In this document: piece by piece, positions 1-63,348 of the stretch
How positions within the stretch are numbered: position 1 is the first letter of the stretch
How the letters are laid out: every line of letters starts with the position of its first letter
Made by a program: the position numbers and the translations under genes
Assembly: GCA_014802435.1 (NCBI GenBank)
Contig: JAAVCG010000012.1
Coordinates: 13,656-77,003, forward strand
DNA from: Bacteroides sp.
GTDB taxonomy: Bacteria; Bacteroidota; Bacteroidia; Bacteroidales; Muribaculaceae
Direction: 5' to 3'
DNA length: 63,348 bases
The notes under the pieces: generated by a model
Told to the model about the DNA's origin: nothing
Seen by the model: only the letters and a program-made list of their open reading frames with translations
Database searches by the model: none

Positions 1-138
1 ACCGTGAACGGACGGACAGCAACAACAGGTGTCAATGAAGTCAATATCAATTCCCTGCTCGCTATTATCGGCATCGCCGCCATCGGCAGTATTCTGGGAT
101 TTCTACTCTTTCGCAAAAATCAAAATAAACACAAATAA
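1..138 (+). CDS. C-terminal end of a membrane-anchored protein (probable HmuS/CobN-like or HmuT), partial
   Basis: An open frame runs from the first base of the window to TAA at 136-138. The 45 visible residues have a polar stretch, then one hydrophobic segment (about residues 19-37, SLLAIIGIAAIGSILGF) and a short basic tail FRKNQNKHK, as expected for a C-terminal membrane anchor. The stop lies six bases before the ExbB-like gene, so they are probably co-transcribed. In hmu-type heme operons of Bacteroidales a CobN-like chelatase homologue precedes an ExbB-like and a DUF2149 gene, which is the basis for the proposed identity. Nothing in the fragment shows the chelatase fold itself, so the identity rests on context. 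Confidence 0.5.
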   Translation, partial: TVNGRTATTGVNEVNINSLLAIIGIAAIGSILGFLLFRKNQNKHK

Positions 139-144
139 TCAGTT

Positions 145-738
145 ATGAATGTAATTTCAAATATCCTGTACTGGATTTCGACAGGACTACTCGTGCCTGT
201 CATCGTGTTACTCATCTATTTCTTCATCAGGTCAATAATCCTCATTGGTGGATTCTTCGGACAATATATGACTGAAAAGAAGACCGCAGCAATGTTAGAC
301 GAAAAGGTGAAGGAGATTAATCCATCCAACATCAGCGAATATCTTGCGTCTTTTTCCGACAAGAAAGGAATTTTGGTCCTTGACTATCTGAATGAAATTT
401 ATAAATCTGCAGATAGTCCCGCGAGATTGGATATGCTCGTCTCTGACTATGAGCTTGCAGCTGAGAAAAACATCGCCACCTCAAAGATTCTGACAAAAAT
501 GGGACCGATACTTGGACTTATGGGAACTCTAATACCTATGGGTCCGGCTCTCGTAGGTCTCGCTACTGGCGATATAGCTTCGATGGCATATAATATGCAG
601 GTCGCTTTTGCAACGACAGTCGTCGGTCTTGTGGTTAGTGCTATCGGATTCATTACACAGCAGGCTAAAGAACGGTGGGCGATGCATAACCTGATGATAC
701 TTGACTTCATTGTACAGACACTCAAAGATAAAAAATGA
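145..738 (+). CDS. hmuU: MotA/TolQ/ExbB proton channel family protein (HmuU-like)
   Basis: The 197-residue protein has an N-terminal membrane segment (about 12-40), a cytoplasmic middle region, and a pair of small-residue-rich helices near 118-140 (ILGLMGTLIPMGPALVGL) and 148-170, the pattern of ExbB/TolQ/MotA channels that use the proton gradient to energise a partner. The family normally works with TonB/ExbD-like partners at the inner membrane. The next gene overlaps it (ATGA-type junction at 735-738) and encodes a DUF2149 protein; this pair after a CobN-like protein is the arrangement of Bacteroidales hmu heme-uptake operons. A role in powering heme or metal-chelate processing is inference from that context. 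Confidence 0.8.
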   Translation: MNVISNILYWISTGLLVPVIVLLIYFFIRSIILIGGFFGQYMTEKKTAAMLDEKVKEINPSNISEYLASFSDKKGILVLDYLNEIYKSADSPARLDMLVSDYELAAEKNIATSKILTKMGPILGLMGTLIPMGPALVGLATGDIASMAYNMQVAFATTVVGLVVSAIGFITQQAKERWAMHNLMILDFIVQTLKDKK

Positions 739-1067
739 TGGCACGGAGACGTTCAATCCTTCGGCGCGGAGAGGATTCTGATCCTATGAGCGTTGTGAGC
801 AACCTTTTTGATGTCGCAATGGTGTTTGCGGTTGCACTGATGGTTGCTCTTGTAAGTCGCTACAATATGACCGAAATGTTTTCTCAGGAGGATTTTACAA
901 TGGTGAAAAATCCCGGTAAGGAGAATATGGAAATAATTACAAAAGAAGGCGAAAAAATAAATCGTTACACACCCTCCGACAATCAAAACTCGTCCGGAAA
1001 TAAAGGAAAGCGTGTAGGAACAGCTTACGAACTCGAAAACGGAGACATCATTTACATCCCAGAATAA
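735..1067 (+). CDS. hmuV: DUF2149 domain protein (HmuV-like)
   Basis: A 110-residue protein with a basic N-terminus (MARRRSILRR), one membrane helix at about 22-42 (DVAMVFAVALMVALVS) and a soluble tail, matching the ExbD-like layout of DUF2149 proteins. The start overlaps the stop of the ExbB-like gene, which indicates translational coupling. An alternative ATG lies one codon downstream (738). It is the last gene of the operon; the hairpin at the right end of the repeat element ending at 1490, followed by a T-run, could terminate the transcript. Function is inferred from neighbours: a membrane partner of the ExbB-like channel in heme acquisition. Confidence 0.7.
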   Translation: MMARRRSILRRGEDSDPMSVVSNLFDVAMVFAVALMVALVSRYNMTEMFSQEDFTMVKNPGKENMEIITKEGEKINRYTPSDNQNSSGNKGKRVGTAYELENGDIIYIPE

Positions 1068-1137
1068 CGCCGTTGCGAAACGCCGTGCGAGCAGAAGCCC
1101 GGCCATGTACGCTCCCGGAACTCAGCAACACCCCCTC

Positions 1138-1490
1138 TATGGAAAGGCGGATTCCGATCCGCCGCCCCCGCTGTGCCCGGGCCGGCGCAATATGATACGC
1201 ACATCCCGGTAGGGACGCGACACGTCGCGTCCGCAGACGATAAAGCATTCTTGTCTCCGCCGCCCCCGCTGAGCCCGGGCCGGCGCAATATGATACGCAC
1301 ATCCCGGTAGGGACGCGACATGTCGCGTCCGCAGATAATAAAGCATTCTTGCCTCCGCCGCCACAGCTGTGCCCTGGCCGGCGCAATATGATACGCACAT
1401 CCCGGTAGGGACGCGACATGTCGCGTCCGCGGATAATAACGCATTCTTGCCCCCGGCTGTGGGCGGCGGATCGGAATCCGCCTTTCCATA
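1138..1490. repeat. Palindromic repeat element, three-unit copy with 29-base inverted ends
   Basis: This occupies most of the gap between hmuV and the DUF4373 gene. The ends (1138-1166 and 1462-1490) are perfect 29-base inverted repeats, each containing its own hairpin GGCGGAT-TCCG-ATCCGCC. Between them lie three tandem units of 98 bases (1159-1256, 1257-1354, 1355-1452). Each unit has the palindrome GGACGCGACATGTCGCGTCC, or a one-base variant, at 1213-1232, 1311-1330 and 1409-1428. Frames open through it on the minus strand are artefacts of the repeat. The right end is followed by AAAATTTTTTTTTC and may act as a terminator. Related copies lie at 5418, 6827, 19622, 42252 and 44627, and a lone core at 12582. 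Confidence 0.9.
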
Positions 1491-1514
1491 AAATTTTTTT
1501 TTCATTTTTTGCGG

Positions 1515-1543
1515 TTTGGACCTCAGAAGCGTTCGTATCTTTG
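1515..1543 (+). promoter_or_regulatory. Bacteroidota-type promoter for the DUF4373 gene
   Basis: TTTG at 1515-1518 and TATCTTTG at 1536-1543 are 17 bases apart and match the -33/-7 consensus; the start codon follows 35 bases later. Confidence 0.6.
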
Positions 1544-1578
1544 CACCGCAAAAAATTACTAACTACTAATTACTAACT

Positions 1579-2106
1579 ATGAAAGCTTTCCGACACAACA
1601 CGAACGAGCGCACCAAGTCTAACGTATTGAAACTCCGCATGAAATATGGCGCCGCCGGCTATGGCGTCTACATGATGCTCTTGGAGCGTCTGGCCATGGA
1701 ACCGAAGCTCTGTCATGACATGGATTATGACGCTCTTGCCTATGAATTTCAGGAGTCGGCGGATATGATTCGCCATATCGTTGAGGACTTTGACCTCTTC
1801 ATTATCGACCTTGACGCGGAGACCTTTTCTCATGAAGAGCTCACCGCTCAATTCGCAACCAAGGCCCGACGCGCCCGCGAGGAAAAGGCCCTTGACGAGT
1901 TCATTGAGTGCCGCCTGGAATCTCCGCGCTGGGCTGAAAACATGGCCTATGTTCACAAGACCAGTCCCGAGCGGGTCAAAGCCTTACTGCAATGCACCTT
2001 CCGCGACAAGATTCTAACCTCCTATACCTTCCTGCCATCCTCTTCAGCCCTCGGTCACATTCTCAGCGAGTTAATCAAATCCACCTTCCCTCCCATGGAC
2101 GACTAA
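1579..2106 (+). CDS. DUF4373 (Lin1244/Lin1753-like N-terminal) domain protein
   Basis: The 175-residue protein begins with a segment typical of DUF4373: a short basic stretch, then KYGAAGYGVYMMLLERLA and an acidic loop followed by a predicted winged-helix-like region (residues about 5-85). The rest (90-175) is charged and helical with no recognisable catalytic motif. DUF4373 proteins in Bacteroidota are often found in mobile or phage-derived regions and resemble replication-initiator N-termini, but the function is unknown. It sits between the large palindromic repeat and the Type I R-M operon with its own promoter, so it may be an accessory gene of the island. Membership of the domain family is fairly clear; any role in R-M control is speculation. 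Confidence 0.75.
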   Translation: MKAFRHNTNERTKSNVLKLRMKYGAAGYGVYMMLLERLAMEPKLCHDMDYDALAYEFQESADMIRHIVEDFDLFIIDLDAETFSHEELTAQFATKARRAREEKALDEFIECRLESPRWAENMAYVHKTSPERVKALLQCTFRDKILTSYTFLPSSSALGHILSELIKSTFPPMDD

Positions 2107-2183
2107 AGCCCTCCCCGGTCATTTACTCGCCCACGCTTCTGTACCATCCCCATTCCCGCTCAGACCGGGCGCAGGAGCGGAAA

Positions 2184-2197
2184 CCGCCTCTCCATAG
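2184..2197. repeat. Degenerate half-copy of the palindromic repeat end
   Basis: CCGCCTCTCCATA matches the outer part of the right inverted end seen at 5529-5557 and 6827-6853. Only about 14 bases are conserved, so it could be a decayed remnant or chance. It lies in the 158-base gap before hsdM. Confidence 0.4.
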
Positions 2198-2207
2198 GGC
2201 GGGGGGA

Positions 2208-2239
2208 TTTGGTGGTTTCGGGGATTTTTTGTAAATTTG
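2208..2239 (+). promoter_or_regulatory. Promoter of the hsdM operon
   Basis: TTTG at 2208-2211 and TAAATTTG at 2232-2239 with 20 bases between them match the Bacteroidota promoter; hsdM starts 25 bases downstream. Confidence 0.7.
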
Positions 2240-2264
2240 CGGAAACCATTCCCCCCCACACACG

Positions 2265-4121
2265 ATGAATCAAGCGCAATATAGTAAACTTTTCTCATTC
2301 CTCTGGAACATTGCCAATGATGTCCTGGTCCATGCCTTTGAAAAGGGCAAGTATAAGGACATTATCATGCCGATGCTCGTTTTGCGGCGAATTGACGTCC
2401 TTCTTGAACCCACAAAGCAGAAGGTCCTCGAACACAAGGCCCAACTCGATAGCTTCGGAGTGACCAATCAGGACCAGGCTCTCTGCATGGTCTCCGGATT
2501 TCCTTTCTATAACCACTCCAAGTTTACTCTCAAAACTCTCATCAACGAGACTGACCCTCAGCGCCTGCGCATGAACTTCATTGACTATATCAACGGATAT
2601 AGCGAAGACGTGCTCGAAATCATCGATAAATTCCATCTCCGCCAGCAGATTGACAATCTGACCGAGACCGGCCGACTCGGCTCGCTGATTGCCAAGTTTA
2701 CGGACTCTAACATCAATCTCTCAATCCGTCCCGTCATTGACGATGAAGGAAACGAAATCCTCCCCGCCCTTGATAACCACACTATGGGCACAATCTTCGA
2801 GGAGCTCCTGCGCAAGTTCAATGAAGAAAACAACGTGACCGAGGCCGGTGAACACTTCACTCCCCGCGACTATGTCAAACTCCTGGCCGACCTTGCCGTA
2901 GTTCCCATTGCTGACCGACTCGAAAACCGCCCATATGCCGTCTATGACGGTGCCTGCGGAACCGGCGGAATCCTCTCAATTGCCCAGGAACGCATCTCCG
3001 AGCTGATTCCCGGAGCTACTATCCATCTCTTCGGCCAGGAACTCCAGCCCGAGACGTTTGCAACCTGCAAGGCTGACATGATGATTTCCGGTGTCCTCCC
3101 CCGGACGGGCTATTCCCTCAAGGGCTCCGCACGAAAATATATAGCCTTTGGCTCAACAATCTCTGAAGATGGCCACCCGGGCGAAACCTATGATTTCTGT
3201 ATCTCAAATCCCCCTTTCGGCACCCCATGGAAGGAAGACCTCCGCAAGAAAGGCCTCTCCGACAAGGAAAAACGCAAATTCACCGACTCCCGATTCAACC
3301 TCAATTACGATGGCGACGGCGATTTCTCATTCATCCCTGACATTGGCGACTGCCAGATGCTCTTCCTCGCCAACAACATCAGCCGAATGAAGGACACCCC
3401 CGCCGGTACCCGCATCGTCGAAATCCACAATGGCTCTTCCCTCTTCACCGGTAAAGCCGGAGGAGGCGAAAGCAACCTCCGCCGCTACATTATTGAAAAT
3501 GACCTCCTTGAAGCCATAATTGCACTGCCCGAAAAGATGTTTTATAACACCGGCATCGGCACCTACGTCTGGATTCTAACCAATCGCAAGGAACCCCGCC
3601 GACGCGGAAAGGTCCAGCTCATCAATGCCGCCGATTTCAAATCGCCCCTCCGCAAAAACCTCGGCGAAAAAAACTGCGAACTCTCGGACTCTGACCGCAA
3701 TCGCATCCTCTCCCTGCTCCTCAACTTTGAGGAAACCCCTGAAAGCCGAATCTTTGATAACCGCGAGTTTGGTTATTGGGAAGTCCCCGTGCTACGCCCT
3801 AAGCGCGACAAGGACGGAAACCTTGTCTATAAAAAAGCTAAGAAAAAAGGCGAACAGCCGGAGATTGAATATGCCAAAAACCGCAACGAATCAGAACGCA
3901 TCCCCCTGACATATCCCGGCGGAATCGACGCTTTCTTCGCCAACGAAGTGGCCCCTTACGACCCCGAGGCCCGCTTCGGAGAACCCGTCCTTGGCTACGA
4001 ACTGTCGTTCACCAAGTATTTCTACAAACCCGTGGCTTTGCGACCCCTCTCCGATATCCGCGCCGACATCCGCGCCATCGAGGCTCGCACAGCCGGTATG
4101 TTAGACCAAATCCTCGCCTGA
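2265..4121 (+). CDS. hsdM: Type I restriction-modification DNA methyltransferase subunit HsdM
   Basis: This is the N6-adenine methyltransferase subunit of a Type I R-M complex (HsdM2 HsdS). The N-terminal helical HsdM_N domain covers about residues 8-150. The SAM-binding motif I is DGACGTGG near 228-235 and the catalytic motif IV is NPPF near 315, so the enzyme looks intact at 618 residues, slightly longer than many HsdM because of a C-terminal extension ending in a helical tail. hsdS follows after eight bases. Codon use and GC are like the neighbouring chromosome except in the target-recognition domains of hsdS. The operon has its own promoter at 2208-2239. Confidence 0.95.
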   Translation: MNQAQYSKLFSFLWNIANDVLVHAFEKGKYKDIIMPMLVLRRIDVLLEPTKQKVLEHKAQLDSFGVTNQDQALCMVSGFPFYNHSKFTLKTLINETDPQRLRMNFIDYINGYSEDVLEIIDKFHLRQQIDNLTETGRLGSLIAKFTDSNINLSIRPVIDDEGNEILPALDNHTMGTIFEELLRKFNEENNVTEAGEHFTPRDYVKLLADLAVVPIADRLENRPYAVYDGACGTGGILSIAQERISELIPGATIHLFGQELQPETFATCKADMMISGVLPRTGYSLKGSARKYIAFGSTISEDGHPGETYDFCISNPPFGTPWKEDLRKKGLSDKEKRKFTDSRFNLNYDGDGDFSFIPDIGDCQMLFLANNISRMKDTPAGTRIVEIHNGSSLFTGKAGGGESNLRRYIIENDLLEAIIALPEKMFYNTGIGTYVWILTNRKEPRRRGKVQLINAADFKSPLRKNLGEKNCELSDSDRNRILSLLLNFEETPESRIFDNREFGYWEVPVLRPKRDKDGNLVYKKAKKKGEQPEIEYAKNRNESERIPLTYPGGIDAFFANEVAPYDPEARFGEPVLGYELSFTKYFYKPVALRPLSDIRADIRAIEARTAGMLDQILA

Positions 4122-4129
4122 TCCCGCCC

Positions 4130-4696
4130 ATGGAACGCTACGACTCATACAAACCCAGCGGCATCCCCTGGCTCAAAGAAATCCCCGCCCACTGGCAAAC
4201 AAGGAAGATAAGAAGTCTTTATGCACTTCGTTCTGAGAAAGTCTCTGATAAAGACTACGAGCCTCTTTCGGTATCTAAGCAAGGTGTTACTCCCCAATTA
4301 GAGGACGCTGTGAAAACGGATAATGGCGATAACCGTAAATTAGTCCGCAAAGGAGATTTTGTTGTCAACTCCCGTTCCGATAGAAAAGGTTCTTGCGGCG
4401 TTTCAGAGTTTGATGGCTCCGTTTCTGTCATTAATATAGTGACCTATCCCATTGCCGATTTTGATTCTCGATATTTTCATTTGATGTTTAGGTCAAATGA
4501 TTATATTGAAGAATTTTATCGTTTAGGAAAAGGTATTGTGGCTGACCTGTGGACCACAAAATTTGATGAAATGAGGAACATTAGTGTCCCATTTCCGCCG
4601 CGGGAGGAGCAGGAGAAGATTGTAGAATTTCTTTCAACTAAAACTTTACAAATAGATGCACAACAGAGAGAGAGAGAGAGAGTTACGGCTCCTTGA
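4130..4696 (+). CDS. hsdS: Type I R-M specificity subunit HsdS, N-terminal half (frame broken at a repeat)
   Basis: The 188-residue product holds one complete half of a specificity subunit: a conserved lead-in (PSGIPWLKEIPAHWQ, residues about 9-23), an AT-rich target-recognition domain, and the end of that domain plus start of the central coiled helix (PPREEQEKIVEFLSTK). At an (AG)9 tract (4665-4682) the frame runs into QQRERERVTAP and stops at 4694-4696. The expected helix continuation, LRLLDELKQAEIA, is in the other frame and belongs to the second half at 4656-5402. Adding one AG unit, or removing two, would join both halves into one subunit of about 425 residues. The half-subunit may itself work as a dimer, as known for some truncated HsdS proteins. 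Confidence 0.9.
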   Translation: MERYDSYKPSGIPWLKEIPAHWQTRKIRSLYALRSEKVSDKDYEPLSVSKQGVTPQLEDAVKTDNGDNRKLVRKGDFVVNSRSDRKGSCGVSEFDGSVSVINIVTYPIADFDSRYFHLMFRSNDYIEEFYRLGKGIVADLWTTKFDEMRNISVPFPPREEQEKIVEFLSTKTLQIDAQQRERERVTAP

Positions 4697-5402
4697 CGAA
4701 CTAAAACAAGCCGAAATCGCCAACGTCGTTACCCGTGGCCTCAACCCTAACGCCCCCTTACGCGATACCAACATCCCATGGCTCCCCAAAATCCCCGTCC
4801 ACTGGCAAACACCCAAATTTTATCATCTTTTTGATTTTATAGGAGGTAATGGATTCCCTATACACCTTCAGGGAAAACAATCTGGAGATTATCCTTTTTA
4901 TAAAACGAGTGATATAAATGGTGACGAAATTTATATTGAAAAATCGTCTAATTATTTATCGGAAAATGATTTAGCAAAAAATTCATTTACACTGATTCCA
5001 TCAGGAGCTTTTCTAATGTCCAAGATAGGAGCAGCTCTGCGCAAAAATCATCGGAAAATAACTACATGTCAGTGCTTTATTGATAATAATTTGCAGGCTC
5101 TAGTCAGAAAACCTACAAATCAGGAGAATGAGCTTTACCTTTTCTATTTTCTCAAGTTTTTCGATATGGCATGGGTTGATAATAATGGAACAATACCTTG
5201 TGTTGATAACGGAAAACTTCGTATCTGTATTTTTCCGGTTCCGCCTCTGGAGGAGCAAAAGGCTATTGTCGAGTATATTCAGCAGAAAAATAAGGCCATT
5301 GACGAGATGATTGCCAATCTCCGCGCCGAAATTGACTTCCTAACCGAATACAAACAGCGCCTGATTGCCGACGCCGTCACCGGCCAACTAAAAATCGACT
5401 GA
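4656..5402 (+). CDS. hsdS: Type I R-M specificity subunit HsdS, C-terminal half
   Basis: This frame begins MHNRERERELRLLDELKQA, which is the central conserved helix of HsdS read through the AG tract in the frame that continues, then repeats the lead-in motif (NIPWLPKIPVHWQ, about residues 40-52), a second AT-rich target-recognition domain, and a C-terminal helix PPLEEQKAIVEYI to the end. No promoter or clear ribosome site is visible before the ATG at 4656, so independent translation is uncertain; re-initiation or coupling with the overlapping first half is possible. In the present repeat state the two recognition domains are not joined. The drop in GC within the two recognition domains suggests they were exchanged horizontally. 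Confidence 0.88.
   Translation: MHNRERERELRLLDELKQAEIANVVTRGLNPNAPLRDTNIPWLPKIPVHWQTPKFYHLFDFIGGNGFPIHLQGKQSGDYPFYKTSDINGDEIYIEKSSNYLSENDLAKNSFTLIPSGAFLMSKIGAALRKNHRKITTCQCFIDNNLQALVRKPTNQENELYLFYFLKFFDMAWVDNNGTIPCVDNGKLRICIFPVPPLEEQKAIVEYIQQKNKAIDEMIANLRAEIDFLTEYKQRLIADAVTGQLKID
4665..4682 (+). repeat. (AG)9 simple-sequence tract inside hsdS
   Basis: Eighteen bases of uninterrupted AG dinucleotide at the joint between the two HsdS halves. With nine units the halves are out of frame; ten or seven units would put TTA at 4683 in the frame of the first half. This is the classic layout of a slipped-strand phase switch. Confidence 0.9.
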
Positions 5403-5417
5403 CCATGCCCCGCACCC

Positions 5418-5557
5418 TATGGAAAGGCGGATTCCGATCCGCCGCCCCCGCGCAATGCGATACGCCCATCCCGGTAGGGACGCGACACGTCGCGTCCGCG
5501 GCCAACAAATCATTTCCCCCGGGCCCGTGGCGGCGGATCGGAATCCGCCTCTCCATA
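5418..5557. repeat. Palindromic repeat element, single-unit copy
   Basis: A one-unit version of the element at 1138-1490. Its ends (5418-5446 and 5529-5557) are inverted repeats differing by one base, and the core palindrome GGACGCGACACGTCGCGTCC is at 5478-5497. It starts 15 bases after hsdS. Confidence 0.88.
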
Positions 5558-5578
5558 GGGGCCAGCGCCCGCAAAGAA

Positions 5579-5664
5579 GACCTCGGAGAGGTCGTGTTAT
5601 TGTCAACCCCGGGCGCGAGCCCGGGGACAGGAACCATCCCCCTCACGGGGAGCCTCGGAGAGGC
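5579..5664. repeat. Cluster of GC-rich hairpins after the repeat element
   Basis: This fills the rest of the gap between hsdS and the DUF1016 gene. Three perfect short hairpins are visible: GACCTC-GGA-GAGGTC (5579-5593), CCCCGGGC-GCGA-GCCCGGGG with a GNRA loop (5607-5626), and GCCTC-GGA-GAGGC (5652-5664). The first and third share the CTCGGAGAGG core. They look like a second dispersed hairpin family, though no other copy is seen in this window. Confidence 0.6.
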
Positions 5665-5743
5665 GACGTTTTGTCGGCGACATAGGTGCTCCTTCCGATA
5701 GTTTAAGATAGCAGTTATCAAAGAAAATAAATTGACTCAAGAA

Positions 5744-6799
5744 ATGAATACGAAGATTATACCTGATAAACTTGATGAACATAATTTATTCTCTGAAATT
5801 CGGAGAATATTGCTTGACTCCCGTAACCGCACGTTTGCAGTCGCAAACTCAGAAATGGTATTGGCATATTGGAATGTTGGGAAAATCATTGTGAAGGCTC
5901 AAGGCGGCGCGGAACGTGCCACTTACGGGGATGGGTTGTTAAAGCGTATATCAAAGCAACTTACAAGCGAATTTGGGAAAGGTTTTGATATGTCTAATCT
6001 TCGTAACATGAGATCTTTTTATCTGTGTTTCCCAAATTGTGACGCACTGCGTCACGAATTGAGCTGGACCCATTATAGACTTCTAACGAAAGTTGATAAT
6101 CCAAAGGCTCGTGAATATTATGCCGAGGAAGCTGCGAAAGGCCGCTGGAGCACGCGCCAACTTGAACGCCAGATATATACACAATATTATGAGCGCCTGC
6201 TTGCCACTCATAAAGAAGAAACTGAGGTAAAGGAGTTAATCCAACGTAATTTACCTGAAAAACCTGAAACTTTTGACCCGCTTACTCTTGTTCATGACCC
6301 TTTTGTCCTGGAGTTTTTAGGAGCAAAAGAGGACGTAGAATGGAATGAAAGTGAATTAGAGAAAGCTCTGATTTCTCATCTTGAGGAATTTTTGCTTGAA
6401 CTTGGACGAGGGTTTGCCTTTATCGGACGGCAGAAGAGAATAACTATTGACGGACAACATTTTTATCCCGATTTGGTTTTCTATAATGTATTGACCAAAA
6501 GTTATGTTATCATTGACCTCAAAATGGGTAAGGCAGATTATAGTGATGTCGGTCAGATGCAACTCTATGTCAATTATTACAACATGGATATATGTCAACC
6601 TGACGATAATCCGACAATCGGCATTATTTTATGTGCCAAGAAGAACGATGCGGTTATTAAATATACACTCGGAGACCGGAAGGATATCGGGGTATATCAG
6701 GCGAAGTATGATCTCGTTATGCCATCGGAGGAAGAATTGCGACGTGAGATTGAAATCACACGCGAAAAGTTCAGATTGATTCATGGAAAAGAAGATTAA
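5744..6799 (+). CDS. PDDEXK nuclease domain protein, DUF1016/YhcG family
   Basis: The protein has an N-terminal DUF1016_N helical domain (about residues 15-150; LAYWNVGKIIV, SNLRNMRSFYLCFP, SWTHYRLLTKV) and a C-terminal PDDEXK nuclease-like domain with PDLVFYN followed by YVIIDLKMGK, the D...D-x-K catalytic pattern (about 245-265). YhcG-type proteins are known companions of Type I R-M loci. ATG at 5744 is chosen; an in-frame TTG at 5732 would add four residues. It lies between hsdS and hsdR and is bracketed by palindromic repeats (5418-5557 and 6827-6853), so it may be an inserted accessory gene. No separate strong promoter was seen. Nuclease family assignment is firm, the biological target is unknown. 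Confidence 0.88.
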   Translation: MNTKIIPDKLDEHNLFSEIRRILLDSRNRTFAVANSEMVLAYWNVGKIIVKAQGGAERATYGDGLLKRISKQLTSEFGKGFDMSNLRNMRSFYLCFPNCDALRHELSWTHYRLLTKVDNPKAREYYAEEAAKGRWSTRQLERQIYTQYYERLLATHKEETEVKELIQRNLPEKPETFDPLTLVHDPFVLEFLGAKEDVEWNESELEKALISHLEEFLLELGRGFAFIGRQKRITIDGQHFYPDLVFYNVLTKSYVIIDLKMGKADYSDVGQMQLYVNYYNMDICQPDDNPTIGIILCAKKNDAVIKYTLGDRKDIGVYQAKYDLVMPSEEELRREIEITREKFRLIHGKED

Positions 6800-6826
6800 A
6801 AATGTCACCATCCCCGCCTCAACGGT

Positions 6827-6853
6827 GCGGCGGATCGGAATCCGCCTCTCCAT
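6827..6853. repeat. Single right-end copy of the palindromic repeat
   Basis: These 27 bases match the right inverted end at 5529-5557, including the internal GGCGGAT-CGGA-ATCCGCC hairpin. No matching left end or core palindrome lies next to it. Confidence 0.8.
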
Positions 6854-6887
6854 GGGCTTTTATATAGGATAAGAATTTGACTTAAAG

Positions 6888-9875
6888 ATGGATATTACTG
6901 AAAAAGGACTCGAAGATATCATCGTTGACTATTTGCGCGATGTCAACGGTTACAATCAGGGCAGCAGCTCTGACTACAGTAAGACTTACGCCATGCTCCC
7001 GGAGAGGGTGGAGGCGTTTATCCGGCGCACTCAGCCCGACAAGGCCGAGGAGCTGCGCATTTTCAGCTCCGAGTCAGCCAAGAGTAAGTTCTTTGCCCGG
7101 CTGCGAGACGAAATCACCAAGCGCGGCATAACTGATGTGCTCCGCCGCGGATTCCGCTACATCTCGCTCCACTTTGACCTTTACTATCCACTGCCAAGCG
7201 AGCTGAACCCCACGGCGAAACGCTATTATCAGGACAATGACTTCACCGCCATCCGCCAGCTGCATTACAGCCCGACGGACCCGATGCTGTCAATCGACGT
7301 CGCACTGTTTATCAACGGCCTGCCGGTGCTGACCATGGAGCTGAAAAACCACTTCACCGGGCAGACCATTGAAAATGCCAAAGCGCAATATCAGAATGAC
7401 CGTGACCCTAAGGACTTGCTCTTCAAGCCGAAGCGCTGCGCCGTGCATCTGGCAGTTGATGATACGGACATAGCAATGTGTTCAATGCTTGCCGGTAAGG
7501 GCAGCTGGTTCCTCCCCTTCAATAAGGGCAACAACGGCGGCAAAGGTAACCCCGTGAATCCCCGCGGATTGATGACGGCATACCTATGGGAAGAAGTACT
7601 GACCAAGCAAAGCCTCAGCAATATCCTGGAGGACTTTGCTCAGGTAATCGAGAAAAAAGATGAAGATTCAGGCAAGACCAAGACCAAGGTAATCTGGCCC
7701 CGTTATCATCAGCTTGAAGTGGTTCGCCGACTTCTCAAGGAAACCCGGGATAAGGGAGTCGGCCACCGTTATCTGATTCAGCACTCTGCCGGCTCCGGCA
7801 AGTCGAATTCGATAACATGGCTGGCCTATCAGCTCGTGGGGCTGCTGAAGGATAATAATCCGGTGGTTGACAGCGTGATAGTGGTGACTGACCGAGTGAA
7901 CCTCGACAAGCAGATTCGCGACAATATCCGCGCCTTTCAGAAGCTGGACGACGTTGTTGCCTGGGCCGACAGCTCGGAATCACTTGTTGCGGCTCTGAGA
8001 GGGGGCAAGAAGATTATCATTACCATAGTCCATAAGTTCCCGTTCATTCTCGACGCCATAGGCACTACTCTCAAGAGTAGCCGCTTCGCAATCATCATTG
8101 ACGAGGCCCATAGCTCACAAAACGGCTCAATGTCGGCCAAGATGAATATGAGCGTCAGCGGAAACGCTATGGATGAGGAAGATGAAGACCTGGAAGAGAA
8201 GATTGCAAAGATTGTGGCCGGCCGCAAAATGGCCTCCAATGCCAACTATTATGCCTTCACGGCCACTCCGAAGAATAAAACCCTTGAGATGTTTGGCACT
8301 CCTCAGCCGGCTGACCCGGAAGGCAATGTCCTCCATATTCCTTTCCATGTCTATTCCATGAAGCAGGCCATTGAGGAGGGATTCATCATGGACGTGTTGC
8401 AAAATTATACTCCTTATCAGAGCTTCTACAAGGTTGTCCGCTCGATTGAGGAAGACCCGGAATTTGACAAGAAACAGGCATCAGCCAAGATTCGCGCCTG
8501 GGTCGAAGCTCAGCCGGAAACCATCGATGCCAAGGCTCGCATCATCGTTGAACACTTCCATCAGAACGTCGTCAACAAAGGCAAAGTTGGCGGTCAGGCC
8601 CGCGCTATGGTGGTCACTTCGAGCATACTGCGTGCCATTGACTTTTACTATTCCATCTCTGAGAAATTGCGCCAACGTAACAGTCCGTTCAAGGCCGTAG
8701 TTGCTTTCTCCGGCGAGAAAGAATATCAGGGTCAGCGAGTTACAGAGGCCACCATCAACGGCTTCCCGTCGTCAGAAATCGAGGCGCGCATGGGGCAGGA
8801 CCCTTATCGCATCCTCATCGTGGCGGATAAGTTCCAGACGGGCTATGATCAGCCGCTGTTGCACACAATGTATGTCGACAAAGTGCTCTCTGACGTCAAA
8901 GCCGTGCAGACCCTCTCGCGCCTCAACCGTTGTCACCCGAAGAAGCGTGACACCTTCGTTCTTGACTTTGCCGGCAACGCCGAACTCGTTCAGGAGGCTT
9001 TTCAGAAATACTATAAGGCGACGAACCTGAGCCGCGAAACCGACCCCAATAAGCTGAATGACCTGCTCAATAAGATTGAGAGCTACAATCTCTTCACAAT
9101 GAAAGAAGTAGAGGAGATTAACCGCATATTCCTCTCTGAAGAAGACCGCTCGCGCCTCGACCCGATTCTCGACCGGGCCGTAGAGCGCTTCAAGCAGCTT
9201 GACGATGACGGCAAGATTGACTCAAAGAGCGCAATCAAGGGCTTTAACCGCCTTTATCCGTTTATTGCCGCCGTTTCGCCTTACAAGACCACGGATTGGG
9301 AGAAAATGTACACTTATCTCCATCTGCTGGCGGCCAAACTCCCGCGGATTCCGCGCGAGGACTGGACCGAGGGGCTGATTGACGCCATAGACTTTGACCA
9401 GTATCGGGCAATCAAGCAGGGCGAGGCACAGTTTCAGATGGAGAATGAGGATACGGAGATTCAGCCGATACCCGTCGGCAGCGGCAGCGCGCCTTCAGAG
9501 CCTGACTTTGACCGACTGTCAAATATCCTGGAGGAATTCAACACTCATTTCGGCGGAATCGAATGGGAACATCCGGAGGAAGCCATTGACCAGATTCGCC
9601 TCCTTCCGGAGCGTTTGGCCGCCAATGAGCAATTCTCAAATGCCGTCCAACATAGCGACGAGCAGAGCGCTGAAATTCAGTCAAATATTGTGCTCTATCA
9701 GCTTGTTTGCGCCCTGCTTGGCGAAAAGACGGAGTTTGCACGCAATTATCTCGATAATGAAGACTTCCGGGCATTCGTCAATCAGCGGGTGTTTAACAAG
9801 GCTTATTCGGCGGCTCAGCGGGGCTATACTGAGACTGATGATTACTCCTCATCGCGCTTTGCGGCAGAGCCTTAG
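6888..9875 (+). CDS. hsdR: Type I restriction endonuclease subunit HsdR
   Basis: This 995-residue motor-nuclease subunit has an N-terminal PDDEXK domain (SIDVALFINGLPVLTMELKN, about 134-153), then a superfamily 2 helicase core with Walker A HSAGSGKS (near 297-304), Walker B DEAH (near 403) and motif III FTATP, the second RecA-like domain (DKFQTGYDQP), and a C-terminal helical part that contacts HsdM. Length and motifs are those of an active enzyme. It completes the R-M system with hsdM and hsdS but is separated from hsdS by the DUF1016 gene and repeats. The stop overlaps by four bases the stop of the convergent DUF5009 gene. Cleavage by the complex depends on the HsdS state upstream. Confidence 0.95.
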   Translation: MDITEKGLEDIIVDYLRDVNGYNQGSSSDYSKTYAMLPERVEAFIRRTQPDKAEELRIFSSESAKSKFFARLRDEITKRGITDVLRRGFRYISLHFDLYYPLPSELNPTAKRYYQDNDFTAIRQLHYSPTDPMLSIDVALFINGLPVLTMELKNHFTGQTIENAKAQYQNDRDPKDLLFKPKRCAVHLAVDDTDIAMCSMLAGKGSWFLPFNKGNNGGKGNPVNPRGLMTAYLWEEVLTKQSLSNILEDFAQVIEKKDEDSGKTKTKVIWPRYHQLEVVRRLLKETRDKGVGHRYLIQHSAGSGKSNSITWLAYQLVGLLKDNNPVVDSVIVVTDRVNLDKQIRDNIRAFQKLDDVVAWADSSESLVAALRGGKKIIITIVHKFPFILDAIGTTLKSSRFAIIIDEAHSSQNGSMSAKMNMSVSGNAMDEEDEDLEEKIAKIVAGRKMASNANYYAFTATPKNKTLEMFGTPQPADPEGNVLHIPFHVYSMKQAIEEGFIMDVLQNYTPYQSFYKVVRSIEEDPEFDKKQASAKIRAWVEAQPETIDAKARIIVEHFHQNVVNKGKVGGQARAMVVTSSILRAIDFYYSISEKLRQRNSPFKAVVAFSGEKEYQGQRVTEATINGFPSSEIEARMGQDPYRILIVADKFQTGYDQPLLHTMYVDKVLSDVKAVQTLSRLNRCHPKKRDTFVLDFAGNAELVQEAFQKYYKATNLSRETDPNKLNDLLNKIESYNLFTMKEVEEINRIFLSEEDRSRLDPILDRAVERFKQLDDDGKIDSKSAIKGFNRLYPFIAAVSPYKTTDWEKMYTYLHLLAAKLPRIPREDWTEGLIDAIDFDQYRAIKQGEAQFQMENEDTEIQPIPVGSGSAPSEPDFDRLSNILEEFNTHFGGIEWEHPEEAIDQIRLLPERLAANEQFSNAVQHSDEQSAEIQSNIVLYQLVCALLGEKTEFARNYLDNEDFRAFVNQRVFNKAYSAAQRGYTETDDYSSSRFAAEP

Positions 9876-10966
9876 AGTTTGAGGTGGGTGTCAGTGCGGT
9901 GCATGGCCAGGAGCAGCAGGAAGAGGATTGCGAAGTTGCCGAAGGTTAGCCAGACGGAGTACCATTCCTGGCCGATGAGGTGCTGAAGGCCGAAGCTGAC
10001 GGAGTTGACAATGCTGCGGAAGTTGATCACTTCGCCGACGACGTAGGCCGTGATGGCGTTCGTGCCATAGATTTTCAGCCAGTTTAGGCCTCGGGAGTGG
10101 CCTTTGGCGTCAATCCACCAGTAGAAGAGCGCCATCAGGATGAAGCAGATGCCGCCGCTGAGCAGAGTCATTGAGGCGGTCCAGAGGCGTTTGATGATGG
10201 GTTGCTCAAGGCTCCAGAGCATTCCGGCAAGAATCAGTCCGAGGCCGACGAGCACCATCCGCAGCGCACACCGCGAGCGGAGTCCGGGCGCGGTGGTTGA
10301 GCGCATCATTTTCCCGGCAAATGAGCCGAGCATGACTGTCACCGTGAAGGTCAGCGAGCTCCAGACCCAGGTGTAGCTGCGGTCGCCGCGAAAATCGCCT
10401 AAAATGAGCTCGTCAACCCTGTAGGCAAAGCTTCCCTCCGGAGTGTAATCTCCCAGTAAAGCCATTGGAATCCAGTAGATTATCAGCAGCAGAGCTGTGG
10501 CAATCACCTGTCCGCGAACGGAAAGGTGGATAACCAGCATGGAGCCGAGGAGATAGCCGACGGCGATGGCCTGCAGAGTGTTAGTGTAAATGCGGATGGC
10601 CGTCGGGTCGAGCGCCAGAAGATTGCCCTGAACAATCATTCCGAAGAGGAATAGCAGCAGGAAGCGGCGCAGGATTCGCCCGTAGATTCCTTTGCGGTCA
10701 AGGGCCGAGCCCGACTGAAAACGCGCAAATGCAAAGGGCATCGAAGTGCCCACCATGAAGAGAAACAGGGGCATGACCATGTCCCAGAGGCGCAGACCCT
10801 CCCAGCGCTCATGGTCAAAATGCCAGAGCAGCCGGTGATACCATTCGGCATCCGTCGCGCCGCCAATGGAAATCATTACCGGCTGGAGCCAGACAAGGAG
10901 GAAGAGGTCAAGGCCGCGCAGAATGTCGAGCGACGCAAGGCGTTTTGGTGTGACTGTTGCTGCCAT
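9872..10966 (-). CDS. DUF5009 / heparan-alpha-glucosaminide N-acetyltransferase-like membrane protein
   Basis: A 364-residue multi-pass membrane protein beginning with RLASLDILRGLDLF, the conserved start of the COG4299/DUF5009 (NagX/HGSNAT-like) family, followed by WHFDHERWEGLRLWDMVMPL and several hydrophobic helices to the C-terminus. Family members are thought to transfer acyl groups to sugars across the membrane. Its start codon overlaps the holA stop by one base (TGATG), so it is translationally coupled to holA. The 3' end converges on hsdR. Family assignment is good; the substrate in this organism is not known from the sequence. Confidence 0.85.
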   Translation of the reverse strand: MAATVTPKRLASLDILRGLDLFLLVWLQPVMISIGGATDAEWYHRLLWHFDHERWEGLRLWDMVMPLFLFMVGTSMPFAFARFQSGSALDRKGIYGRILRRFLLLFLFGMIVQGNLLALDPTAIRIYTNTLQAIAVGYLLGSMLVIHLSVRGQVIATALLLIIYWIPMALLGDYTPEGSFAYRVDELILGDFRGDRSYTWVWSSLTFTVTVMLGSFAGKMMRSTTAPGLRSRCALRMVLVGLGLILAGMLWSLEQPIIKRLWTASMTLLSGGICFILMALFYWWIDAKGHSRGLNWLKIYGTNAITAYVVGEVINFRSIVNSVSFGLQHLIGQEWYSVWLTFGNFAILFLLLLAMHRTDTHLKL

Positions 10967-11985
10967 CAGTTGAGAATCGTGAAAAGGAGTTCGCGGAGCA
11001 GTGCATATTCATCGGCGCGGGAACCGATGCCTTTGGCTCTGACGTCGAAGCGGCGACAGGCGGAAATGGCGTTGATTACCTGCCAGGCATTGAAGTTTCT
11101 CATTCCGGCCATAATGCGCTTGAGCTCACCGGAATAGGGGCGCGCGCCGATGGCTCCCGCAATGCCCGGCTCAGACTTATCAGGGGCATAGATTGCCAGC
11201 AGGAGTTTGGCAAAGAACCCAAAGATGGCAATGCCGGAAACTATGGCCGGATTTTGCTTGGGATTGGCCTGAAAATAATCGGCAATGCGGTAGATTTTGG
11301 CCGTATCTCGCACGGCAATGGCGTCAATTAACTCCCAGTTATTGAAGTCTTTGCTGACTCCGATGAGCTTTTCAACCGCCTGAGGGGTGATGGCGCCGCC
11401 GGAGGGTAGGGCGGTTTTGAGCTTGTTGACCTCATTGATTATGCGTGAAAGGTCTGTGCCGACGTGGTCAATCAGCATTGCCAGGGCTTTCTGGTCAATG
11501 GAGAGGCCCTCATTTCGAACCAGCGACTCAATCATCGGGCCTACTTTATTGTCATAGAGCTTCGGGGTTTCGAAGACTACGGCCCCGGAGGCCCGCGCCG
11601 CCTTGAGGAATTTGGCCCCGGTCACCTTGTCGCCGCGGCCGGCAACGACGAGGACTGTCTGCGGATTCGGATGCTCGGCATAGGCCGTCAGCTTCTCCAG
11701 GAAATCAGCCTTGACTGCCTGCGCCTCCTTGAGGATAACCACTTGGCGGTCAGCCATCATCGGATAACGCATGCAGGCCTCCTGAACCTGCTCCGGAGTG
11801 GTCTGAGTGGCATAGAGAACGTAGAGGTTGAAGTCACGTGACTCCTGAGGAATCAAACCCTCAAAAGCCTTGACGAGCTCATCGACGTAATAACCCTCCG
11901 GGCCATGGAGAATATAAATGGGAGCCGTCTGCGAGGCGGCTATCTGCTGTTTGATGTCCTTAAAAGAGGGGGCTGCGGTTGCCAT
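10966..11985 (-). CDS. holA: DNA polymerase III subunit delta (HolA)
   Basis: This is the clamp-loader delta subunit that opens the sliding clamp. Visible features are the N-terminal segment IYILHGPEGYYVDELVKAF, VVILKEAQAV, and later LGVSKDFNNWELIDA-like helical collar sequences (VEKLIGVSKDFNNWELIDAI). The frame is open upstream to 12039, but ATG at 11985 (MATAAPSFKDIKQ) is chosen because the promoter -7 box at 12016-12023 puts the transcript start near 12010, downstream of the longer start. The product is then 339 residues, normal for the family. It is divergent from the HsdR_N-like gene and coupled to the DUF5009 gene downstream. Confidence 0.9.
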   Translation of the reverse strand: MATAAPSFKDIKQQIAASQTAPIYILHGPEGYYVDELVKAFEGLIPQESRDFNLYVLYATQTTPEQVQEACMRYPMMADRQVVILKEAQAVKADFLEKLTAYAEHPNPQTVLVVAGRGDKVTGAKFLKAARASGAVVFETPKLYDNKVGPMIESLVRNEGLSIDQKALAMLIDHVGTDLSRIINEVNKLKTALPSGGAITPQAVEKLIGVSKDFNNWELIDAIAVRDTAKIYRIADYFQANPKQNPAIVSGIAIFGFFAKLLLAIYAPDKSEPGIAGAIGARPYSGELKRIMAGMRNFNAWQVINAISACRRFDVRAKGIGSRADEYALLRELLFTILN

Positions 11986-12003
11986 TATCTCAGAAAATTT
12001 GCG

Positions 12004-12047
12004 TAAATTTGTCCCCAAAATTACAAAAAATGTCGCCAAAAACCAAA
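12004..12047. promoter_or_regulatory. Overlapping divergent promoters of holA and the HsdR_N-like gene
   Basis: On the plus strand TAAATTTG at 12004-12011 precedes the ATG at 12030. On the minus strand TAATTTTG (plus-strand 12016-12023) with TTTG at 12044-12047, 20 bases apart, serves holA. The minus-strand promoter elements overlap the coding start of the plus-strand gene, so the two may interfere. Confidence 0.6.
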
Positions 12048-12512
12048 AAAAACTGCATAGTCCCCCTCAATCTGCCTCCCGGCGACCTCCGGCTCCGGGT
12101 CGACCCCGAGGGTAACACCCTGGTATTTGACCCCTTACGCCGCAAGGAAGTGATTCTGACGCCGGAAGAATGGGTCAGGCAGCATTTCGTTGCTTTTCTG
12201 ACGTCTCATTTAGGCTATCCCCCCGCGCTGATGGCAAATGAAGTGGGGGTGAACCTCAACGGCCTGAGCCGCCGCTGCGACACCGTTGTCTGGAACCGCG
12301 CGGATGCCTCCCCGCTCGTAATCATTGAATATAAGGCTCCTACCGTTGAAATCACCGCCGCCGTCTTTGACCAGATTGCCCGCTACAACATGGTTCTCCG
12401 CGCCCGCTACCTCATCGTCAGCAACGGCCTGCGCCACTTCTGCTGCCGCCTCAACCCCGAAACCCACACCTACACCTTCCTCCCCGAACTCCCCCCATAC
12501 TCCTCCCTCTAA
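12030..12512 (+). CDS. Type I restriction enzyme R protein N-terminal (HSDR_N_2) domain protein
   Basis: The frame is open from 11979, but ATG at 12030 (MSPKTKKNCIVPLNLPPGD) is chosen because it follows the -7 box at 12004-12011. The 160-residue protein matches the stand-alone HSDR_N_2 family: LTPEEWVRQHFVAFL, then NGLSRRCDTVVWN and VIIEYKAPTVEIT, giving the D...E-x-K core of a PDDEXK nuclease fold (about residues 80-105), and YLIVSNGLRHFCCRL. Such proteins are very common next to holA in Bacteroidota and are not part of the R-M complex. Their role is unknown, with a DNA-repair or replication link only suggested by the neighbour. Confidence 0.85.
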   Translation: MSPKTKKNCIVPLNLPPGDLRLRVDPEGNTLVFDPLRRKEVILTPEEWVRQHFVAFLTSHLGYPPALMANEVGVNLNGLSRRCDTVVWNRADASPLVIIEYKAPTVEITAAVFDQIARYNMVLRARYLIVSNGLRHFCCRLNPETHTYTFLPELPPYSSL

Positions 12513-12581
12513 TCCGTCGCCTGCGTCAGGTTCTGATTTGTATATCACATTGACTGTGAATTAATTACACGCATTATCCGC

Positions 12582-12601
12582 GGACGCGACATGTCGCGTC
12601 C
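12582..12601. repeat. Lone core palindrome of the repeat family
   Basis: GGACGCGACATGTCGCGTCC is a perfect 20-base palindrome identical to the cores at 1311-1330 and 1409-1428, here without the 29-base ends. Confidence 0.8.
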
Positions 12602-12673
12602 TGCTGTCTGTGTGTGGAGAAAGGAATTGTGGCACCGTGGCTTTCGTTAAATCGTGAGGGTTTTGCAATATTA

Positions 12674-12712
12674 AACGGGAGAATCCGCGGATGGGATTCT
12701 CCCGTTTTTTTG
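12674..12712. terminator. Hairpin terminator between convergent genes
   Basis: AACGGGAGAATCC pairs with GGGATTCTCCCGTT around a short loop and is followed by a T-run on the plus strand. It can end transcription from the HsdR_N-like gene and, less clearly, from the wHTH gene on the minus strand. Confidence 0.75.
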
Positions 12713-12728
12713 GGGGGGGAATGGGTGA

Positions 12729-12941
12729 TTATTCGGCGACGAGGACGATGGTGAGGTCCTTGGGGTCGAGGTCATGTTCGCCGAGGGTCACCTTGCCTTC
12801 GCGGGCAAGCCAGCCTACTGCGGCAAAGATTTCTTTTTCTTTGAGCTTGGTTGCCTTTTTGATGGCCTTGATTGAAGTGTTACCTTCAGAGATGGCCTTC
12901 CATACTTCGCCGGCGTTGGTGCCAATTTGTTCTACAGTCAT
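12729..12941 (-). CDS. Winged helix-turn-helix domain protein (DUF2582)
   Basis: A 70-residue protein of the DUF2582 winged-helix family: EVWKAISEGNTSIKAIKKATKLKEKEIFAAVGWLAREGKV forms the HTH and wing, followed by a short beta-rich tail. These small proteins are widespread in Bacteroidota; no effector domain is present, and the DNA target is unknown. It lies 48 bases downstream of the 93-residue gene in the same direction, and a terminator follows at 12674-12712, so it may be the last gene of the small envelope-protein cluster that starts at 14163. Confidence 0.85.
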   Translation of the reverse strand: MTVEQIGTNAGEVWKAISEGNTSIKAIKKATKLKEKEIFAAVGWLAREGKVTLGEHDLDPKDLTIVLVAE

Positions 12942-12989
12942 AATACTTGAGTTTTAGGGTTAATAATTATGTGTCTTTTTTGAGGTTAT

Positions 12990-13271
12990 TTACTTTCTGC
13001 GGCTGCGGAAGAGTCCGGATACTTTGGAGCCCAGGCGGATGGCAATGAGCCCGTAGTCGAGCCAGTTGAGGGCGCCTAACATGCGTCCTAACATGGTTTT
13101 TCCTTCGGTTCCGGCCGTTCTGCCGTTCATCAGTGCGTTGGTCCTGGCGGAGAGCATTTCTTTGCTGATGTCGATGCGAGCGCGGGTCAGCGCGCGGGCA
13201 TAGCGGATTTCATCGAGCGTCAAACCGTCCCATTCCGCTTCGGGTTTCTGAATGTTATAAGTTGATTTCAT
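12990..13271 (-). CDS. Conserved small protein of unknown function
   Basis: A 93-residue basic protein with no signal peptide or clear membrane helix apart from a weakly hydrophobic segment WLDYGLIAIRLGSKVSGLF near residues 70-88. The start overlaps by four bases the end of the holin-like gene, so it belongs to the same operon (YtxH, YtxH, holin-like, this gene). The cluster order is common in Bacteroidales. No known domain is recognised; association with the envelope-stress cluster is inference from position. Confidence 0.75.
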   Translation of the reverse strand: MKSTYNIQKPEAEWDGLTLDEIRYARALTRARIDISKEMLSARTNALMNGRTAGTEGKTMLGRMLGALNWLDYGLIAIRLGSKVSGLFRSRRK

Positions 13272-13708
13272 TTTTCTTGGGCGGAATTAGAGTCAGACTT
13301 TGAGTTTGACGGGCGTTTGGGTTTGGGGTCGAGAATGACCTGTGAGATATAGCGCGCAATGGGGTCAACGATGAGTTGACGGCGGAACAGGGCCACTATG
13401 CCAACCAGCACCGCATAGAACAGTGCGACAATCAAGTAAGTGACCCAGGGCGAGAAGCTTTTGAGCAGCAAATCAGAGATGGACATGGAGAGGAAGATGA
13501 CGACGCAAACCGAGAGCACAAAGGCCACGGCGACAAGAGTTACCCGGCCCAGCAGGAGAGTGAGTTTCTCCGTGAGCATCAGTTTGGCGTCTTCCACTTC
13601 AAGGTTGACCAGTCGGCGCACCTCGTCAAAGATGCGTCGGTAAGCCTCGGCGGAGTTTTCGCTGTCGTCGCTTGAGGGGATGAATCTGGAAAGTGGATTC
13701 AGGTTCAT
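13268..13708 (-). CDS. Phage holin family / Holin-X (DUF1469) membrane protein
   Basis: The 146-residue protein has a soluble N-terminus with a helix (AYRRIFDEVRRLVNLEVEDAK), two membrane helices (about residues 55-78 and 88-110), and a polar C-terminal tail rich in K, S and N. This is the layout of the DUF1469/Holin-X superfamily III proteins, which in most bacteria are housekeeping envelope proteins rather than phage holins; no other phage gene is nearby. It overlaps the genes on both sides by four bases. The operon resembles stress-induced YtxH-holin clusters. Confidence 0.82.
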   Translation of the reverse strand: MNLNPLSRFIPSSDDSENSAEAYRRIFDEVRRLVNLEVEDAKLMLTEKLTLLLGRVTLVAVAFVLSVCVVIFLSMSISDLLLKSFSPWVTYLIVALFYAVLVGIVALFRRQLIVDPIARYISQVILDPKPKRPSNSKSDSNSAQEK

Positions 13709-13920
13709 AGGTAGAAGTCCTCGTCGTCTTCTTCAAGGCGGGCAATAAGCTCGTCCACTTCAATGTCGCTCAAAATCAGGCTATGCTCACTGAGTTTGCG
13801 TTTGAGGCGCTCGCGCAGGGTTTCACCCGGTTGGGGGGCGAGAAGAGTAGTCATTGCATATCCGAGGAGAGCTCCGGCAAGGATAGCGCCGAAGTGACCG
13901 GTGCTTGAATTGTCAGCCAT
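13705..13920 (-). CDS. YtxH-like small membrane protein
   Basis: A 71-residue protein with one hydrophobic, glycine/alanine-rich helix (FGAILAGALLGYAMTTLLAP) followed by PGETLRERLKRKL and an acidic tail, the pattern of YtxH/GvpP-like proteins: a single membrane anchor ending in LAPxxGxxxRxxLK. It overlaps the holin-like gene by four bases. Family members are linked to general stress in Firmicutes; in Bacteroidota the role is not established. Confidence 0.78.
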   Translation of the reverse strand: MADNSSTGHFGAILAGALLGYAMTTLLAPQPGETLRERLKRKLSEHSLILSDIEVDELIARLEEDDEDFYL

Positions 13921-13962
13921 TATCGTTAAATCTGATTTGTTAGTTTTTTTATGGGTGAGGGA

Positions 13963-14163
13963 TTATTTTTTCAGTTCTTCGGCGATTTCGTCAACGAGTT
14001 CGTCGAGTTTGCGTTCGTTGCGGGGGTAGAGACCTTTTTCGCGGAGGTAATGCTTGATGCGTTCGCGGGTAATGTCGCCGCTTTCAGGGGCGAGGAGAAG
14101 GCCGGCTGCGGCGCCAACAGCTGCGCCACCAATAACTGCGAGGAAGATGCTAAGATTTCTCAT
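13963..14163 (-). CDS. YtxH domain protein
   Basis: A 66-residue protein with an N-terminal glycine/alanine-rich membrane helix (FLAVIGGAAVGAAAGLLLAP) immediately followed by ESGDITRERIKHYL, a good match to the YtxH signature. It is the first gene of the minus-strand small-protein operon and a paralogue in layout of the next gene. A -7 box on the minus strand lies about 104 bases upstream (14267-14274), leaving a leader of about 95 bases. Confidence 0.82.
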   Translation of the reverse strand: MRNLSIFLAVIGGAAVGAAAGLLLAPESGDITRERIKHYLREKGLYPRNERKLDELVDEIAEELKK

Positions 14164-14266
14164 AATAATTTCTACTTTTTTTTGGTTATTAAAATTGTTG
14201 AAAAATGGTTGTTTTTAGTGAATAAACAATCAACGTGAGTTATTGGTTCACTTCATCTTTCGGGCT

Positions 14267-14274
14267 CAAAGATA
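14267..14274 (-). promoter_or_regulatory. Promoter -7 box for the YtxH operon
   Basis: TATCTTTG on the minus strand matches TAnnTTTG. No clear TTTG -33 element is seen, so strength is uncertain. Confidence 0.45.
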
Positions 14275-14316
14275 GTAATTTTTTTTGAAAAACTAAAAAA
14301 AATAAAAAAAAATCGT

Positions 14317-14324
14317 TAAATTTG
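14317..14324 (+). promoter_or_regulatory. Promoter -7 box for fabD
   Basis: TAAATTTG, followed by GCGC, lies 35 bases before the fabD start. The upstream bases are A/T-only and no -33 TTTG is in register. Confidence 0.55.
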
Positions 14325-14359
14325 CGCTCATAAAACTAATTTAATCACATAAATTTAAG

Positions 14360-15238
14360 ATGAAAGCATTTGTTTTTCCCGGACAGGGAGCCCAGTTTGT
14401 CGGAATGGGCAAAGATTTGTATGACAATAATGAGCAGGCCCGCGCCATGTTTGAGCGTGCAAATGAAATTCTCGGATTCCGCATTACGGATCTGATGTTT
14501 GAGGGCACTGATGAGGACCTGCGTCAAACCGCCGTCACTCAGCCCGCCATCTTCCTTCATAGCGTAATCCTGGCTACGGTGCTTGGCGAAGAAATCAAGC
14601 CTGACATGACCGCAGGCCACTCGCTTGGCGAATTTTCCGCTCTGGTTGTCAGCGGCGCCCTGAACTTTGACGATGGTGTGCGCCTGGTTTCCGCCCGCGC
14701 CAAGGCTATGCAGAAGGCCTGTGAACTCAAGCCCTCAACGATGGCCGCAATTCTTGCCTTGCCCGACGAAAAGGTTGAAGAAATCTGTGCCGCTCAGGAT
14801 GGTATCGTTGTCTGCGCCAACTATAACTGCCCGGGTCAGCTCGTGATTTCCGGCGAGATTGACGCCATCAATGCTGCCTGTGAGGCTGCCAAGGCCGCCG
14901 GCGCCAAGAGAGCTCTGCCGCTGAAAGTTGGCGGTGCGTTCCATTCACCCTGCATGGAGCCTGCCCGCGCCGAACTGGCCGCCGCCATTGAAGCTACGGA
15001 GTTCCATACTCCTTCATGTCCTGTCTATCAGAACGTTGACGCCAAGCCTCATACTGACCCCGCTGAAATCAAGGCTAACCTCGTCGCTCAGCTGACTGCC
15101 CCCGTTCGTTGGACCCAGACCGTCCAGAACATGATTGCCGACGGCTGCACCGAGTTTATTGAAATCGGCCCGGGTAAGGTGCTCCAGGGTCTGGTCAGCA
15201 AGATTGACCGCAGCGTTGCCGTCAGCGGACATCAATAA
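14360..15238 (+). CDS. fabD: Malonyl-CoA:ACP transacylase FabD
   Basis: This enzyme loads malonyl units onto acyl carrier protein for fatty acid synthesis. The 292-residue protein has the N-terminal FPGQGAQ motif (residues 6-12), the nucleophile motif GHSLGE with Ser88, and the downstream VGGAFHSPCM region with the catalytic His (near 197), all as expected of an active enzyme of ordinary length. It is a single-gene unit: a promoter is just upstream, and a long palindrome follows the stop. Confidence 0.95.
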   Translation: MKAFVFPGQGAQFVGMGKDLYDNNEQARAMFERANEILGFRITDLMFEGTDEDLRQTAVTQPAIFLHSVILATVLGEEIKPDMTAGHSLGEFSALVVSGALNFDDGVRLVSARAKAMQKACELKPSTMAAILALPDEKVEEICAAQDGIVVCANYNCPGQLVISGEIDAINAACEAAKAAGAKRALPLKVGGAFHSPCMEPARAELAAAIEATEFHTPSCPVYQNVDAKPHTDPAEIKANLVAQLTAPVRWTQTVQNMIADGCTEFIEIGPGKVLQGLVSKIDRSVAVSGHQ

Positions 15239-15240
15239 AT

Positions 15241-15405
15241 AAGTAGGTTTCGAAAATTAGTTTATATCAATCTTCGGACTGCTATTGCAATCTTCGAACT
15301 TACTCATCAATCATTATGGAACCCCATAACTCATTCTTCCTAAGTTCAAATCTTGCGAATATCAGTCTCGAATCTTAATATAAACTAATTATTGAAACCT
15401 ACTAA
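15241..15405. repeat. 165-base imperfect palindrome between fabD and the secreted-protein gene
   Basis: The left arm (15241-15319) and the right arm (15324-15405) are nearly perfect reverse complements over about 80 bases. Outer segments AAGTAGGTTTC/GAAACCTACTAA, middle TTAGTTTATAT/ATATAAACTAA, inner GAACTTA/TAAGTTC, and the apex TTATGG-AACC-CCATAA all pair. It starts two bases after the fabD stop and ends 48 bases before the next gene. A mobile palindromic element, a terminator or a processed RNA are all possible; it carries no coding sequence. Confidence 0.85.
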
Positions 15406-15453
15406 TGAAGACCATTTTTTATTATTCAAAAACACATAAAACCAGTTTCTTTT

Positions 15454-18192
15454 ATGAAGAAGTTTAATCTCAAGTCTCTCGCACTTGTGGCTGCTCTGGC
15501 CACTGCCGCGAGCCTCAATGCTGCCGAACACCGCAGCATTGTCGGAGATACTCCGGAGGATCGCTCCGGATGGATTGTTACGGGGTGCTCTCAGCAAAAT
15601 GTCAATGCCGGAGAGAATGAGGATGGTGGTCTGAACCATATTATTGATGACAATGTCAAGACGTTCTGGCACACAAGCTGGAGCGGAGCGGTTGACCAGA
15701 CATCCTATCCTCACTACATTATTTTTGACCGTGGCGAAGACCCCATGGAGATTGGTGCGTTCGGCTATACTCCCCGCCAGAACAGCACCGGCAATGGTTT
15801 CGTTACCAAGTATCGCTTTTATGCCGTTGATGAGGCCCTGACCGATGTTCCTGTCTGCTCCGGCTCTCAGGATTGTGCCGACCCTGATCATGTAGCAGGA
15901 ATTGCGTGGGCCGACGCTCACACTCCGCTGATTGAAGGCACATTTGACATTGTTTATAGTGACCTGTCGACCCATGGCGAGCACCTCGTTGAACTTCCTT
16001 CAACAACTTCGGCCCGCTATCTTGTCTTCGTCATTGACGATTGCAGCAGCGCCAACGCCGGCATGTTTGCCAACTGTGCCGAATTCCGCACCTATAAGGG
16101 CCTGAAGGAGGATGTTTGGAATGACCCTCAGGACCTTTACGTCGGCAAGCAGATGAAGTTCAAGAATGTCCAGCATAACTATTACATCGGCGTCTGCTCC
16201 GAAGAAAACACCAAGATGGGTTTTGCCTCGGGGATTGATTGCATTTGGGATGTGATTGACGCCGGAAATGGTAAGGTTAAGCTCTACAACGGATTTGCAG
16301 ATAGCTATGCCGGCCCGATTATTGAAGAATATAACACCCGTCTGCCCCTGGTCAAGGACGAAGCCGAGGCCGGCGAATGGGAGTTTGCCTGGGCTGATAA
16401 TGCCGTTCGTGACTGCATCACCATCTTCTCAGGTGAAAGCAATTATCCGGCAATGCACATGGTTGCCTGGGACGGTATTGTCCGCTGGACTAAGGGCGTT
16501 GATGCCTCTCATTTCGTGCCCTCAGTTGTTGACGAGAGCGATTATGAAGTGCTTGCCGAGGAGTTTATCAATTCGCTTCCCAATGGCGAACTGATTGGCA
16601 AGCGTCAGATTACCGACGAAGTTGCTCAAGCCATTGAAACACTGCGAAATAATCCCAAGGACCTGGATGCCTATCGCGCTCTTGAAGCAGCGGCCAACGC
16701 TGCGCCGTTTAATCTTCCCGAAGCCGGAAAATATTACACTCTGACCGCCGCTCAGGCCGGATTTGAAGGCAAGAAGATGATTGAGCCTTATGTGGCTGAC
16801 TCGGAGGGTAACTATATCGTTAAGGTGAAGGATGAAACCGGAGTTCCCGCCCTCTGGCAGTTTACCTCATGTGCCGAGCCTGACGATGACCTCTACGTTA
16901 TCAGCGCTGCAAACACCGGCAAATCACTCGCTCAGGTAACTTTTGGCAAGTCAACCGTTATGACCGAACCCGGAGCGGAAAATGAAGGCCATTATGACCT
17001 CACCAACCCCAAGCACGGCAGCAGCGAAGGTGTGGCCCTCATCCGCTATAATGACGCAGAGCGCAGCGACTATTCTGTAGCAAAGCTCAAGGACGACAAC
17101 TCATTTGACAGCTACAAGGATGGCCTCCTCCCCTGGAAGATTGAAGAAGTGACCGAGGTTTCTGTTGCCCTCAATGAAGGCTTCGGCTCACTGCATTTCC
17201 CTTTTGCCGTCGCTATTCCTGAAGGTGTTACGGTTTATACCCTTGCCTCTATCGAGAACTTTAAGGCCGTCGCAGACCCCTTTGAAGGCGAAGAAATCCC
17301 GGCCAACACCGCCGTGATTTTCGCTGCCGACGCTGAGTCTGTTTCATTCCCCATCATCACTTCAACGGCTGATGCTGCCGAGCAGGCTGAAGGCGTTCTC
17401 CTTGGTCTGAACGCTCCCGCTCACATTGAGAATGCTTACGTAATCTATGGCAACGGATTCTATCCCTGTGACCCCTATGAAGGCATCCCCGCCAACTCTG
17501 CTTATATTATCGGCGATGGTGATAACGACGTTACGCTCGTAATCCCCGTCAGCGGAATTGCCCTCGACACTGAAAACGCTACCCTCGAAGTTGGCGAAAC
17601 GCTGACCCTTGAGGCTACCGTTACTCCCGCCAATGCAACTGAAGTCAAGGTTACTTGGAAATCATCAAACGAAGCCGTCGCTACCGTATCGGCTGCCGGC
17701 GAAGTGACTGCCGTTGCTCCCGGTGAGGCTGAAATCAGCGCTTCATGCGGCGGTTTTGACGCCGTCTGCAAGGTGACTGTCAATGAACCCGCTCCCGTTG
17801 TTGCCGAATCAGTAGTCCTTTCAGAAACCACGCTGACCCTCGTTGAAGGCGAATCAGCCACTCTGACCGCTACCGTTCTTCCCGAAGAAGCCGAAGACAA
17901 GACCATCGTCTGGACCTCTTCAAACGAACTCGTGGCTACGGTTTCAGCCCAAGGCGAAGTCAGCGCCATTGCTGAAGGCACTGCCGTCATCACCGCCACC
18001 TGCGGCGAAGTCAGCGCCGAATGTGCTGTGACCGTTGAGGCTAAGGAAGAAGAATCAATGATTGAAGCCGTTCGCGCCAACTTCGGCCAATATGAAGTCT
18101 ATGACCTCGCCGGACGTCGCGTCAATTCAATGCCCGCCCGCGGAGTCTACATGATTAAACTTGACAACCGCACGGTTAAAATCACCCTCTGA
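15454..18192 (+). CDS. Secreted protein with discoidin-like, two Ig-like (BIG2) domains and a T9SS-type C-terminus
   Basis: The 912-residue protein has a signal peptide (residues 1-23, cut after SLNA). The N-terminal region has a carbohydrate-binding F5/8 type C-like look (LNHIIDDNVKTFWHTSWSG, PHYIIFDRG, VTKYRFYAVD, ARYLVFVIDD; about 40-205). A middle region contains no recognised domain. Two BIG2 Ig-like domains with TLTLEATVTPANATEVKVTW and TLTATVLPEEAEDKTIVW, each ending in V..V.V..GE..., occupy about 690-865. The last 35 residues (YEVYDLAGRRVNS...GVYMIKL) match Bacteroidota C-terminal sorting sequences. The protein is probably exported and surface-attached, binding host or plant glycans by inference. 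A terminator follows at 18210. Confidence 0.82.
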   Translation: MKKFNLKSLALVAALATAASLNAAEHRSIVGDTPEDRSGWIVTGCSQQNVNAGENEDGGLNHIIDDNVKTFWHTSWSGAVDQTSYPHYIIFDRGEDPMEIGAFGYTPRQNSTGNGFVTKYRFYAVDEALTDVPVCSGSQDCADPDHVAGIAWADAHTPLIEGTFDIVYSDLSTHGEHLVELPSTTSARYLVFVIDDCSSANAGMFANCAEFRTYKGLKEDVWNDPQDLYVGKQMKFKNVQHNYYIGVCSEENTKMGFASGIDCIWDVIDAGNGKVKLYNGFADSYAGPIIEEYNTRLPLVKDEAEAGEWEFAWADNAVRDCITIFSGESNYPAMHMVAWDGIVRWTKGVDASHFVPSVVDESDYEVLAEEFINSLPNGELIGKRQITDEVAQAIETLRNNPKDLDAYRALEAAANAAPFNLPEAGKYYTLTAAQAGFEGKKMIEPYVADSEGNYIVKVKDETGVPALWQFTSCAEPDDDLYVISAANTGKSLAQVTFGKSTVMTEPGAENEGHYDLTNPKHGSSEGVALIRYNDAERSDYSVAKLKDDNSFDSYKDGLLPWKIEEVTEVSVALNEGFGSLHFPFAVAIPEGVTVYTLASIENFKAVADPFEGEEIPANTAVIFAADAESVSFPIITSTADAAEQAEGVLLGLNAPAHIENAYVIYGNGFYPCDPYEGIPANSAYIIGDGDNDVTLVIPVSGIALDTENATLEVGETLTLEATVTPANATEVKVTWKSSNEAVATVSAAGEVTAVAPGEAEISASCGGFDAVCKVTVNEPAPVVAESVVLSETTLTLVEGESATLTATVLPEEAEDKTIVWTSSNELVATVSAQGEVSAIAEGTAVITATCGEVSAECAVTVEAKEEESMIEAVRANFGQYEVYDLAGRRVNSMPARGVYMIKLDNRTVKITL

Positions 18193-18209
18193 GAATTAAC
18201 CCTCTGATT

Positions 18210-18251
18210 AAAAATCGGAATTATCGGGATTTTCTGATAATTCCGATTTTT
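18210..18251 (+). terminator. Rho-independent terminator after the secreted-protein gene
   Basis: AAAAATCGGAATTATC pairs perfectly with GATAATTCCGATTTTT over a 10-base loop; the T-run is part of the stem's 3' side. Confidence 0.8.
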
Positions 18252-18252
18252 A

Positions 18253-18284
18253 TTTGCGGGAAAAGAAAATTTTTCGTAAATTTG
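18253..18284 (+). promoter_or_regulatory. Promoter of the aldolase gene
   Basis: TTTG at 18253-18256 and TAAATTTG at 18277-18284 with 20 bases between; the gene starts 41 bases later. Confidence 0.75.
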
Positions 18285-18324
18285 CACCAAAATCTAAACC
18301 CAATTAAATAATTCTCTTAACCAA

Positions 18325-19323
18325 ATGGTAAGCTACAAAGAATTAGGCCTCGTAAACACCAGAGAGATGTTTGCCAAGGCAATCAAGGGCGGATATGCAA
18401 TCCCCGCCTTCAACTTCAACAATATGGAGCAGCTCCAGGCCATCATCAAAGCCGCTGCTGAAGAAAAGAGCCCCGTAATCCTTCAGGTATCAAAGGGCGC
18501 ACGCAACTATGCCAACGCAACTCTTCTGCGCTACATGGCTCAGGGCGCCGTTGCTTATGCCAAGGAACTCGGCTGGGAACATCCCCAGATCTGCCTCCAC
18601 CTTGACCATGGTGACTCCTTCGAACTCTGCAAGAGCTGCATCGACAGCGGCTTCTCAAGCGTCATGATTGACGGTTCACACCTCCCCTACGAAGAAAACG
18701 TTGCGCTGACCAAGCAAGTCGTTGACTATGCTCATCAGTTTGACGTAACCGTTGAAGGTGAACTCGGTGTGCTCGCCGGCGTTGAAGACGAAGTTTCAAG
18801 CGACCACCACACTTACACTGACCCCGAAGAAGTTATCGACTTCGCTACCCGTACCGGTTGCGACTCTCTCGCCATCTCTATCGGTACCAGCCACGGCGCT
18901 TACAAGTTCACTCCCGAACAGTGCACCCGCAACGCTGAAGGCAAGCTCGTGCCCCCGCCGCTGGCATTCGACGTGCTCGACGCCGTTATGGAAAAGCTCC
19001 CCGGATTCCCCATCGTGCTTCATGGCTCAAGCTCTGTGCCCCAGGAATACGTTGACATCATCAACGCTAACGGCGGCAAGCTCCCTGACGCTATCGGTAT
19101 CCCCGAAGAAGAACTCCGCAAGGCTGCCAAGAGCGCCGTTTGCAAGATCAACATCGACTCTGACAGCCGTCTGGCTATGACCGCTGCCGTTCGCAAGGTC
19201 TTCAACGAAAAGCCCGGTGAATTCGACCCCCGCAAATACCTCGGCCCGGCCCGCGACGAAATGGAAAAGCTCTACAAGCACAAAATCGTCAACGTGCTCG
19301 GCTCTAACGGCAAAGCCGAATAA
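18325..19323 (+). CDS. fba: Class II fructose-bisphosphate aldolase
   Basis: This glycolytic and gluconeogenic enzyme splits fructose-1,6-bisphosphate with a zinc ion. The 332-residue protein has AFNFNNMEQ near the start, the metal and catalytic region LHLDHGD (Asp94, His95), EGELG (near 139-143), the second metal-binding His in GTSHGAYK, and LHGSS near 232. Length and motifs fit a normal class II enzyme. It is transcribed alone: own promoter and a clear terminator on each side. The strongly biased codon use (AAG, CTC, ACC rich) fits a highly expressed gene. Confidence 0.95.
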   Translation: MVSYKELGLVNTREMFAKAIKGGYAIPAFNFNNMEQLQAIIKAAAEEKSPVILQVSKGARNYANATLLRYMAQGAVAYAKELGWEHPQICLHLDHGDSFELCKSCIDSGFSSVMIDGSHLPYEENVALTKQVVDYAHQFDVTVEGELGVLAGVEDEVSSDHHTYTDPEEVIDFATRTGCDSLAISIGTSHGAYKFTPEQCTRNAEGKLVPPPLAFDVLDAVMEKLPGFPIVLHGSSSVPQEYVDIINANGGKLPDAIGIPEEELRKAAKSAVCKINIDSDSRLAMTAAVRKVFNEKPGEFDPRKYLGPARDEMEKLYKHKIVNVLGSNGKAE

Positions 19324-19351
19324 GAGTCTTACCAACGAATAAAACTCAAGG

Positions 19352-19391
19352 AGGGAGCGCATCATTCCGATGCGCTCCCTCTGCGTTTTTT
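19352..19391 (+). terminator. Terminator of the aldolase gene
   Basis: AGGGAGCGCAT-CATTCCG-ATGCGCTCCCT is a perfect 11-pair stem followed by CTGCGTTTTTT. Confidence 0.9.
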
Positions 19392-19405
19392 GTACCGTAG
19401 AGAAT

Positions 19406-19649
19406 CACTGGGGGCGACAGGCGCCCTCGCCTGTCGAGCCGCGCAAGCGGCTTCTTACCATCCGCGGTGGCGCTGGTGCGCCATGATGACCCGAGGGCGG
19501 GTCATCTTCCCAGTGCAAGTTCTGCAACACCATCGCCTCGGTCTGAGGGTATGAAGCCGCCTTTGCGGCGGCTCAACAGGCGAGGGCGCCTGTTGTTCCC
19601 AGTGCTTTGCGGACCTGATGTGGCGGCGGATTGGAATCCGCCTTTCCAT
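19406..19649. repeat. Composite inverted repeat with nested hairpins
   Basis: This covers most of the 377-base gap between fba and ygiQ. A left segment (19406-19454) and an inverted right segment (19553-19604) match over about 50 bases, each made of a CAGGCGCCCTCGCCTG hairpin and a GAAGCCGC...GCGGCTTC-type hairpin. Between them are TGGCGC...GCGCCA and GATGACCC...GGGTCATC hairpins. A right-end copy of the palindromic family lies at 19622-19649 in the A variant (GGATTGGAATCC). A further partial piece (GGGCGCCTGTCGTCCCC) is at about 19656-19672. No gene is seen in it. Confidence 0.75.
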
Positions 19650-19700
19650 TCTTGTGGGCGCCTGTCGTCCCCAGGGCATTGTCACTCTTTTAGTGTTCTT

Positions 19701-21467
19701 TTACTTGTGTTTCTTGGGTTGGGGTTTGTACCAGAAGAAGTATTGGCGTTGGGCGTCTTTGGCGGCGGGGTTTGTTGCACAGTAGACCCGCTGGAGGGTA
19801 TAGGGGTGATAGCCGGTGTAGAAGATTTCAGTGCTGAGGGTCATGGGGGTTGGCGTGAAGTCCTGGACTTGCTCAAGGTGCATGTCAAGTTTGCGGGTAA
19901 TGTTAGCCAGCCGGGCCATGTCTTCTTCGCGACATCCGGGATGGGAGGAGATGAAATAGGGGATTAGTTGTTGCCGCAGGCCGTTACGTTGGTTTACGCG
20001 GTCAAATATCTCCTTGAATTTATAGAACAGGCTGAAGTCAGGCTTACGCATGATGTTAAGCACATGAGGCTCAGTATGTTCGGGAGCAACTTTCAGTCGG
20101 CCGGAGACATGGCGTGCAATGAGTTGCTCGCAGTATTGCCGGTTTGCGGCGTCGGTTTTAGGTGAGCCGGATGAGGCCATAGCCAGGTCATATCTCACTC
20201 CGGAGCCGACGAATGCTTTTTTAACGGCGGGCATGGCGTCAACGGCCTTGTAGATTTTCAGCAGTGGGGTATGGTCATTGTTGAGATTGGGGCACGGGGC
20301 GGGGTGCAGGCAGCTCGGGCGGAGGCATTTGCGACATTTTTCAAGGTCACGGCCGCCCATGGCATACATGTTGGCGCTTGGGCCGCCAAGGTCACTGATG
20401 TAGCCTTTGAAGTCAGGCATTTTGGTGACGGCTTCCACCTCGCGGAGGATTGACTCGGGGGAGCGGGAGGCAATGAACTTTCCCTGATGGGCAGAGATGG
20501 TGCAGAATGAGCAGCCGCCGAAGCATCCGCGGTGCATGCAGACGGAATGGCGAATCATCTCGTAGGCGGGAATGGTTTTGCCGCGATATCGGGGGTGGGG
20601 GAGTCGGGTATACGGCAGGTCAAATGAGGCGTCGATTTCGGCCGTGGTCATCGGCTCATACATGGGGTTGACCTTTACGGCTCGGCGGCCATGTTGCTGA
20701 TAGAGGATGGTGTCAGGGGCGAGGCGATTGCTCTGCTGCTCAATGTGTTTGAAGTTGGCAGCCTGCTTGCGTTTGTCGGCCAGACATTGCTCGTAGGAGT
20801 TGAGGATAATGGCTTTGTCTGACGGGGCGGGAATCTCCTTTGCGGGGATTCGGAGGCAGGTCTGGGGAATATCAGTCAGGGCGCTGATTTTTTCGCCGGC
20901 GAGCAGTCGGGAGGCAATTTCGCGGATAGGTTTTTCGCCCATACCATAGATCAGGAGGTCAACGGGGGCGTCCATGAGGATTGATGGGCGCAGGCGGTCT
21001 TGCCAGTAGTCATAATGGCTCAGGCGTCGCATCGAGGCTTCGATTCCGCCGGCAATGATTGGCGTATCGGGGAAGAGGCGGCGAAGGATTTCAGAATAGA
21101 CGATGGTAGGGTAATCCGGGCGGGCTCCGGCGCGTCCGCCGGGGGTGTAAGCATCGTCATGGCGCTTTCGGCGGGCGGCGGTGTAGTGATTGACCATGGA
21201 GTCCATGGCTCCGGGCGAGATTCCGAAAAACAGCCTCGGGGCGTCAAACTTGCGGAAGTCTCGCAGGTCATCGCGCCAGTTGGGCTGGGGAACTATGGCC
21301 ACGTTAAGCCCCATGGCCTGGAGAGTGCGGCCAATGACGGCGGCGCCAAATGAGGGATGATCAACATAGGCGTCGCCTGAAAAGAGGACTACATCAACGT
21401 GGTCCCATCCCAGGGCCTCCATTTCCTTGACGGAAGTGGGGAGCCAGCGGTCAGCTCCGGGCATCAT
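19701..21467 (-). CDS. ygiQ: YgiQ family radical SAM protein (UPF0313)
   Basis: The 588-residue protein opens with [19 protein letters not shown] and [18 protein letters not shown], the B12-binding-like N-terminal signature of YgiQ. The radical SAM cluster motif is [13 protein letters not shown], giving three cysteines spaced for a 4Fe-4S cluster, followed by GCREEDM and the C-terminal DUF3362-like segment ending in a basic tail. Function in the cell is unknown. The gene overlaps the end of uvrB by four bases and depends on the uvrB promoter. It is slightly shorter than the E. coli protein. The family call is firm. Confidence 0.93.
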
Positions 21468-23572
21468 TGGGTAGCCTCCTTTCGCTCTAAAAGGTCTTGC
21501 ATCTTAATCATTTCGTCGCGCAGGCGAGCGGCCTCCAGGAAGTCCATTTTCTTGGCGGCGGCCATCATCTGCTGTTTGAGTTTGTCAATGTTCTTGCGCA
21601 TATCGGAGGTGCTCATGTACTGAACTACGGGGTCAGCCGCCAGGTTGACCTCATGAGTGTATTCCGCTTCATAAGGCAGGGGCTTGGAAACCGTAGGCTT
21701 GCCGTCTTTCTTTTCGCGGGAGCGTCCGGGCTTTTTGTTGACTGCTCCGGCGGGTGTGAGATCCTCGATTGCCTCACGGTCAAGGCCTACTATTCTGTTG
21801 CGGGCCTTGACGATGGCTTGCGGAGTGATTCCATGTTCCTCATTATAGGCGAGCTGGAGGGCGCGTCGGCGCTCGGTTTCCTCGATTGTCTGCTTCATGG
21901 AGTCAGTCATCTTGTCGGCATACATGATTACGCGGCCATTGAGGTTACGCGCGGCGCGGCCAACGGTCTGAGTCAGCGAGCGATGGCTTCGGAGGAAGCC
22001 CTCTTTATCGGCATCAAGGATGGCGACGAGGCTCACCTCCGGCAGGTCAAGGCCTTCACGCAGAAGGTTGACTCCGATAAGCACATCATAGACTCCGGCG
22101 CGGAGGTCATCAAGGATTTTGATGCGCTCCATGGTGTCGACGTCGCTATGCATATAGGCGGTCTTGATGTCATACTTTGCGAGATAATCATTCAGCTCCT
22201 CGGCCATGCGCTTGGTCAGAGTCGTGACGAGTGTGCGCTCGCCCAGTTCCGTTCGGCGGGTGATTTCTTCCATGAGGTCGTCGATTTGATTGAGCGACGG
22301 GCGCACCTCAATTATTGGGTCAAGAAGTCCGGTCGGGCGGATAACCTGCTCGACGACTACGCCCTCGGCGCGCTGCAATTCATAATCGGCGGGAGTTGCG
22401 GAGACATAAATTGTTTGCGGCACAAGGGCTTCGAATTCCTCAAATTTCAGGGGTCGGTTATCAAGGGCGGCAGGCAGGCGGAATCCATAGTCAACGAGGT
22501 TTACCTTGCGCGAGACGTCGCCGCCATACATTGCGCGAATCTGCGGAACGGTTACATGGCTCTCGTCAATAATTGTCAGGAAATCATCCGGGAAATAATC
22601 AAGCAGGCAGAAGGGGCGCTCGCCCGGGCGGCGACCGTCAAAATATCTGCTGTAATTCTCAATGCCGGAACAATGGCCCAACTCCTTGATCATCTCCAGG
22701 TCATAAGTAACGCGCTCGCGCAGGCGCTGGGCCTCCAGGAGCTTGTCTTCGCGCTCAAAGTCCTGAAGGCGCTCGCCCAGGTCAAGAGCAATCTGTGAGA
22801 TGGCGGCATTCTGGCGCTCGGCGGAAGTCACGAAGAGGTTCGCCGGATAGATTTTAAACGTATCGTGGCTGCCGAGGCTTACTCCGTCGAGCGGATGAAC
22901 GGTTTGAATCGACTCTATCTCGTCGCCCCAGAAGACGATGCGCAAGGTGATTTCCTCGTAAGCAAGGCGGATTTCAACCGTGTCGCCGCGCACTCTGAAA
23001 GTGCCCCGGGCAAGGTCTGCCTCATTACGCGAATAAAGCGATGCGACGAGCTTGCGCAAAAACTCGTTGCGCCCAATCTGTTCGCCAACTTTGATTTCAA
23101 TGACGCTGGCATCAAAGTCAGTCGGGTTGCCCATACCGAAAAGGCAACTGACGGAGCTGACGACTATGACATCCTGACGCCCCGAAAGCAGAGCCGACAC
23201 CGTCGACAGGCGCAGGCGCTCGATTTCGTCATTGATCATCAGGTCCTTCTCGATATATCGGTCGATGCCGGGGATATAAGCCTCCGGCTGATAATAATCA
23301 TAATAACTTACAAAATACTGCACGGAATTATCCGGAAAGAACTGTTTGAACTCCGAATAAAGCTGAGCAGCAAGGGTTTTATTATGGCTGAGGATGAGAG
23401 TAGGGCGCTGAACGCGCTCAATGACATTAGCCATTGTAAAAGTCTTGCCGGAGCCGGTCACGCCCAAGAGCACCTGCGCATCCGAGCCCTCCAGGACCCC
23501 CTGCGCCAGTGCGTCAATAGCCTGCGGCTGATCGCCCGTAGGCTTATATTGCGAAGAAAGTTTAAATTCCAT
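21464..23572 (-). CDS. uvrB: Excinuclease ABC subunit B (UvrB)
   Basis: UvrB is the damage-verification helicase-like subunit of nucleotide excision repair. ATG at 23572 ([19 protein letters not shown]) is chosen; the open frame reaches 23629 but its 19 extra residues do not look like the family. Walker A is GVTGSGKT (37-44), the beta-hairpin follows as [12 protein letters not shown], helicase motif DESH (near 340), and the C-terminal UVR domain ([20 protein letters not shown], near 660-690) binds UvrC. The 702-residue length is standard. The -7 box lies only seven bases before the start codon, so the transcript would be nearly leaderless. Confidence 0.95.
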
Positions 23573-23578
23573 AACCCG

Positions 23579-23586
23579 CAAATTTA
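23579..23586 (-). promoter_or_regulatory. Promoter -7 box of uvrB
   Basis: TAAATTTG on the minus strand ends seven bases from the start codon. With a transcript start about seven bases downstream of the box, almost no leader remains. No in-register TTTG -33 element was found. Confidence 0.5.
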
Positions 23587-23654
23587 CAAAAAATCCCCGA
23601 CATACGCAACCCCCTTTGAAATGCAACATCCACTATCTATTGGTTTTGATACTG

Positions 23655-23900
23655 AAAAGTATGAATTGAGACTGAAATGAGATTAAAGAGGCTGAAATGA
23701 GACTAAAATGAGACTGATTGACACTAAAATGAGACTAAAAAGGCTAAAATGAGACAAAAATGAGACTGAATGACACTAAAAATGACACTAAAAATGAAGA
23801 AATGACACTGAAAATGCTGAAAAAATTTGGAAAACCCGAAAAAAAACCGTAACTTTGTGCCGCAAAACAACAACTAAATGACACTAAAAATGACAAAAGA
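23655..23900 (+). repeat. Array of degenerate ATGAGAC / ATGACACTAAA repeats before the AlbA_2 gene
   Basis: The 305-base gap after uvrB is dominated by a short motif in one orientation: about eight ATGAGAC or ATGAGATT-type copies (23676-23768), then four to five ATGACACTAAA or ATGACACTGAAA-type copies (23769-23816), with a last one overlapping the start codon of the next gene (23878-23893). The spacing is irregular (about 10 to 20 bases). The promoter at 23826-23857 sits between the array and the gene. Confidence 0.8.
23826..23857 (+). promoter_or_regulatory. Promoter of the AlbA_2-domain regulator gene
   Basis: TTTG at 23826-23829 and TAACTTTG at 23850-23857, 20 bases apart; the start codon is 20 bases downstream. 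Confidence 0.7.
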
Positions 23901-25575
23901 AGAACTCCTCAACCGACTAAACGGCATTGAATGGACTGACTTTGAAGTCAAAGAAGCCAAAAACGACCTTCCCAAAAACATCTGGGAAACCGTCAGCGCA
24001 TTCTCCAATACCAATGGCGGATGGATAGTCCTCGGCATCAAAGAACGCAAAGGCGAACGAGGAACCTCTTTTGACATTCAAGGAATTGACCGCCCCGAAA
24101 AAATAGAACAAGACTTCATCAACGTTATCCGCTCAAACGGTAAATTCAACCAACGCCTCTCCGTTCAATCCGAAAGATTTGAAATTGACGGGAAAACCAT
24201 CATGGCTTTCTACGTTCCAATGTCGGAAACAAAACCAATCTACATCACAAACCCGGTCAACACGTTTATCAGAGTAGGCAGCGGCGACCAACGGGCTACG
24301 GACTTTGAAGTCCGCGCCATGCAACGCGACCAGGCCTTCGGCAAGAAATCAAACGAAGTGGTCTTTGAAACCTCCTTTGCCGACATCAATCAGAAATCAT
24401 TTCAGAGCTTCAGAGAATACCTCAGAGGCTTCAACCCGATGCTTCAATACAATGCCTTGTCAGACAAAGAATTCGCCATCAAGACCGGAATAGTTGTCAA
24501 CGGGCTGCTGACCATTGGCGGGCTGCTGATGTTTGGAAACCTCGAAGTGATTCTCCGCTTCAACCCTGACTTCATGATTGACTACATGGAAATTCCCGGG
24601 ACGACGATTCAAGACGCCAGCCGCAGATACACGTTCAGGATTCAAGAACAAGAAAACATCTGGGAATACTACAACGTCATTCTCCAGCGCCTGCGAAACC
24701 ACGTTGACAATCCATACTCTCCGCGCCCTGACGGAATAGCGCCGGAAGATAACTCGCAGATCTACTGCATTCGTGAGGCCCTCGTCAATATGCTTGCGCA
24801 TGCCGACTACTTCAGTGAGATTCACTCCACAGTCAGAGTCTTTGACGATCATATCCAATTTCAAAACGCCGGGCGCTTCCCCGTTGACTTGGAAATGGTT
24901 GGCCGCACCCTTGTTTCTCAGCCGCGCAATCCTAACCTTCTGCGCTTCTTCAAGCTTGCAAGAATTTCAGAAAACGGCGGCTACGGGATTGACAAGATTC
25001 TCAACTGGAGGAATCTGACGGGATGTGAAGTAGATATCCAAAGCGATATAACCAAGTCAGAAGTGACGTTTAATCTGCCTCGGCGCGGATTAAACCGGCA
25101 GCTTCCGCCGGCCGTTAATCAAGGCGAACTCCAAGATGCGGCTCAGGAGCGTGAAGCGGCAGAGACAATCCTGCGGCTTATCAAGGAGAATGACAAAATC
25201 TCCATTTCCGAGCTGACTGACGCCATCGGCCTCTCCAAGAGCAGCATTAACCGGATAATCTCGAAGCTGAAAGATGACGGCAAACTGACGCGCATCGGGA
25301 CTGCCCGTAACGGCGTCTGGTTGCTTCCGCCGGAAAGGAATGATTCGGAAATGCACTCCGTCGTCATGGAGCCGGAGACCATCTACGGTGCTGAAACGCT
25401 CTCGCAGACCATCCTGAAAATGATTTCGCGAAATCGGCGCATCACGATTGTCGAGATAGCGAAGGCCTGTGGATTCTCCCGCAGCCATATCGATAAGATC
25501 CTGGGCCAATTGAAGGCCGAAGGAAGGCTTGTAAGAGAAGGCTCCCCGCGAAATGGCTTCTGGGTTGTAAAATAG
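23878..25575 (+). CDS. AlbA_2 (Schlafen-type) / ATP-binding / double wHTH regulator protein
   Basis: The 565-residue protein has an N-terminal AlbA_2 domain (about 12-130; EWTDFEVKEAKNDLP, SNTNGGWIVLGIKE), a central HATPase-like C-terminal domain of the RecG-related family (REALVNMLAHADYF, IQFQNAGRFPVDLE, NPNLLRFFKLARISENGGYGI; about 295-380), and two C-terminal winged-helix units (ISISELTDAIGLSKSSINRIISKL near 440 and ITIVEIAKACGFSRSHIDKILGQL near 520), each ending in a GxxRNGxW turn. Such proteins are putative transcriptional regulators, and some members are tied to defence loci. ATG 23878 is used; ATG 23890 is possible. The repeat array in front suggests it binds its own control region, which is inference. 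Confidence 0.85.
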   Translation: MTLKMTKEELLNRLNGIEWTDFEVKEAKNDLPKNIWETVSAFSNTNGGWIVLGIKERKGERGTSFDIQGIDRPEKIEQDFINVIRSNGKFNQRLSVQSERFEIDGKTIMAFYVPMSETKPIYITNPVNTFIRVGSGDQRATDFEVRAMQRDQAFGKKSNEVVFETSFADINQKSFQSFREYLRGFNPMLQYNALSDKEFAIKTGIVVNGLLTIGGLLMFGNLEVILRFNPDFMIDYMEIPGTTIQDASRRYTFRIQEQENIWEYYNVILQRLRNHVDNPYSPRPDGIAPEDNSQIYCIREALVNMLAHADYFSEIHSTVRVFDDHIQFQNAGRFPVDLEMVGRTLVSQPRNPNLLRFFKLARISENGGYGIDKILNWRNLTGCEVDIQSDITKSEVTFNLPRRGLNRQLPPAVNQGELQDAAQEREAAETILRLIKENDKISISELTDAIGLSKSSINRIISKLKDDGKLTRIGTARNGVWLLPPERNDSEMHSVVMEPETIYGAETLSQTILKMISRNRRITIVEIAKACGFSRSHIDKILGQLKAEGRLVREGSPRNGFWVVK

Positions 25576-25600
25576 TTATCGTAATTCCGTGGAATTTTTG

Positions 25601-25608
25601 TAACTTTG
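25601..25608 (+). promoter_or_regulatory. Promoter -7 box of rlmD
   Basis: TAACTTTG, 18 bases before ATG 25626. A TTTG just before it (25597-25600) is not in -33 register. Confidence 0.5.
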
Positions 25609-25625
25609 CAGAAAATTTTTTGTTT

Positions 25626-27041
25626 ATGGCACGAAAGAAAAAGGAATTGCCCGTATTGGAGGGCGTTAATATAGAATCAGTTGCGGCGGAAGGTAATGCG
25701 ATTGCCCGCGTTGACAATATGGTAGTGTTCATTCCCTACGGGGCGCCGGGCGACGTTGCTACGGTTCGGCTGACGCGCAAGAAACACTCCTATGCCGAAG
25801 GGCGCATCGAGCGCCTGGAGCAGCCCTCGGCGCTTCGTCAGGAGCCCCGATGTGAGCATTTCGGGCTTTGTGGCGGTTGCCGTTGGCAGCATTTGCCTTA
25901 TGAGAGCCAACTGCAATATAAGCGTCAGCAAGTTATTGACTGCCTGGACCGTATAGCCAAGGTTGACCATCCGGAGGTGCTTCCGGCCTTAGGCTCGGAG
26001 TCAATCTGGGATTATCGCAACAAGATGGAATATACGTTTTCGGCCAAGCTGTGGCTCACTCCGGAGCAGATGCAGAGCGGCGAGGTGTTTGCTGACCGTC
26101 GCGCCGCCGGATTCCATATTCCCGGGGCGTTTGATAAGGTCCTGGACATTAATTACTGTCACCTGCAGGACGCCGGAATCGGCAATGAGCTGCGCAATTT
26201 TGTCAAGCAGTTTGGTAAGGATAATGACCTGAGCTTCTATGACTTGAGAGCAAATGAAGGCCTCCTGCGCACGCTGATGATCCGCACGGCCTCAACGGGC
26301 GAGGTAATGGCCCTGATGAGCTTCGGCGAGGATAATCCTGAGGCTATCAATAAGGTGATGGAGGCGATTGCCGAACGGTTTGGAGACCGCATCACATCGC
26401 TGCTCTACGTTATCAATCTCAAGGCAAACGATACGTTTGGCGACCTTGAAGTCCACACTTATCGCGGGCTGCCGTTTATCACGGAAGAGATGGAGGGCTT
26501 GAAATTCCGCGTCGGGCCCAAGTCATTCTATCAGACTAATTCCGCGCAGGCTCTGAGGCTCTATAGTGTAGCGCGCGAAATGGCCGATCTCAAGGGCGAC
26601 GAGCTGGTCTATGACCTCTATACGGGCACGGGGACGATTGCAAACTTCGTGGCACGTCGGGCTCGTCAAGTCGTTGGTATTGAGTATGTTCCCGAAGCAA
26701 TTGAAGATGCCAAGGTCAATTCTGAAATCAATGGAATCAATAACACGCTCTTCTATGCCGGCGACATGAAGGATGTGCTCAATGATGAATTCATTGCCGA
26801 ACACGGGCGTCCGGACGTGATGATTGTTGACCCGCCGCGCGCCGGCATGCATCAAGACGTTGTCGACGTGATTCTTCGGGCTGAACCTCAGCGCATTGTC
26901 TACGTCAGCTGCAATCCGGCCACACAGGCTCGTGACCTGCAACTGCTGGCCGCTAAATATCGAATCACGGCCGTTCAACCCGTTGATATGTTCCCTCATA
27001 CGGCCCATATTGAAAACGTGGTCCGTCTCGACCGAATTTAA
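25626..27041 (+). CDS. rlmD: 23S rRNA (uracil-C5)-methyltransferase, RlmD/RumA family
   Basis: The enzyme adds a methyl group to a conserved uridine in 23S rRNA. An N-terminal TRAM domain (residues about 8-62) is followed by an iron-sulfur ligand set CEHFGLCGGC (Cys76, 82, 85, with a fourth later), then the Rossmann methyltransferase with YDLYTGTGTIANF, DPPRAGMH and the catalytic cysteine in SCNPATQARD. ATG 25626 is used because the upstream in-frame TTG (25620) is less likely. Length of 471 residues is normal. It is a single-gene unit with its own promoter and a terminator after it. Confidence 0.93.
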   Translation: MARKKKELPVLEGVNIESVAAEGNAIARVDNMVVFIPYGAPGDVATVRLTRKKHSYAEGRIERLEQPSALRQEPRCEHFGLCGGCRWQHLPYESQLQYKRQQVIDCLDRIAKVDHPEVLPALGSESIWDYRNKMEYTFSAKLWLTPEQMQSGEVFADRRAAGFHIPGAFDKVLDINYCHLQDAGIGNELRNFVKQFGKDNDLSFYDLRANEGLLRTLMIRTASTGEVMALMSFGEDNPEAINKVMEAIAERFGDRITSLLYVINLKANDTFGDLEVHTYRGLPFITEEMEGLKFRVGPKSFYQTNSAQALRLYSVAREMADLKGDELVYDLYTGTGTIANFVARRARQVVGIEYVPEAIEDAKVNSEINGINNTLFYAGDMKDVLNDEFIAEHGRPDVMIVDPPRAGMHQDVVDVILRAEPQRIVYVSCNPATQARDLQLLAAKYRITAVQPVDMFPHTAHIENVVRLDRI

Positions 27042-27048
27042 CGCAAGT

Positions 27049-27086
27049 AGCTCCCGCCGTTACATTGGCGGGAGCTGATTTTTTTT
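27049..27086 (+). terminator. Terminator of rlmD
   Basis: AGCTCCCGCC-GTTACATT-GGCGGGAGCT is a perfect 10-pair stem, followed by GATTTTTTTTC. Confidence 0.9.
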
Positions 27087-27100
27087 CAGGGTGAATAAAA

Positions 27101-27108
27101 TATTTTTG
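27101..27108 (+). promoter_or_regulatory. Promoter -7 box for the small membrane protein / sigma factor pair
   Basis: TATTTTTG matches TAnnTTTG and lies 50 bases before the start of the first gene. No convincing -33 TTTG. Confidence 0.4.
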
Positions 27109-27158
27109 CAGTCCGGGTGTCTTTAAGGATAGTAGTTTTTAATTTTTAATTATTTCAC

Positions 27159-27509
27159 ATGAAAAAAGCGATTAAGACACTCATTTTTTTGCTTATTGTT
27201 CCGGCAATTGCCGGACTCGGAGTTTGGGCGCTATGGAATAGCGTCGTGACGTCGGTCTTCGGACTTGGAGCCATTTCGTATCTTCAAGGGGTAGGGCTAT
27301 TTGTCCTTGGCCAGCTCCTGAGCTGCGGATTTATTTTTGTCATGTTCTTCTGTTTGTGGAGCCTTCACATTTTCTGTCATCATGGAGATTGGGCCGACCG
27401 CTGGCACAATATGAGTGACCAAGAGCGCCTTGAGTTCATTCGCCGTCGCCGCATGGAACATTCCGGATTCCATAACCGAGCCCAGTCAGACTCTGATGTC
27501 GCTGAATGA
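27159..27509 (+). CDS. Small two-helix membrane protein encoded with an ECF sigma factor
   Basis: The 116-residue protein has an N-terminal membrane helix (TLIFLLIVPAIAGLGVWAL) and a second (VGLFVLGQLLSCGFIFVMFFCLWSLHIF), then a His/Trp-containing soluble tail CHHGDWADRWHNMSDQERLEFIRRRRM. The second half, LWN...VFGLGAISYLQGVGLFVLGQLL, fits a group of small proteins seen just before ECF sigma genes in Bacteroidota. It overlaps the sigma gene by 14 bases, so their translation is linked. A sensor or anti-sigma-like role is plausible from context but not demonstrable from this sequence. No named domain is recognised. Confidence 0.72.
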   Translation: MKKAIKTLIFLLIVPAIAGLGVWALWNSVVTSVFGLGAISYLQGVGLFVLGQLLSCGFIFVMFFCLWSLHIFCHHGDWADRWHNMSDQERLEFIRRRRMEHSGFHNRAQSDSDVAE

Positions 27510-28041
27510 CAACATAGAGGATATCTTCGCGGAATATTCTCCGCATTTGCTGAGCTACATTCGTCAGCGGGTCCACTCCCGAGAGGATGCGGAGGATATT
27601 CTTCAGGATGTTTTTTATCAGCTTGCGCGCGTATCTTCCGGTGAGGAATCTGATATTGTGCGGGTTTCTTCATGGCTCTATCGGGTTGCGCGCAATGCCG
27701 TACTGAATTTCTGGCGCAAGAAGCGGGAGCTTCCGTTTACGACTGCGGACCCCGTCTTTGAGGACTTCGCTCAGACGCTCTTTTGCAGCCCTCAAGATGC
27801 TCCTGACACTGTATTGCTCCGCAAACTCGTCTGGCAGGAGCTGGACATCTTCCTGTCAGAGTTGCCGCCAGAGCAGCGGGAAGTGTTCTGTCTCACTGTT
27901 TTTGACGGCATGGCAATCAAGGATATCGCCTCGGCCACGGGGATTCCCGAGCCTACTTTGCTGTCACGTAAACATTATGCAGTGAAGCATTTGCGCCGCC
28001 GGTTTCATGACCTTTATGGTGAACTCATTTCAAAGGACTGA
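27496..28041 (+). CDS. RNA polymerase ECF-type sigma-70 factor
   Basis: The 181-residue protein has a sigma region 2 (SPHLLSYIRQRVHSREDAEDILQDVFYQLAR, with VSSWLYRVARNAVLNFWRKKR, residues about 16-75) and sigma region 4 helix-turn-helix (LPPEQREVFCLTVFDGMAIKDIASATGIPEPTLLSRKHYAVKHLRRR, about 120-170), separated by a short linker. ATG 27496 (MSLNDNIEDIFAE) is used; the open frame extends to 27415 but the added residues overlap the preceding gene and do not look conserved. It probably responds with the co-encoded membrane protein; the target promoters are unknown. The RND efflux operon downstream has its own promoter. Confidence 0.9.
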   Translation: MSLNDNIEDIFAEYSPHLLSYIRQRVHSREDAEDILQDVFYQLARVSSGEESDIVRVSSWLYRVARNAVLNFWRKKRELPFTTADPVFEDFAQTLFCSPQDAPDTVLLRKLVWQELDIFLSELPPEQREVFCLTVFDGMAIKDIASATGIPEPTLLSRKHYAVKHLRRRFHDLYGELISKD

Positions 28042-28058
28042 CCGGACTGAACGCAAAA

Positions 28059-28090
28059 TTTGGTGACCTCACGGATTTTGCGTAAATTTG
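28059..28090 (+). promoter_or_regulatory. Promoter of the RND efflux operon
   Basis: TTTG at 28059-28062 and TAAATTTG at 28083-28090, 20 bases apart; the start codon ATG 28118 follows. Confidence 0.75.
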
Positions 28091-28117
28091 CACCAATTTT
28101 TCAACTATTATTCCAAT

Positions 28118-29458
28118 ATGACACTTTTCCGAAAACTTTTTTTCGTCGGAGTCTTTTCAGTTGCAGTCCCGGTTTATGCCCAGACTGACACTCTGCGCCT
28201 GTCGCGCCAGGAGTGTGTCGCCATCGCTCTTAATGAGAGCCAGACGCTGAAGGTTGCCGACATGGAAATCAAGAAAGCCGACTATTCCAAGAAGGAAGTC
28301 CTGGCAAATCTTTTCCCCGCCATTGACTTTACCGGAGCTTATCAGCGAGCCATCGAGCTCCAAAGCATGAATATGAGTATGGGGGGAATGAGTCAGACAA
28401 TCAAGATGGGCACCGATAATAACTGGAACCTCGGATTCTCGGCCTCTATGCCCCTGATTAATGCCTCGTTATGGAAATCCATCGGCCTTTCTGACACTCA
28501 GATTCTCCAGTCGCTTGAAAGTGCGCGCGCCTCGCGCCTTGACCTCGTCAATAATGTCAACAAAGCCTATTATGCATTGCTTTTAGCCATTGATTCCCGC
28601 AAGGTTATCCGTCAGAATTATGACCTGGCAAAGCTGAATGCCGAGATTTATGAGCGGCAATATAAGGCCGGTACGGCATCAGAATATGATATGTTGCGCT
28701 CTCAGGTTCAGGTAACTAACGTTGAACCCGAACTCCTTCAGGCCGATATTGCCGTGCGTCAGTGTCAGCTCCAATTGGCTGTTCTCATGGGGATTGAAAC
28801 CACTGCAACCTTGATGCCCACTGTGGGACTTAGCGATATGCAGCAGGAGATGTATGGCTATTATCTTGGCGATAATCGCTCGCTCAGCGATAACACTTCA
28901 TTGCGCTCACTTGATATCAACCGCAAACTTGCTCAGCAGAACGTTACGATGCAGAAGATGGCCTGGGTGCCTACTCTCGCCGCAACTTTTAACATCAACT
29001 GGAACGCGATGAGCAATGATAATCCCTTTAAGAATCAGCATTTTAATCCGTATTCCAACGTCGGACTTGCCCTGCAGATTCCAATTTTCCATGGTGGCGC
29101 AAAATATCAGAAGCTCCGCCAGGCTCAGGTTCAGGTCAAGCAGCTTGACCTCCAACGTGAAACCCTGGTCAACTCCCTGAATATGCAGGTCGACCTCGCG
29201 CTGGACAATATCAACCGCCAGGTCAATCAGATTTCATCAAGTGAAGAGGGCATGAAATCGGCCGAAAAAGCGCGTGAAATCATGCAGAAGAGCTTTGAAA
29301 TCGGTGCGGCAACCTATCTGAACCTCCGTGATAGTGAAATGGCCCTGACATCAGCCCAATTATCTTATTATCAAGCAATTTATAACTATTTGGTGAGCAC
29401 CAGCGAACTTGACACTCTCTTGGGTCGCGAGGAAGCTCTCGGAATTCAAAATAATTAA
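28118..29458 (+). CDS. TolC family outer membrane efflux protein
   Basis: The outer membrane channel of an RND-type efflux pump. ATG 28118 (MTLFRKLFFVGVFS) is used because the frame extends to 28088 but the -7 box lies within that extra part; this start gives a good signal peptide cut near VYAQ. The mature 446-residue protein has the two repeats typical of OEP domains (KADYSKKEVLANLFPAIDFTGAYQ and RKLAQQNVTMQKMAWVPTLAATFN), long helices and a final LGREEALG. The next gene starts seven bases after the stop, so the three genes form one operon. Confidence 0.9.
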   Translation: MTLFRKLFFVGVFSVAVPVYAQTDTLRLSRQECVAIALNESQTLKVADMEIKKADYSKKEVLANLFPAIDFTGAYQRAIELQSMNMSMGGMSQTIKMGTDNNWNLGFSASMPLINASLWKSIGLSDTQILQSLESARASRLDLVNNVNKAYYALLLAIDSRKVIRQNYDLAKLNAEIYERQYKAGTASEYDMLRSQVQVTNVEPELLQADIAVRQCQLQLAVLMGIETTATLMPTVGLSDMQQEMYGYYLGDNRSLSDNTSLRSLDINRKLAQQNVTMQKMAWVPTLAATFNINWNAMSNDNPFKNQHFNPYSNVGLALQIPIFHGGAKYQKLRQAQVQVKQLDLQRETLVNSLNMQVDLALDNINRQVNQISSSEEGMKSAEKAREIMQKSFEIGAATYLNLRDSEMALTSAQLSYYQAIYNYLVSTSELDTLLGREEALGIQNN

Positions 29459-29464
29459 TTAACG

Positions 29465-30526
29465 ATGAAAAGAATTTTCCTTCCCGGCATTTTTGCCCTT
29501 TTAATTGCTACTTCATGCTCTTCCGGCAAAGAGGAATCTGACAAGCAGGCCAATGAAGAAGCAGCTCTTCCGAGAGTAAGCGTTGAAACTGTTGAGGCCC
29601 GCTCCGTTGACCAGCTTGGAACTTATACGGCAACTGTTCAGCCTCAGATTATCAACAATATATCCTCGTCAATGCCCGGACGAATCAAGCAGATTCTCGT
29701 TGATGAAGGCCAGCAGGTCTCTGCCGGTCAAACCGTGGCGATTCTTGATGATGTCAACACGTTTTCTTATGAAACTCAGGTTGATAACGCGCGCGCTAAC
29801 CTGAAAAACGTCGAGGTGAACTATGACCGCGCCGTTGAACTCTTTAACATTGGTGGAGGCACCAAGCAGCAGGTCGACGCGATGGAAATTCAGCTGACCA
29901 ATGCTAAGAATGCCCTCGCTCAGGCTGAGCGCACCCTGCGCAATGCCCGGGAAAACACCATTCTGACCTCTCCGATTGCCGGAGTGGTGACCGCCCGTAA
30001 TTATGACCCGGGCGATATGGCGGCTAACCTCCCTGTCGTTACTGTGGCCCGCGTAAAGCCCGTCAAGCTCCTCATTAACGTGACTGAAAGTGACTTCCCC
30101 AAGATTCATAAGGGAATGCCCGCGTCAATCAAGTTTGACACATATGGTGACGAAGAATTTACCGGCACGGTCTCTACCGTAATGCCTACGGTCGATGCCA
30201 ATTCCCGCACTTTCGGAGTGGAAATCACCCTGGCTAATGAAAACTCAAAGATTCTCCCCGGAATGTTTGGCAGGGTTACTCTCAATCTGGGTAATGCCGA
30301 GCGTGTTGTCGTTCCTGACAAGGCTGTCGTCAAGCAGCAGGGCTCCGGTAATCAATACGTTTATGTGCTGAACTCTGACGGTACGGTGAGCTATAATCTC
30401 GTTGAACTGGGCCAGCGTTTGGGTGCCGAATATGAACTCCTCAGCGGAGTTGAACCCGGCTCGCAGGTAGTTATCAGCGGCCAGTCCAGACTTTCTAACG
30501 GCGCAAAAGTTGAAGTGACGAAATGA
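29465..30526 (+). CDS. RND efflux periplasmic adaptor (MFP) lipoprotein
   Basis: The 353-residue adaptor links the inner-membrane RND pump to the TolC channel. It has a lipoprotein signal with Cys (ATSCSSG, near residue 19), then a lipoyl/barrel-sandwich hybrid half (PGRIKQILVDEGQQVSAGQTV), a long helical hairpin (TQVDNARANLKNVEVNYDRAVEL), the second lipoyl half (TSPIAGVVTARNYDPGDM), and the beta-barrel/MP domains near the C-terminus (VVVPDKAVVKQQGSG). It overlaps the RND pump start by four bases. Confidence 0.92.
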   Translation: MKRIFLPGIFALLIATSCSSGKEESDKQANEEAALPRVSVETVEARSVDQLGTYTATVQPQIINNISSSMPGRIKQILVDEGQQVSAGQTVAILDDVNTFSYETQVDNARANLKNVEVNYDRAVELFNIGGGTKQQVDAMEIQLTNAKNALAQAERTLRNARENTILTSPIAGVVTARNYDPGDMAANLPVVTVARVKPVKLLINVTESDFPKIHKGMPASIKFDTYGDEEFTGTVSTVMPTVDANSRTFGVEITLANENSKILPGMFGRVTLNLGNAERVVVPDKAVVKQQGSGNQYVYVLNSDGTVSYNLVELGQRLGAEYELLSGVEPGSQVVISGQSRLSNGAKVEVTK

Positions 30527-33500
30527 GTATCTACGGTTCAGCTGTCAAGCGCCCCATCACGACTCTTCTATGCTTCGTGACGGTTATTATTCTCGGCTTG
30601 TTTTCTCTCACAAAACTGCCGATTGACCTTTTCCCGGATATTGACACAAACACCATCATGGTTATCACCATGTATCCCGGTGCCAGTGCCAAGGATATCG
30701 AGCAAAACGTTACCAAACCGCTCGAAAACACCCTCAACTCCGTTGAGCATCTCAAGCACATAACCTCTACTTCCAGGGAAAATACCTCGGTGATTACCCT
30801 TGAGTTTGAGTATGGTTATGACATTGATGTCCTGACGAATGATGTCCGTGATAAACTCGATATGGTCTCGTCGCTTCTGCCTGACGATGTCAATAATCCG
30901 ATTATCTTCAAGTTCTCTACGGATATGATTCCAATCTGCCTGCTCTCTGTGGAAGCCACGGAAAGTATGCCCGGACTTTATAAGATTCTTGACGATAATG
31001 TGGCCAACCCCTTGGCGCGTGTCGATGGGGTAGGTACAGTCTCCATTTCCGGCGCGCCGAAGCGTGAGATTCATGTCTATGTCGACCCGCAGCGAATGGA
31101 GGCTTATAATCTCTCTGTCGAGCAGATTTCATCCGTCATCGGCGCGGAAAACAGAAATGTCCCCGGCGGCTCCTTTGATATTGGCTCAAACACTTATGCC
31201 CTGCGCGTTCAAGGCGAGTTTGACTCCTCGGCTCAGCTGAAGGATATCCCCGTTGGCAGTTTCGGCGGCCGCATTGTTTATCTCAAGGACGTAGCCCGCA
31301 TTGAAGACTCGCTTGAGGAGCGCACTCAGCAAACCTTCAATAACGGTCAGGAAGGCGCGATGATTGTCATTCAGAAGCAGTCCGGCGCCAACTCCGTCGA
31401 GATTTCCAATAAGGTGATGAAGATGCTCCCGCAACTTCAGAAGAACCTCCCCGCCGATATCAAGATAGGAGTCATCATGGACACCTCTGACAATATCCGA
31501 AACACCATCGCCTCACTGGTGGAAACCGTGCTCTATGCGTTGCTGTTCGTGATGGTCGTCGTCTTCCTCTTTCTGGGCCGATGGCGCGCCACGATGATTA
31601 TTGTCATCACCATTCCCGTCTCGCTCATTGCCTCGTTTATTTATCTGTATGCCACTGGCAATACCCTCAATATCATCTCCCTCTCGGCCCTCTCGATTTC
31701 AATCGGTATGGTCGTCGATGATGCTATCGTGGTGCTTGAAAACGTTACGACTCACATTGAGCGAGGCTCTGACCCGCGCCAGGCGGCCGTTCATGGCACT
31801 AATGAGGTGGCCATCTCCGTCGTGGCCTCTACTCTGACTCTGATTGCGGTGTTCTTCCCGCTGACGATGGTCACCGGCATGACCGGCGTGATGTTCCGTC
31901 AGCTCGGATGGATGGTGACAATCATGATGATTATTTCTACTACTTGCGCCCTGACCCTGACCCCGATGCTTTGCAGCCAGTGGCTGCGTCTGCGCAATCC
32001 GGCTGCTGATGGCCGCCTGAAAAAGAACTGGTACACCCCCATTGCCAAGGCGCTTGATAAGTTTGATGCCGCTTATGCCGGACTGCTCGTTAAGGTGGTG
32101 CGCCATCGCGGAAAAACAATTGTTATCTGTCTGGCAATCTTTGTGGGCTCCATCTTCCTCATGCGCGGAGTCGGAACCGAATTTATTCCCACTCAGGATA
32201 ATTCCCGCCTCGGCATCAATCTGGAGCTCCCCATTGGCTCACGTGTGGAATATGCCCGCGATGTGATGGCCCGCCTTGACAGCATGTGGCGTGAAAAGTA
32301 TCCGGAAATCCTCGTGTCCAACTATACCGTCGGCCCCGCAAGCTCTGACAATACTTATGCATCGCTCTCTGATAATGGCGCCCACATTATCTCGATGAAC
32401 GTGCGCCTGGTCAATGCCAAGGACCGCAAGAAAGGCATCGTTCAGCTGGCTCAGGAAATGCGTAAGGATATCGATACTCAGTTCCCTGACTTCAAAAAGG
32501 TCCAGGTCAACGTCGGCGGCGGTGGTGGCGGCCTCGGCGGCCAGAGTAAGGTCGACTTTGAAATCTATGGCTATGATTTTGAGCAGACTGACAGTGTTGC
32601 CCGTGACCTTCAGCAGATTCTCCGGGGAATTAACGGTACTGCCGACGTGATTATCTCCCGCTCGGACTATCAGCCTGAATATCAGGTCGACTTTGACCGC
32701 GAAAAGCTCTCAATGTATGGCATAAACCTGCAAACGGCCGCTTATTACCTGCGTAACCGCATTAACGGCTCTACGGCTTCTCAATTCCGTGAAGACGGCG
32801 AAGAATATGACATCAAGGTCATGTATGCCCCTGAACATCGCACTCAGATTTCTGATATCGAGAATATCATGGTCTATACCTCAACCGGTCAGGGCATCAG
32901 AATCAAGGAACTCGGCACAGTTGTTGAACGCTTCACTCCCCCCACTATCGAACGTAAGGACCGCGAACGTATCATTACCGTATCGGCCATCGTTGACGGA
33001 GTGCCGATGAGTGAGGTGGTCACCGCCGCTCAGGCTCAGATTGATAATATGCACCTCCCCGCCGGTATAACCATCGGACTTGCCGGCTCTTATGAGGACC
33101 AGCAGGACTCGTTCAGTGACCTCCTCCTGCTCGGATTGCTCATTATCATTCTGGTCTATATTGTGATGGCCGCTCAGTTCGAGTCATTCACTTATCCCGG
33201 CATCATCATGACGTCGCTGCTCTTTGCCTTCTCCGGCGTCTTCCTGATTCTCTGGATTACCGGACATACTCTGAACGTCATGTCAATGATTGGCGCAATC
33301 ATGCTGATTGGTATCGTTGTGAAAAACGGCATTGTGCTGATTGACTATATCTCGCTCAATCGTGAGCGCGGAATGTCAATCCGTCGAGCCGTCATTGATG
33401 GCGGCCGCTCGCGTCTGCGTCCCGTCGTGATGACCACTTTGACTACTATCCTCGGCATGGTCCCGATGGCCGTCGGAACCGGTGAAGGCGCTGAAATGTG

Positions 33501-33648
33501 GCGCCCAATGGGTGTGGCCGTTATCGGTGGTCTGACTTTCTCAACTATTCTGACGCTCCTGTTCGTGCCCGCGCTCTATTGTGTGTTTGCCGGCAATGGA
33601 GTCAAGCGTCAGCGTAAACTTCTTAACAAAAACGTAACGAAAAAATGA
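30523..33648 (+). CDS. RND family efflux transporter permease (HAE1/AcrB-type)
   Basis: A 1041-residue inner-membrane pump with the RND layout of 12 membrane helices and two large periplasmic loops. The first helix is followed by LPIDLFPDIDTNTIMVITMYPGASAKDIEQ, and proton-relay helices contain ISIGMVVDDAIVVLENV (around 405) and later IGIVVKNGIVLIDYISL (around 935); the two Asp residues in VVDDAIVV match the conserved acidic pair. It is probably a multidrug or lipid-type pump; the substrate cannot be read from the sequence. The downstream PII-like gene overlaps by four bases. Confidence 0.94.
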   Translation: MSIYGSAVKRPITTLLCFVTVIILGLFSLTKLPIDLFPDIDTNTIMVITMYPGASAKDIEQNVTKPLENTLNSVEHLKHITSTSRENTSVITLEFEYGYDIDVLTNDVRDKLDMVSSLLPDDVNNPIIFKFSTDMIPICLLSVEATESMPGLYKILDDNVANPLARVDGVGTVSISGAPKREIHVYVDPQRMEAYNLSVEQISSVIGAENRNVPGGSFDIGSNTYALRVQGEFDSSAQLKDIPVGSFGGRIVYLKDVARIEDSLEERTQQTFNNGQEGAMIVIQKQSGANSVEISNKVMKMLPQLQKNLPADIKIGVIMDTSDNIRNTIASLVETVLYALLFVMVVVFLFLGRWRATMIIVITIPVSLIASFIYLYATGNTLNIISLSALSISIGMVVDDAIVVLENVTTHIERGSDPRQAAVHGTNEVAISVVASTLTLIAVFFPLTMVTGMTGVMFRQLGWMVTIMMIISTTCALTLTPMLCSQWLRLRNPAADGRLKKNWYTPIAKALDKFDAAYAGLLVKVVRHRGKTIVICLAIFVGSIFLMRGVGTEFIPTQDNSRLGINLELPIGSRVEYARDVMARLDSMWREKYPEILVSNYTVGPASSDNTYASLSDNGAHIISMNVRLVNAKDRKKGIVQLAQEMRKDIDTQFPDFKKVQVNVGGGGGGLGGQSKVDFEIYGYDFEQTDSVARDLQQILRGINGTADVIISRSDYQPEYQVDFDREKLSMYGINLQTAAYYLRNRINGSTASQFREDGEEYDIKVMYAPEHRTQISDIENIMVYTSTGQGIRIKELGTVVERFTPPTIERKDRERIITVSAIVDGVPMSEVVTAAQAQIDNMHLPAGITIGLAGSYEDQQDSFSDLLLLGLLIIILVYIVMAAQFESFTYPGIIMTSLLFAFSGVFLILWITGHTLNVMSMIGAIMLIGIVVKNGIVLIDYISLNRERGMSIRRAVIDGGRSRLRPVVMTTLTTILGMVPMAVGTGEGAEMWRPMGVAVIGGLTFSTILTLLFVPALYCVFAGNGVKRQRKLLNKNVTKK

Positions 33649-33938
33649 AAGCGATATTCATAGCCTATGATCAGGCTCATCATGAACAAATTCTGGAAGT
33701 CCTGAACTCCTGCGCCTGTCGGGGCTACACGGCCTTCGGAACCGTGCAGGGCCGCGGGTCTCACACCGGTGAGCCTCACCTGGGCTCTCACGCCTGGCCG
33801 TCGCTCGCCGAAGCGATGCTGACGATGGTCGATGACTCCCGGGTCGAATCCCTCCTTGAACGTCTTCAGGCCATTGACCGCGCAAAGCCCCGCCTCGGCC
33901 TCCGCGCTTTCGTCTGGCCCATTGAAGCCACTATCTGA
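33645..33938 (+). CDS. Nitrogen regulatory PII-like protein linked to the RND operon
   Basis: A 97-residue protein with a ferredoxin-like PII pattern: MKAIFIAYDQAHHEQILEVLNSCACRGYTAF, then a T-loop-sized segment (QGRGSHTGEPHLGSHAWPSL) and a final strand RLGLRAFVWPIEAT. It overlaps the RND pump gene by four bases. PII-like proteins of this kind are often the last gene of RND operons in Bacteroidota and may sense a small ligand to adjust the pump; that role is inference. No exact regulator motif such as a uridylylated Tyr is apparent. Confidence 0.72.
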   Translation: MKAIFIAYDQAHHEQILEVLNSCACRGYTAFGTVQGRGSHTGEPHLGSHAWPSLAEAMLTMVDDSRVESLLERLQAIDRAKPRLGLRAFVWPIEATI

Positions 33939-33944
33939 CACTTC

Positions 33945-33978
33945 TGAGAGCCTGTCCTTTACTTGGGGCAGGCTCTCA
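33945..33978 (+). terminator. Terminator of the RND operon
   Basis: TGAGAGCCTGTCC and GGCAGGCTCTCA form a stem over a 9-base loop, followed by AATTTTATGG. Confidence 0.75.
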
Positions 33979-34018
33979 AATTTTATGGTGGATTTTTTCA
34001 TTTTTCATTTATTTTGCG

Positions 34019-34026
34019 TAACTTTG
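34019..34026 (+). promoter_or_regulatory. Promoter -7 box of the methylmalonyl-CoA operon
   Basis: TAACTTTG, 44 bases before the epimerase start; no in-register TTTG element was noted. Confidence 0.55.
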
Positions 34027-34069
34027 CATTGTTAATTAGATTTTTAAACCAAATAAATCACGTTTTAAT

Positions 34070-34486
34070 ATGGAAATCTCTCATATTGAGCATATTGGTA
34101 TTGCTGTTCCCTCACTTGAGGAGGCTATTCCTTTCTATGAAAAGATGCTCGGTCTCAAGTGTTTCGCCATTGAAGAAGTGGCTGACCAAAAGGTGCGCAC
34201 CGCATTTTTCCGCGTAGGCCAAACCAAAATCGAACTCCTTGAAGGCACTGCTGAAGACTCTGCCATCAGCAAATTCATTGCCAACAACGGCGGCCGCGGC
34301 GGAATTCAACACGTTGCCCTCAACATCACTGACGGTGTGGCTAACGCCCTCGGTGAACTCGAAGAAAAAGGTTGCAAACTCATCGACAAGGCTCCCCGTA
34401 AAGGCGCTGAAGGACTTGACATTGCATTCCTTCACCCCAAGAGCACATGCGGAACTCTCATTGAGCTCTGCGAACAGCCTAAGTAA
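34070..34486 (+). CDS. mce: Methylmalonyl-CoA epimerase
   Basis: The 138-residue protein interconverts (R)- and (S)-methylmalonyl-CoA. It is a vicinal-oxygen-chelate fold enzyme: [27 protein letters not shown], with His5-x-x-His region supplying one metal ligand, ending ...[12 protein letters not shown] and [15 protein letters not shown] near 120-138 where the other His and catalytic Glu lie. Length and motifs are those of the family. The gene leads an operon (epimerase, carboxytransferase, LTD-OadG, BCCP, OadB); the next start is 35 bases after the stop. Confidence 0.94.
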
Positions 34487-34521
34487 TCCCTAAAAACCTT
34501 AAAACAACAGTTATTACATAT

Positions 34522-36075
34522 ATGTCCAGCCAATTGGAAAAAGTGCAGGAGCTCATTGCCCTGCGCAAGGAAGCCGCCCTCGGTGGCGGTCAAAAGGCCA
34601 TTGACAAGCAACACGAACGCGGCAAAATGACTGCTCGTGAACGCATTAACCAGCTGCTTGACGAAGGCTCGTTTGAGGAATATGATATGTTTGTGCGCCA
34701 TCGCTGCACTAACTTCGGCCAGGAAAAGAAATCCTTCCCCGGCGACGGCGTTGTGACCGGTTGCGGCACTATCGGAGGCCGTCTGGTCTATGTCTTTGCT
34801 CAGGACTTCACCGTCTTCGGCGGCTCGCTCAGCGAAACGATGGCCCAGAAAATCTGCAAAATCATGGATATGGCTATGAAAGTCGGTGCCCCCGTAATCG
34901 GCCTCAATGACTCCGGCGGCGCACGTATCCAGGAAGGCATCAACGCCCTGGCCGGCTATGCTGAAATCTTCCAGCGTAACATCATGGCTTCCGGCGTAAT
35001 CCCTCAGATTTCCGCTATCCTCGGCCCCTGTGCCGGTGGCGCCGTTTACTCGCCCGCTCTCACTGACTTCACCATCATGGCCAAGGGTATCTCTTATATG
35101 TTCCTGACCGGACCGAAGGTGGTCAAGACCGTCACCGGTGAAGACGTTACCCAGGAAGCCCTCGGTGGTGCTCAGGTTCACTCAACCAAGAGCGGTGTTG
35201 CTCACTTCGCTACTGAAAACGGCGAGGAAGCAATCGAACTCATCAAGGCACTCGTTTCTTTCATCCCTCAGAACAACCTTGAGGAAGCGCCCATCTATCC
35301 CTGCAATGACCCCGTTGACCGCATGGACGAGGCCCTGAATGAAATCATTCCGGAAGCCGCAAATAAGGCCTACGATATGTATAACGTTATCGGCGCTCTT
35401 GTCGATAATGGCCAATTCCTTGAAGTTCAGCGCAATTTCGCCCGCAATATCATCATCGGTTTTGCCCGCTTCAATGGCCGCTCGGTTGGTATCGTGGCTA
35501 ATCAGCCCAAGTATCTGGCCGGTGTGCTTGACTCTAATGCCTCACGCAAGGCCGCTCGATTTGTCCGCTTCTGTGACTGCTTCAATATTCCTATCGTTTC
35601 ACTCGTTGACGTGCCCGGATTCCTCCCCGGTACCGGTCAGGAATATAATGGCGTGATTCTCCATGGCGCCAAGCTGCTCTATGCCTATGGCGAAGCTACT
35701 GTGCCCAAGGTAACCGTTACCCTCCGCAAGAGCTATGGCGGCTCTCATATCGTAATGTCATGCAAGCAGTTGCGCGGCGACCTTAACTATGCTTGGCCCT
35801 CGGCTGAAATCGCCGTGATGGGCGGTGCAGGCGCCGTTGAGGTCCTCTATGCCAAGGAAGCTAAGGATGCTGAAGATCCCAAGGCCGTACTCGCCGAAAA
35901 AGAAGCTGAATATAACAAGCTCTTCTGCAATCCTTACAATGCCGCCAAGTATGGCTACATTGACGACGTTATCGAGCCGAAGACCACCCGTTTCCGCATT
36001 ATTCGCGGCCTTGAACAGCTCGCTACCAAGCGCGTTCAGAATCCCCCGAAGAAACACGGCAACATTCCCCTCTAA
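34522..36075 (+). CDS. mmdA: Methylmalonyl-CoA decarboxylase alpha / acyl-CoA carboxyltransferase subunit
   Basis: This carboxyltransferase moves the carboxyl group from methylmalonyl-CoA to the biotin carrier, yielding propionyl-CoA. The 517-residue protein has the crotonase-like double fold of AccD-type CT subunits, with [37 protein letters not shown] and [13 protein letters not shown] in the first half, and [15 protein letters not shown] and [18 protein letters not shown] in the second. It lies before the OadG-like, biotin-carrier and OadB genes, i.e. the Na+-pumping decarboxylase set. The operon fits propionate fermentation with the sodium gradient as energy store. Confidence 0.93.
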
Positions 36076-36089
36076 AGCTCTTCCCCAAA

Positions 36090-36974
36090 ATGAAGTCGAT
36101 AAATAAATTTGTCGCTCTTTTGCTCCTTGCTCTCATTGCCGTCCCCGCGGCAATGGGACAGGGACGCAAGGAGCTGCGCATCAATGAGGTGATGGTCCAA
36201 AACGATAACTCTATCGTTGATGAATATGGACGTCACAGCGCTTGGATTGAGCTCGTGAACCCTACTCACGCGCCTATCAACATCTCTTCCATCTATCTGA
36301 CTGACGACCTCTCTAACCCACAGAAATATTTCGTCCCTACCGGTGACTCCAAAACCAAGATTGAAAAGGGCCAGAGCGTCGTTTTCTTTGCTGATGGCGA
36401 ACCGCAGGATGGAACTTTCCATCTCAACTTCACCCTTACCCCCGGTCGCGATAATTTCATCGCCGTTTATGATGCTGACGGTGTCAGCCTCCTTGACTCT
36501 GTAACCGTCCCCGCCTCACTTATCCCTGATGCCAGTTATGCGCGTGCCTCTGATGCTTCGCTCCCCTGGGAGGTCAGAGACAATTCGTCAACCATCAAGG
36601 CCATTACACCCGGCGGACATAATGTAATCCCCGTTCCTAACAACAAAATCGCTAAATTCAAAAAAATGGACGAAAAAGGCGGAGCCATGACCATCATGGC
36701 TATGGCTATTGTTTTCGCCGCTCTGCTCGTGCTCTGTCTCTGTTTCTACCTTATCAAGCGTATCGGCGGCACCAAGAAGACTCCCGCCGTTGAGGCTCCC
36801 GTGGCTGCTCCCGCTCCGGCTGATACTGACGCCGAGATTGCCGCCGCTATCGCAGTGGCCCTCGAACTCCATACTCAGTCCCAGGGTATGAAACTCACCA
36901 TCAGACAGAACCCCGCATCAGCTTGGAACAATAAAATCAGCGCTATGCGTGAAATCCCCACTCTTAAACGTTAA
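36090..36974 (+). CDS. Lamin-tail domain fused to OadG-like decarboxylase subunit
   Basis: The 294-residue protein has a signal peptide (residues 1-24), an extracytoplasmic lamin-tail (LTD) domain (about 27-180; LRINEVMVQNDNSIVDEYGRHSAWIELVNP, DAWIEL-type motif), one membrane helix (about 200-222; MTIMAMAIVFAALLVLCLCFYLIK), and a cytoplasmic tail with an Ala/Pro linker and a helix AAAIAVALELHTQ. The helix plus tail is the OadG-like gamma/delta subunit of Na+-decarboxylases. The LTD is not a usual part of OadG; it presumably sits in the periplasm and may anchor or link the complex. A truncated or unrelated N-terminus is the alternative, but the frame is intact. Confidence 0.82.
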   Translation: MKSINKFVALLLLALIAVPAAMGQGRKELRINEVMVQNDNSIVDEYGRHSAWIELVNPTHAPINISSIYLTDDLSNPQKYFVPTGDSKTKIEKGQSVVFFADGEPQDGTFHLNFTLTPGRDNFIAVYDADGVSLLDSVTVPASLIPDASYARASDASLPWEVRDNSSTIKAITPGGHNVIPVPNNKIAKFKKMDEKGGAMTIMAMAIVFAALLVLCLCFYLIKRIGGTKKTPAVEAPVAAPAPADTDAEIAAAIAVALELHTQSQGMKLTIRQNPASAWNNKISAMREIPTLKR

Positions 36975-36999
36975 ATTTTCTAACTCAAAAATTCTCCCC

Positions 37000-37434
37000 A
37001 TGAAAGAATATAAGATTTCAATCAATGGTCATGAATACACCGTCTGCATCAACTCCGTCAATGGCAATCAGGCCTCGGTTAATGTCAACGGTACTGATTA
37101 TCAGGTAACTATCCCCGCCGCCGGTGCGCCCGTCCCCGCCGCCGCTCCCGTTAATCCCGTGAGCCCCGTGGCTTCTGCTCCCGCTGCTCCCGCCCCCGCC
37201 GCTGCTCCCGCTGCCGCCGGCGCCGGCACTGTGCTCGCTCCGCTCCCCGGCGTTGTCCTCTCTATTCCCGTGAAGGTCGGCGACTCCGTCGGCGCTTCTG
37301 ACCCCGTAGTTATTCTCGAGGCCATGAAGATGGAAAATGCTATCCCCGCCGGACGTGCCGGTAAGGTCATCGCTATTAATGTCAAGGAAGGTGATTCGGT
37401 CCTTGAAGGCGCCGTCCTCGTAACCCTCGGATAA
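37000..37434 (+). CDS. Biotin carboxyl carrier protein of methylmalonyl-CoA decarboxylase
   Basis: The carrier subunit transfers CO2 between the carboxyltransferase and OadB. ATG 37000 (MKEYKISINGHEYTV) is used; the frame runs back to 36949 but would overlap the previous gene. The 144-residue protein has an N-terminal beta domain, an Ala/Pro-rich linker (residues about 39-77) and a C-terminal biotinyl domain with EAMKMEN, where Lys110 is the biotin attachment site. Length and layout match the family, and the position between OadG-like and OadB genes fits. Confidence 0.93.
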   Translation: MKEYKISINGHEYTVCINSVNGNQASVNVNGTDYQVTIPAAGAPVPAAAPVNPVSPVASAPAAPAPAAAPAAAGAGTVLAPLPGVVLSIPVKVGDSVGASDPVVILEAMKMENAIPAGRAGKVIAINVKEGDSVLEGAVLVTLG

Positions 37435-37458
37435 TACCTCCCCACCTTATTATATACC

Positions 37459-38616
37459 ATGGAATTTTCTCAGTTTATTACTGACAATCTCGCCCAGTTC
37501 TGGCATCTGACGGGTATTTATAACGCCACTTGGCAAAACTTCGTGATGCTCGGCGTCGGCCTCTTCTTCATCTGGCTCGCCATTACCAAGAATTTCGAAC
37601 CGATGCTCCTTGTGCCCATCGGCTTCGGTATGCTTATCGGTAACATCCCCTTCGATACTCATGCCGGTCTTGAAATCGGTATCTATGAGGAAGGCTCCGT
37701 CCTGAATATCCTCTATAACGGCGTCTCCGCCGGGTGGTATCCTCCGCTGATTTTCCTCGGAATCGGCGCAATGACGGACTTTACAGCCCTGATTGCCAAT
37801 CCCAAGCTGATGCTCGTCGGTGCCGCTGCTCAGTTTGGCATCTTCGGCGCTTACATGGTGGCCCTCCTCCTTGGATTCGAACCTGACCAGGCCGGCGCTA
37901 TCGCAATCATTGGCGGTGCCGACGGCCCGACGGCTATCTTCCTCAGCTCCAAGTTGGCGCCTAACCTGATGGGCGCAATTGCCGTCAGCGCTTACTCTTA
38001 TATGGCGCTCGTCCCCGTTATCCAGCCGCCCATCATGCGACTGCTCACAACCAAGAAGGAGCGAGTTATCCGCATGAAGCCCGCACGCCCCGTCTCTCAG
38101 CGCGAAAAGATTATTTTCCCCATCGTCGGGTTGCTCTTGACCTGCTTCGTCGTGCCGACGGCCCTCCCTCTGCTCGGTATGCTCTTCTATGGCAATCTGC
38201 TCCGCGAATGTGGCGTTACTTCTCGTCTTGCCAAGACTGCCTCTAATGCCCTGACCGACATCGTGACTATCCTCCTGGGTATGACCGTCGGCGCCTCTAC
38301 TCAGGCCTCGCAGTTCCTCACTGCCGAGACCATCAAGATTTTCGCCCTCGGTTTCATGGCCTTCATCATTGCAAGCGCCTCCGGTGTGCTCTTCGTGAAG
38401 TTCTTCAATCTCTTCCTCAGCAAGGACAAGAAGCTCAATCCCCTCATTGGTAATGCCGGAGTGAGCGCAGTCCCCATGTCGGCCCGTATTTCTAATAATC
38501 TCGGCCTGGAATATGACCCCTCTAACTATCTGCTCATGCATGCAATGGGGCCAAACGTCGCCGGAGTTATCGGCTCTGCCGTCGCTGCCGGTGTCCTCCT
38601 CGGATTCCTTGCCTGA
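37459..38616 (+). CDS. oadB: Na+-pumping decarboxylase beta subunit (OadB/MmdB)
   Basis: A 385-residue multi-pass membrane protein that decarboxylates the carboxybiotin and moves sodium out. Typical features are the start [54 protein letters not shown] with the conserved Asp/Gly-rich turn, and [24 protein letters not shown] long minus-strand frame (37450-38670) is a shadow. It closes the operon; a terminator follows. Confidence 0.94.
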
Positions 38617-38644
38617 ACTTCCCCTTTTTTCTGATTTTTCACCC

Positions 38645-38685
38645 CTGAAGGTATGGCTCGCCGGAGCCATGCCTTCAGCTTTTTC
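38645..38685 (+). terminator. Terminator of the methylmalonyl-CoA operon
   Basis: CTGAAGG(T)ATGGCT and AGCCAT(G)CCTTCAG form a 14-pair stem over CGCCGG, followed by CTTTTTC. Confidence 0.85.
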
Positions 38686-38723
38686 TTAGCGCTGTTAAAA
38701 AACTTTTACAATCTTGTTGCAGA

Positions 38724-38756
38724 TTTGGAAAATATGAAGTTTTTTAGTTAATTTTG
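38724..38756 (+). promoter_or_regulatory. Promoter of the receiver-rnhB-cobB-ogt genes
   Basis: TTTG at 38724-38727 and TAATTTTG at 38749-38756, 21 bases apart; the first gene starts 25 bases later. Confidence 0.65.
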
Positions 38757-38780
38757 CATTGCAAAAATTAATTCATCCAC

Positions 38781-39128
38781 ATGGCAGACTCGTCTAACAA
38801 CAAATACCTCGCAATGGTGTCCACAAACGATGACCGTTTGGGGCAACTTATCGCTGCCATGTTGACTCCCTTAGGCTTTAGCGTCAGTCTCATTCATCGC
38901 GGCGAATCCCGCGGAGAGCAGATTGATGACTTTGCTTTGCTTATCCTTGATGGCGACCCCGTTTATCCCATCAGCGATCTCGCCCCTGCGGTTGTTGTCA
39001 TCTCCCCGTCTGACCAGATTGCGGTCTATGATGAGGGCGCTGACCTCGTTGTCAATAAGCCTCTCGAAGCTAATATTTTCTTGGCGCGTATCCGCTCGGT
39101 CCTCCGCCGTTATGGAATTCGCCTGTGA
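38781..39128 (+). CDS. Stand-alone response-regulator receiver-like protein
   Basis: The 115-residue protein has the receiver fold pattern: YLAMVSTNDDRLGQLIAAML, then ALLILDGDPVY (Asp near 57 at the phosphorylation position), AVVVISPSDQ, and DLVVNKPLEANIFLARIRSVLRR, which keeps the Lys before Pro of the CheY fold. There is no output domain. It is truncated relative to typical response regulators but seems intact as a single domain. It overlaps rnhB by four bases and leads that operon; no kinase is near. Whether it is phosphorylated is not decided by the sequence. Confidence 0.7.
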   Translation: MADSSNNKYLAMVSTNDDRLGQLIAAMLTPLGFSVSLIHRGESRGEQIDDFALLILDGDPVYPISDLAPAVVVISPSDQIAVYDEGADLVVNKPLEANIFLARIRSVLRRYGIRL

Positions 39129-39709
39129 ATCTCCTCCCGCCTTCCCTCCAGACTGATTTCATTGAAGCCGGATGTGACGAAGCCGGTCGCGGTTGTTTGG
39201 CCGGACCCGTCTTTGCCGCTGCCGTCATTCTCCCGCCTGATTTTTCTCATCCTTATCTGAATGATTCCAAGGCCCTGACCGAACGCCGACGCGATGAAAT
39301 GCGCGAAATCATTGAGCGCGAAGCCGTCAGCTGGGCCGTCGCCTCTTGCTCGGCCGCTGAAATTGATGAAATCAATATTCTCCGCGCCTCTATTTTGGCG
39401 ATGCACCGAGCCCTGGATGCCCTTGATGTCACTCCGGAAATGGTCATTGTTGATGGAAACCGCTTCGCCCCCTGGCGCGCCGGAGTCGAATGGCACACCA
39501 TTGTTAAGGGTGATGCCAAGTTCGGTAACATTGCCGCCGCATCAATTCTCGCAAAGACTCATCGTGACGAATTTATTGCCCGGGCCGCAAAAGATTTCCC
39601 GCAATATGAATGGGAGAAAAATAAAGCGTACCCAACGGCTGAACATCGCCGGGCTATTGCCCTCCATGGCCCTTGTGAACTTCATCGTAAAACCTTTAGA
39701 TTGTTATGA
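39125..39709 (+). CDS. rnhB: Ribonuclease HII
   Basis: RNase HII removes RNA from RNA-DNA hybrids and single ribonucleotides. The 194-residue protein has GCDEAGRGCLAGPVFAAAVIL (catalytic Asp and Glu at residues about 18-19), LNDSKALTERRR and EMVIVDGNRF with the third Asp, and GDAKFGNIAAASILAKTHRD with the fourth. It starts with GTG (39125) overlapping the stop of the receiver-like gene, and its own stop overlaps the ATG of the sirtuin gene, so the genes are translationally coupled. Confidence 0.93.
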   Translation: MNLLPPSLQTDFIEAGCDEAGRGCLAGPVFAAAVILPPDFSHPYLNDSKALTERRRDEMREIIEREAVSWAVASCSAAEIDEINILRASILAMHRALDALDVTPEMVIVDGNRFAPWRAGVEWHTIVKGDAKFGNIAAASILAKTHRDEFIARAAKDFPQYEWEKNKAYPTAEHRRAIALHGPCELHRKTFRLL

Positions 39710-40398
39710 AAAATCTTGTCTTTTTGACCGGCGCCGGAATTAGCGCCGAATCCGGAATCTCTACTTTTCGTGATGCCGACGGACTTTGGGAGCAGTATGA
39801 CGTTATGGACGTCTGCTCCGCTGATGGCTTCCGCCGTAATCCCGAGCTGGTCCATGAGTTTTATAACGCGCGCCGGCGCCAGTTGGCCGACGTAAAGCCT
39901 AATCGCGCGCATGAAATTATCCGTGAGCTGATGGATGATTTCAATGTCTGCGTCATCACTCAAAACGTTGATAATCTCCATGAGCGTGCCGGAGTCCCTG
40001 AAGATTTGATTATCCATCTCCATGGCGAACTGATGAAGGTCCGCGCCCTCGATGATGAATTCAAGGTTTACGAGTTGCGCCCCGAAGCGTGTGAAACCTC
40101 TCCCGAAACGATTATTGACGGCCATCACGTCCGTCCCCATATCGTATTTTTCCAGGAGGCCGTCCCCATGCTCGAGCCCGCCGCCGAGATAGTCAGCCAG
40201 GCTGATATTCTCGTCATCGTTGGCACTTCAATGGTTGTATATCCCGCCGCCGGACTGATTAATTACGCCCGCCCGGGGGCCGAGATTTATTATGTTGACC
40301 CCAATCCGGCGCCCGTTCCCCCGTCGGTTCATGTTATTGCCAAGCCCGCAACTGTAGGGCTGCAGATTGTCGCTGATGAGATTCGCCGCGACTTATGA
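39706..40398 (+). CDS. cobB: SIR2 family NAD-dependent protein deacylase
   Basis: The 230-residue sirtuin removes acyl groups from lysines using NAD. GAGISAESGISTFRD (9-23) binds NAD; TQNVDNLHE (85-93) and catalytic His106 in IHLHGE are present; Tyr53/Arg56 (FYNARR) is the YxxR pair of class III, desuccinylase-like enzymes. The four zinc cysteines seen in most sirtuins are missing in the segment between His106 and PHIVFF, so this is a zinc-free variant. It overlaps rnhB (ATGA) and the ogt gene by 23 bases. Confidence 0.9.
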   Translation: MKNLVFLTGAGISAESGISTFRDADGLWEQYDVMDVCSADGFRRNPELVHEFYNARRRQLADVKPNRAHEIIRELMDDFNVCVITQNVDNLHERAGVPEDLIIHLHGELMKVRALDDEFKVYELRPEACETSPETIIDGHHVRPHIVFFQEAVPMLEPAAEIVSQADILVIVGTSMVVYPAAGLINYARPGAEIYYVDPNPAPVPPSVHVIAKPATVGLQIVADEIRRDL

Positions 40399-40852
40399 TT
40401 CACCCCTCGGGCGAATGATTGCTGAGTCGGCCGATGGAGTTACTCTCGCGGCTCTGCGCTTCGCCCCTGATTCGCCCCCTCAGAAGTCGGATTTGCCTCT
40501 CTTTCAGCTGACTTTTCGCTGGCTCGATGATTATTTTGACGGGAAAGTGACTGAAAATATCCCGCCGATTGCCGCCGCTCCCTCAGAATTTCAAAACAAA
40601 ATCCGGCAGGCACTCCTCAGAATTCCTGCCGGTGAAGTTGTCACTTATGGCGAATTGGGCCGTAGGGTGGGGTGCGCGTCGGCTCAGGCCGTCGGTAATG
40701 CCGTTGCCGCTAACCCGCTGCTGATTCTGATTCCTTGCCATCGGGTGGTGCGACGTGACGGAATCGGTAATTATTCCGCCGGAACGACCCTCAAGCGAGC
40801 TCTGCTCCTTCAGGAAAAAGCACTGCTTCCATCCCTATTTTCTGAGGCTTAA
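40376..40852 (+). CDS. ogt: Methylated-DNA-[protein]-cysteine S-methyltransferase (Ogt)
   Basis: This repair protein takes methyl groups from O6-methylguanine onto itself. ATG 40376 (MRFAATYDSPLGR) is used; TTG at 40367 is unlikely. Residues 118-124 include the active site IPCHRVV with Cys121, and the helix-turn-helix VVTYGELGRRVGCASAQAVGNA lies before it. The 158-residue length is typical. It overlaps cobB by 23 bases and the convergent GNAT gene by 62 bases at its 3' end. Confidence 0.92.
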   Translation: MRFAATYDSPLGRMIAESADGVTLAALRFAPDSPPQKSDLPLFQLTFRWLDDYFDGKVTENIPPIAAAPSEFQNKIRQALLRIPAGEVVTYGELGRRVGCASAQAVGNAVAANPLLILIPCHRVVRRDGIGNYSAGTTLKRALLLQEKALLPSLFSEA

Positions 40853-41300
40853 GCCCCAGGGATTCATAAAATCGCATAGCCCCGGGGTTACAGCTCCAAA
40901 CGTTCAGAGTCAGATTATAAAATCCCTGCTCGCGGGCATAGCTCTTTACGTAGTCATATATCTGATGGCCAATGTGTTGACCGCGCATCCGCTCGTCAAT
41001 ACACAGGTCGTCGATATAGAGCGTTTTAATCCCCCGCAGATTGTTGCTCCCCGTGTGGTCCTGAACCATACAGAAACAGTAGCCGGCAATTTCGCCGCTC
41101 TCCGTCTCGCCTACGAATATCGGGGTCTGCGGATTGTCAATAATCCCCTCTAACTCCTCGGTATTATACTTGGTTTTTCCGTGGATAAACAGGTCCGGGC
41201 GCCCATCCGCGTGTACATCGTTAACCTGACGCAGAAGCCTCGTAATGGCCTCTGCGTCAGAATGTTTTGCGGGTCGGATGTTAAGCTGCATCTCAGTCAA
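40791..41300 (-). CDS. GNAT family N-acetyltransferase
   Basis: A 169-residue acetyltransferase: IRPAKHSDAEAITRLLRQVNDVH at the start, DDLCIDERMRGQHIGHQIYDYVKS for the acetyl-CoA binding loop (R-x-x-G-x-G/A), and NVWSCNPGAMRFYESLGL near the end. ATG 41300 or 41291 can serve as start; the former overlaps flavodoxin by eight bases. The last 62 bases overlap the convergent ogt gene, with both frames intact. Substrate unknown. Confidence 0.88.
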   Translation of the reverse strand: MTEMQLNIRPAKHSDAEAITRLLRQVNDVHADGRPDLFIHGKTKYNTEELEGIIDNPQTPIFVGETESGEIAGYCFCMVQDHTGSNNLRGIKTLYIDDLCIDERMRGQHIGHQIYDYVKSYAREQGFYNLTLNVWSCNPGAMRFYESLGLKPQKIGMEAVLFPEGAELA

Positions 41301-41868
41301 GAGAGGTTAAAAGGGTCTCCAGCTCTGAGTCTGTGACGTGGTTCATCAGAATGCCGTCATGAATGTTGAGCGAGGGATACTGCTCATGAAGCTTCTGCAC
41401 GCTGTTGTCAATGGTGCTTCCGCCTGACGTCATGAACGGAACGATGGTCTTTCCCTCAAGGTCAGTCGATTCAATGAAGGTGTTGATGATGGTCGGATGA
41501 GTGTTCCACCAGTTAGGATAACCAATGAAAACAACCTCATATTGAGTCAAATCAGGCAGTTCGCCGCCAATGGCCGTGCGAGCCTCCGGGTCCTGCATCT
41601 CCAGTGAGCTGCGGCTCTCCTTGTCGGTCCAGTCGAGGTCGGCGTCCGTATAAGCCACTTCCGGTTTGATTTCATAGAGAACTCCTCCCGTCTTTTCCGC
41701 AATGCGCTCTGCGGCCTCAGCCGTTGTTCCCGTGGCTGAAAAATAGCAGACAATCGTCTTGCTCGGGGTCGTTTCCTCGCTTGTAACTTTTTCCTTGCTG
41801 CTTGAGCCGCATGAGCTTAAGCTGACAATGGTCATCAATGATGCCATCAATACACTTTTAATCTTCAT
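41293..41868 (-). CDS. Flavodoxin-like lipoprotein
   Basis: The 191-residue protein has a lipoprotein signal (SLSSCGSSS, Cys near 20), then a flavodoxin domain with FMN-binding loop FSATGTTAEAAERI and VVFIGYPNWWNTHP and TSGGSTIDN. It is exported rather than cytoplasmic, which is known for some Bacteroidota flavodoxins. It lies upstream of the GNAT gene with which it overlaps. The -7 box at 41895-41902 (minus strand) probably drives it. Confidence 0.88.
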   Translation of the reverse strand: MKIKSVLMASLMTIVSLSSCGSSSKEKVTSEETTPSKTIVCYFSATGTTAEAAERIAEKTGGVLYEIKPEVAYTDADLDWTDKESRSSLEMQDPEARTAIGGELPDLTQYEVVFIGYPNWWNTHPTIINTFIESTDLEGKTIVPFMTSGGSTIDNSVQKLHEQYPSLNIHDGILMNHVTDSELETLLTSLD

Positions 41869-41894
41869 AGCTAAAACTTAAGTTAATTCTGCCG

Positions 41895-41902
41895 CAAAGT
41901 TA
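41895..41902 (-). promoter_or_regulatory. Promoter -7 box of the flavodoxin gene
   Basis: TAACTTTG on the minus strand, 26 bases before the start codon; a GTTG 20 bases upstream could be a weak -33 element. Confidence 0.55.
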
Positions 41903-42004
41903 AGTAAAATTCCGTAAATAATCAACCCTCCTGTCAGATGTCGTGCCGATTTTTCGGCAAACAATCTAACAGAAGGGCAGGGGAGATGAATCTCTTCTCC
42001 GGGC

Positions 42005-42166
42005 TTACTCTACTTTCGAGAACTGGTCCTTGCCAACTCCGCAAAGAGGGCAAACAAAATCATCCGGAAGCTCTTCAAACGGAGTGCCGGGAGCAATCCC
42101 GTTGTCGGGGTCACCTACTGCCGGGTCATAAACCCAGTCACAAACGTCGCAAACATATTTATCCAT
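42005..42166 (-). CDS. Rubredoxin
   Basis: A 53-residue frame beginning [19 protein letters not shown] and ending ...[19 protein letters not shown]. The four iron ligands are Cys6, Cys9, Cys39 and Cys42 in the C-x-x-C / C-P-x-C-G pattern. Rubredoxin is a small one-electron carrier for oxygen and superoxide defence in anaerobes. It is read from 42166 to the stop at 42005-42007 and is too short for many gene callers. It lies upstream of the flavodoxin gene in the same direction, but the latter has its own promoter. Confidence 0.9.
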
Positions 42167-42251
42167 AATCATAAAATTTAAGGGTTACGCCTCTATAACA
42201 CTTCCCGCCGCCGTTTGGTTCACTGGACATAGTCATCATAATGCTTCGCGC

Positions 42252-42280
42252 TATGGAAAGGCGGATTCCAATCCGCCGCC
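42252..42280. repeat. Left-end copy of the palindromic repeat, A variant
   Basis: A 29-base copy of the left end at 1138-1166 with one change (GGATTCCAATCC). It faces an inverted partner of the same variant at 44627-44654 across the AT-rich cassette. Confidence 0.85.
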
Positions 42281-42332
42281 CAAACATAAAGCCAAAACAA
42301 TCCCGCCCCCCAAGAAAATCTTATTGAAATTT

Positions 42333-42364
42333 TTTGTGTGATATAAAAATATTTACTAACTTTG
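42333..42364 (+). promoter_or_regulatory. Promoter of the structured RNA / BspA-like gene
   Basis: TTTG at 42333-42336 and TAACTTTG at 42357-42364, 20 bases apart, a near-ideal Bacteroidota promoter. The next gene starts 373 bases downstream, leaving a long transcribed leader. Confidence 0.75.
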
Positions 42365-42370
42365 CAGGTG

Positions 42371-42660
42371 CAGACCGCCTTACGGAAGCCCCGGTCTGGG
42401 GTTATGAGGTGCGGGATGTAGCGAAAATACATTAGAAAGCGTTTATCCGCGCTGATTCTTGACTGCTTGAAATTTCTCGCAAAAATTTTTATTCATGTCA
42501 GGGATTAGGCAACGGTAGATGCCCGTGGATATGTTATACCCGGTGACTTTGTACGCGAGTACAGGTCGCAGTGTAAGCATATATGCGTAGGGCTTCTGCG
42601 TTGCCGTCCGACATGAATAGGGCCCAATGCGAGAAAGCCTCAAGCAGTAGGACGGCAACA
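42371..42660 (+). ncRNA. Candidate structured leader or non-coding RNA with alternative stems
   Basis: Multiple perfect complementary segments lie in this stretch: CAGACC/GGTCTG (42371-42376 with 42393-42398), GCGG/CCGC enclosing ATGTA/TACAT (42411-42450), and three in-register long-range stems ACTGCTTGA/TCAAGCAGT (42462-42470 with 42640-42648), TTTCTCGC/GCGAGAAA (42473-42480 with 42629-42636) and ATTCATGTC/GACATGAAT (42491-42499 with 42610-42618). Inside is a hairpin TGTAC-GCGA-GTACA. GTTGCC at 42600-42605 can pair with GGCAAC at 42508-42513 or, as GTTGCCGTC, with GACGGCAAC at 42651-42659. The promoter stands directly upstream. The open frame on the opposite strand (42443-42790) is an artefact. 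RNA class and function are unknown. Confidence 0.6.
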
Positions 42661-42737
42661 GATACAGATTCCTACGCTTTTCTTTTACAAACCAATCACC
42701 GCCAACGAGAGGATGACCGCGGCACATCGAATTTTTT

Positions 42738-43520
42738 ATGCAATTAAAAGTTTTATTTAGGTATCTAATTCTAATGTTCATTTCATGCATAGTGCCTTCT
42801 TGTCAGGATGAGCCTGAGGAGAATAAGAATTCGGATCCGGATGCGCTTGCAACAGTTATTTCTGCGGATGGGATTCCTTCAACTCCGGGTTCCGTCTTCA
42901 GCAAGATAGATGAAACAACGTTTATGCTTGACTATGTCAAATATAAAATCGTTGATTCTCATTTGGAAATCATCGGTTATGATGAAATCGAACTCGCGGG
43001 AGAACCGAAACTATATTCGCAAGTTACTATAGACGGAGTGTCTTTTCAGACTCGCAAAATTGATGAATTTGCTTTCAGCTGGGCAGCTAATCTTAAGAGA
43101 ATTGTTATTCCAAATACAGTTAAAGAAATTGGTAAGTACTGCTTTGCTAAATGTTGGTCATTGGAATACATCAAGTTGCCTGAAGGAATCTCTGAACTTC
43201 GGAATTGTACCTTTTATGGATGCTCATCACTTGAATCAATTATACTTCCCAAAAGTATTAATAAAATTGGTCATTTATGTTTTGGCCATTGTCCTAAAGG
43301 AATGTCTATATATTTTCAATCAGAAATCCCTCCATCATTACTTACCAATAATAGTGTGTTTTCATGGTCTCCTGACAAACGTTTAGGCGTTTCCCATGAT
43401 ATTGTGGATGATACTTATCATTACTTTATTGCGTATGTTCCGGAAGAGTCTTTTGATTCAGCCTATTATTATGCTTTTTTTATTGACGTTGTGTTTTACA
43501 GTTCGCTTCCTGTAGAATAG
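42738..43520 (+). CDS. BspA-like leucine-rich repeat lipoprotein
   Basis: The 260-residue protein has a lipoprotein signal (ISCIVPSCQDE, Cys near 23) and BspA-type (LRR_5) repeats: FAFSWAANLKRIVIPNTVKEIGKYCFAKCWSLEYIKLP, then CTFYGCSSLESIILPKSINKIGHLCF, in the pattern of a surface-exposed adhesin. The C-terminal part (LGVSHDIVDDTYHYFIAYVPE) carries no known domain. It is AT-rich compared with the surrounding genome. The long structured leader and promoter precede it. Confidence 0.85.
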   Translation: MQLKVLFRYLILMFISCIVPSCQDEPEENKNSDPDALATVISADGIPSTPGSVFSKIDETTFMLDYVKYKIVDSHLEIIGYDEIELAGEPKLYSQVTIDGVSFQTRKIDEFAFSWAANLKRIVIPNTVKEIGKYCFAKCWSLEYIKLPEGISELRNCTFYGCSSLESIILPKSINKIGHLCFGHCPKGMSIYFQSEIPPSLLTNNSVFSWSPDKRLGVSHDIVDDTYHYFIAYVPEESFDSAYYYAFFIDVVFYSSLPVE

Positions 43521-43530
43521 TCATTCAAAT

Positions 43531-44370
43531 ATGTACAAGTATTCGCCTCGGAACCATCGGAAAAGTTATCGATGGTTCCGAAAATATTCAGAGTCTAAGT
43601 TGGGTAGTATGATAACTCCTGAAGGATTTCGGCATATTAAGAAATTATACCATTACACATCGTTTAATACAGGTCTTATTATACTTTTGTCGAAAATGCT
43701 CAGAATGTCACCTCTGTCCAATATGAACGATATTAACGAAAGTTATCGGATGTTATATTCTTCTGGCTGTGATATAAGTGATGTTGAAAGTGAGATGAAA
43801 AGATATTTTCAAAGTAGTTTTACAATTGACGATGATTTTCTTCCCGGTTTTGCACTTCCGGCCATGTGGGGACATTATGCCGATAAAGGAAAAGGTGTGT
43901 GTTTAGTCTTTGATATGCACAAATTACTCAAAAGGTTCCGCCAAGAGATCTTTTTCCATGGAGCTATTTCCTATTATGATGGACCGTATGATGCTTCAAT
44001 TATCGTAGAAGATAATCCTCAAGAATATTGCATAAAGCATTATCAAAATATCTTTTTTTCTAAATCTGCAGATTGGGCTTACGAGAGAGAATATCGATTG
44101 GTCTGTCGAAGTGAAGACGATTTGGTTGAAATCGATATTTCCGATTGTATTATTGCCATTGTTGTTAATCAGTTTGATGACATCTCTCGGTATGATACAT
44201 TTTTAAACTCTCCAAGATATAGGAGTTTGGTTTGTCAAGCAAAAAAACAGGAAATTCCTGTCTTGGTATTAGGAAATAGGATTCTTAGTTCGAATATTAC
44301 ATTAACGGATGGTTACGGAAATAATTGGTATGCTGCAGACAAGGAGATTAAATACAAGCTTGTTATTTAA
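43531..44370 (+). CDS. DUF2971 domain protein
   Basis: The 279-residue protein carries the DUF2971 signature KLYHYTSFNTGLIILLSKMLRMSPLSNMND, then MWGHYADKGKGVCLVFD (near 111-127) and SADWAYEREYRLV (near 178-190). The function of DUF2971 is unknown; members appear in accessory and possibly defence-related islands. It follows the BspA-like gene after ten bases and shares its low GC, so they are likely one imported unit. The lack of a signal peptide implies a cytoplasmic protein. Confidence 0.82.
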   Translation: MYKYSPRNHRKSYRWFRKYSESKLGSMITPEGFRHIKKLYHYTSFNTGLIILLSKMLRMSPLSNMNDINESYRMLYSSGCDISDVESEMKRYFQSSFTIDDDFLPGFALPAMWGHYADKGKGVCLVFDMHKLLKRFRQEIFFHGAISYYDGPYDASIIVEDNPQEYCIKHYQNIFFSKSADWAYEREYRLVCRSEDDLVEIDISDCIIAIVVNQFDDISRYDTFLNSPRYRSLVCQAKKQEIPVLVLGNRILSSNITLTDGYGNNWYAADKEIKYKLVI

Positions 44371-44626
44371 TTGAGAGAAGTAATATTGTAATCTATTAGT
44401 GTAAATGTGATAAGAAGTGGCCGCTTGATCGATACTGCTCTCTTTTATTTATTGGGCATATACTTTAGAAAGCGATGACACCGAAGAGGTGGATTCTTTA
44501 GGGCGGAGAAGTGTGTCTCATGGTGTCGGCATGTTCGGCTCCTTGGTGCATTGCAGGGTATGAAGAGACGGAACACAGGGATACTGCTAAGCCCGAATAT
44601 CCTCCCCCCTCCTCCCCCTCTCAGAG

Positions 44627-44654
44627 GGCGGCGGATTGGAATCTGCCTTTTCAT
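44627..44654. repeat. Right-end copy of the palindromic repeat, A variant
   Basis: A 28-base copy of the right end with changes GGATTGGAATCT and CCTTTTCAT. It lies in inverted orientation to the copy at 42252-42280. The rest of the 399-base gap between the DUF2971 gene and the DUF4295 gene (44371-44769) shows no gene; a terminator follows at 44690. Confidence 0.75.
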
Positions 44655-44689
44655 TGGGCTGGTGTGGATTTATATTCGGGCGGCTTTTT

Positions 44690-44729
44690 TTGGAAAAAAA
44701 GTAAAGGTGTGTCGGGGTGACACACCTTT
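44690..44729 (-). terminator. Terminator of the L28-L33-DUF4295 operon
   Basis: On the minus strand, AAAGGTGTGTC-ACCCC-GACACACCTTT is followed by ACTTTTTTT. Confidence 0.8.
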
Positions 44730-44769
44730 ATTATGCTGTAATTTAAGGGAGATTTTATGGTTGGTCCGA

Positions 44770-44919
44770 TTATTTGAGGGCGGCCTTTACGGCGTCGTTG
44801 GGAACCATTTCTTCCTTGAAGATGTAAGCGCCGGTTTTGGGTGAGCGTTCCATCTTGATGATTTTGCTGTAGGTACGGCCTTCACCCTTTTGCAGTGAGG
44901 CGACGGTTTTCTTTGCCAT
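44770..44919 (-). CDS. DUF4295 family protein, ribosomal-operon associated
   Basis: A 49-residue basic protein beginning MAKKTVASLQKGEGRTYSKIIK and ending ...EMVPNDAVKAALK. DUF4295 proteins are Bacteroidetes-specific and sit beside the L28 and L33 genes, as here; a role in the ribosome is suspected but not proved. It is too short for many gene callers. The gene is the last of the operon and is followed by a hairpin terminator. Confidence 0.88.
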   Translation of the reverse strand: MAKKTVASLQKGEGRTYSKIIKMERSPKTGAYIFKEEMVPNDAVKAALK

Positions 44920-44952
44920 TTCCTAAAAGTCTGTTAAGTGGGGGTGAAAAAC

Positions 44953-45141
44953 TTATTTAATTTCTTTGTGAACAGTCACCTTCTTGAGAATCGGGTTGTA
45001 CTTTTTCAGTTCCAGACGCTCAGTGGTGTTCTTGCGGTTCTTGGTGGTGATATAGCGAGAAGTGCCGGGCATGCCGCTCGCTTTGTGTTCGGTGCATTCG
45101 AGAATTACCTGCACGCGATTTCCTTTTGCTTTCTTTGCCAT
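44953..45141 (-). CDS. rpmG: 50S ribosomal protein L33
   Basis: The 62-residue protein is recognised from the start [47 protein letters not shown] and the C-terminal [14 protein letters not shown]. It belongs to the large-subunit r-protein set and lies between L28 and DUF4295. There is no zinc Cys pair of the C+ paralogue form, so this is a C- type, single-Cys L33. Highly expressed, basic protein. Confidence 0.94.
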
Positions 45142-45156
45142 GGGTTTATTCTTTTA

Positions 45157-45414
45157 TTATGCTCCGAGTACTTTAATTTCTTTGAGGTATCCCTTTTCAG
45201 AGGCCTGACGGATAGCGGCGTTGAGGCCGAGTTTGTTGATGGTGCGCAGACCTTTAGCTGAGAGAGTCAGGCTGATCCATGCCTGCTGTTCGGGCCAGAA
45301 GAACTTCTTGTTGAAGAGGTTTACGTTGAATTTACGTTTGGTGCGACGCTTCGAGTGTGAAACGTTGTTACCGGTCATTGCGGTCTTGCCCGTGATTTGA
45401 CACATCTTTGCCAT
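45157..45414 (-). CDS. rpmB: 50S ribosomal protein L28
   Basis: The 85-residue protein has the L28 pattern [33 protein letters not shown] and later [17 protein letters not shown]. It is the first gene of the operon L28-L33-DUF4295 on the minus strand. The promoter at 45571-45602 gives a leader of about 150 bases, which holds a small hairpin and could be a control site of the r-protein operon. Confidence 0.95.
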
Positions 45415-45570
45415 TGCTGTTCGGATTTGTCGTTCTTTATTGGTTTTGGTTTCCTTTGTAATAACTCACTGTATTTCGCATAATTGGGCATCTGCACCCT
45501 TCGCTCATATCGCCCGCGGACGCATCACTTTCCGCCGGCTTTCCCGGGATTCGAAGCTCAATTTGCGGTG

Positions 45571-45602
45571 CAAAGTTACTAATTTTTTGTCAGATGTGCA
45601 AA
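45571..45602 (-). promoter_or_regulatory. Promoter and leader of the L28 operon
   Basis: On the minus strand, TTTG (plus-strand 45599-45602) and TAACTTTG (45571-45578) are 20 bases apart. The leader spans about 45415-45563. A small stem GCGGA-AAGTGATGCG-TCCGC is visible. No gene lies in this part of the 409-base gap. Confidence 0.7.
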
Positions 45603-45646
45603 TTTTTCGCAAAAAAATCCCCGTTTGTAACTTTTTTGACCAATTA

Positions 45647-45678
45647 TTTGTTTATATAGGAGAAAATGACTAACTTTG
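45647..45678 (+). promoter_or_regulatory. Promoter of rho
   Basis: TTTG at 45647-45650 and TAACTTTG at 45671-45678, 20 bases apart; the transcribed leader before rho is about 140 bases. Confidence 0.75.
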
Positions 45679-45724
45679 CACTATCAAAATTCAATGTTTT
45701 TTTGATTCTTCTCTCCGTTTTAAC

Positions 45725-45823
45725 TTTAGGCTCTCATTCCTTATTCCGTATTTTTCCCGGTTAAGACTGATTGAGCTTTCCCCAAACCCCTCTTTTTTTG
45801 AATACTCCCTATCCTTATTTATA
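45725..45823 (+). promoter_or_regulatory. Pyrimidine-rich, G-poor rho leader
   Basis: The last 100 bases before rho have many C-containing pyrimidine runs, such as TTTCCCCAAACCCCTC and ATACTCCCTATCC, and few G. This resembles a Rho-utilisation site; known rho genes in other bacteria are autoregulated by Rho-dependent termination in their leader. Function here is inference. Confidence 0.4.
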
Positions 45824-47755
45824 ATGGAAACTTACAAGTTTAACGAACTTAAGAAAATGAGTCCTGAGCGACTCAAGGAGATTGCCACCGGACTCGCTAT
45901 TCCTGATGCCGAGTCGCTTGAAGGCGAGTCTCTTATCTACGCAATTATCGACCAGTCTGCAGAGGCTGCCGCTGCCGTCGCGAAGCCGGCCGAGCCCAAG
46001 AAGCGCGGACGCAAGCCCAAGGCAACTAAAGAAACTCCCGCCGAAGAAACCCCGGCAGCAGAGGCCCCAAAAAAACGCGGCCGTAAACCCAAATCCGAAA
46101 AACCCGAAAAAACAGCCCAATCAGACAAGTCTGACCAGTCAGACCAGTCCGAGAAGTCTGAAAAAGCCCCGGAACCTAAAAAGCGAGGCCGGAAGTCAAA
46201 GGCTCAAAAGGAAGCCGAAGCCAAGGCCCTGAAAGAGGCTCAGGAAGAAACTCCCGCGCCCACGGACGTAGCACCCACTGACGAGATGCCTGAAGCTCCC
46301 GCGCCCGTTGAGCCGGCCGCTCAAGAGCAACCGGCTGATGCTGAGGCTCCTGCTACCGCCACCGAAGAACCCGTTAAGCGCGATTTCCGTCCGCGCCCTG
46401 ATTCTTCGCTCAGCGAATTTTTCCCCGCTACTCGCCATCAGGGCAAGCAATTCAAGCCCCGCTCCGAACGCGAACGCCAGGAAGTGGCCCAGGCCGTTGC
46501 CGCCCAGCCCGTGGTCCTCGCCGAACCCGGAATGCCTCAGCCTCAGAATCAGCAGGGCAACAACCGCAAGAACCGCCAGCAAAAATATGAAGAACGACGC
46601 CAAATGAACCAGCGCCAGGACTTCGCCTCCAAGTTTGACGGTATAATCACGGCTCGCGGCGTCCTTGAAATTGAACCTCAGGGGCATGGCTTCCTCCGCT
46701 CCGGCGACTATAATTATATGCCTTCACCTGATGATGTGCTGATTTCTCAACAGCAAATCAAGCAATGGGGACTCAAGACCGGCGACGTCGTTGAAGCAAC
46801 GGTGCGCCCGCCCCATGAAGGCGAAAAATATTACCCCCTGACGGAGGTTATTGCCGTCAATGGTCGCGACCCTCACTTCCTGCGTGACCGCCAGAACTTC
46901 GAGCACCTGACTCCACTCTTCCCCGACGAAAAATTCCGTCTTTGCGGCTCTCCGTTCACGACTAATCTCTCCACTCGCGTCGTTGATATGTTTGCCCCCA
47001 TCGGCAAGGGTCAGCGTGCCCTGATTGTCGCACCGCCTAAAACCGGTAAGACAATCCTGCTCAAGGATATTGCAAACGCGATTGCTGAAAACCATCCCGA
47101 AACATATATCATGATTCTTCTGATTGACGAACGTCCGGAAGAAGTCACTGATATGATTCGCACGGTTAATGCCGAGGTTATTGCCTCCACCTTTGATGAG
47201 CCGGCCGATCGCCACGTGAAAATTGCCGGCATTGTCCTGGAAAAGGCCAAGCGAATGGTTGAAAGCGGCCATGACGTTGTGATTCTCCTTGACTCGATTA
47301 CTCGCCTTGCGCGCGCATATAATACGGTGGCCCCCGGCTCCGGCAAGATTCTTTCCGGCGGCGTCGACGCTAACGCCCTTCAGCGCCCCAAGCGCTTCTT
47401 CGGTGCCGCGCGTAACATTGAAAACGGTGGTTCACTGACGATTATCGCCACGGCTCTGACCGAGACCTCAAGCAAGATGGACGAAGTGATTTTTGAAGAA
47501 TTCAAGGGTACGGGCAATATGGAGCTTCAACTTGACCGCAAACTGGCCAATAAGCGCGTATTCCCCGCCGTTGACATCATGGCCTCTTCAACCCGCCGCG
47601 ATGACCTCCTCCTGCCCAAGGAAACGATTAACCGAATGTGGATTATGCGCCGATTCCTCAGTGACCGCACCCCCATCGAGGCTATGGAATTCATCAAGGA
47701 CCGCATGGAGCGAACCCAAACCAACGACGAACTCCTCCGCACGATGGGCGACTGA
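45824..47755 (+). CDS. rho: Transcription termination factor Rho
   Basis: The hexameric RNA-dependent helicase that ends transcription. The N-terminal Rho_N helix ([16 protein letters not shown]) is followed by a long low-complexity insert (about residues 55-260) with [11 protein letters not shown] and [15 protein letters not shown] motifs. The RNA-binding domain is [21 protein letters not shown] (near 275-295). The ATPase has Walker A PPKTGKT (near 408), and DERPEEV and [21 protein letters not shown] as in normal Rho. It is 643 residues long, longer than E. coli Rho because of the insert, which is common in Bacteroidota. The pyrimidine-rich leader suggests self-regulation. Confidence 0.95.
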
Positions 47756-47771
47756 TAACCCCCTCATCAGC

Positions 47772-47867
47772 AAAAATGAAAAAATTAAAAGTGAACGCTC
47801 TCAGCTAACATATTGGCTCGAAAATTTGTTATAAGAATACAATAGCATTTTTAATTTTTTCATTTTT
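47772..47867. repeat. Perfect 19-base AT-rich inverted repeat between rho and rbfA
   Basis: AAAAATGAAAAAATTAAAA (47772-47790) and its exact reverse complement (47849-47867) enclose 58 bases. It could form an A/U stem after the rho stop, but the stem is weak and lacks G-C pairs. Confidence 0.65.
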
Positions 47868-47887
47868 TACCCCCTTAACTATAAATT

Positions 47888-48223
47888 ATGGAATCAACAA
47901 GACAAGCTAAAATATCCCGCCTGCTTCAAAAGGAACTCAGTGAAATCTTCCGCCGCGAAACTGCCAAGTTGGGCAATGTGATGGTGAGCGTCAGCTCCGT
48001 CAAGGTCTCGCCCGACCTGAGTGTAGCCAAGGCTTACCTCTCCGTGTTCCCCTCCGAACAGGCCCCCGAAGTGATTGAAAACATTAATGCTCAGGCCAAG
48101 ACCGTGCGCTACGAACTTGCTCAGAAAGTGCGCTTCCAGTTGCGCCGGTGCCCCGAGCTCCAGTTCTATCTCGATGACTCCATCGACTATCTGGAGAACA
48201 TTGATAAGCTCCTGAACTCCTGA
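47888..48223 (+). CDS. rbfA: Ribosome-binding factor A
   Basis: RbfA is a 30S maturation factor. The 111-residue protein has STRQAKISRLLQKELSEIF, VSVSSVKVSPDLSVAKAYLSVF and the KH-like segment KTVRYELAQKVRFQLRRCPELQFYLDDSIDYLENI, the standard layout. It follows rho by 132 bases and its stop overlaps the presumed CTG start of the permease gene. Confidence 0.94.
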   Translation: MESTRQAKISRLLQKELSEIFRRETAKLGNVMVSVSSVKVSPDLSVAKAYLSVFPSEQAPEVIENINAQAKTVRYELAQKVRFQLRRCPELQFYLDDSIDYLENIDKLLNS

Positions 48224-49419
48224 ACGTTTCACTCCGCATAGCGCTCCGCTATCTTTTTGCGCCAAAATCCCGCTCGGCCGTCAATATCATCTCCATGGTA
48301 TCGATGGTGGGGATTTGTGTGGCCACGACCGCCCTGGTCGTGGTCATGAGCGTTTTTAATGGTTTCCATCAGCTCATTGAGTCGCGCCTCGGGGTTCTTG
48401 ACCCACCGCTTAAGGTAGTACCCGCTGATGGCAAAACGCTTGAGCGGGCCGACTCCCTTTGTCGGGAAATTGCCGCATTGCCCTCTGTCGACGGTGCCTT
48501 CCCGGTGGTTAGCGAGCGAGCCCTGGCAATCATGGGCGACCGCCAGACCGCAATCCGCCTCTATGGCATCCCGTCTGACCTCTATCCGGCTTTTTCCTCC
48601 CTTTCTCTGGCCGGAAATCCATGGGTTGAATATTATCCGGGCATAGAGCCGGCAGTGGTCAGCGTTGGAGTAGCCAATGAGCTTCAAGCCCCCATCGGGA
48701 CCGAGCAACTCATGGGCCTCTACGTCCCCAAGAGGGTAGGGCGCATCAATCCCGCCAACCCCTTGGGTGCCTTCCGGACGGACTCCGTTGCCCTGACTTC
48801 CGCCTTTGCGCTCAATCAGCCGGAATATGACCGCGACGCCGTTTTTGCGCCTCTCAGCCTTGTGCGCAATTTGCTCCAATATGATGAGCAGGCAACTGAA
48901 ATCCATGTGTTTCCTTCCCCGAAGGGAGAACAGGATGCCCTCAGGGAACTTCAAAACGCGCTGGGCGATAAAGCCCTCATCCTGACGCGGATGCAGCAGC
49001 AGGAAAGCTCCTTTAAAATCGTCAATATGGAAAAGTGGATGACCTTCATTCTCCTCGGGTTTATCCTCATAGTCGCCTCATTTAATATCATTTCTTCCCT
49101 TTCTCTTCTGATTATTGAAAAGCAGGACAATGCGCTGACGCTCTCCGCCCTCGGGCTTGACCGCAAGAGCTTGCGTCGGGTCTACGTCTGGTGTGGTGTT
49201 CTCATCACTGCTTTCGGGGCGACCCTCGGAATCATCCTCGGCACACTCCTCAGCCTCGGCCAGCAACACTTCGGCTGGGTTAAGCTCGCCGCTGACCCCT
49301 CGATGCTCTCCATTGAGGCCTATCCGGTGGTCTTCAATCCCGCCGACCTTATTCCCGTAGCCGCCCTGACTGCCGCCATCGGACTCGTAACCGCTCTCAT
49401 TGCAACAGTCCGACGCTAA
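48220..49419 (+). CDS. ABC transporter permease, LolC/E-FtsX type, probable CTG start
   Basis: A 399-residue FtsX-family permease: an N-terminal membrane helix (IISMVSMVGICVATTALVVVMSVF), a large periplasmic MacB-like domain, and three C-terminal helices (FILLGFILIVASFNIISSLSLL, VYVWCGVLITAFGATLGIILGTLLSL, and IPVAALTAAIGLVTALIATV). This resembles LolC/E. The first ATG is 48295, but the codons upstream read LNVSLRIALRYLFAPKSRSAVNIIS, the conserved cytoplasmic start of this family, and are open back to 48208. The only start-like codon there is CTG at 48220, overlapping the rbfA stop as CTGA. I place the start at 48220. Confidence 0.75.
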   Translation: MNVSLRIALRYLFAPKSRSAVNIISMVSMVGICVATTALVVVMSVFNGFHQLIESRLGVLDPPLKVVPADGKTLERADSLCREIAALPSVDGAFPVVSERALAIMGDRQTAIRLYGIPSDLYPAFSSLSLAGNPWVEYYPGIEPAVVSVGVANELQAPIGTEQLMGLYVPKRVGRINPANPLGAFRTDSVALTSAFALNQPEYDRDAVFAPLSLVRNLLQYDEQATEIHVFPSPKGEQDALRELQNALGDKALILTRMQQQESSFKIVNMEKWMTFILLGFILIVASFNIISSLSLLIIEKQDNALTLSALGLDRKSLRRVYVWCGVLITAFGATLGIILGTLLSLGQQHFGWVKLAADPSMLSIEAYPVVFNPADLIPVAALTAAIGLVTALIATVRR

Positions 49420-49459
49420 TTTTTTTGCACGAAAATGTGGAAATGTGCAAAAAATTTCG

Positions 49460-49467
49460 TAAATTTG
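49460..49467 (+). promoter_or_regulatory. Promoter -7 box of the CoA-transferase gene
   Basis: TAAATTTG, 29 bases before the start codon; no -33 TTTG in register. Confidence 0.55.
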
Positions 49468-49495
49468 CGCAAAATTATTAAAAATTCATCGCATA

Positions 49496-50974
49496 ATGTC
49501 ATTTCCCATTTTGACGGCTGAGGAAGCCGCATCCTTTATTAATAACGGTATGGCGTTGGGTTTGAGCGGGTTTACCGCCTCCGGAGCGCCTAAGGACACG
49601 TTTGATGCCGTGGCCGCTAAGGCTGCCGTCGAACATGAGGCCGGTCGTCCGTTTAAAGTGGATATCTTTACGGGCGCGTCTACTAACCGTCATGTCGACG
49701 GGGCGCTCTCGCTGGTGAATGCCATCGGGCGTCGCACCCCTTATCAGAACACTCCTGACTTGCGCAAGCGAATCAATGCTCATGACGCACATTATTTTGA
49801 CCTGCACCTTTCGGAACTTGCTCAAAAGTTGCGTTACGGCTTCTATGGCCCTCTTGACATTGCCGTAATCGAAGCAGTTGATGTGCAGCCTGACGGTCGC
49901 CTCGTCCTCGGAACAGGCGCCGGCATTGCTCCGACCATCGCCAAAATGGCCAAACATATTATCATTGAACTCAACTCGGCCATCTCAACGAAGCTAGAGG
50001 GGCTGCATGACCTCTACCTTCCCGCCGATCCTCCTCATCGCCGCGAAATCCCCATTTATAATGTCAATGACCGCATCGGCTCGCCGTATCTTTATGTTGA
50101 CCCCAAAAAGGTTATCGGCATCGTGAAGACTCACTGCACTGACGAGGTGCATCCCTTTACTGCCGTTGATGAAACATCGGCCAAGATTGGCGCCAACGTC
50201 TGCGAATTTCTTGTCAGCGAGCTCCGTAAGGGTCACCTGCCCAAGGAGTTCCTCCCGCTCCAGAGCGGTGTGGGCAACGTTGCCAATGCGGTGCTCTACG
50301 GCCTGGCCGACGCCCATGAAATTCCCCCCTTCTCCTTCTATACGGAAGTGGCTCAGGACGCCGTTCTTGACCTCATGGAGCGTGACCGCTGCCGCTATGT
50401 CAGCACCTGCTCGCTGACTATGAGTGACGAAGCTCAGGCCCGTCTCTTTGCCCATGACCATGAGTTCTGTCGCCGAATCACTATTCGCCCCTCCGAACTC
50501 TCAAATAATCCCGAAATCATTCGCCGACTGGGCGTTATCGCCATGAACACGGCTCTGGAAGCCGACATTTTCGGTGCCATCAACTCCACTCACGTCCTCG
50601 GCACCAAGATGATGAACGGCATTGGCGGCTCCGGTGACTTTACCCGCAATGCTTATCTGAGCATCTTCTCTTGCCCCTCTGTGACTAAGGGCGGATGTAT
50701 CAGCAACATTGTCCCCATGGTGGCCCATCAGGACCATTCCGAGCACTCCGTTGATGTCCTCGTGACCGACCAGGGCATTGCTGACCTCCGCGGACTTGAC
50801 CCCGTGCAGCGTGCCGAACGCATCATTGAAAACTGCGCCCATCCGGACTATCGTCCCCTCCTGCGTGAGTACCTCAAGATGGGTGCCGGACAAACTCCTC
50901 ATTCACTCAAATCCTCATTCGCCTTCCATAACGCCTTTAATGAAACGGGCGATATGCGTAACGCTAAGTTATGA
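49496..50974 (+). CDS. Acetyl-CoA hydrolase/transferase family (succinate/propionyl-type CoA transferase)
   Basis: The 492-residue protein has the twin-domain CoA-transferase layout: LTAEEAASFINNGMALGLSGF with GSxGxP-type turns, LGTGAGIAPTIAKMAKHIIIELN in the middle, YTEVAQDAVLDL with the likely catalytic glutamate near 284, and GIGGSGDFTRNAYLSIF near 380. This family moves CoA between acetate, succinate and propionate. It likely releases propionate formed by the decarboxylase operon at 34070-38616, by inference. It overlaps the transporter gene by four bases. Confidence 0.9.
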   Translation: MSFPILTAEEAASFINNGMALGLSGFTASGAPKDTFDAVAAKAAVEHEAGRPFKVDIFTGASTNRHVDGALSLVNAIGRRTPYQNTPDLRKRINAHDAHYFDLHLSELAQKLRYGFYGPLDIAVIEAVDVQPDGRLVLGTGAGIAPTIAKMAKHIIIELNSAISTKLEGLHDLYLPADPPHRREIPIYNVNDRIGSPYLYVDPKKVIGIVKTHCTDEVHPFTAVDETSAKIGANVCEFLVSELRKGHLPKEFLPLQSGVGNVANAVLYGLADAHEIPPFSFYTEVAQDAVLDLMERDRCRYVSTCSLTMSDEAQARLFAHDHEFCRRITIRPSELSNNPEIIRRLGVIAMNTALEADIFGAINSTHVLGTKMMNGIGGSGDFTRNAYLSIFSCPSVTKGGCISNIVPMVAHQDHSEHSVDVLVTDQGIADLRGLDPVQRAERIIENCAHPDYRPLLREYLKMGAGQTPHSLKSSFAFHNAFNETGDMRNAKL

Positions 50975-51876
50975 CCCCCAAGCAATTTAGAGAAGCAATA
51001 AAACCCTGGATGTTGCCGATAGCTATGGTTATCGGCATCATCTTTCATGACTTTATGGAGCAGCTCGAATGGACTGCTCCATATCTCATTTTTGCCATGT
51101 TGCTCCTGACCTTCTGTAAGGTCAAGCCCCGCGAAATCAAGATTACTTCGCTTTCGCGCATCCTGATTCCCGTACAGATTCTCGGCGCCCTGTTTGTTTA
51201 TGTGGTCTTCCGGCCATTTAACGTCAGCTTTGCCCAGGGACTGTTTATGTGTGTCTTCTGTCCGACGGCCACTGCCGCTCCCGTAATCGTCGGGATGCTT
51301 GGCGGTTCCGTGCCCCGACTGGCCACTTTTTCCATTCTCAGCAATCTGAGTGTCGCCCTGCTCGCGCCCCCGATTTTTTCACTCATAGGGGCCGAGGGTG
51401 TTGATTTCTGGCCCGCATTTCTGACCATTGCGTCCAAGGTTATGCCTCTGATTATCGGCCCGTTGGCCGTCGCTCTTCTGCTCCTGAAGGTAGCCCCCAA
51501 GGCTCATGCGCAGTTGGCCAGCCATGCAGGCTTGTCATTCTATATGTGGGCCATCTCGCTCATTATCGTCGTTGGCCGCGCCGTCAGCTTCGTGATGGCT
51601 GAGCCCCCGAGTGAGATTCCCCTGATGCTGGCTCTCGCCATTGGTGCCGGAGTGGCCTGCATAGCCCAATTCATCATAGGCCGAAAAATTGGACTCCGAT
51701 GTGGCGATAAAGTCGCCGGAGCTCAGGGACTTGCTCAGAAAAGCACCGTCCTGGCAATCTGGATGTCAATGACCTTCATGAACCCCATCAGCGCAGTAGC
51801 CCCCGCCGCCTATATCCTTTGGCAAAACACCATCAACGCCATCCAGCTCTATCTCCACCGTCGCCACGAATCATAA
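50971..51876 (+). CDS. Bile acid:sodium symporter (BASS) family-like transporter
   Basis: A 301-residue membrane protein with about nine to ten hydrophobic helices. The segment FCPTATAAPVIVGMLGG (near 90-106) matches the sodium-binding turn of the SBF/BASS fold. The family imports bile acids or organic acids with Na+. It is translationally coupled to the CoA-transferase gene (ATGA), so it may move a short organic acid linked to that enzyme; the substrate is not given by the sequence. Confidence 0.78.
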   Translation: MTPKQFREAIKPWMLPIAMVIGIIFHDFMEQLEWTAPYLIFAMLLLTFCKVKPREIKITSLSRILIPVQILGALFVYVVFRPFNVSFAQGLFMCVFCPTATAAPVIVGMLGGSVPRLATFSILSNLSVALLAPPIFSLIGAEGVDFWPAFLTIASKVMPLIIGPLAVALLLLKVAPKAHAQLASHAGLSFYMWAISLIIVVGRAVSFVMAEPPSEIPLMLALAIGAGVACIAQFIIGRKIGLRCGDKVAGAQGLAQKSTVLAIWMSMTFMNPISAVAPAAYILWQNTINAIQLYLHRRHES

Positions 51877-51898
51877 CCTGCTGCCTGGAGGAGTGTAA

Positions 51899-51985
51899 GT
51901 GCAGAAAAATGTAGAAAACGCTCCAACTTTCGTGCAGAAAAATGTAGAAAACCCTTGGATTTTCGTGCAGATTTTTGTACCTTTG
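51899..51985 (+). promoter_or_regulatory. Tandem 33-base repeats running into the promoter of the Fic gene
   Basis: GTGCAGAAAAATGTAGAAAAC is repeated at 51899 and 51932 with a period of 33 bases and, in part (GTGCAGATTTTTGTA), at 51965. The third unit contains the -7 box TACCTTTG at 51978-51985. The layout is that of operator iterons across a promoter; the Fic gene with its own helix-turn-helix lies 92 bases downstream. Confidence 0.7.
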
Positions 51986-52077
51986 CACTATAAATCACTG
52001 ATTCACAGCAATGAAGCGTAAAATTTATAATAACCTCCTCTAAAATTGTTCTCCGAGAGTAGAGTTTACGTATTATT

Positions 52078-53133
52078 ATGGATAAAAATCTTGATTTTCA
52101 GATTGAGGAGGCTATGAAATTTTATTTAGCTTCCGGAGTTGAGGAGCAGGTAGACTATCAGAAGTTCTATCTCTACTCTATAGTGACCCATTCCACGGCT
52201 ATTGAAGGCTCAACCGTCACGGAAGTTGAAAATCAACTTTTATTTGATGAAGGAATTGCGGCAAAAGGGCGCTCTTTATCTGAGCAGATGATGAATATTG
52301 ATCTGAAAGATGCCTATTTACATGCGTTTAAGATAGCGTCAGAACCCTTCTTGTTCACGTCTGAATTATTGCAGCAACTGTCGGCTATCGTGATGCGACG
52401 AACCGGTAGCGAATATTCCATGATTGCCGGAAAATTTGACTCTTCCAAGGGTGAATTCAGACTCTGTAATGTCAGCGCCGGAGTGGGTGGGAAAAGCTAT
52501 CTTGCTTATTATAAGGTCCCTCAAGCCGTTGATGAGTTTTGCAAATGGCTCAACCGGGAAATCTCCAATATAGCCCCGTCAGATATTGCTGCTTGTTATC
52601 GACTGAGCTTTGAAGCTCACTTTCGCCTCGTGACCATCCATCCCTGGGTTGATGGAAATGGCCGCACCTCCCGCTTGGTTATGAATATGATTCAGCGGCG
52701 GTTAGGGCTTGTTCCATCCATCGTTAGAAAAGAAGACAAGGGAGAGTATATTCAATCACTTGTTGATAGCCGGGAGAGTGAAGATTCTACTCTGGCTCAG
52801 GATGTTATGCTGCGTCATCATATAGCCAACCTCAATTTAAGGGCGCTCCAGTTTCAGCAGCAAGATGAGGGAGCTTCAGAGGCGAATGTCGGTGAAAATG
52901 TCGGTGAAAACTGCAAAAATGTCGGTGTAAATGTCGGTGTAAAACTAACGGATACGCAAAAAAATGTCTTTGAGCTGATTAAGGCCAATCCCGTCATCAC
53001 CCATCCTGAGATAGCCCGCACGCTTTCCCTCTCAATCAAAACAATTGAGAGAGCGACCAAAGCTCTGCGTGAATACGGATTATTAGAGCGTGAGGGCTCT
53101 GCCAAGTCTGGCAGTTGGGTAGTTCTCCCTTAG
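52078..53133 (+). CDS. Fic family protein with C-terminal helix-turn-helix
   Basis: Fic enzymes transfer AMP or other nucleotide parts to proteins. The 351-residue protein has an inhibitory motif STAIEG (residues 39-44) and the catalytic motif HPWVDGNGRTSR (188-199). A tandem repeat hinge NVGENVGENCKNVGVNVGV lies near 269-287, encoded by repeated DNA units, and precedes a winged helix (PVITHPEIARTLSLSIKTIERATKALREYGLL, near 302-335). The catalytic His and the glycine-rich loop are intact. The HTH and repeats in front of the gene suggest it regulates its own transcription. The end overlaps the convergent chaN by four bases. Confidence 0.9.
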   Translation: MDKNLDFQIEEAMKFYLASGVEEQVDYQKFYLYSIVTHSTAIEGSTVTEVENQLLFDEGIAAKGRSLSEQMMNIDLKDAYLHAFKIASEPFLFTSELLQQLSAIVMRRTGSEYSMIAGKFDSSKGEFRLCNVSAGVGGKSYLAYYKVPQAVDEFCKWLNREISNIAPSDIAACYRLSFEAHFRLVTIHPWVDGNGRTSRLVMNMIQRRLGLVPSIVRKEDKGEYIQSLVDSRESEDSTLAQDVMLRHHIANLNLRALQFQQQDEGASEANVGENVGENCKNVGVNVGVKLTDTQKNVFELIKANPVITHPEIARTLSLSIKTIERATKALREYGLLEREGSAKSGSWVVLP

Positions 53134-54005
53134 TAGGAGGTGGGGAAGTCGGTGGCGACTGTGATGTAGAAGTCGGCGCGGTTGAGGTTCTCTTCCTCGA
53201 GGGTGTCGATTTCATCCTGGCGCACGGACGTTACCGTAGCGATTTTCAGGCCCGGGCTATAGGTCAGCAGATAGGGGATGATGCCGTCGCGATTGTCGGA
53301 ATGATAAGAACCGTTGATATGGAGGAATTTCCCTTCATTAATGTTTCTGGCTATGAACCAGGCCATTGTGGCATCCTTGATTGCCTGCGCCTGAGCCAGG
53401 CGCTCGGTGTCGCCCGACGTGCGACCCCCTAAAAGTTGCATCATTCCAAATGCCGAGTCGCTCTTGTCGCTGTCAAAATTGAAAGGAATCGGCAGAGGCG
53501 GCAGGTAACTCTTAGCTTCCGCCGAGAGCGAGTCAAGCGCCTCCAAACCCTTGTTTTTCACTATTGAGGCATATCTTCGGGGCACGTTGGTGGCCACCAT
53601 CGGGATGCCGTTATCCTTGGCAAAAAACACTACCGGATAATAATCCGTGGCATAATTATCCCATAACCGGGCTTCTGATTCAAAGCGGTCATAGTCAATG
53701 GTGCGGGTCATGTATTCATCCAGAATCAGCTGATTATCAGCCTCCATCATCTCCTCGCCAATGGTCAGCTGCCCTCCATGGGCCGCAAACATGGCCTCGG
53801 CGATTTTAAGCTCCATCCAGTGAGAGATAGGGCAGTTATGGTTTTCGCCAATGAAGACCACATCTGCCTTGGCCAGAGAGTCAACCATCTGGTTGAATGT
53901 AACTTCGCGTGAAGAATTGTCAAAGAGCTTATAAGCTTCAGGAGTAGTGGCTGAGGCGGCTGTCGCAGAGGCCAGCAGCGCAACTGATATGATGAATTTA
54001 CGCAT
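53130..54005 (-). CDS. ChaN family protein (haem-binding uptake domain)
   Basis: A 291-residue exported protein with a signal peptide (residues 1-19) and the ChaN fold: DVVFIGENHNCPISHWMELKIAEAM, GEEMMEADNQLILDEYM and the later segment KFLHINGSYHSDNRDGIIPYLL. ChaN proteins are linked to iron or heme uptake; the conserved histidine clusters fit that. No Cys lipobox is present, so it is periplasmic or surface-soluble. It lies 17 bases downstream of the tetR-type gene and is probably co-transcribed with it. Confidence 0.86.
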   Translation of the reverse strand: MRKFIISVALLASATAASATTPEAYKLFDNSSREVTFNQMVDSLAKADVVFIGENHNCPISHWMELKIAEAMFAAHGGQLTIGEEMMEADNQLILDEYMTRTIDYDRFESEARLWDNYATDYYPVVFFAKDNGIPMVATNVPRRYASIVKNKGLEALDSLSAEAKSYLPPLPIPFNFDSDKSDSAFGMMQLLGGRTSGDTERLAQAQAIKDATMAWFIARNINEGKFLHINGSYHSDNRDGIIPYLLTYSPGLKIATVTSVRQDEIDTLEEENLNRADFYITVATDFPTSY

Positions 54006-54022
54006 ATTTTTTTATATAAGGA

Positions 54023-54652
54023 TTATTTCAATGTTGAAAACGCTAAATCAACTATGGCGTCAACCGTTTTGCGCATCCGCTCAATGTCGCCGGGGTCATT
54101 GAGGTCTATGCCGCAAAAGGTCGAGCGGTTACGGTGAAGAAAAAGATAATAAATTCCGCTGATCATCAGGGCCGAGAGTACGGCGATGTCAATTGAGCTT
54201 TCGCCCTCGCGGAAAAGCTTCTTAAACTTGAAGACTAACTGCATGTTAAGCATCTCGCGAAGCATTGCCGTCCGCTCCGTTACGGCATTGGCATCGGCAA
54301 TTTCCCAGCGGAGAATCTCACGCATGATTTTATCTTCCTGCAAATCAGTAATCAATCCATTCAAGACCGTCTTACAGTAGTCAATCGTCGGAGTCGCATC
54401 GTCTTCCGTCGCGTTGCGGCGCTTGATACCCTCGGAGACCCAATAATCATACTTCTTTAAAAACTCATCATAAAAAGCATCAAGATTCTTATAACGGTTA
54501 TAAAAGACTACCGGCTCAATGTCTGCCTGGCGCGTGATGTCTGAGAGCTGAACTCCCGCAAAGCCTTTGCGGCCTATCAGATCAACGGCTGCTTCATTAA
54601 TGCTTTTCTCAATGTCTTCCTTAGTGCGGCGGGGGCGGCGAGGCTTGGTCAT
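54023..54652 (-). CDS. TetR family transcriptional regulator
   Basis: ATG 54652 (MTKPRRPRRTKEDIEKS) is used; the frame is open to 54718 but the -7 box at 54689-54696 would leave the upper start outside the transcript. The 209-residue protein has the N-terminal HTH (RKGFAGVQLSDITRQADIEPVVFYNRYKNLDAFY, residues about 25-60) and a helical ligand-binding C-terminus. It probably controls itself and the chaN gene downstream. Inducer unknown. Confidence 0.88.
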   Translation of the reverse strand: MTKPRRPRRTKEDIEKSINEAAVDLIGRKGFAGVQLSDITRQADIEPVVFYNRYKNLDAFYDEFLKKYDYWVSEGIKRRNATEDDATPTIDYCKTVLNGLITDLQEDKIMREILRWEIADANAVTERTAMLREMLNMQLVFKFKKLFREGESSIDIAVLSALMISGIYYLFLHRNRSTFCGIDLNDPGDIERMRKTVDAIVDLAFSTLK

Positions 54653-54688
54653 GATTGTAAAAGGCTTAGTGATTGTGATTTTTGCCGA

Positions 54689-54719
54689 CAAAGATAGTGA
54701 AATATATTTATACTTCAAA
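54689..54719 (-). promoter_or_regulatory. Promoter of tetR-chaN
   Basis: On the minus strand TTTG (plus-strand 54716-54719) and TATCTTTG (54689-54696) are 19 bases apart. Confidence 0.65.
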
Positions 54720-54941
54720 ATAATTCACCAAATAAATTTCACAAAACATTCATTAGTGCGCAAAAACCGTCCTATTCACCCGCTAAATTCAATGGTTCCG
54801 GTTAACTGAAGTATAAGCCCTCCGGGCTATCTTACTCAATCAAACGTCGCCTTATTTATAATGAGTCGTTTGTGCTATATTTTTTACGAAGTAATTAATT
54901 CAACCAATGAGTTCAGTATATATATTTTTTGAATACTTTTC

Positions 54942-55034
54942 ATGAGTGAAGCAACTTTTTTGAAAAAAATTGAGGGGTGGATGAACTTTTTTGCAGGGAG
55001 GGGTGTTTTATTGGTGAAAAGCACACAGAAGTGA
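54942..55034 (+). CDS. Possible small open reading frame (30 codons), unsupported
   Basis: ATG at 54942 to TGA at 55032-55034 encodes MSEATFLKKIEGWMNFFAGR and ten more residues. It lies in the gap 54720-55141 between tetR and pdxA, which otherwise shows no gene apart from a small hairpin (54816-54828) and a terminator. There is no recognisable promoter, and it may be chance. It is listed because the terminator at 55086-55122 needs an upstream plus-strand transcript. Confidence 0.2.
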   Translation: MSEATFLKKIEGWMNFFAGRGVLLVKSTQK

Positions 55035-55085
55035 CTTTTTTCATTGTGAAAGAAATGTGATAATGATTGGTTTATTATTTGACGA

Positions 55086-55122
55086 GGAGTGACCGAGATG
55101 GCCACTCCCCGCTGATTTTTTT
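55086..55122 (+). terminator. Hairpin terminator before pdxA, with no assigned upstream gene
   Basis: GGAGTGACC and GGCCACTCC form a stem over a short loop, followed by CCGCTGATTTTTTT. On the plus strand no annotated gene ends near it. A short unannotated transcript, or attenuation of pdxA, are possible explanations. Confidence 0.55.
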
Positions 55123-55141
55123 ATATTTCACAAATTTTTCG

Positions 55142-55149
55142 TAAATTTG
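55142..55149 (+). promoter_or_regulatory. Promoter -7 box of the pdxA operon
   Basis: TAAATTTG, 25 bases before the pdxA start codon; the -33 position is A/T-rich without TTTG. Confidence 0.6.
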
Positions 55150-55173
55150 CGCTATTGAACAAAACTAACTTTT

Positions 55174-56244
55174 ATGGAAGATAAGAAAATTATCGTGGGT
55201 ATCACCCACGGCGATATAAATGGCGTTGGCTATGAAGTTATCCTTAAGTCGTTTGAGGACCCTCAAATGTTTGATTTGTGTGTCCCCGTGGTCTATGGCT
55301 CGCTGAAAATCGCGTCGGCTTACCGCAAACAGTTAGGCCTGCCCCAGATTCCTTATCAGATAATTGACTCTGCGGCTAATGCCAAGCCCGGTGTGCTCAA
55401 TTTCATCAACGTCGTTGGCGAAGATGTGGTTGCCGAACCCGGAAAGTCGACTGAAGCCGCCGGAGCAGCCGCCTTGGCCGCCCTTGAGCGCGCTACGGCC
55501 GACCTCCTTGGCTCCGAGATTGATTGCCTGGTGACGGCACCCATTAATAAGGCTAATATTCAGGGAGATAACTTCCATTTTGCCGGACATACGGAGTATC
55601 TGCAGGCTCGCCTCGGGGCCGACGATGACCGCGCGCTGATGATTATGGCCTCAGACCGCGGCCTGCGTGTTGCCTTGGTAACCACTCATCTGCCGCTCAA
55701 GGACATCAGCCCCGCGCTGACCAAGGAGCTGATTACTCAGAAAATCAAGGACTTTAACAGCGCCCTGGTCAGCGATTTCGCTGTCCATGCCCCTCGAATT
55801 GCCGTCCTCGCCCTGAATCCCCATAACGGCGACGGAGGCCTCCTGGGCAAGGAGGAAGAAGAGATTATCATCCCCGCAATTGAGGCCGCGCGCGATGAAA
55901 AAATCCTGGTCTACGGACCTTATCCGGCCGACGGCTTCTTCGGCGCGGGCCATCAGTCAAAGTTTGATGGCGTCCTGGCAATGTATCATGACCAGGGCCT
56001 GACTCCCTTCAAGGCCCTCAGCGGCACGGACGGAGTCAACTTCACTGCCGGATTGCCCTATGTGCGCACCTCGCCTGACCATGGCACCGCCTATGATATT
56101 GCCGGCCGCGGCGAGGCTGACCCACAGTCAATGCGCTCCGCCATTTATATGGCCATTGACGCCCTCCGCGCCCGTCGAAACCATCACAGCTCCGTTTCAA
56201 ACCCGCTTCCGAAGCTCTATCAGGAGCGTCCCGGCCGTGACTGA
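55174..56244 (+). CDS. pdxA: 4-hydroxythreonine-4-phosphate dehydrogenase PdxA
   Basis: PdxA oxidises a precursor in vitamin B6 synthesis. The 356-residue protein has GITHGDINGVGYEVILKS near the start, APINKANIQGDNFHFAGHTEYL (with zinc His), and GPYPADGFFGAGHQSKFDGVLAMYHDQGLTPFKAL, all family signatures. Length is standard. The stop overlaps the GTG start of the ATP-grasp gene. It is the first gene of an operon with the ATP-grasp and acyltransferase genes. Confidence 0.94.
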   Translation: MEDKKIIVGITHGDINGVGYEVILKSFEDPQMFDLCVPVVYGSLKIASAYRKQLGLPQIPYQIIDSAANAKPGVLNFINVVGEDVVAEPGKSTEAAGAAALAALERATADLLGSEIDCLVTAPINKANIQGDNFHFAGHTEYLQARLGADDDRALMIMASDRGLRVALVTTHLPLKDISPALTKELITQKIKDFNSALVSDFAVHAPRIAVLALNPHNGDGGLLGKEEEEIIIPAIEAARDEKILVYGPYPADGFFGAGHQSKFDGVLAMYHDQGLTPFKALSGTDGVNFTAGLPYVRTSPDHGTAYDIAGRGEADPQSMRSAIYMAIDALRARRNHHSSVSNPLPKLYQERPGRD

Positions 56245-57079
56245 TTTCCCTATAGCGGCTATTCTGCGTTCCCCGGCCTATTCGCCTAACCATATTGCCA
56301 ACGATGCGGCCATTTTGAACGCCGTCGTCGGCGCCCTGCGTCGGCGGGGGCGCAAGGTCTGTGTCTACACTGAGCGGGAACTGCAGCAAGGAGCTGTAAC
56401 CGAGCCGGTTATCATCTCAATGTGTCGCGAACAGGCCTCCCTCGCCCTGCTCCGCGAGATGGAGTATGCCGGAAAACTCGTTATCAACTCCGCCTATGGC
56501 ATTGACAATTGCCGCCGCGAACTCCTGGGGAAACGCCTCCTCGCCGCCGGAATCAATTATCCGGACAATATTGTCTCGCCGACTGACCTCAATATCATCC
56601 CCGAGCTGAAAGCGCGCGGATTTGAGCGCGCCTGGGTCAAGCGGGCCGATTCTCATGCCCAACATAAGGAGGACATAACCCCCGTATTCTCCCCCGAGGA
56701 GGCCCAGGAAATTCTCCATGAATATTTCATGCGCGGCATCAGAAGTGCCATCGTCGAAGCTCATATTGATGGAATCCTGATTAAGTTCTATGGGGTGCTC
56801 TCCGCCTCTCCTTTCTTCCATTGTTTCCATCGCTTAAGCCCGGGAGTGGACCTCAATTTTAACTCTGAGGAGCTGCTCTCGCTCTGTTCCCGGGCCGCTG
56901 AAACATTGGGCCTGGAAGTTTTTGGCGGAGATGCCGTTTATGACCCTAAGAATAAGAATATTGTAATTATTAACATTAATGACTGGCCCAGTTTTGCCCC
57001 ATGTCGCCCGGAGGCGGTCAAGGCAATCACCGGCTTGATTCAATCCCGAATAAATAAATGGAGCAAAACGAAGAAATAA
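56237..57079 (+). CDS. ATP-grasp-type protein of unknown substrate, GTG start
   Basis: The frame is open back to 56060, but that part lies inside pdxA. GTG at 56237 (TDFPIAAILRSPAYSPNHIAND follows) is chosen because it overlaps the pdxA stop and leads into a good pre-ATP-grasp helix. The 280-residue protein has LGKRLLAAGINYPDNIVSP, FERAWVKRADSHAQHKEDITPV, and SAIVEAHIDGILIKFYGV (the E.h-G-ilIKfYGV pattern), then LGLEVFGGDAVYD and ININDWPSFAPC, matching the ATP-grasp metal-binding end. A specific ligase substrate is unknown. Confidence 0.78.
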   Translation: MTDFPIAAILRSPAYSPNHIANDAAILNAVVGALRRRGRKVCVYTERELQQGAVTEPVIISMCREQASLALLREMEYAGKLVINSAYGIDNCRRELLGKRLLAAGINYPDNIVSPTDLNIIPELKARGFERAWVKRADSHAQHKEDITPVFSPEEAQEILHEYFMRGIRSAIVEAHIDGILIKFYGVLSASPFFHCFHRLSPGVDLNFNSEELLSLCSRAAETLGLEVFGGDAVYDPKNKNIVIININDWPSFAPCRPEAVKAITGLIQSRINKWSKTKK

Positions 57080-57912
57080 AACCCGTTCGCCCCGAGGTCT
57101 TGACAGTTGATGAGGTCATCCAAATGGTACCCAAGCTGCAGGGCCATCGCCGCCTGGTCAATCGCCTCTTCCGTTGGCTTAAAATTGACCAAATCAATGA
57201 GATTCACCGCCAGGCGTGCAGTGAGCCCGGACCGCGATGCGCCTCCCGTATCCTTTCAGATTCGCTTAATATCAAGGTTGAGGTCAAAGGCGCCGAAGTG
57301 CTTGAAAATCTGCCGCAAGGCGCATTCATAACCGTCAGCAATCACCCCCTCGGAGCCCTTGATGGCATTGCCCTGGTCTCCCTTTTCGGCGAAAAAAGAC
57401 CGGATTTCAAGGTGATGGTCAATATGATTCTCAACCATGTCCAGGGCATGGCGCCAAACTTTATCGCCGTCGACCCGATGGCTCAAAAAGACCCCGCCAA
57501 GCGCGCCGTCAGCATCAATGGCATCCGCCAATGCATCGCTCAGATTCGCGGAGGCCATCCCCTCGGATTCTTCCCTGCCGGAGCCATGAGCAAGACTACG
57601 TGGCGCCGCGGTAACATTCAGGACCGTCCCTGGCAAGACTCTGTTCTCCAGCTGATTTTCAAGGCCAAGGTCCCCGTTATTCCCGTCTTTTTTGCTGACC
57701 GCAATTCCCGCCTCTGTAACATCATGGGGCATGTCTGCTGGCCCCTGAGGTCGGTGATGCTTCCCCGCGAGGTGGTCCGCAAGCGCAATTCAACTCTCCA
57801 TGTAACCATCGGTCGTCCAATCTCTCTTGAAGATCAGGAGCCTTATCGGGAAAATGCCCAAACCCTCGGGGATTTCCTCCGCAAGCAAACCTATGATTTG
57901 AAGAAAATCTGA
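57058..57912 (+). CDS. Lysophospholipid (1-acylglycerol-3-phosphate) acyltransferase-like protein
   Basis: The 284-residue protein has the PlsC-type motif NHPLGALDGIAL (H-x-x-x-x-D, near 97-108) and the downstream FFPAGAMSK block (near 178-186), with VPVIPVFF later. This family acylates lyso-lipids or related glycerol phosphates at the inner membrane. It overlaps the ATP-grasp gene by 22 bases and completes the pdxA operon. No strong membrane helix is visible, so association with the membrane is peripheral. Confidence 0.85.
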   Translation: MEQNEEIKPVRPEVLTVDEVIQMVPKLQGHRRLVNRLFRWLKIDQINEIHRQACSEPGPRCASRILSDSLNIKVEVKGAEVLENLPQGAFITVSNHPLGALDGIALVSLFGEKRPDFKVMVNMILNHVQGMAPNFIAVDPMAQKDPAKRAVSINGIRQCIAQIRGGHPLGFFPAGAMSKTTWRRGNIQDRPWQDSVLQLIFKAKVPVIPVFFADRNSRLCNIMGHVCWPLRSVMLPREVVRKRNSTLHVTIGRPISLEDQEPYRENAQTLGDFLRKQTYDLKKI

Positions 57913-57920
57913 CCGAAAAA

Positions 57921-57952
57921 TTTGGTGCGTTTGTAAAAATTATGTACCTTTG
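57921..57952 (+). promoter_or_regulatory. Promoter of the M16 protease gene
   Basis: TTTG at 57921-57924 and TACCTTTG at 57945-57952, 20 bases apart. It starts nine bases after the previous stop, and the leader is about 70 bases. Confidence 0.7.
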
Positions 57953-58030
57953 CGGTGTAATACATCGCTATTACTCCCGCCCCCAATCCTTCTTTTGAAT
58001 CTTATTAATTAATCTCACTTTTCAATTATT

Positions 58031-60841
58031 ATGAAAAAGTTTCTTTTGGGTTTAGTTGCCGCATTGGCGCTGATTCCCTCGGCCAAGGCTCAGCAAATCC
58101 CCCAGCTGCCTGCCGATGATGCTGTTGTTCAGGGCGTCTTGCCCAACGGATTGACCTATTATATCCGTCATAACGAATATCCCAAGGGTCAGGCAGACTT
58201 TCATATCGCTCAGAAGGTCGGCTCGGTGCTTGAAGAGGATAATCAGCGCGGACTCGCTCATTTCCTGGAACATATGTGTTTCAACGGCACTAAGAACTTC
58301 CCCGGAAATTCGCTGATTTCTTATCTTGAAAGCATCGGCGTTAAGTTCGGCTCCCATCTTAATGCTTATACCGGAACGGATGAAACCGTCTATAAGATTA
58401 CCAATGTCCCGACGGCGCGTCCTGAGGTGACTGACTCGGTCCTCTTGATTCTCCATGACTGGGCCAACGAACTCCTCCTCGAACCCGAAGAAATTGATAA
58501 GGAGCGCGGAGTCATTCATGAGGAATGGCGCTCAAGCAATGTCGGACAAATGCGTATTCTTGAGCAACTTCTGCCCAAAATCTACCCCGGCTCACGCTAT
58601 GCCGAACGCCTCCCTATCGGCACTATGGAAGTCGTTGATAACTTCCCCCATCAGGCTCTCCGTGATTACTATGAAGCATGGTATCGGCCTGACCTCCAGG
58701 GTATAATCGTTTGTGGCGACGTCGACGTTGAACGCACCGAACAGGTCATCAAGCGCATGTTTGCCGACATTGAAATGCCCGCAAACGCCCCCGTCCGCGT
58801 CTCTTTCCCGGTGCCTGACACTCCCGGAACCATCTATGCCGTCGGTGCCGATAAGGAAATGACCAATTCCGTTGTCTATCTGATGTTTAAGCATGAAGTG
58901 ACGCCGATGGAACTGCGCAATACTCCTTATTATCTCGGTCTGGACTATGTCTCTGACCTCATTGACATTATGCTCAATGCCCGTTTCTCTGACATGATGA
59001 GCAAACCGGAAACCCCGTTTGCAGTTGCCCAGGCAAGTATTGAAAACTATATGCTCAGCAACACTGAGGATGCGCTGACTGTTATCGGAGCCGCAAAGGA
59101 TGGTGATATCGTAACCACTCTCATGAGCATTTATCGCGAAGTGCTTCGCGCAGCCCGCGGCGGATTCACTTTCTCTGAACTCGAACGCGCCAAGGCTGAC
59201 TGGATGGCTCAGCTCGAACAGCAATATAACAACCGTAACACTCAGGAAAACAGCTTCTTCACCAATCAGATGATTCGCAGCTTCATTGACGGTACTCCCA
59301 TGATGAGCCTCGATGATACTTACGAGGTGATGCAGCAGTTCGCCCAGATGGTTGACCTCAACGCCGTTAACACCACTTTCCGCGAAATGGTCACTGACGA
59401 TAATCGCGTGGTGCTCTGCATGCTCCCTGACGGAGTGAAAATCCCCTCTGATGAGGAGCTCGCCGCCGCTATCGCTTCCGTCGATGCCGAAGAAATTGAA
59501 GCGTTCAAGGATGAGGTGCGTGAAGACCCCCTGATTCCCGCGCTTCCCGCTCCCGGCAGTGTCGTTAACTCTGAGGCCTCAACTGAATTTGATGAAACTC
59601 AGGTGATTACCCTCAGCAATGGCGCCACCGTTTACCTCAAGAAGACTCCCTTCAAGGCTGATGAAATTTTCCTCACTGCTTCCGCTCCCGGCGGTATCGC
59701 CCGTGTGCTCAATCAGCTTGACCCCGTCAGCGTACGCACCATCGATATCTTCGCTCCCGCCTATGCCATTGGTGCTTACACCTCTACTGACCTCGAAAAA
59801 TACCTCGTTGGCAAGCAAGTAGGACTCCAGCCCTCTTTCGGATTATATTCAACTGAAATTGAAGGCTCCGCAACTCCCAAGGACCTGCCTACTCTCATGG
59901 AGCTCCTCTATGGCTATTTCACTTCCGTGAACTATCCTGAAAAGGAATTCGCCGCAACTCAGAGCCTCTATTATGGCCTCGTCCAGAACCAGGAAGCTAA
60001 CCCCCAGTTCATCTTCCGCCGCGATGCCAACAAGAGCTTCTACACCTCTCCTTATCAGCAGGTTATGACGGCCGACGACGTTAAGAACGCCACCCGTCAG
60101 GGTATTGAACAGCTCGTTAAGTCTCAGCTCACTGATGCCTCTGAATGGAGCTTCACCTTCGTCGGCAACTTTGACCCCGAGCAAATCAAATCCCTCTGTG
60201 AGCAATATATTGCAACTCTCCCCTCAACTCAGAATGGCCCGACTCGCGTCTACACCGCCGACCCGGCCCTGGAAACACGCCCCGGAGTCATCACTGACTC
60301 TTACACTACCAAGATGGAAACCCCTCAAACCTGGTGTTTCATCAAGCAGAGCGGTAATGTTCACTATAACTCCCGCAATGCCAAGCTCGTTTCCGTTGTC
60401 GGACAGATTCTCTCAGCTCGCCTGCTCAAGACAATCCGTGAAGAGATGGGCGCCGTTTACTCCATCAGCGCTATGGGTACCATGTCGGCTCCCCTCGGCC
60501 TGAATGCAAACGTCATCGTGCCCTTCCCGATGAACCCTGACCAGAAGGAAACCGTCCTCGCTGCTATCCAAAAGGAGTTTGCCGACATGGCCCTCAATAT
60601 CAATGAGGAAGAACTCTCAAAGGTCAAGGAATTCCTCGTCAAGACTTATGTTGAACGCGCTGAACAAAACGATGCCTGGGCAGGTTATATCAGTAACTGG
60701 TATCTGACCGGATCTAATAACATCAAGGATGCCGTGGAGATTATCAACTCCCTGACTCCGGCCGATGTGCAAAACTTCGTCAAGATGATGAATGATCAGG
60801 GCAACTACCATGTGGTAATCTTAGATCCCGCTAATGAATAA
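58031..60841 (+). CDS. M16 family metallopeptidase (insulinase/pitrilysin type)
   Basis: The 936-residue protein has a signal peptide (cut after SAKA, near 20) and the zinc motif HFLEH (77-81) with AHFLEHMCFNGT, followed by the third ligand Glu in the EEIDKERGVIHEEW region (about 155-165). Two M16 halves are present: the second starts near 510 (VITLSNGATVYLKKTPFKADE) and lacks the HxxEH motif, as usual. It is periplasmic or outer-membrane associated and likely degrades peptides. The downstream META-domain gene overlaps by eight bases. Confidence 0.93.
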   Translation: MKKFLLGLVAALALIPSAKAQQIPQLPADDAVVQGVLPNGLTYYIRHNEYPKGQADFHIAQKVGSVLEEDNQRGLAHFLEHMCFNGTKNFPGNSLISYLESIGVKFGSHLNAYTGTDETVYKITNVPTARPEVTDSVLLILHDWANELLLEPEEIDKERGVIHEEWRSSNVGQMRILEQLLPKIYPGSRYAERLPIGTMEVVDNFPHQALRDYYEAWYRPDLQGIIVCGDVDVERTEQVIKRMFADIEMPANAPVRVSFPVPDTPGTIYAVGADKEMTNSVVYLMFKHEVTPMELRNTPYYLGLDYVSDLIDIMLNARFSDMMSKPETPFAVAQASIENYMLSNTEDALTVIGAAKDGDIVTTLMSIYREVLRAARGGFTFSELERAKADWMAQLEQQYNNRNTQENSFFTNQMIRSFIDGTPMMSLDDTYEVMQQFAQMVDLNAVNTTFREMVTDDNRVVLCMLPDGVKIPSDEELAAAIASVDAEEIEAFKDEVREDPLIPALPAPGSVVNSEASTEFDETQVITLSNGATVYLKKTPFKADEIFLTASAPGGIARVLNQLDPVSVRTIDIFAPAYAIGAYTSTDLEKYLVGKQVGLQPSFGLYSTEIEGSATPKDLPTLMELLYGYFTSVNYPEKEFAATQSLYYGLVQNQEANPQFIFRRDANKSFYTSPYQQVMTADDVKNATRQGIEQLVKSQLTDASEWSFTFVGNFDPEQIKSLCEQYIATLPSTQNGPTRVYTADPALETRPGVITDSYTTKMETPQTWCFIKQSGNVHYNSRNAKLVSVVGQILSARLLKTIREEMGAVYSISAMGTMSAPLGLNANVIVPFPMNPDQKETVLAAIQKEFADMALNINEEELSKVKEFLVKTYVERAEQNDAWAGYISNWYLTGSNNIKDAVEIINSLTPADVQNFVKMMNDQGNYHVVILDPANE

Positions 60842-61694
60842 TCTTATGATGAAATCTCCTCTTATTCCCGTGGCCCTGCTGGCCGCGATTTCCCTCGGTG
60901 GATGCTCCCTGCTCAAAAAGCAGGAGGCATCCACTGTCAATTCCCAGGATGCCTTGCCCCTCTTTCCCGTAACGACTCAAACCCCTGTCGATATTTCTAT
61001 TGACGGACACTGGTTCATGCGCACCGTAGGCTCCATGAAGCTCTCCGGGTTTGATGAAGAATGGCCTTTCCTGGAATTCGTCCCGACTGAGGCCCGCTTC
61101 TATGGCAACAACGGATGTAACATAATCAACGGCTCTTACCATTTGGGTCCCAAGCAGGAACTCCGCCTCAGCGAAGTGGCCGCGACGATGCGCCTTTGCC
61201 CCTCTGACTCGCTGGAGTATCCCGTGGCACACGCCCTGGATGCCGTCCGCTCTTATTCTGTTTCTACTGCTCCGGATGGCTCGACGATTCTCAGCCTTCA
61301 TGATGCTGATAATCTGACTGTGATGACCCTCCGAAAAAGCGACATTGATTTCCTTAACGGACCTTGGCGAGTTAAGTCTATCAATGGAACCGAAGTGGAA
61401 AACCCTGACTGCCGTTTGATTTTTGATGTGGCTGAAGGAACCGTCAGCGGCGACACCGGATGTAACATCCTCAATGGCCGGCTCACACGCGAACCCTCTG
61501 TCAGCGGCTCTCTCGGATTCTCTCATCTGGCCACAACCCGCATGGCCTGCCCCGACATGGCTACGGAACAGTCCCTGCTCATTGCCCTGGAAGAAGTAAC
61601 TGCAGCCCGACATTCCGGCAAGTCAGTCGACCTCCTGAACTCCGCCGGCGACGTCATAATCCACCTGACCCAACTCTCCAAATCCGACCTCTGA
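60834..61694 (+). CDS. META domain lipoprotein (two HslJ-type domains)
   Basis: The 286-residue protein has a lipoprotein signal with SLGGCSLL (Cys near 24) and two META domains: the first with YGNNGCNIINGSYHLG and LSEVAATMRLCPSD, the second with SGDTGCNILNGRLTRE and LATTRMACPDMATE. META/HslJ proteins are envelope proteins of unclear function, sometimes linked to stress or heat resistance. It overlaps the M16 gene by eight bases; ATG 60846 or 60849 are alternative starts that keep the signal. Confidence 0.87.
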   Translation: MNNLMMKSPLIPVALLAAISLGGCSLLKKQEASTVNSQDALPLFPVTTQTPVDISIDGHWFMRTVGSMKLSGFDEEWPFLEFVPTEARFYGNNGCNIINGSYHLGPKQELRLSEVAATMRLCPSDSLEYPVAHALDAVRSYSVSTAPDGSTILSLHDADNLTVMTLRKSDIDFLNGPWRVKSINGTEVENPDCRLIFDVAEGTVSGDTGCNILNGRLTREPSVSGSLGFSHLATTRMACPDMATEQSLLIALEEVTAARHSGKSVDLLNSAGDVIIHLTQLSKSDL

Positions 61695-61713
61695 TTCCCC
61701 CTTCAAAACATCA

Positions 61714-61750
61714 TAACGGCCCTCACCATACTCAGTGAGTGGCCGTTATT
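61714..61750 (+). terminator. Terminator after the META-domain gene
   Basis: ATAACGGCC(CT)CAC and GTGAGTGGCCGTTAT form a stem followed by TTTTAAAC. Confidence 0.8.
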
Positions 61751-61795
61751 TTAAACTGCGGGTGATAAAAATTTTTACTCTGCTATCATTATCTT

Positions 61796-63079
61796 CTATT
61801 CTGGATCCTCTTTGGCTTTAACCATTATAAAAAGCTTGTTTATATAATCCCTAAACTTCTTATCTATACGGTAAACTTGTCCGTTATACCATAGACAAAA
61901 ATCAGTTTTATATTTTGAAGAACGTTGATATCCATATGCATTTCCCATATATACTTCTGAAATATATTCTACATCGCATTTAAAAATAGCAATATTTTTA
62001 GTTTCGTTATATATCGCACTTATTACTGTAAAATTACTATCATCATATCGAACTGTTTTAATTTGTTCAATATAGTTATTAAATTTACAGTGAATCAAAT
62101 CATTTTTCTTTTTATTAAGCAGTATGACTGTTGAATCATTTTTAGTATAAATGTCATCAATCTTGGGGTCTCCTTTAAAAAGAATATTAGATGGTTTGCC
62201 ACATACGAAAAGACGGTCTACGTAGCCAATTGAACCAGTTTTCATTGCAGCCAATAATTCATTCGTAACTTTTTCTTTCAGTCCCTCTTTTTTTTGAGAT
62301 AGTTCAAATAATGGCACTGATTTTGGAGTAGGCTTTATTGTCGCAAATCCCTCCATCGCTTCATCAACCCTAAATCTACGACCCTTCCCAATATATTCTA
62401 TGGGACAATAAAGCGTTGCAAATTCTTTAACAATCTTTGGGAACGTTGTAGATTTATAGTTATTTACATAAGGATCAAATATTGGAGGAGCCCCATTATA
62501 GATGATTTTTTCAATGTTATCACAATCGTCAAAAGCCCCTGCATATACCCTTATTGGTTTTTTCTCAGAGCTCCCTTTTCCTGGACCAGCAGCACAACCT
62601 TCAATATCAAACTCAACTACACGAAGTTTTTTACAACCTTTAAATGCAAATTCGGCTATTCCGGTATCTCGCCAATGGGGATGTTCTGCAAGTGACTGTG
62701 GGAGAAATATGGAATCAAGTTGGGTATTCTCAAAAGCTCGTTTCCCAATAAAGTATAAACTCTCAGGAAAATTAATTGAGGATAAGGAGGAATTAATAAA
62801 TGCGTTTTCATCAATAGTCCTAATTGATGAAGGCAACTTAATTGAAGTTAAATCCTTTCCGATAAAAGAGTTCTTCCCAATACGAACAACTGTTAACTCT
62901 CGACCTCGGATCTCTATCTTTTCAGGAATTATAAGATTGCCGGAAACATTCCCTTCGCTCACTTCCACTTCGCCATTTCCAAGTAGCGAATATTTTAGAC
63001 CTTCTACTTCAAAGTCCTGTGCCAAGGAAGATATACTGGCACAAATTATCACCGTTATAACCAATATTATTTGTTTCAT
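61796..63079 (-). CDS. BspA-like leucine-rich repeat secreted protein
   Basis: A 427-residue protein with a signal peptide (residues 1-20, ICASISSLAQ). BspA (LRR_5) repeats cover about 55-160: VVRIGKNSFIGKDLTSIKLPSSIRTIDENAFINSSLSSINFP, IGKRAFENTQLDSIFLP and FAFKGCKKLRVVEF. The C-terminal half is not recognised. It is AT-rich, as is the gene upstream, and lies 11 bases downstream of the DUF1643 gene. Surface exposure is likely; partner unknown. Confidence 0.85.
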   Translation of the reverse strand: MKQIILVITVIICASISSLAQDFEVEGLKYSLLGNGEVEVSEGNVSGNLIIPEKIEIRGRELTVVRIGKNSFIGKDLTSIKLPSSIRTIDENAFINSSLSSINFPESLYFIGKRAFENTQLDSIFLPQSLAEHPHWRDTGIAEFAFKGCKKLRVVEFDIEGCAAGPGKGSSEKKPIRVYAGAFDDCDNIEKIIYNGAPPIFDPYVNNYKSTTFPKIVKEFATLYCPIEYIGKGRRFRVDEAMEGFATIKPTPKSVPLFELSQKKEGLKEKVTNELLAAMKTGSIGYVDRLFVCGKPSNILFKGDPKIDDIYTKNDSTVILLNKKKNDLIHCKFNNYIEQIKTVRYDDSNFTVISAIYNETKNIAIFKCDVEYISEVYMGNAYGYQRSSKYKTDFCLWYNGQVYRIDKKFRDYINKLFIMVKAKEDPE

Positions 63080-63090
63080 AGATATCCCTA

Positions 63091-63348
63091 TTATATCATT
63101 TTTAATTTATATTCTTTGATTTCGATATCGGCACGAGCCATCAGTGGATGGCGAGGATTACCTTCATTGGTTAAGTCACCAAGCTGGATAAATTTAGCCC
63201 CCTTGAATTGAGTCAACTCTTTCAAAATATCTTTCAGGCAGAGGCGAAGATATTTCTTTTTTGAAATAGAATTTCCATAGGCTACAAGAATGGAGGGATT
63301 TTCAATTTTTGAAATTTCTTCCACAATGTGCGAGATATTCTGCTTATG
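63091..63348 (-). CDS. DUF1643 family protein, N-terminal part missing
   Basis: The frame is open from the window edge (63348) to the stop at 63091-63093, with HKQNISHIVEEISKIENPSI as the first visible residues; the gene continues beyond the window. The C-terminal segment GDLTNEGNPRHPLMARADIEIKEYKL fits DUF1643 (T-x-x-G-x-PRHPL). DUF1643 is uncharacterised and is often found in mobile or accessory regions. A GTG at 63324 is an internal codon, not a start. Confidence 0.75.
   Translation of the reverse strand, partial: HKQNISHIVEEISKIENPSILVAYGNSISKKKYLRLCLKDILKELTQFKGAKFIQLGDLTNEGNPRHPLMARADIEIKEYKLKMI

Follow-up and report, generated by a model that had tools for sequence, protein, structure and literature searches.

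An AG dinucleotide run as a proposed slippage switch in a Type I hsdS gene of Bacteroidales

The hsdS gene of a Type I R-M locus in a gut Bacteroidales genome contains a perfect run of nine AG units, and this run is very probably a slippage switch that changes the gene product between one joined specificity (S) protein and two halves. The locus lies in a stretch of 63,348 nucleotides, which we call the window. The slippage switch is well supported by the comparison between species: among 11 run-bearing hsdS genes, including that of the window and compared between species only, four are in frame and seven are split, which agrees with the NgoAV-type frame switch that the first-pass annotation had proposed. 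That the split state is also active is a separate claim, and one that falls just short of an even call.

The locus is assigned to Type I by its genes, as hsdM, hsdS and hsdR are all matched by both Pfam and PADLOC; its genes and the hsdS features described here lie on the forward strand. The methyltransferase subunit HsdM (618 aa) is encoded at 2265..4121 (Pfam N6_Mtase, E 1.1e-41, and HsdM_N, E 2.8e-19; PADLOC MTase_I, E 4.2e-202) and the restriction subunit HsdR (995 aa) at 6888..9875 (Pfam HSDR_N, SWI2_SNF2 and T1R_D3-like; PADLOC REase_I). Between them, hsdS is present as two open reading frames. Half 1 (188 aa, 4130..4696; Pfam Methylase_S, E 1.1e-5) holds the N-terminal recognition domain TRD1 and the D1 helix up to its middle. 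The second half of D1 is encoded by half 2 (248 aa, 4656..5402; Pfam Methylase_S, E 1.3e-15), together with TRD2 and an entire D2 helix. The stop codon of half 1 is a TGA at 4694-4696, just past the run, the ATG of half 2 is at 4656, 9 bases 5' of the run, and the two frames overlap by 41 bases around it. On one and the same PADLOC profile, PDLC03072, half 1 (aa 1-183) covers model positions 3-194 of 448 and half 2 (aa 5-247) positions 192-439, and the two together thus give an S subunit with two TRDs over positions 3-439, meaning that the run interrupts the gene and that no other part is missing. The earlier statement that the halves are out of frame at exactly the AG tract is therefore borne out by two frames that abut on a single specificity-subunit profile. 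Relatives with solved structures include the S subunits 3okg, 5ybb, 7vru and 1yf2, a homology that rests on phmmer; half 2 was aligned to residues 189-422 of 1yf2.

Within the genus of the window, a close HsdM was found in one of 11 genomes, the window's own, and two others have distant matches only; thus, we infer that the R-M system was probably acquired horizontally. In plasmid records, all matches to half 2 were below 60% identity. The genome has a second hsdS, a 397-aa open frame on contig C1, where the sole other Methylase_S matches of the genome are found. Between hsdS and hsdR, at 5732..6799, the window encodes a PDDEXK protein of the YhcG/DUF1016 family (355 aa; Pfam YhcG_C, E 7.7e-52, and DUF1016_N, E 1.5e-44; PADLOC PDC-S02, E 2.9e-130), which is probably not part of the switch. 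At this place, directly 3' of hsdS, the related locus L034 has a 601-codon stop-to-stop open frame, and the window has the YhcG/DUF1016 gene, a PDC-S02 candidate, before hsdR. The same gene is flanked by a dispersed near-palindromic element, GGCGGATTCCGATCCGCC, of which the window contains eight copies at no more than two mismatches (1146-1163, 1465-1482, 5426-5443, 5532-5549, 6829-6846 and three more) and its shuffles none; the element forms a 32-nt inverted repeat at 5415-5446/5529-5560. Two tandem arrays were also observed in the window: a 98-bp repeat present three times with 94% matches at 1158-1455, upstream of the R-M locus, and an imperfect array of 2.9 copies of a unit of about 52 bp, with TGAGACT/TGACACT-like motifs, at 23665-23816.

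The run itself occupies 4665..4682, exactly where it had been placed before, both by the sequence and by Tandem Repeats Finder (AG x 9.0, 100% match). It is the single occurrence of at least seven AG units in a genome of 2,484,949 bases. Its 12-base core has four overlapping matches in the window, all inside the run, whereas 100 shuffles of the window that preserved dinucleotides gave 0.01 on average. The run encodes (Arg-Glu)n inside D1. When the 25 longest open frames of the window that do not overlap are counted, AGA accounts for 48 of 736 Arg codons and GAG for 362 of 933 Glu codons. Moreover, a near relative with an HsdM 90% identical (L087) encodes SQQREREREIQLLDEL at the run site through CGA/CGC and GAG/GAA codons, without a run. 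Because AGA serves for few of the Arg codons in these frames and L087 uses other codons and has no repeat, the run is a trait of the DNA rather than a need of the protein, and it is not expected from ordinary codon use. The D1 linker around the run, counted from the tail of TRD1 (..QID) to ELKQAEIA, has 40 nt in the window (4658..4697, located by the linker script with coordinates worked out). Given the flanks of this gene, the arithmetic of the reading frame requires a unit count of 1 mod 3 (7, 10, 13 and so on) for the joined frame, and seven or ten units give a joined product of about 422-424 residues, in good agreement with the proposal that nine units split the gene and that seven or ten restore one subunit of about 425 residues.

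The relatives of the window's HsdM provide the comparison on which the switch is based. The sample is centred on this HsdM and consists of the best 80 of 91 confirmed places (79 loci, with flanks of up to 6 kb); each allele is one consensus per species, mostly from MAG assemblies. Among these best 80 of 91 places, an AG run of 7-12 units was found in the following hsdS of 10 relatives, that of L069 being printed as GA units. The first-pass annotation had suggested counting units in relatives, with a fixed nine-unit tract as the outcome speaking against a switch; instead, 7, 8, 9, 10 and 12 units were found. In nine of the 10 run-bearing relatives, the hsdS run is the sole run of at least seven AG units in the genome, and the genome of L036 has one other.

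Linker length was scored from the end of TRD1 (I-D/E/N) to ELKQxEIAxxVTRGL by a regular expression that allowed 24-66 nt. The linker was located in 49 of the 79 loci (78 relatives and the window), with L108, whose contig ends inside hsdM, left out. The 30 loci without a match were not counted; by eye, the same spacing is seen in L057, L081, L085, L086, L089 and L109 among them, and no perfect dinucleotide run of at least six units occurs in the loci of these 30. In the 49 scored genes, from the best 80 of 91 places, the D1 linker is 42 nt in all 38 run-free genes. The 11 run-bearing linkers vary: 42 nt in L040, L069 and L072, 36 nt in L076, which is in frame and two residues shorter, 40 nt in the window, L034, L035, L071, L075 and L088, and 46 nt in L036. 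Eight of the 11 thus differ from 42 nt, always by a multiple of 2 nt, and length variation is confined to the run-bearing genes and proceeds in 2-nt steps (Fisher p 3.7e-7 for length variation against run presence; 4.1e-5 with the window clade counted once). Linker runs of three to six AG units were found in none of the 49 genes, all having either at most two units (run-free) or at least seven, and only run-bearing genes are out of frame among the 49. The D2 helix of the same gene, the run-free counterpart of D1, serves as an internal control: its linker has 14 residues in all 39 loci where it was found (10 of the 49 gave no match), including all 11 run-bearing genes.

Both states occur among the relatives on the HsdM trees, and the run recurs in separate clades. 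On these quick trees, in which several forks are open, the presence of the run needs five changes over the 38 rows with a scored linker, and the number is the same without the long rows L069 and L088; it becomes six when rows lacking a scored linker are taken as run-free, and the stricter count of five is used here. The split versus in-frame state needs four changes among the 11 run-bearing genes, and the sister pairs L071/L072 and L075/L076 are each made up of one split and one in-frame gene (SH-aLRT 97-99). The clade of the window itself (window, L034, L035 and L036) has 9, 9, 9 and 12 units, and all four genes are split. Within this clade, TRD1 is common to L034-L036 and unlike that of the window, and TRD2 of L034 differs from that of L035/L036, so that one and the same centre with the repeat is combined with different recognition domains.

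Wider searches by sequence pattern yielded no new run-bearing hsdS, all matches of the whole-genome scans being known alleles or not hsdS. With the known alleles counted in, the pattern matched 3 of 397 genomes (1 for the reversed-pattern control), 7 of 393 (2), 3 of 399 (4) and 5 of 149 (1), and in further scans 1 of 7 (0), 1 of 61 (0) and 4 of 111 (0); the pattern alone is hardly commoner than its reversed control. The pattern of the 397- and 393-genome scans also misses some true alleles, such as that of L088, and the evidence on the run rests on the HsdM-anchored set and not on these scans. Several matches were rejected: L116-L121, L123/L125, L126 and L128-L130 are not hsdS, which was judged from short translations by eye rather than with a profile, and L113 and L114 repeat L035 and L034. 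Stricter hsdS patterns, run twice against viral contigs, had no matches. A different repeat was observed in a Kiritimatiellae-labelled relative, L064, in which a heptamer run, (TGCGGAG)4, lies just after the D1 region of hsdS (L064:8475-8502) in an open frame of 466 codons. It is the sole site with at least three units in a genome of 3.9 Mb; the TRDs of this gene are nearly identical to each other and, by eye, resemble TRD1 of the window. It is possible that this heptamer run is a second kind of hsdS frame switch.

We propose the following mechanism for the AG run. Replication slippage would add or remove AG units within the codons of the D1 helix, presumably fast enough for switching within a population. 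At a count of 1 mod 3, a single, complete S subunit carrying both TRDs would be produced. Nine units would split the gene, half 1 stopping at 4694-4696 and half 2 being able to start at its own ATG. Half 2 may be translated in this state, and the split may alter specificity rather than simply turn the system off. If half 2 is made, then, by analogy with EcoDXXI, a half-2 homodimer might act on a palindromic site, or half 1 and half 2 together might act with the joined specificity; without half 2, the split state would be OFF.

Structural models indicate what each half would retain. The model of an in-frame relative, L072 (mean pLDDT 84.0, 24 sequences), has the helices D1 at 155-200 and D2 at 364-407, and the run-coded residues, at about 178-182 by numbers taken from the coordinates, are placed in the middle of D1. 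For half 2 of the window, the AlphaFold model (mean pLDDT 56.3, 7 sequences) is poor outside the helices and reliable for these only; its fairly confident helices are 2-27, the rest of D1, and 198-242, which is D2 (5247..5381, block pLDDT 75-85). Half 2 thus contains TRD2, the complete D2 and 26 residues of D1, and half 1 retains just the first half of D1, without the second. Because half 1 loses the second half of D1, and half 2 has the whole of D2 besides a part of D1, half 2 looks likelier to be the active half of the split gene. In the window, D1 resembles D2 in 9 of 18 residues before the linker and in 8 of 15 after it; in excerpts of PMC3874165, such likeness is connected with the capacity of Type IC halves for homodimer formation.

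The phase of the split alleles also bears on their function. The split alleles, seven of seven, share one phase, a single unit below the joined frame (mod 3), and the other broken phase was found in none of the 11 run-bearing alleles. In all seven, both frames are open and half 2 is intact, ATG-led and 238-248 aa long. For the observed split phase, an ATG for half 2 lies within 13 nt 5' of the run in 10 of the 11 run-bearing alleles, with only a TTG in L040; for the unobserved broken phase, an ATG is available in 2 of the 11. If the phases were equal and the alleles independent, the probability of finding none of the 11 in the other broken phase would be 0.012, or 0.039 with the window clade counted once, and that of all seven split alleles being alike 0.008, or 0.0625 for four lineages. 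This skew is weak, because about four lineages account for the seven split alleles, and few lineages together with a contraction bias (loss of one unit) could explain it. Judged from these sequences, the pattern is what would be expected if the split state were used and the startless state were not, and it hints that the split state may make two half-subunits and not nothing. We considered whether the ATG had evolved for the split state, an idea that is weakened by its presence in run-free homologues with the D-A-Y-V residues: the codons for the conserved D-A and Y-V residues largely supply the ATG, and run-free homologues of Prevotella type have it too. In one case, L087, which is run-free, the ATG is absent.

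The strongest alternative is compatible with slippage and concerns only what the split state does. It holds that the split gene gives no working S subunit, half 1 being truncated in the coiled coil and half 2 untranslated, so that restriction and methylation are lost until the frame returns. We regard this plain OFF switch as a serious candidate that stands somewhat below an even chance. It agrees with the shortness of half 1, which lacks about half of D1, with the start of half 2 inside half 1, and with an ATG that the protein sequence in part brings with it; the second part of NgoAV, taken as an analogy, is inactive. In addition, the active half-S of S. aureus, according to passages of PMC6158711, was cut after the whole central conserved region, and half 1 here ends within it, which disfavours an active split state. 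However, half 2 is intact in every split allele, the phase mostly lacking an ATG for half 2 is precisely the one that was not observed, D1 and D2 are alike in this gene, and, in excerpts of PMC3874165, the N- and C-terminal halves of EcoDXXI are active as homodimers and together restore the wild type. The first-pass annotation had suggested that the split state may use a half-subunit dimer with a palindromic site rather than be OFF. The intact half 2, its ATG 5' of the run in seven of seven split alleles and the EcoDXXI precedent make an active split state plausible; its emphasis needs to be shifted, as it is half 2, and not the first part as in NgoAV, that looks likelier to be active.

Three further readings give the run a lesser role, and we consider each of them improbable. 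If hsdS were a fixed pseudogene with a single old frameshift in an inconsequential repeat, one would understand why one state is known in the genome of the window and why its clade is in the split phase in four of four genes, but not why unit counts vary within that clade, why neither frame has closed in any of the seven split alleles, why sister species show opposite states or why the run recurs in separate clades; this reading is therefore doubtful. It is equally hard to see the run as a tuner of gap length, altering the residues of D1 and hence the spacing of the half-sites, as in EcoR124I. The run does lie in D1, where excerpts of PMC3874165 place the TAEL repeats of EcoR124I, and the linker of L076, an in-frame allele, is two residues short of the usual length; nevertheless, three of the four in-frame run-bearing alleles have exactly 42 nt, like all 38 run-free genes, the in-frame step would be two residues, half of the four-residue TAEL unit, and seven of the eight length variants break the frame. 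Recombination between hsdS genes or repeated half-gene segments, with specificity changed and the AG run incidental, is no better favoured. A 40-nt direct repeat, 85% identical, starts each TRD (4162-4201 and 4772-4811), and its copies could swap or drop a TRD; moreover, TRDs vary between close relatives around a kept centre, and there is the second hsdS elsewhere in the genome. Yet no inverting hsdS locus was found: window 2000-10000 contains no inverted repeat involving hsdS (seed 12, length 20), and the other Methylase_S gene is on another contig. The linker changes are also all 2-nt steps, and both processes can coexist. Finally, an assembly or sequencing artefact is very improbable, since, even if most assemblies are MAGs and repeats are error-prone in principle, runs of 14-24 bases are shorter than short reads, the assemblies of different species agree in phase, the out-of-frame genes among the 49 are all run-bearing, and L075 is a cultured strain, Phocaeicola massiliensis DSM 17679.

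The proposed slippage switch has close precedents, cited here from excerpts of the papers concerned. In NgoAV of Neisseria gonorrhoeae FA1090, a poly-G run is responsible, the truncated HsdS1 recognizing GCAN8TGC and the fused form GCAN7STCA (PMC9577141), with LEAT repeats as a second layer (PMC6789123); the first part is active and the second is reported to be inactive (PMC9577141; PMC3874165). The likeness lies in a slippage-prone run that splits hsdS into two ORFs (hsdS1/hsdS2 in NgoAV), with joined and split forms among strains in NgoAV and among related species here, and the outcome in NgoAV is a change of specificity and not only ON/OFF (PMC9577141, PMC6789123). Unlike NgoAV, the run here is an AG dinucleotide and not poly-G, the host is a gut Bacteroidales, the system is known from its sequence, and half 2 retains its own ATG along with TRD2 and D2 in complete form, in contrast to the second part of NgoAV, which is reported to be inactive. 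An AG repeat inside the hsdS coding sequence is likewise known from mycoplasma, in which AG[n] is said to mediate phase variation, credited to Atack et al. 2020 (FASEB J) in an excerpt of PMC9465063. Thus, from NgoAV and mycoplasma, this kind of switch is already known; what is added here is a Bacteroidales set with length controls and a phase pattern. In the parts consulted of PMC6211672 (H. parasuis), PMC10333322 (B. fragilis group), PMC5608340 (P. intermedia), PMC12707154 and PMC13076061, an AG run in hsdS is not described; PMC5608340 reports, in such a part, hsdS fragments in P. intermedia that arise by frameshift and inversion in culture.

Precedents for active halves come from other systems. 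As excerpted from PMC3874165, S halves with one TRD from EcoDXXI and EcoR124I act as homodimers on palindromic sites, and the EcoDXXI halves recombine to the wild type; a half HsdS of S. aureus dimerised and was an active methyltransferase (PMC6158711, in part). These halves of EcoDXXI, EcoR124I and S. aureus are transposon, deletion or engineered forms, whereas a natural slippage switch is proposed here. EcoR124I/II also has a short repeat in D1 between the TRDs, TAEL, whose copy number alters the enzyme (excerpt of PMC3874165); that unit is 12 bp, in frame and acts on spacing, and the unit in the window is 2 bp, lies in D1 and acts mostly on frame. According to a passage of PMC7394358, almost 10% of Type I systems have such repeats, with phase-variable expression demonstrated in two species only.

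A fuller reading, which we offer tentatively and hold to be possible rather than probable, is that of a two-position switch between the joined S subunit and two separately translated halves. The third phase would be selected against, because half 2 is then mostly without a start codon, and the split locus could give up to three specificities at once (half 1 with half 2, half 2 with itself and half 1 with itself), so that the split would broaden specificity and not turn it off. Such a switch would recur across gut Bacteroidales with varied TRDs around a constant repeat. For the slippage switch as such, the comparison extends the same logic to several hsdS lineages of Bacteroidales, with natural controls in the run-free homologues of fixed length and in the run-free D2 of the same gene. 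Should the split state prove active, wild genes would regularly adopt the half-subunit form of the enzyme, for which most known examples are truncations made in the laboratory.
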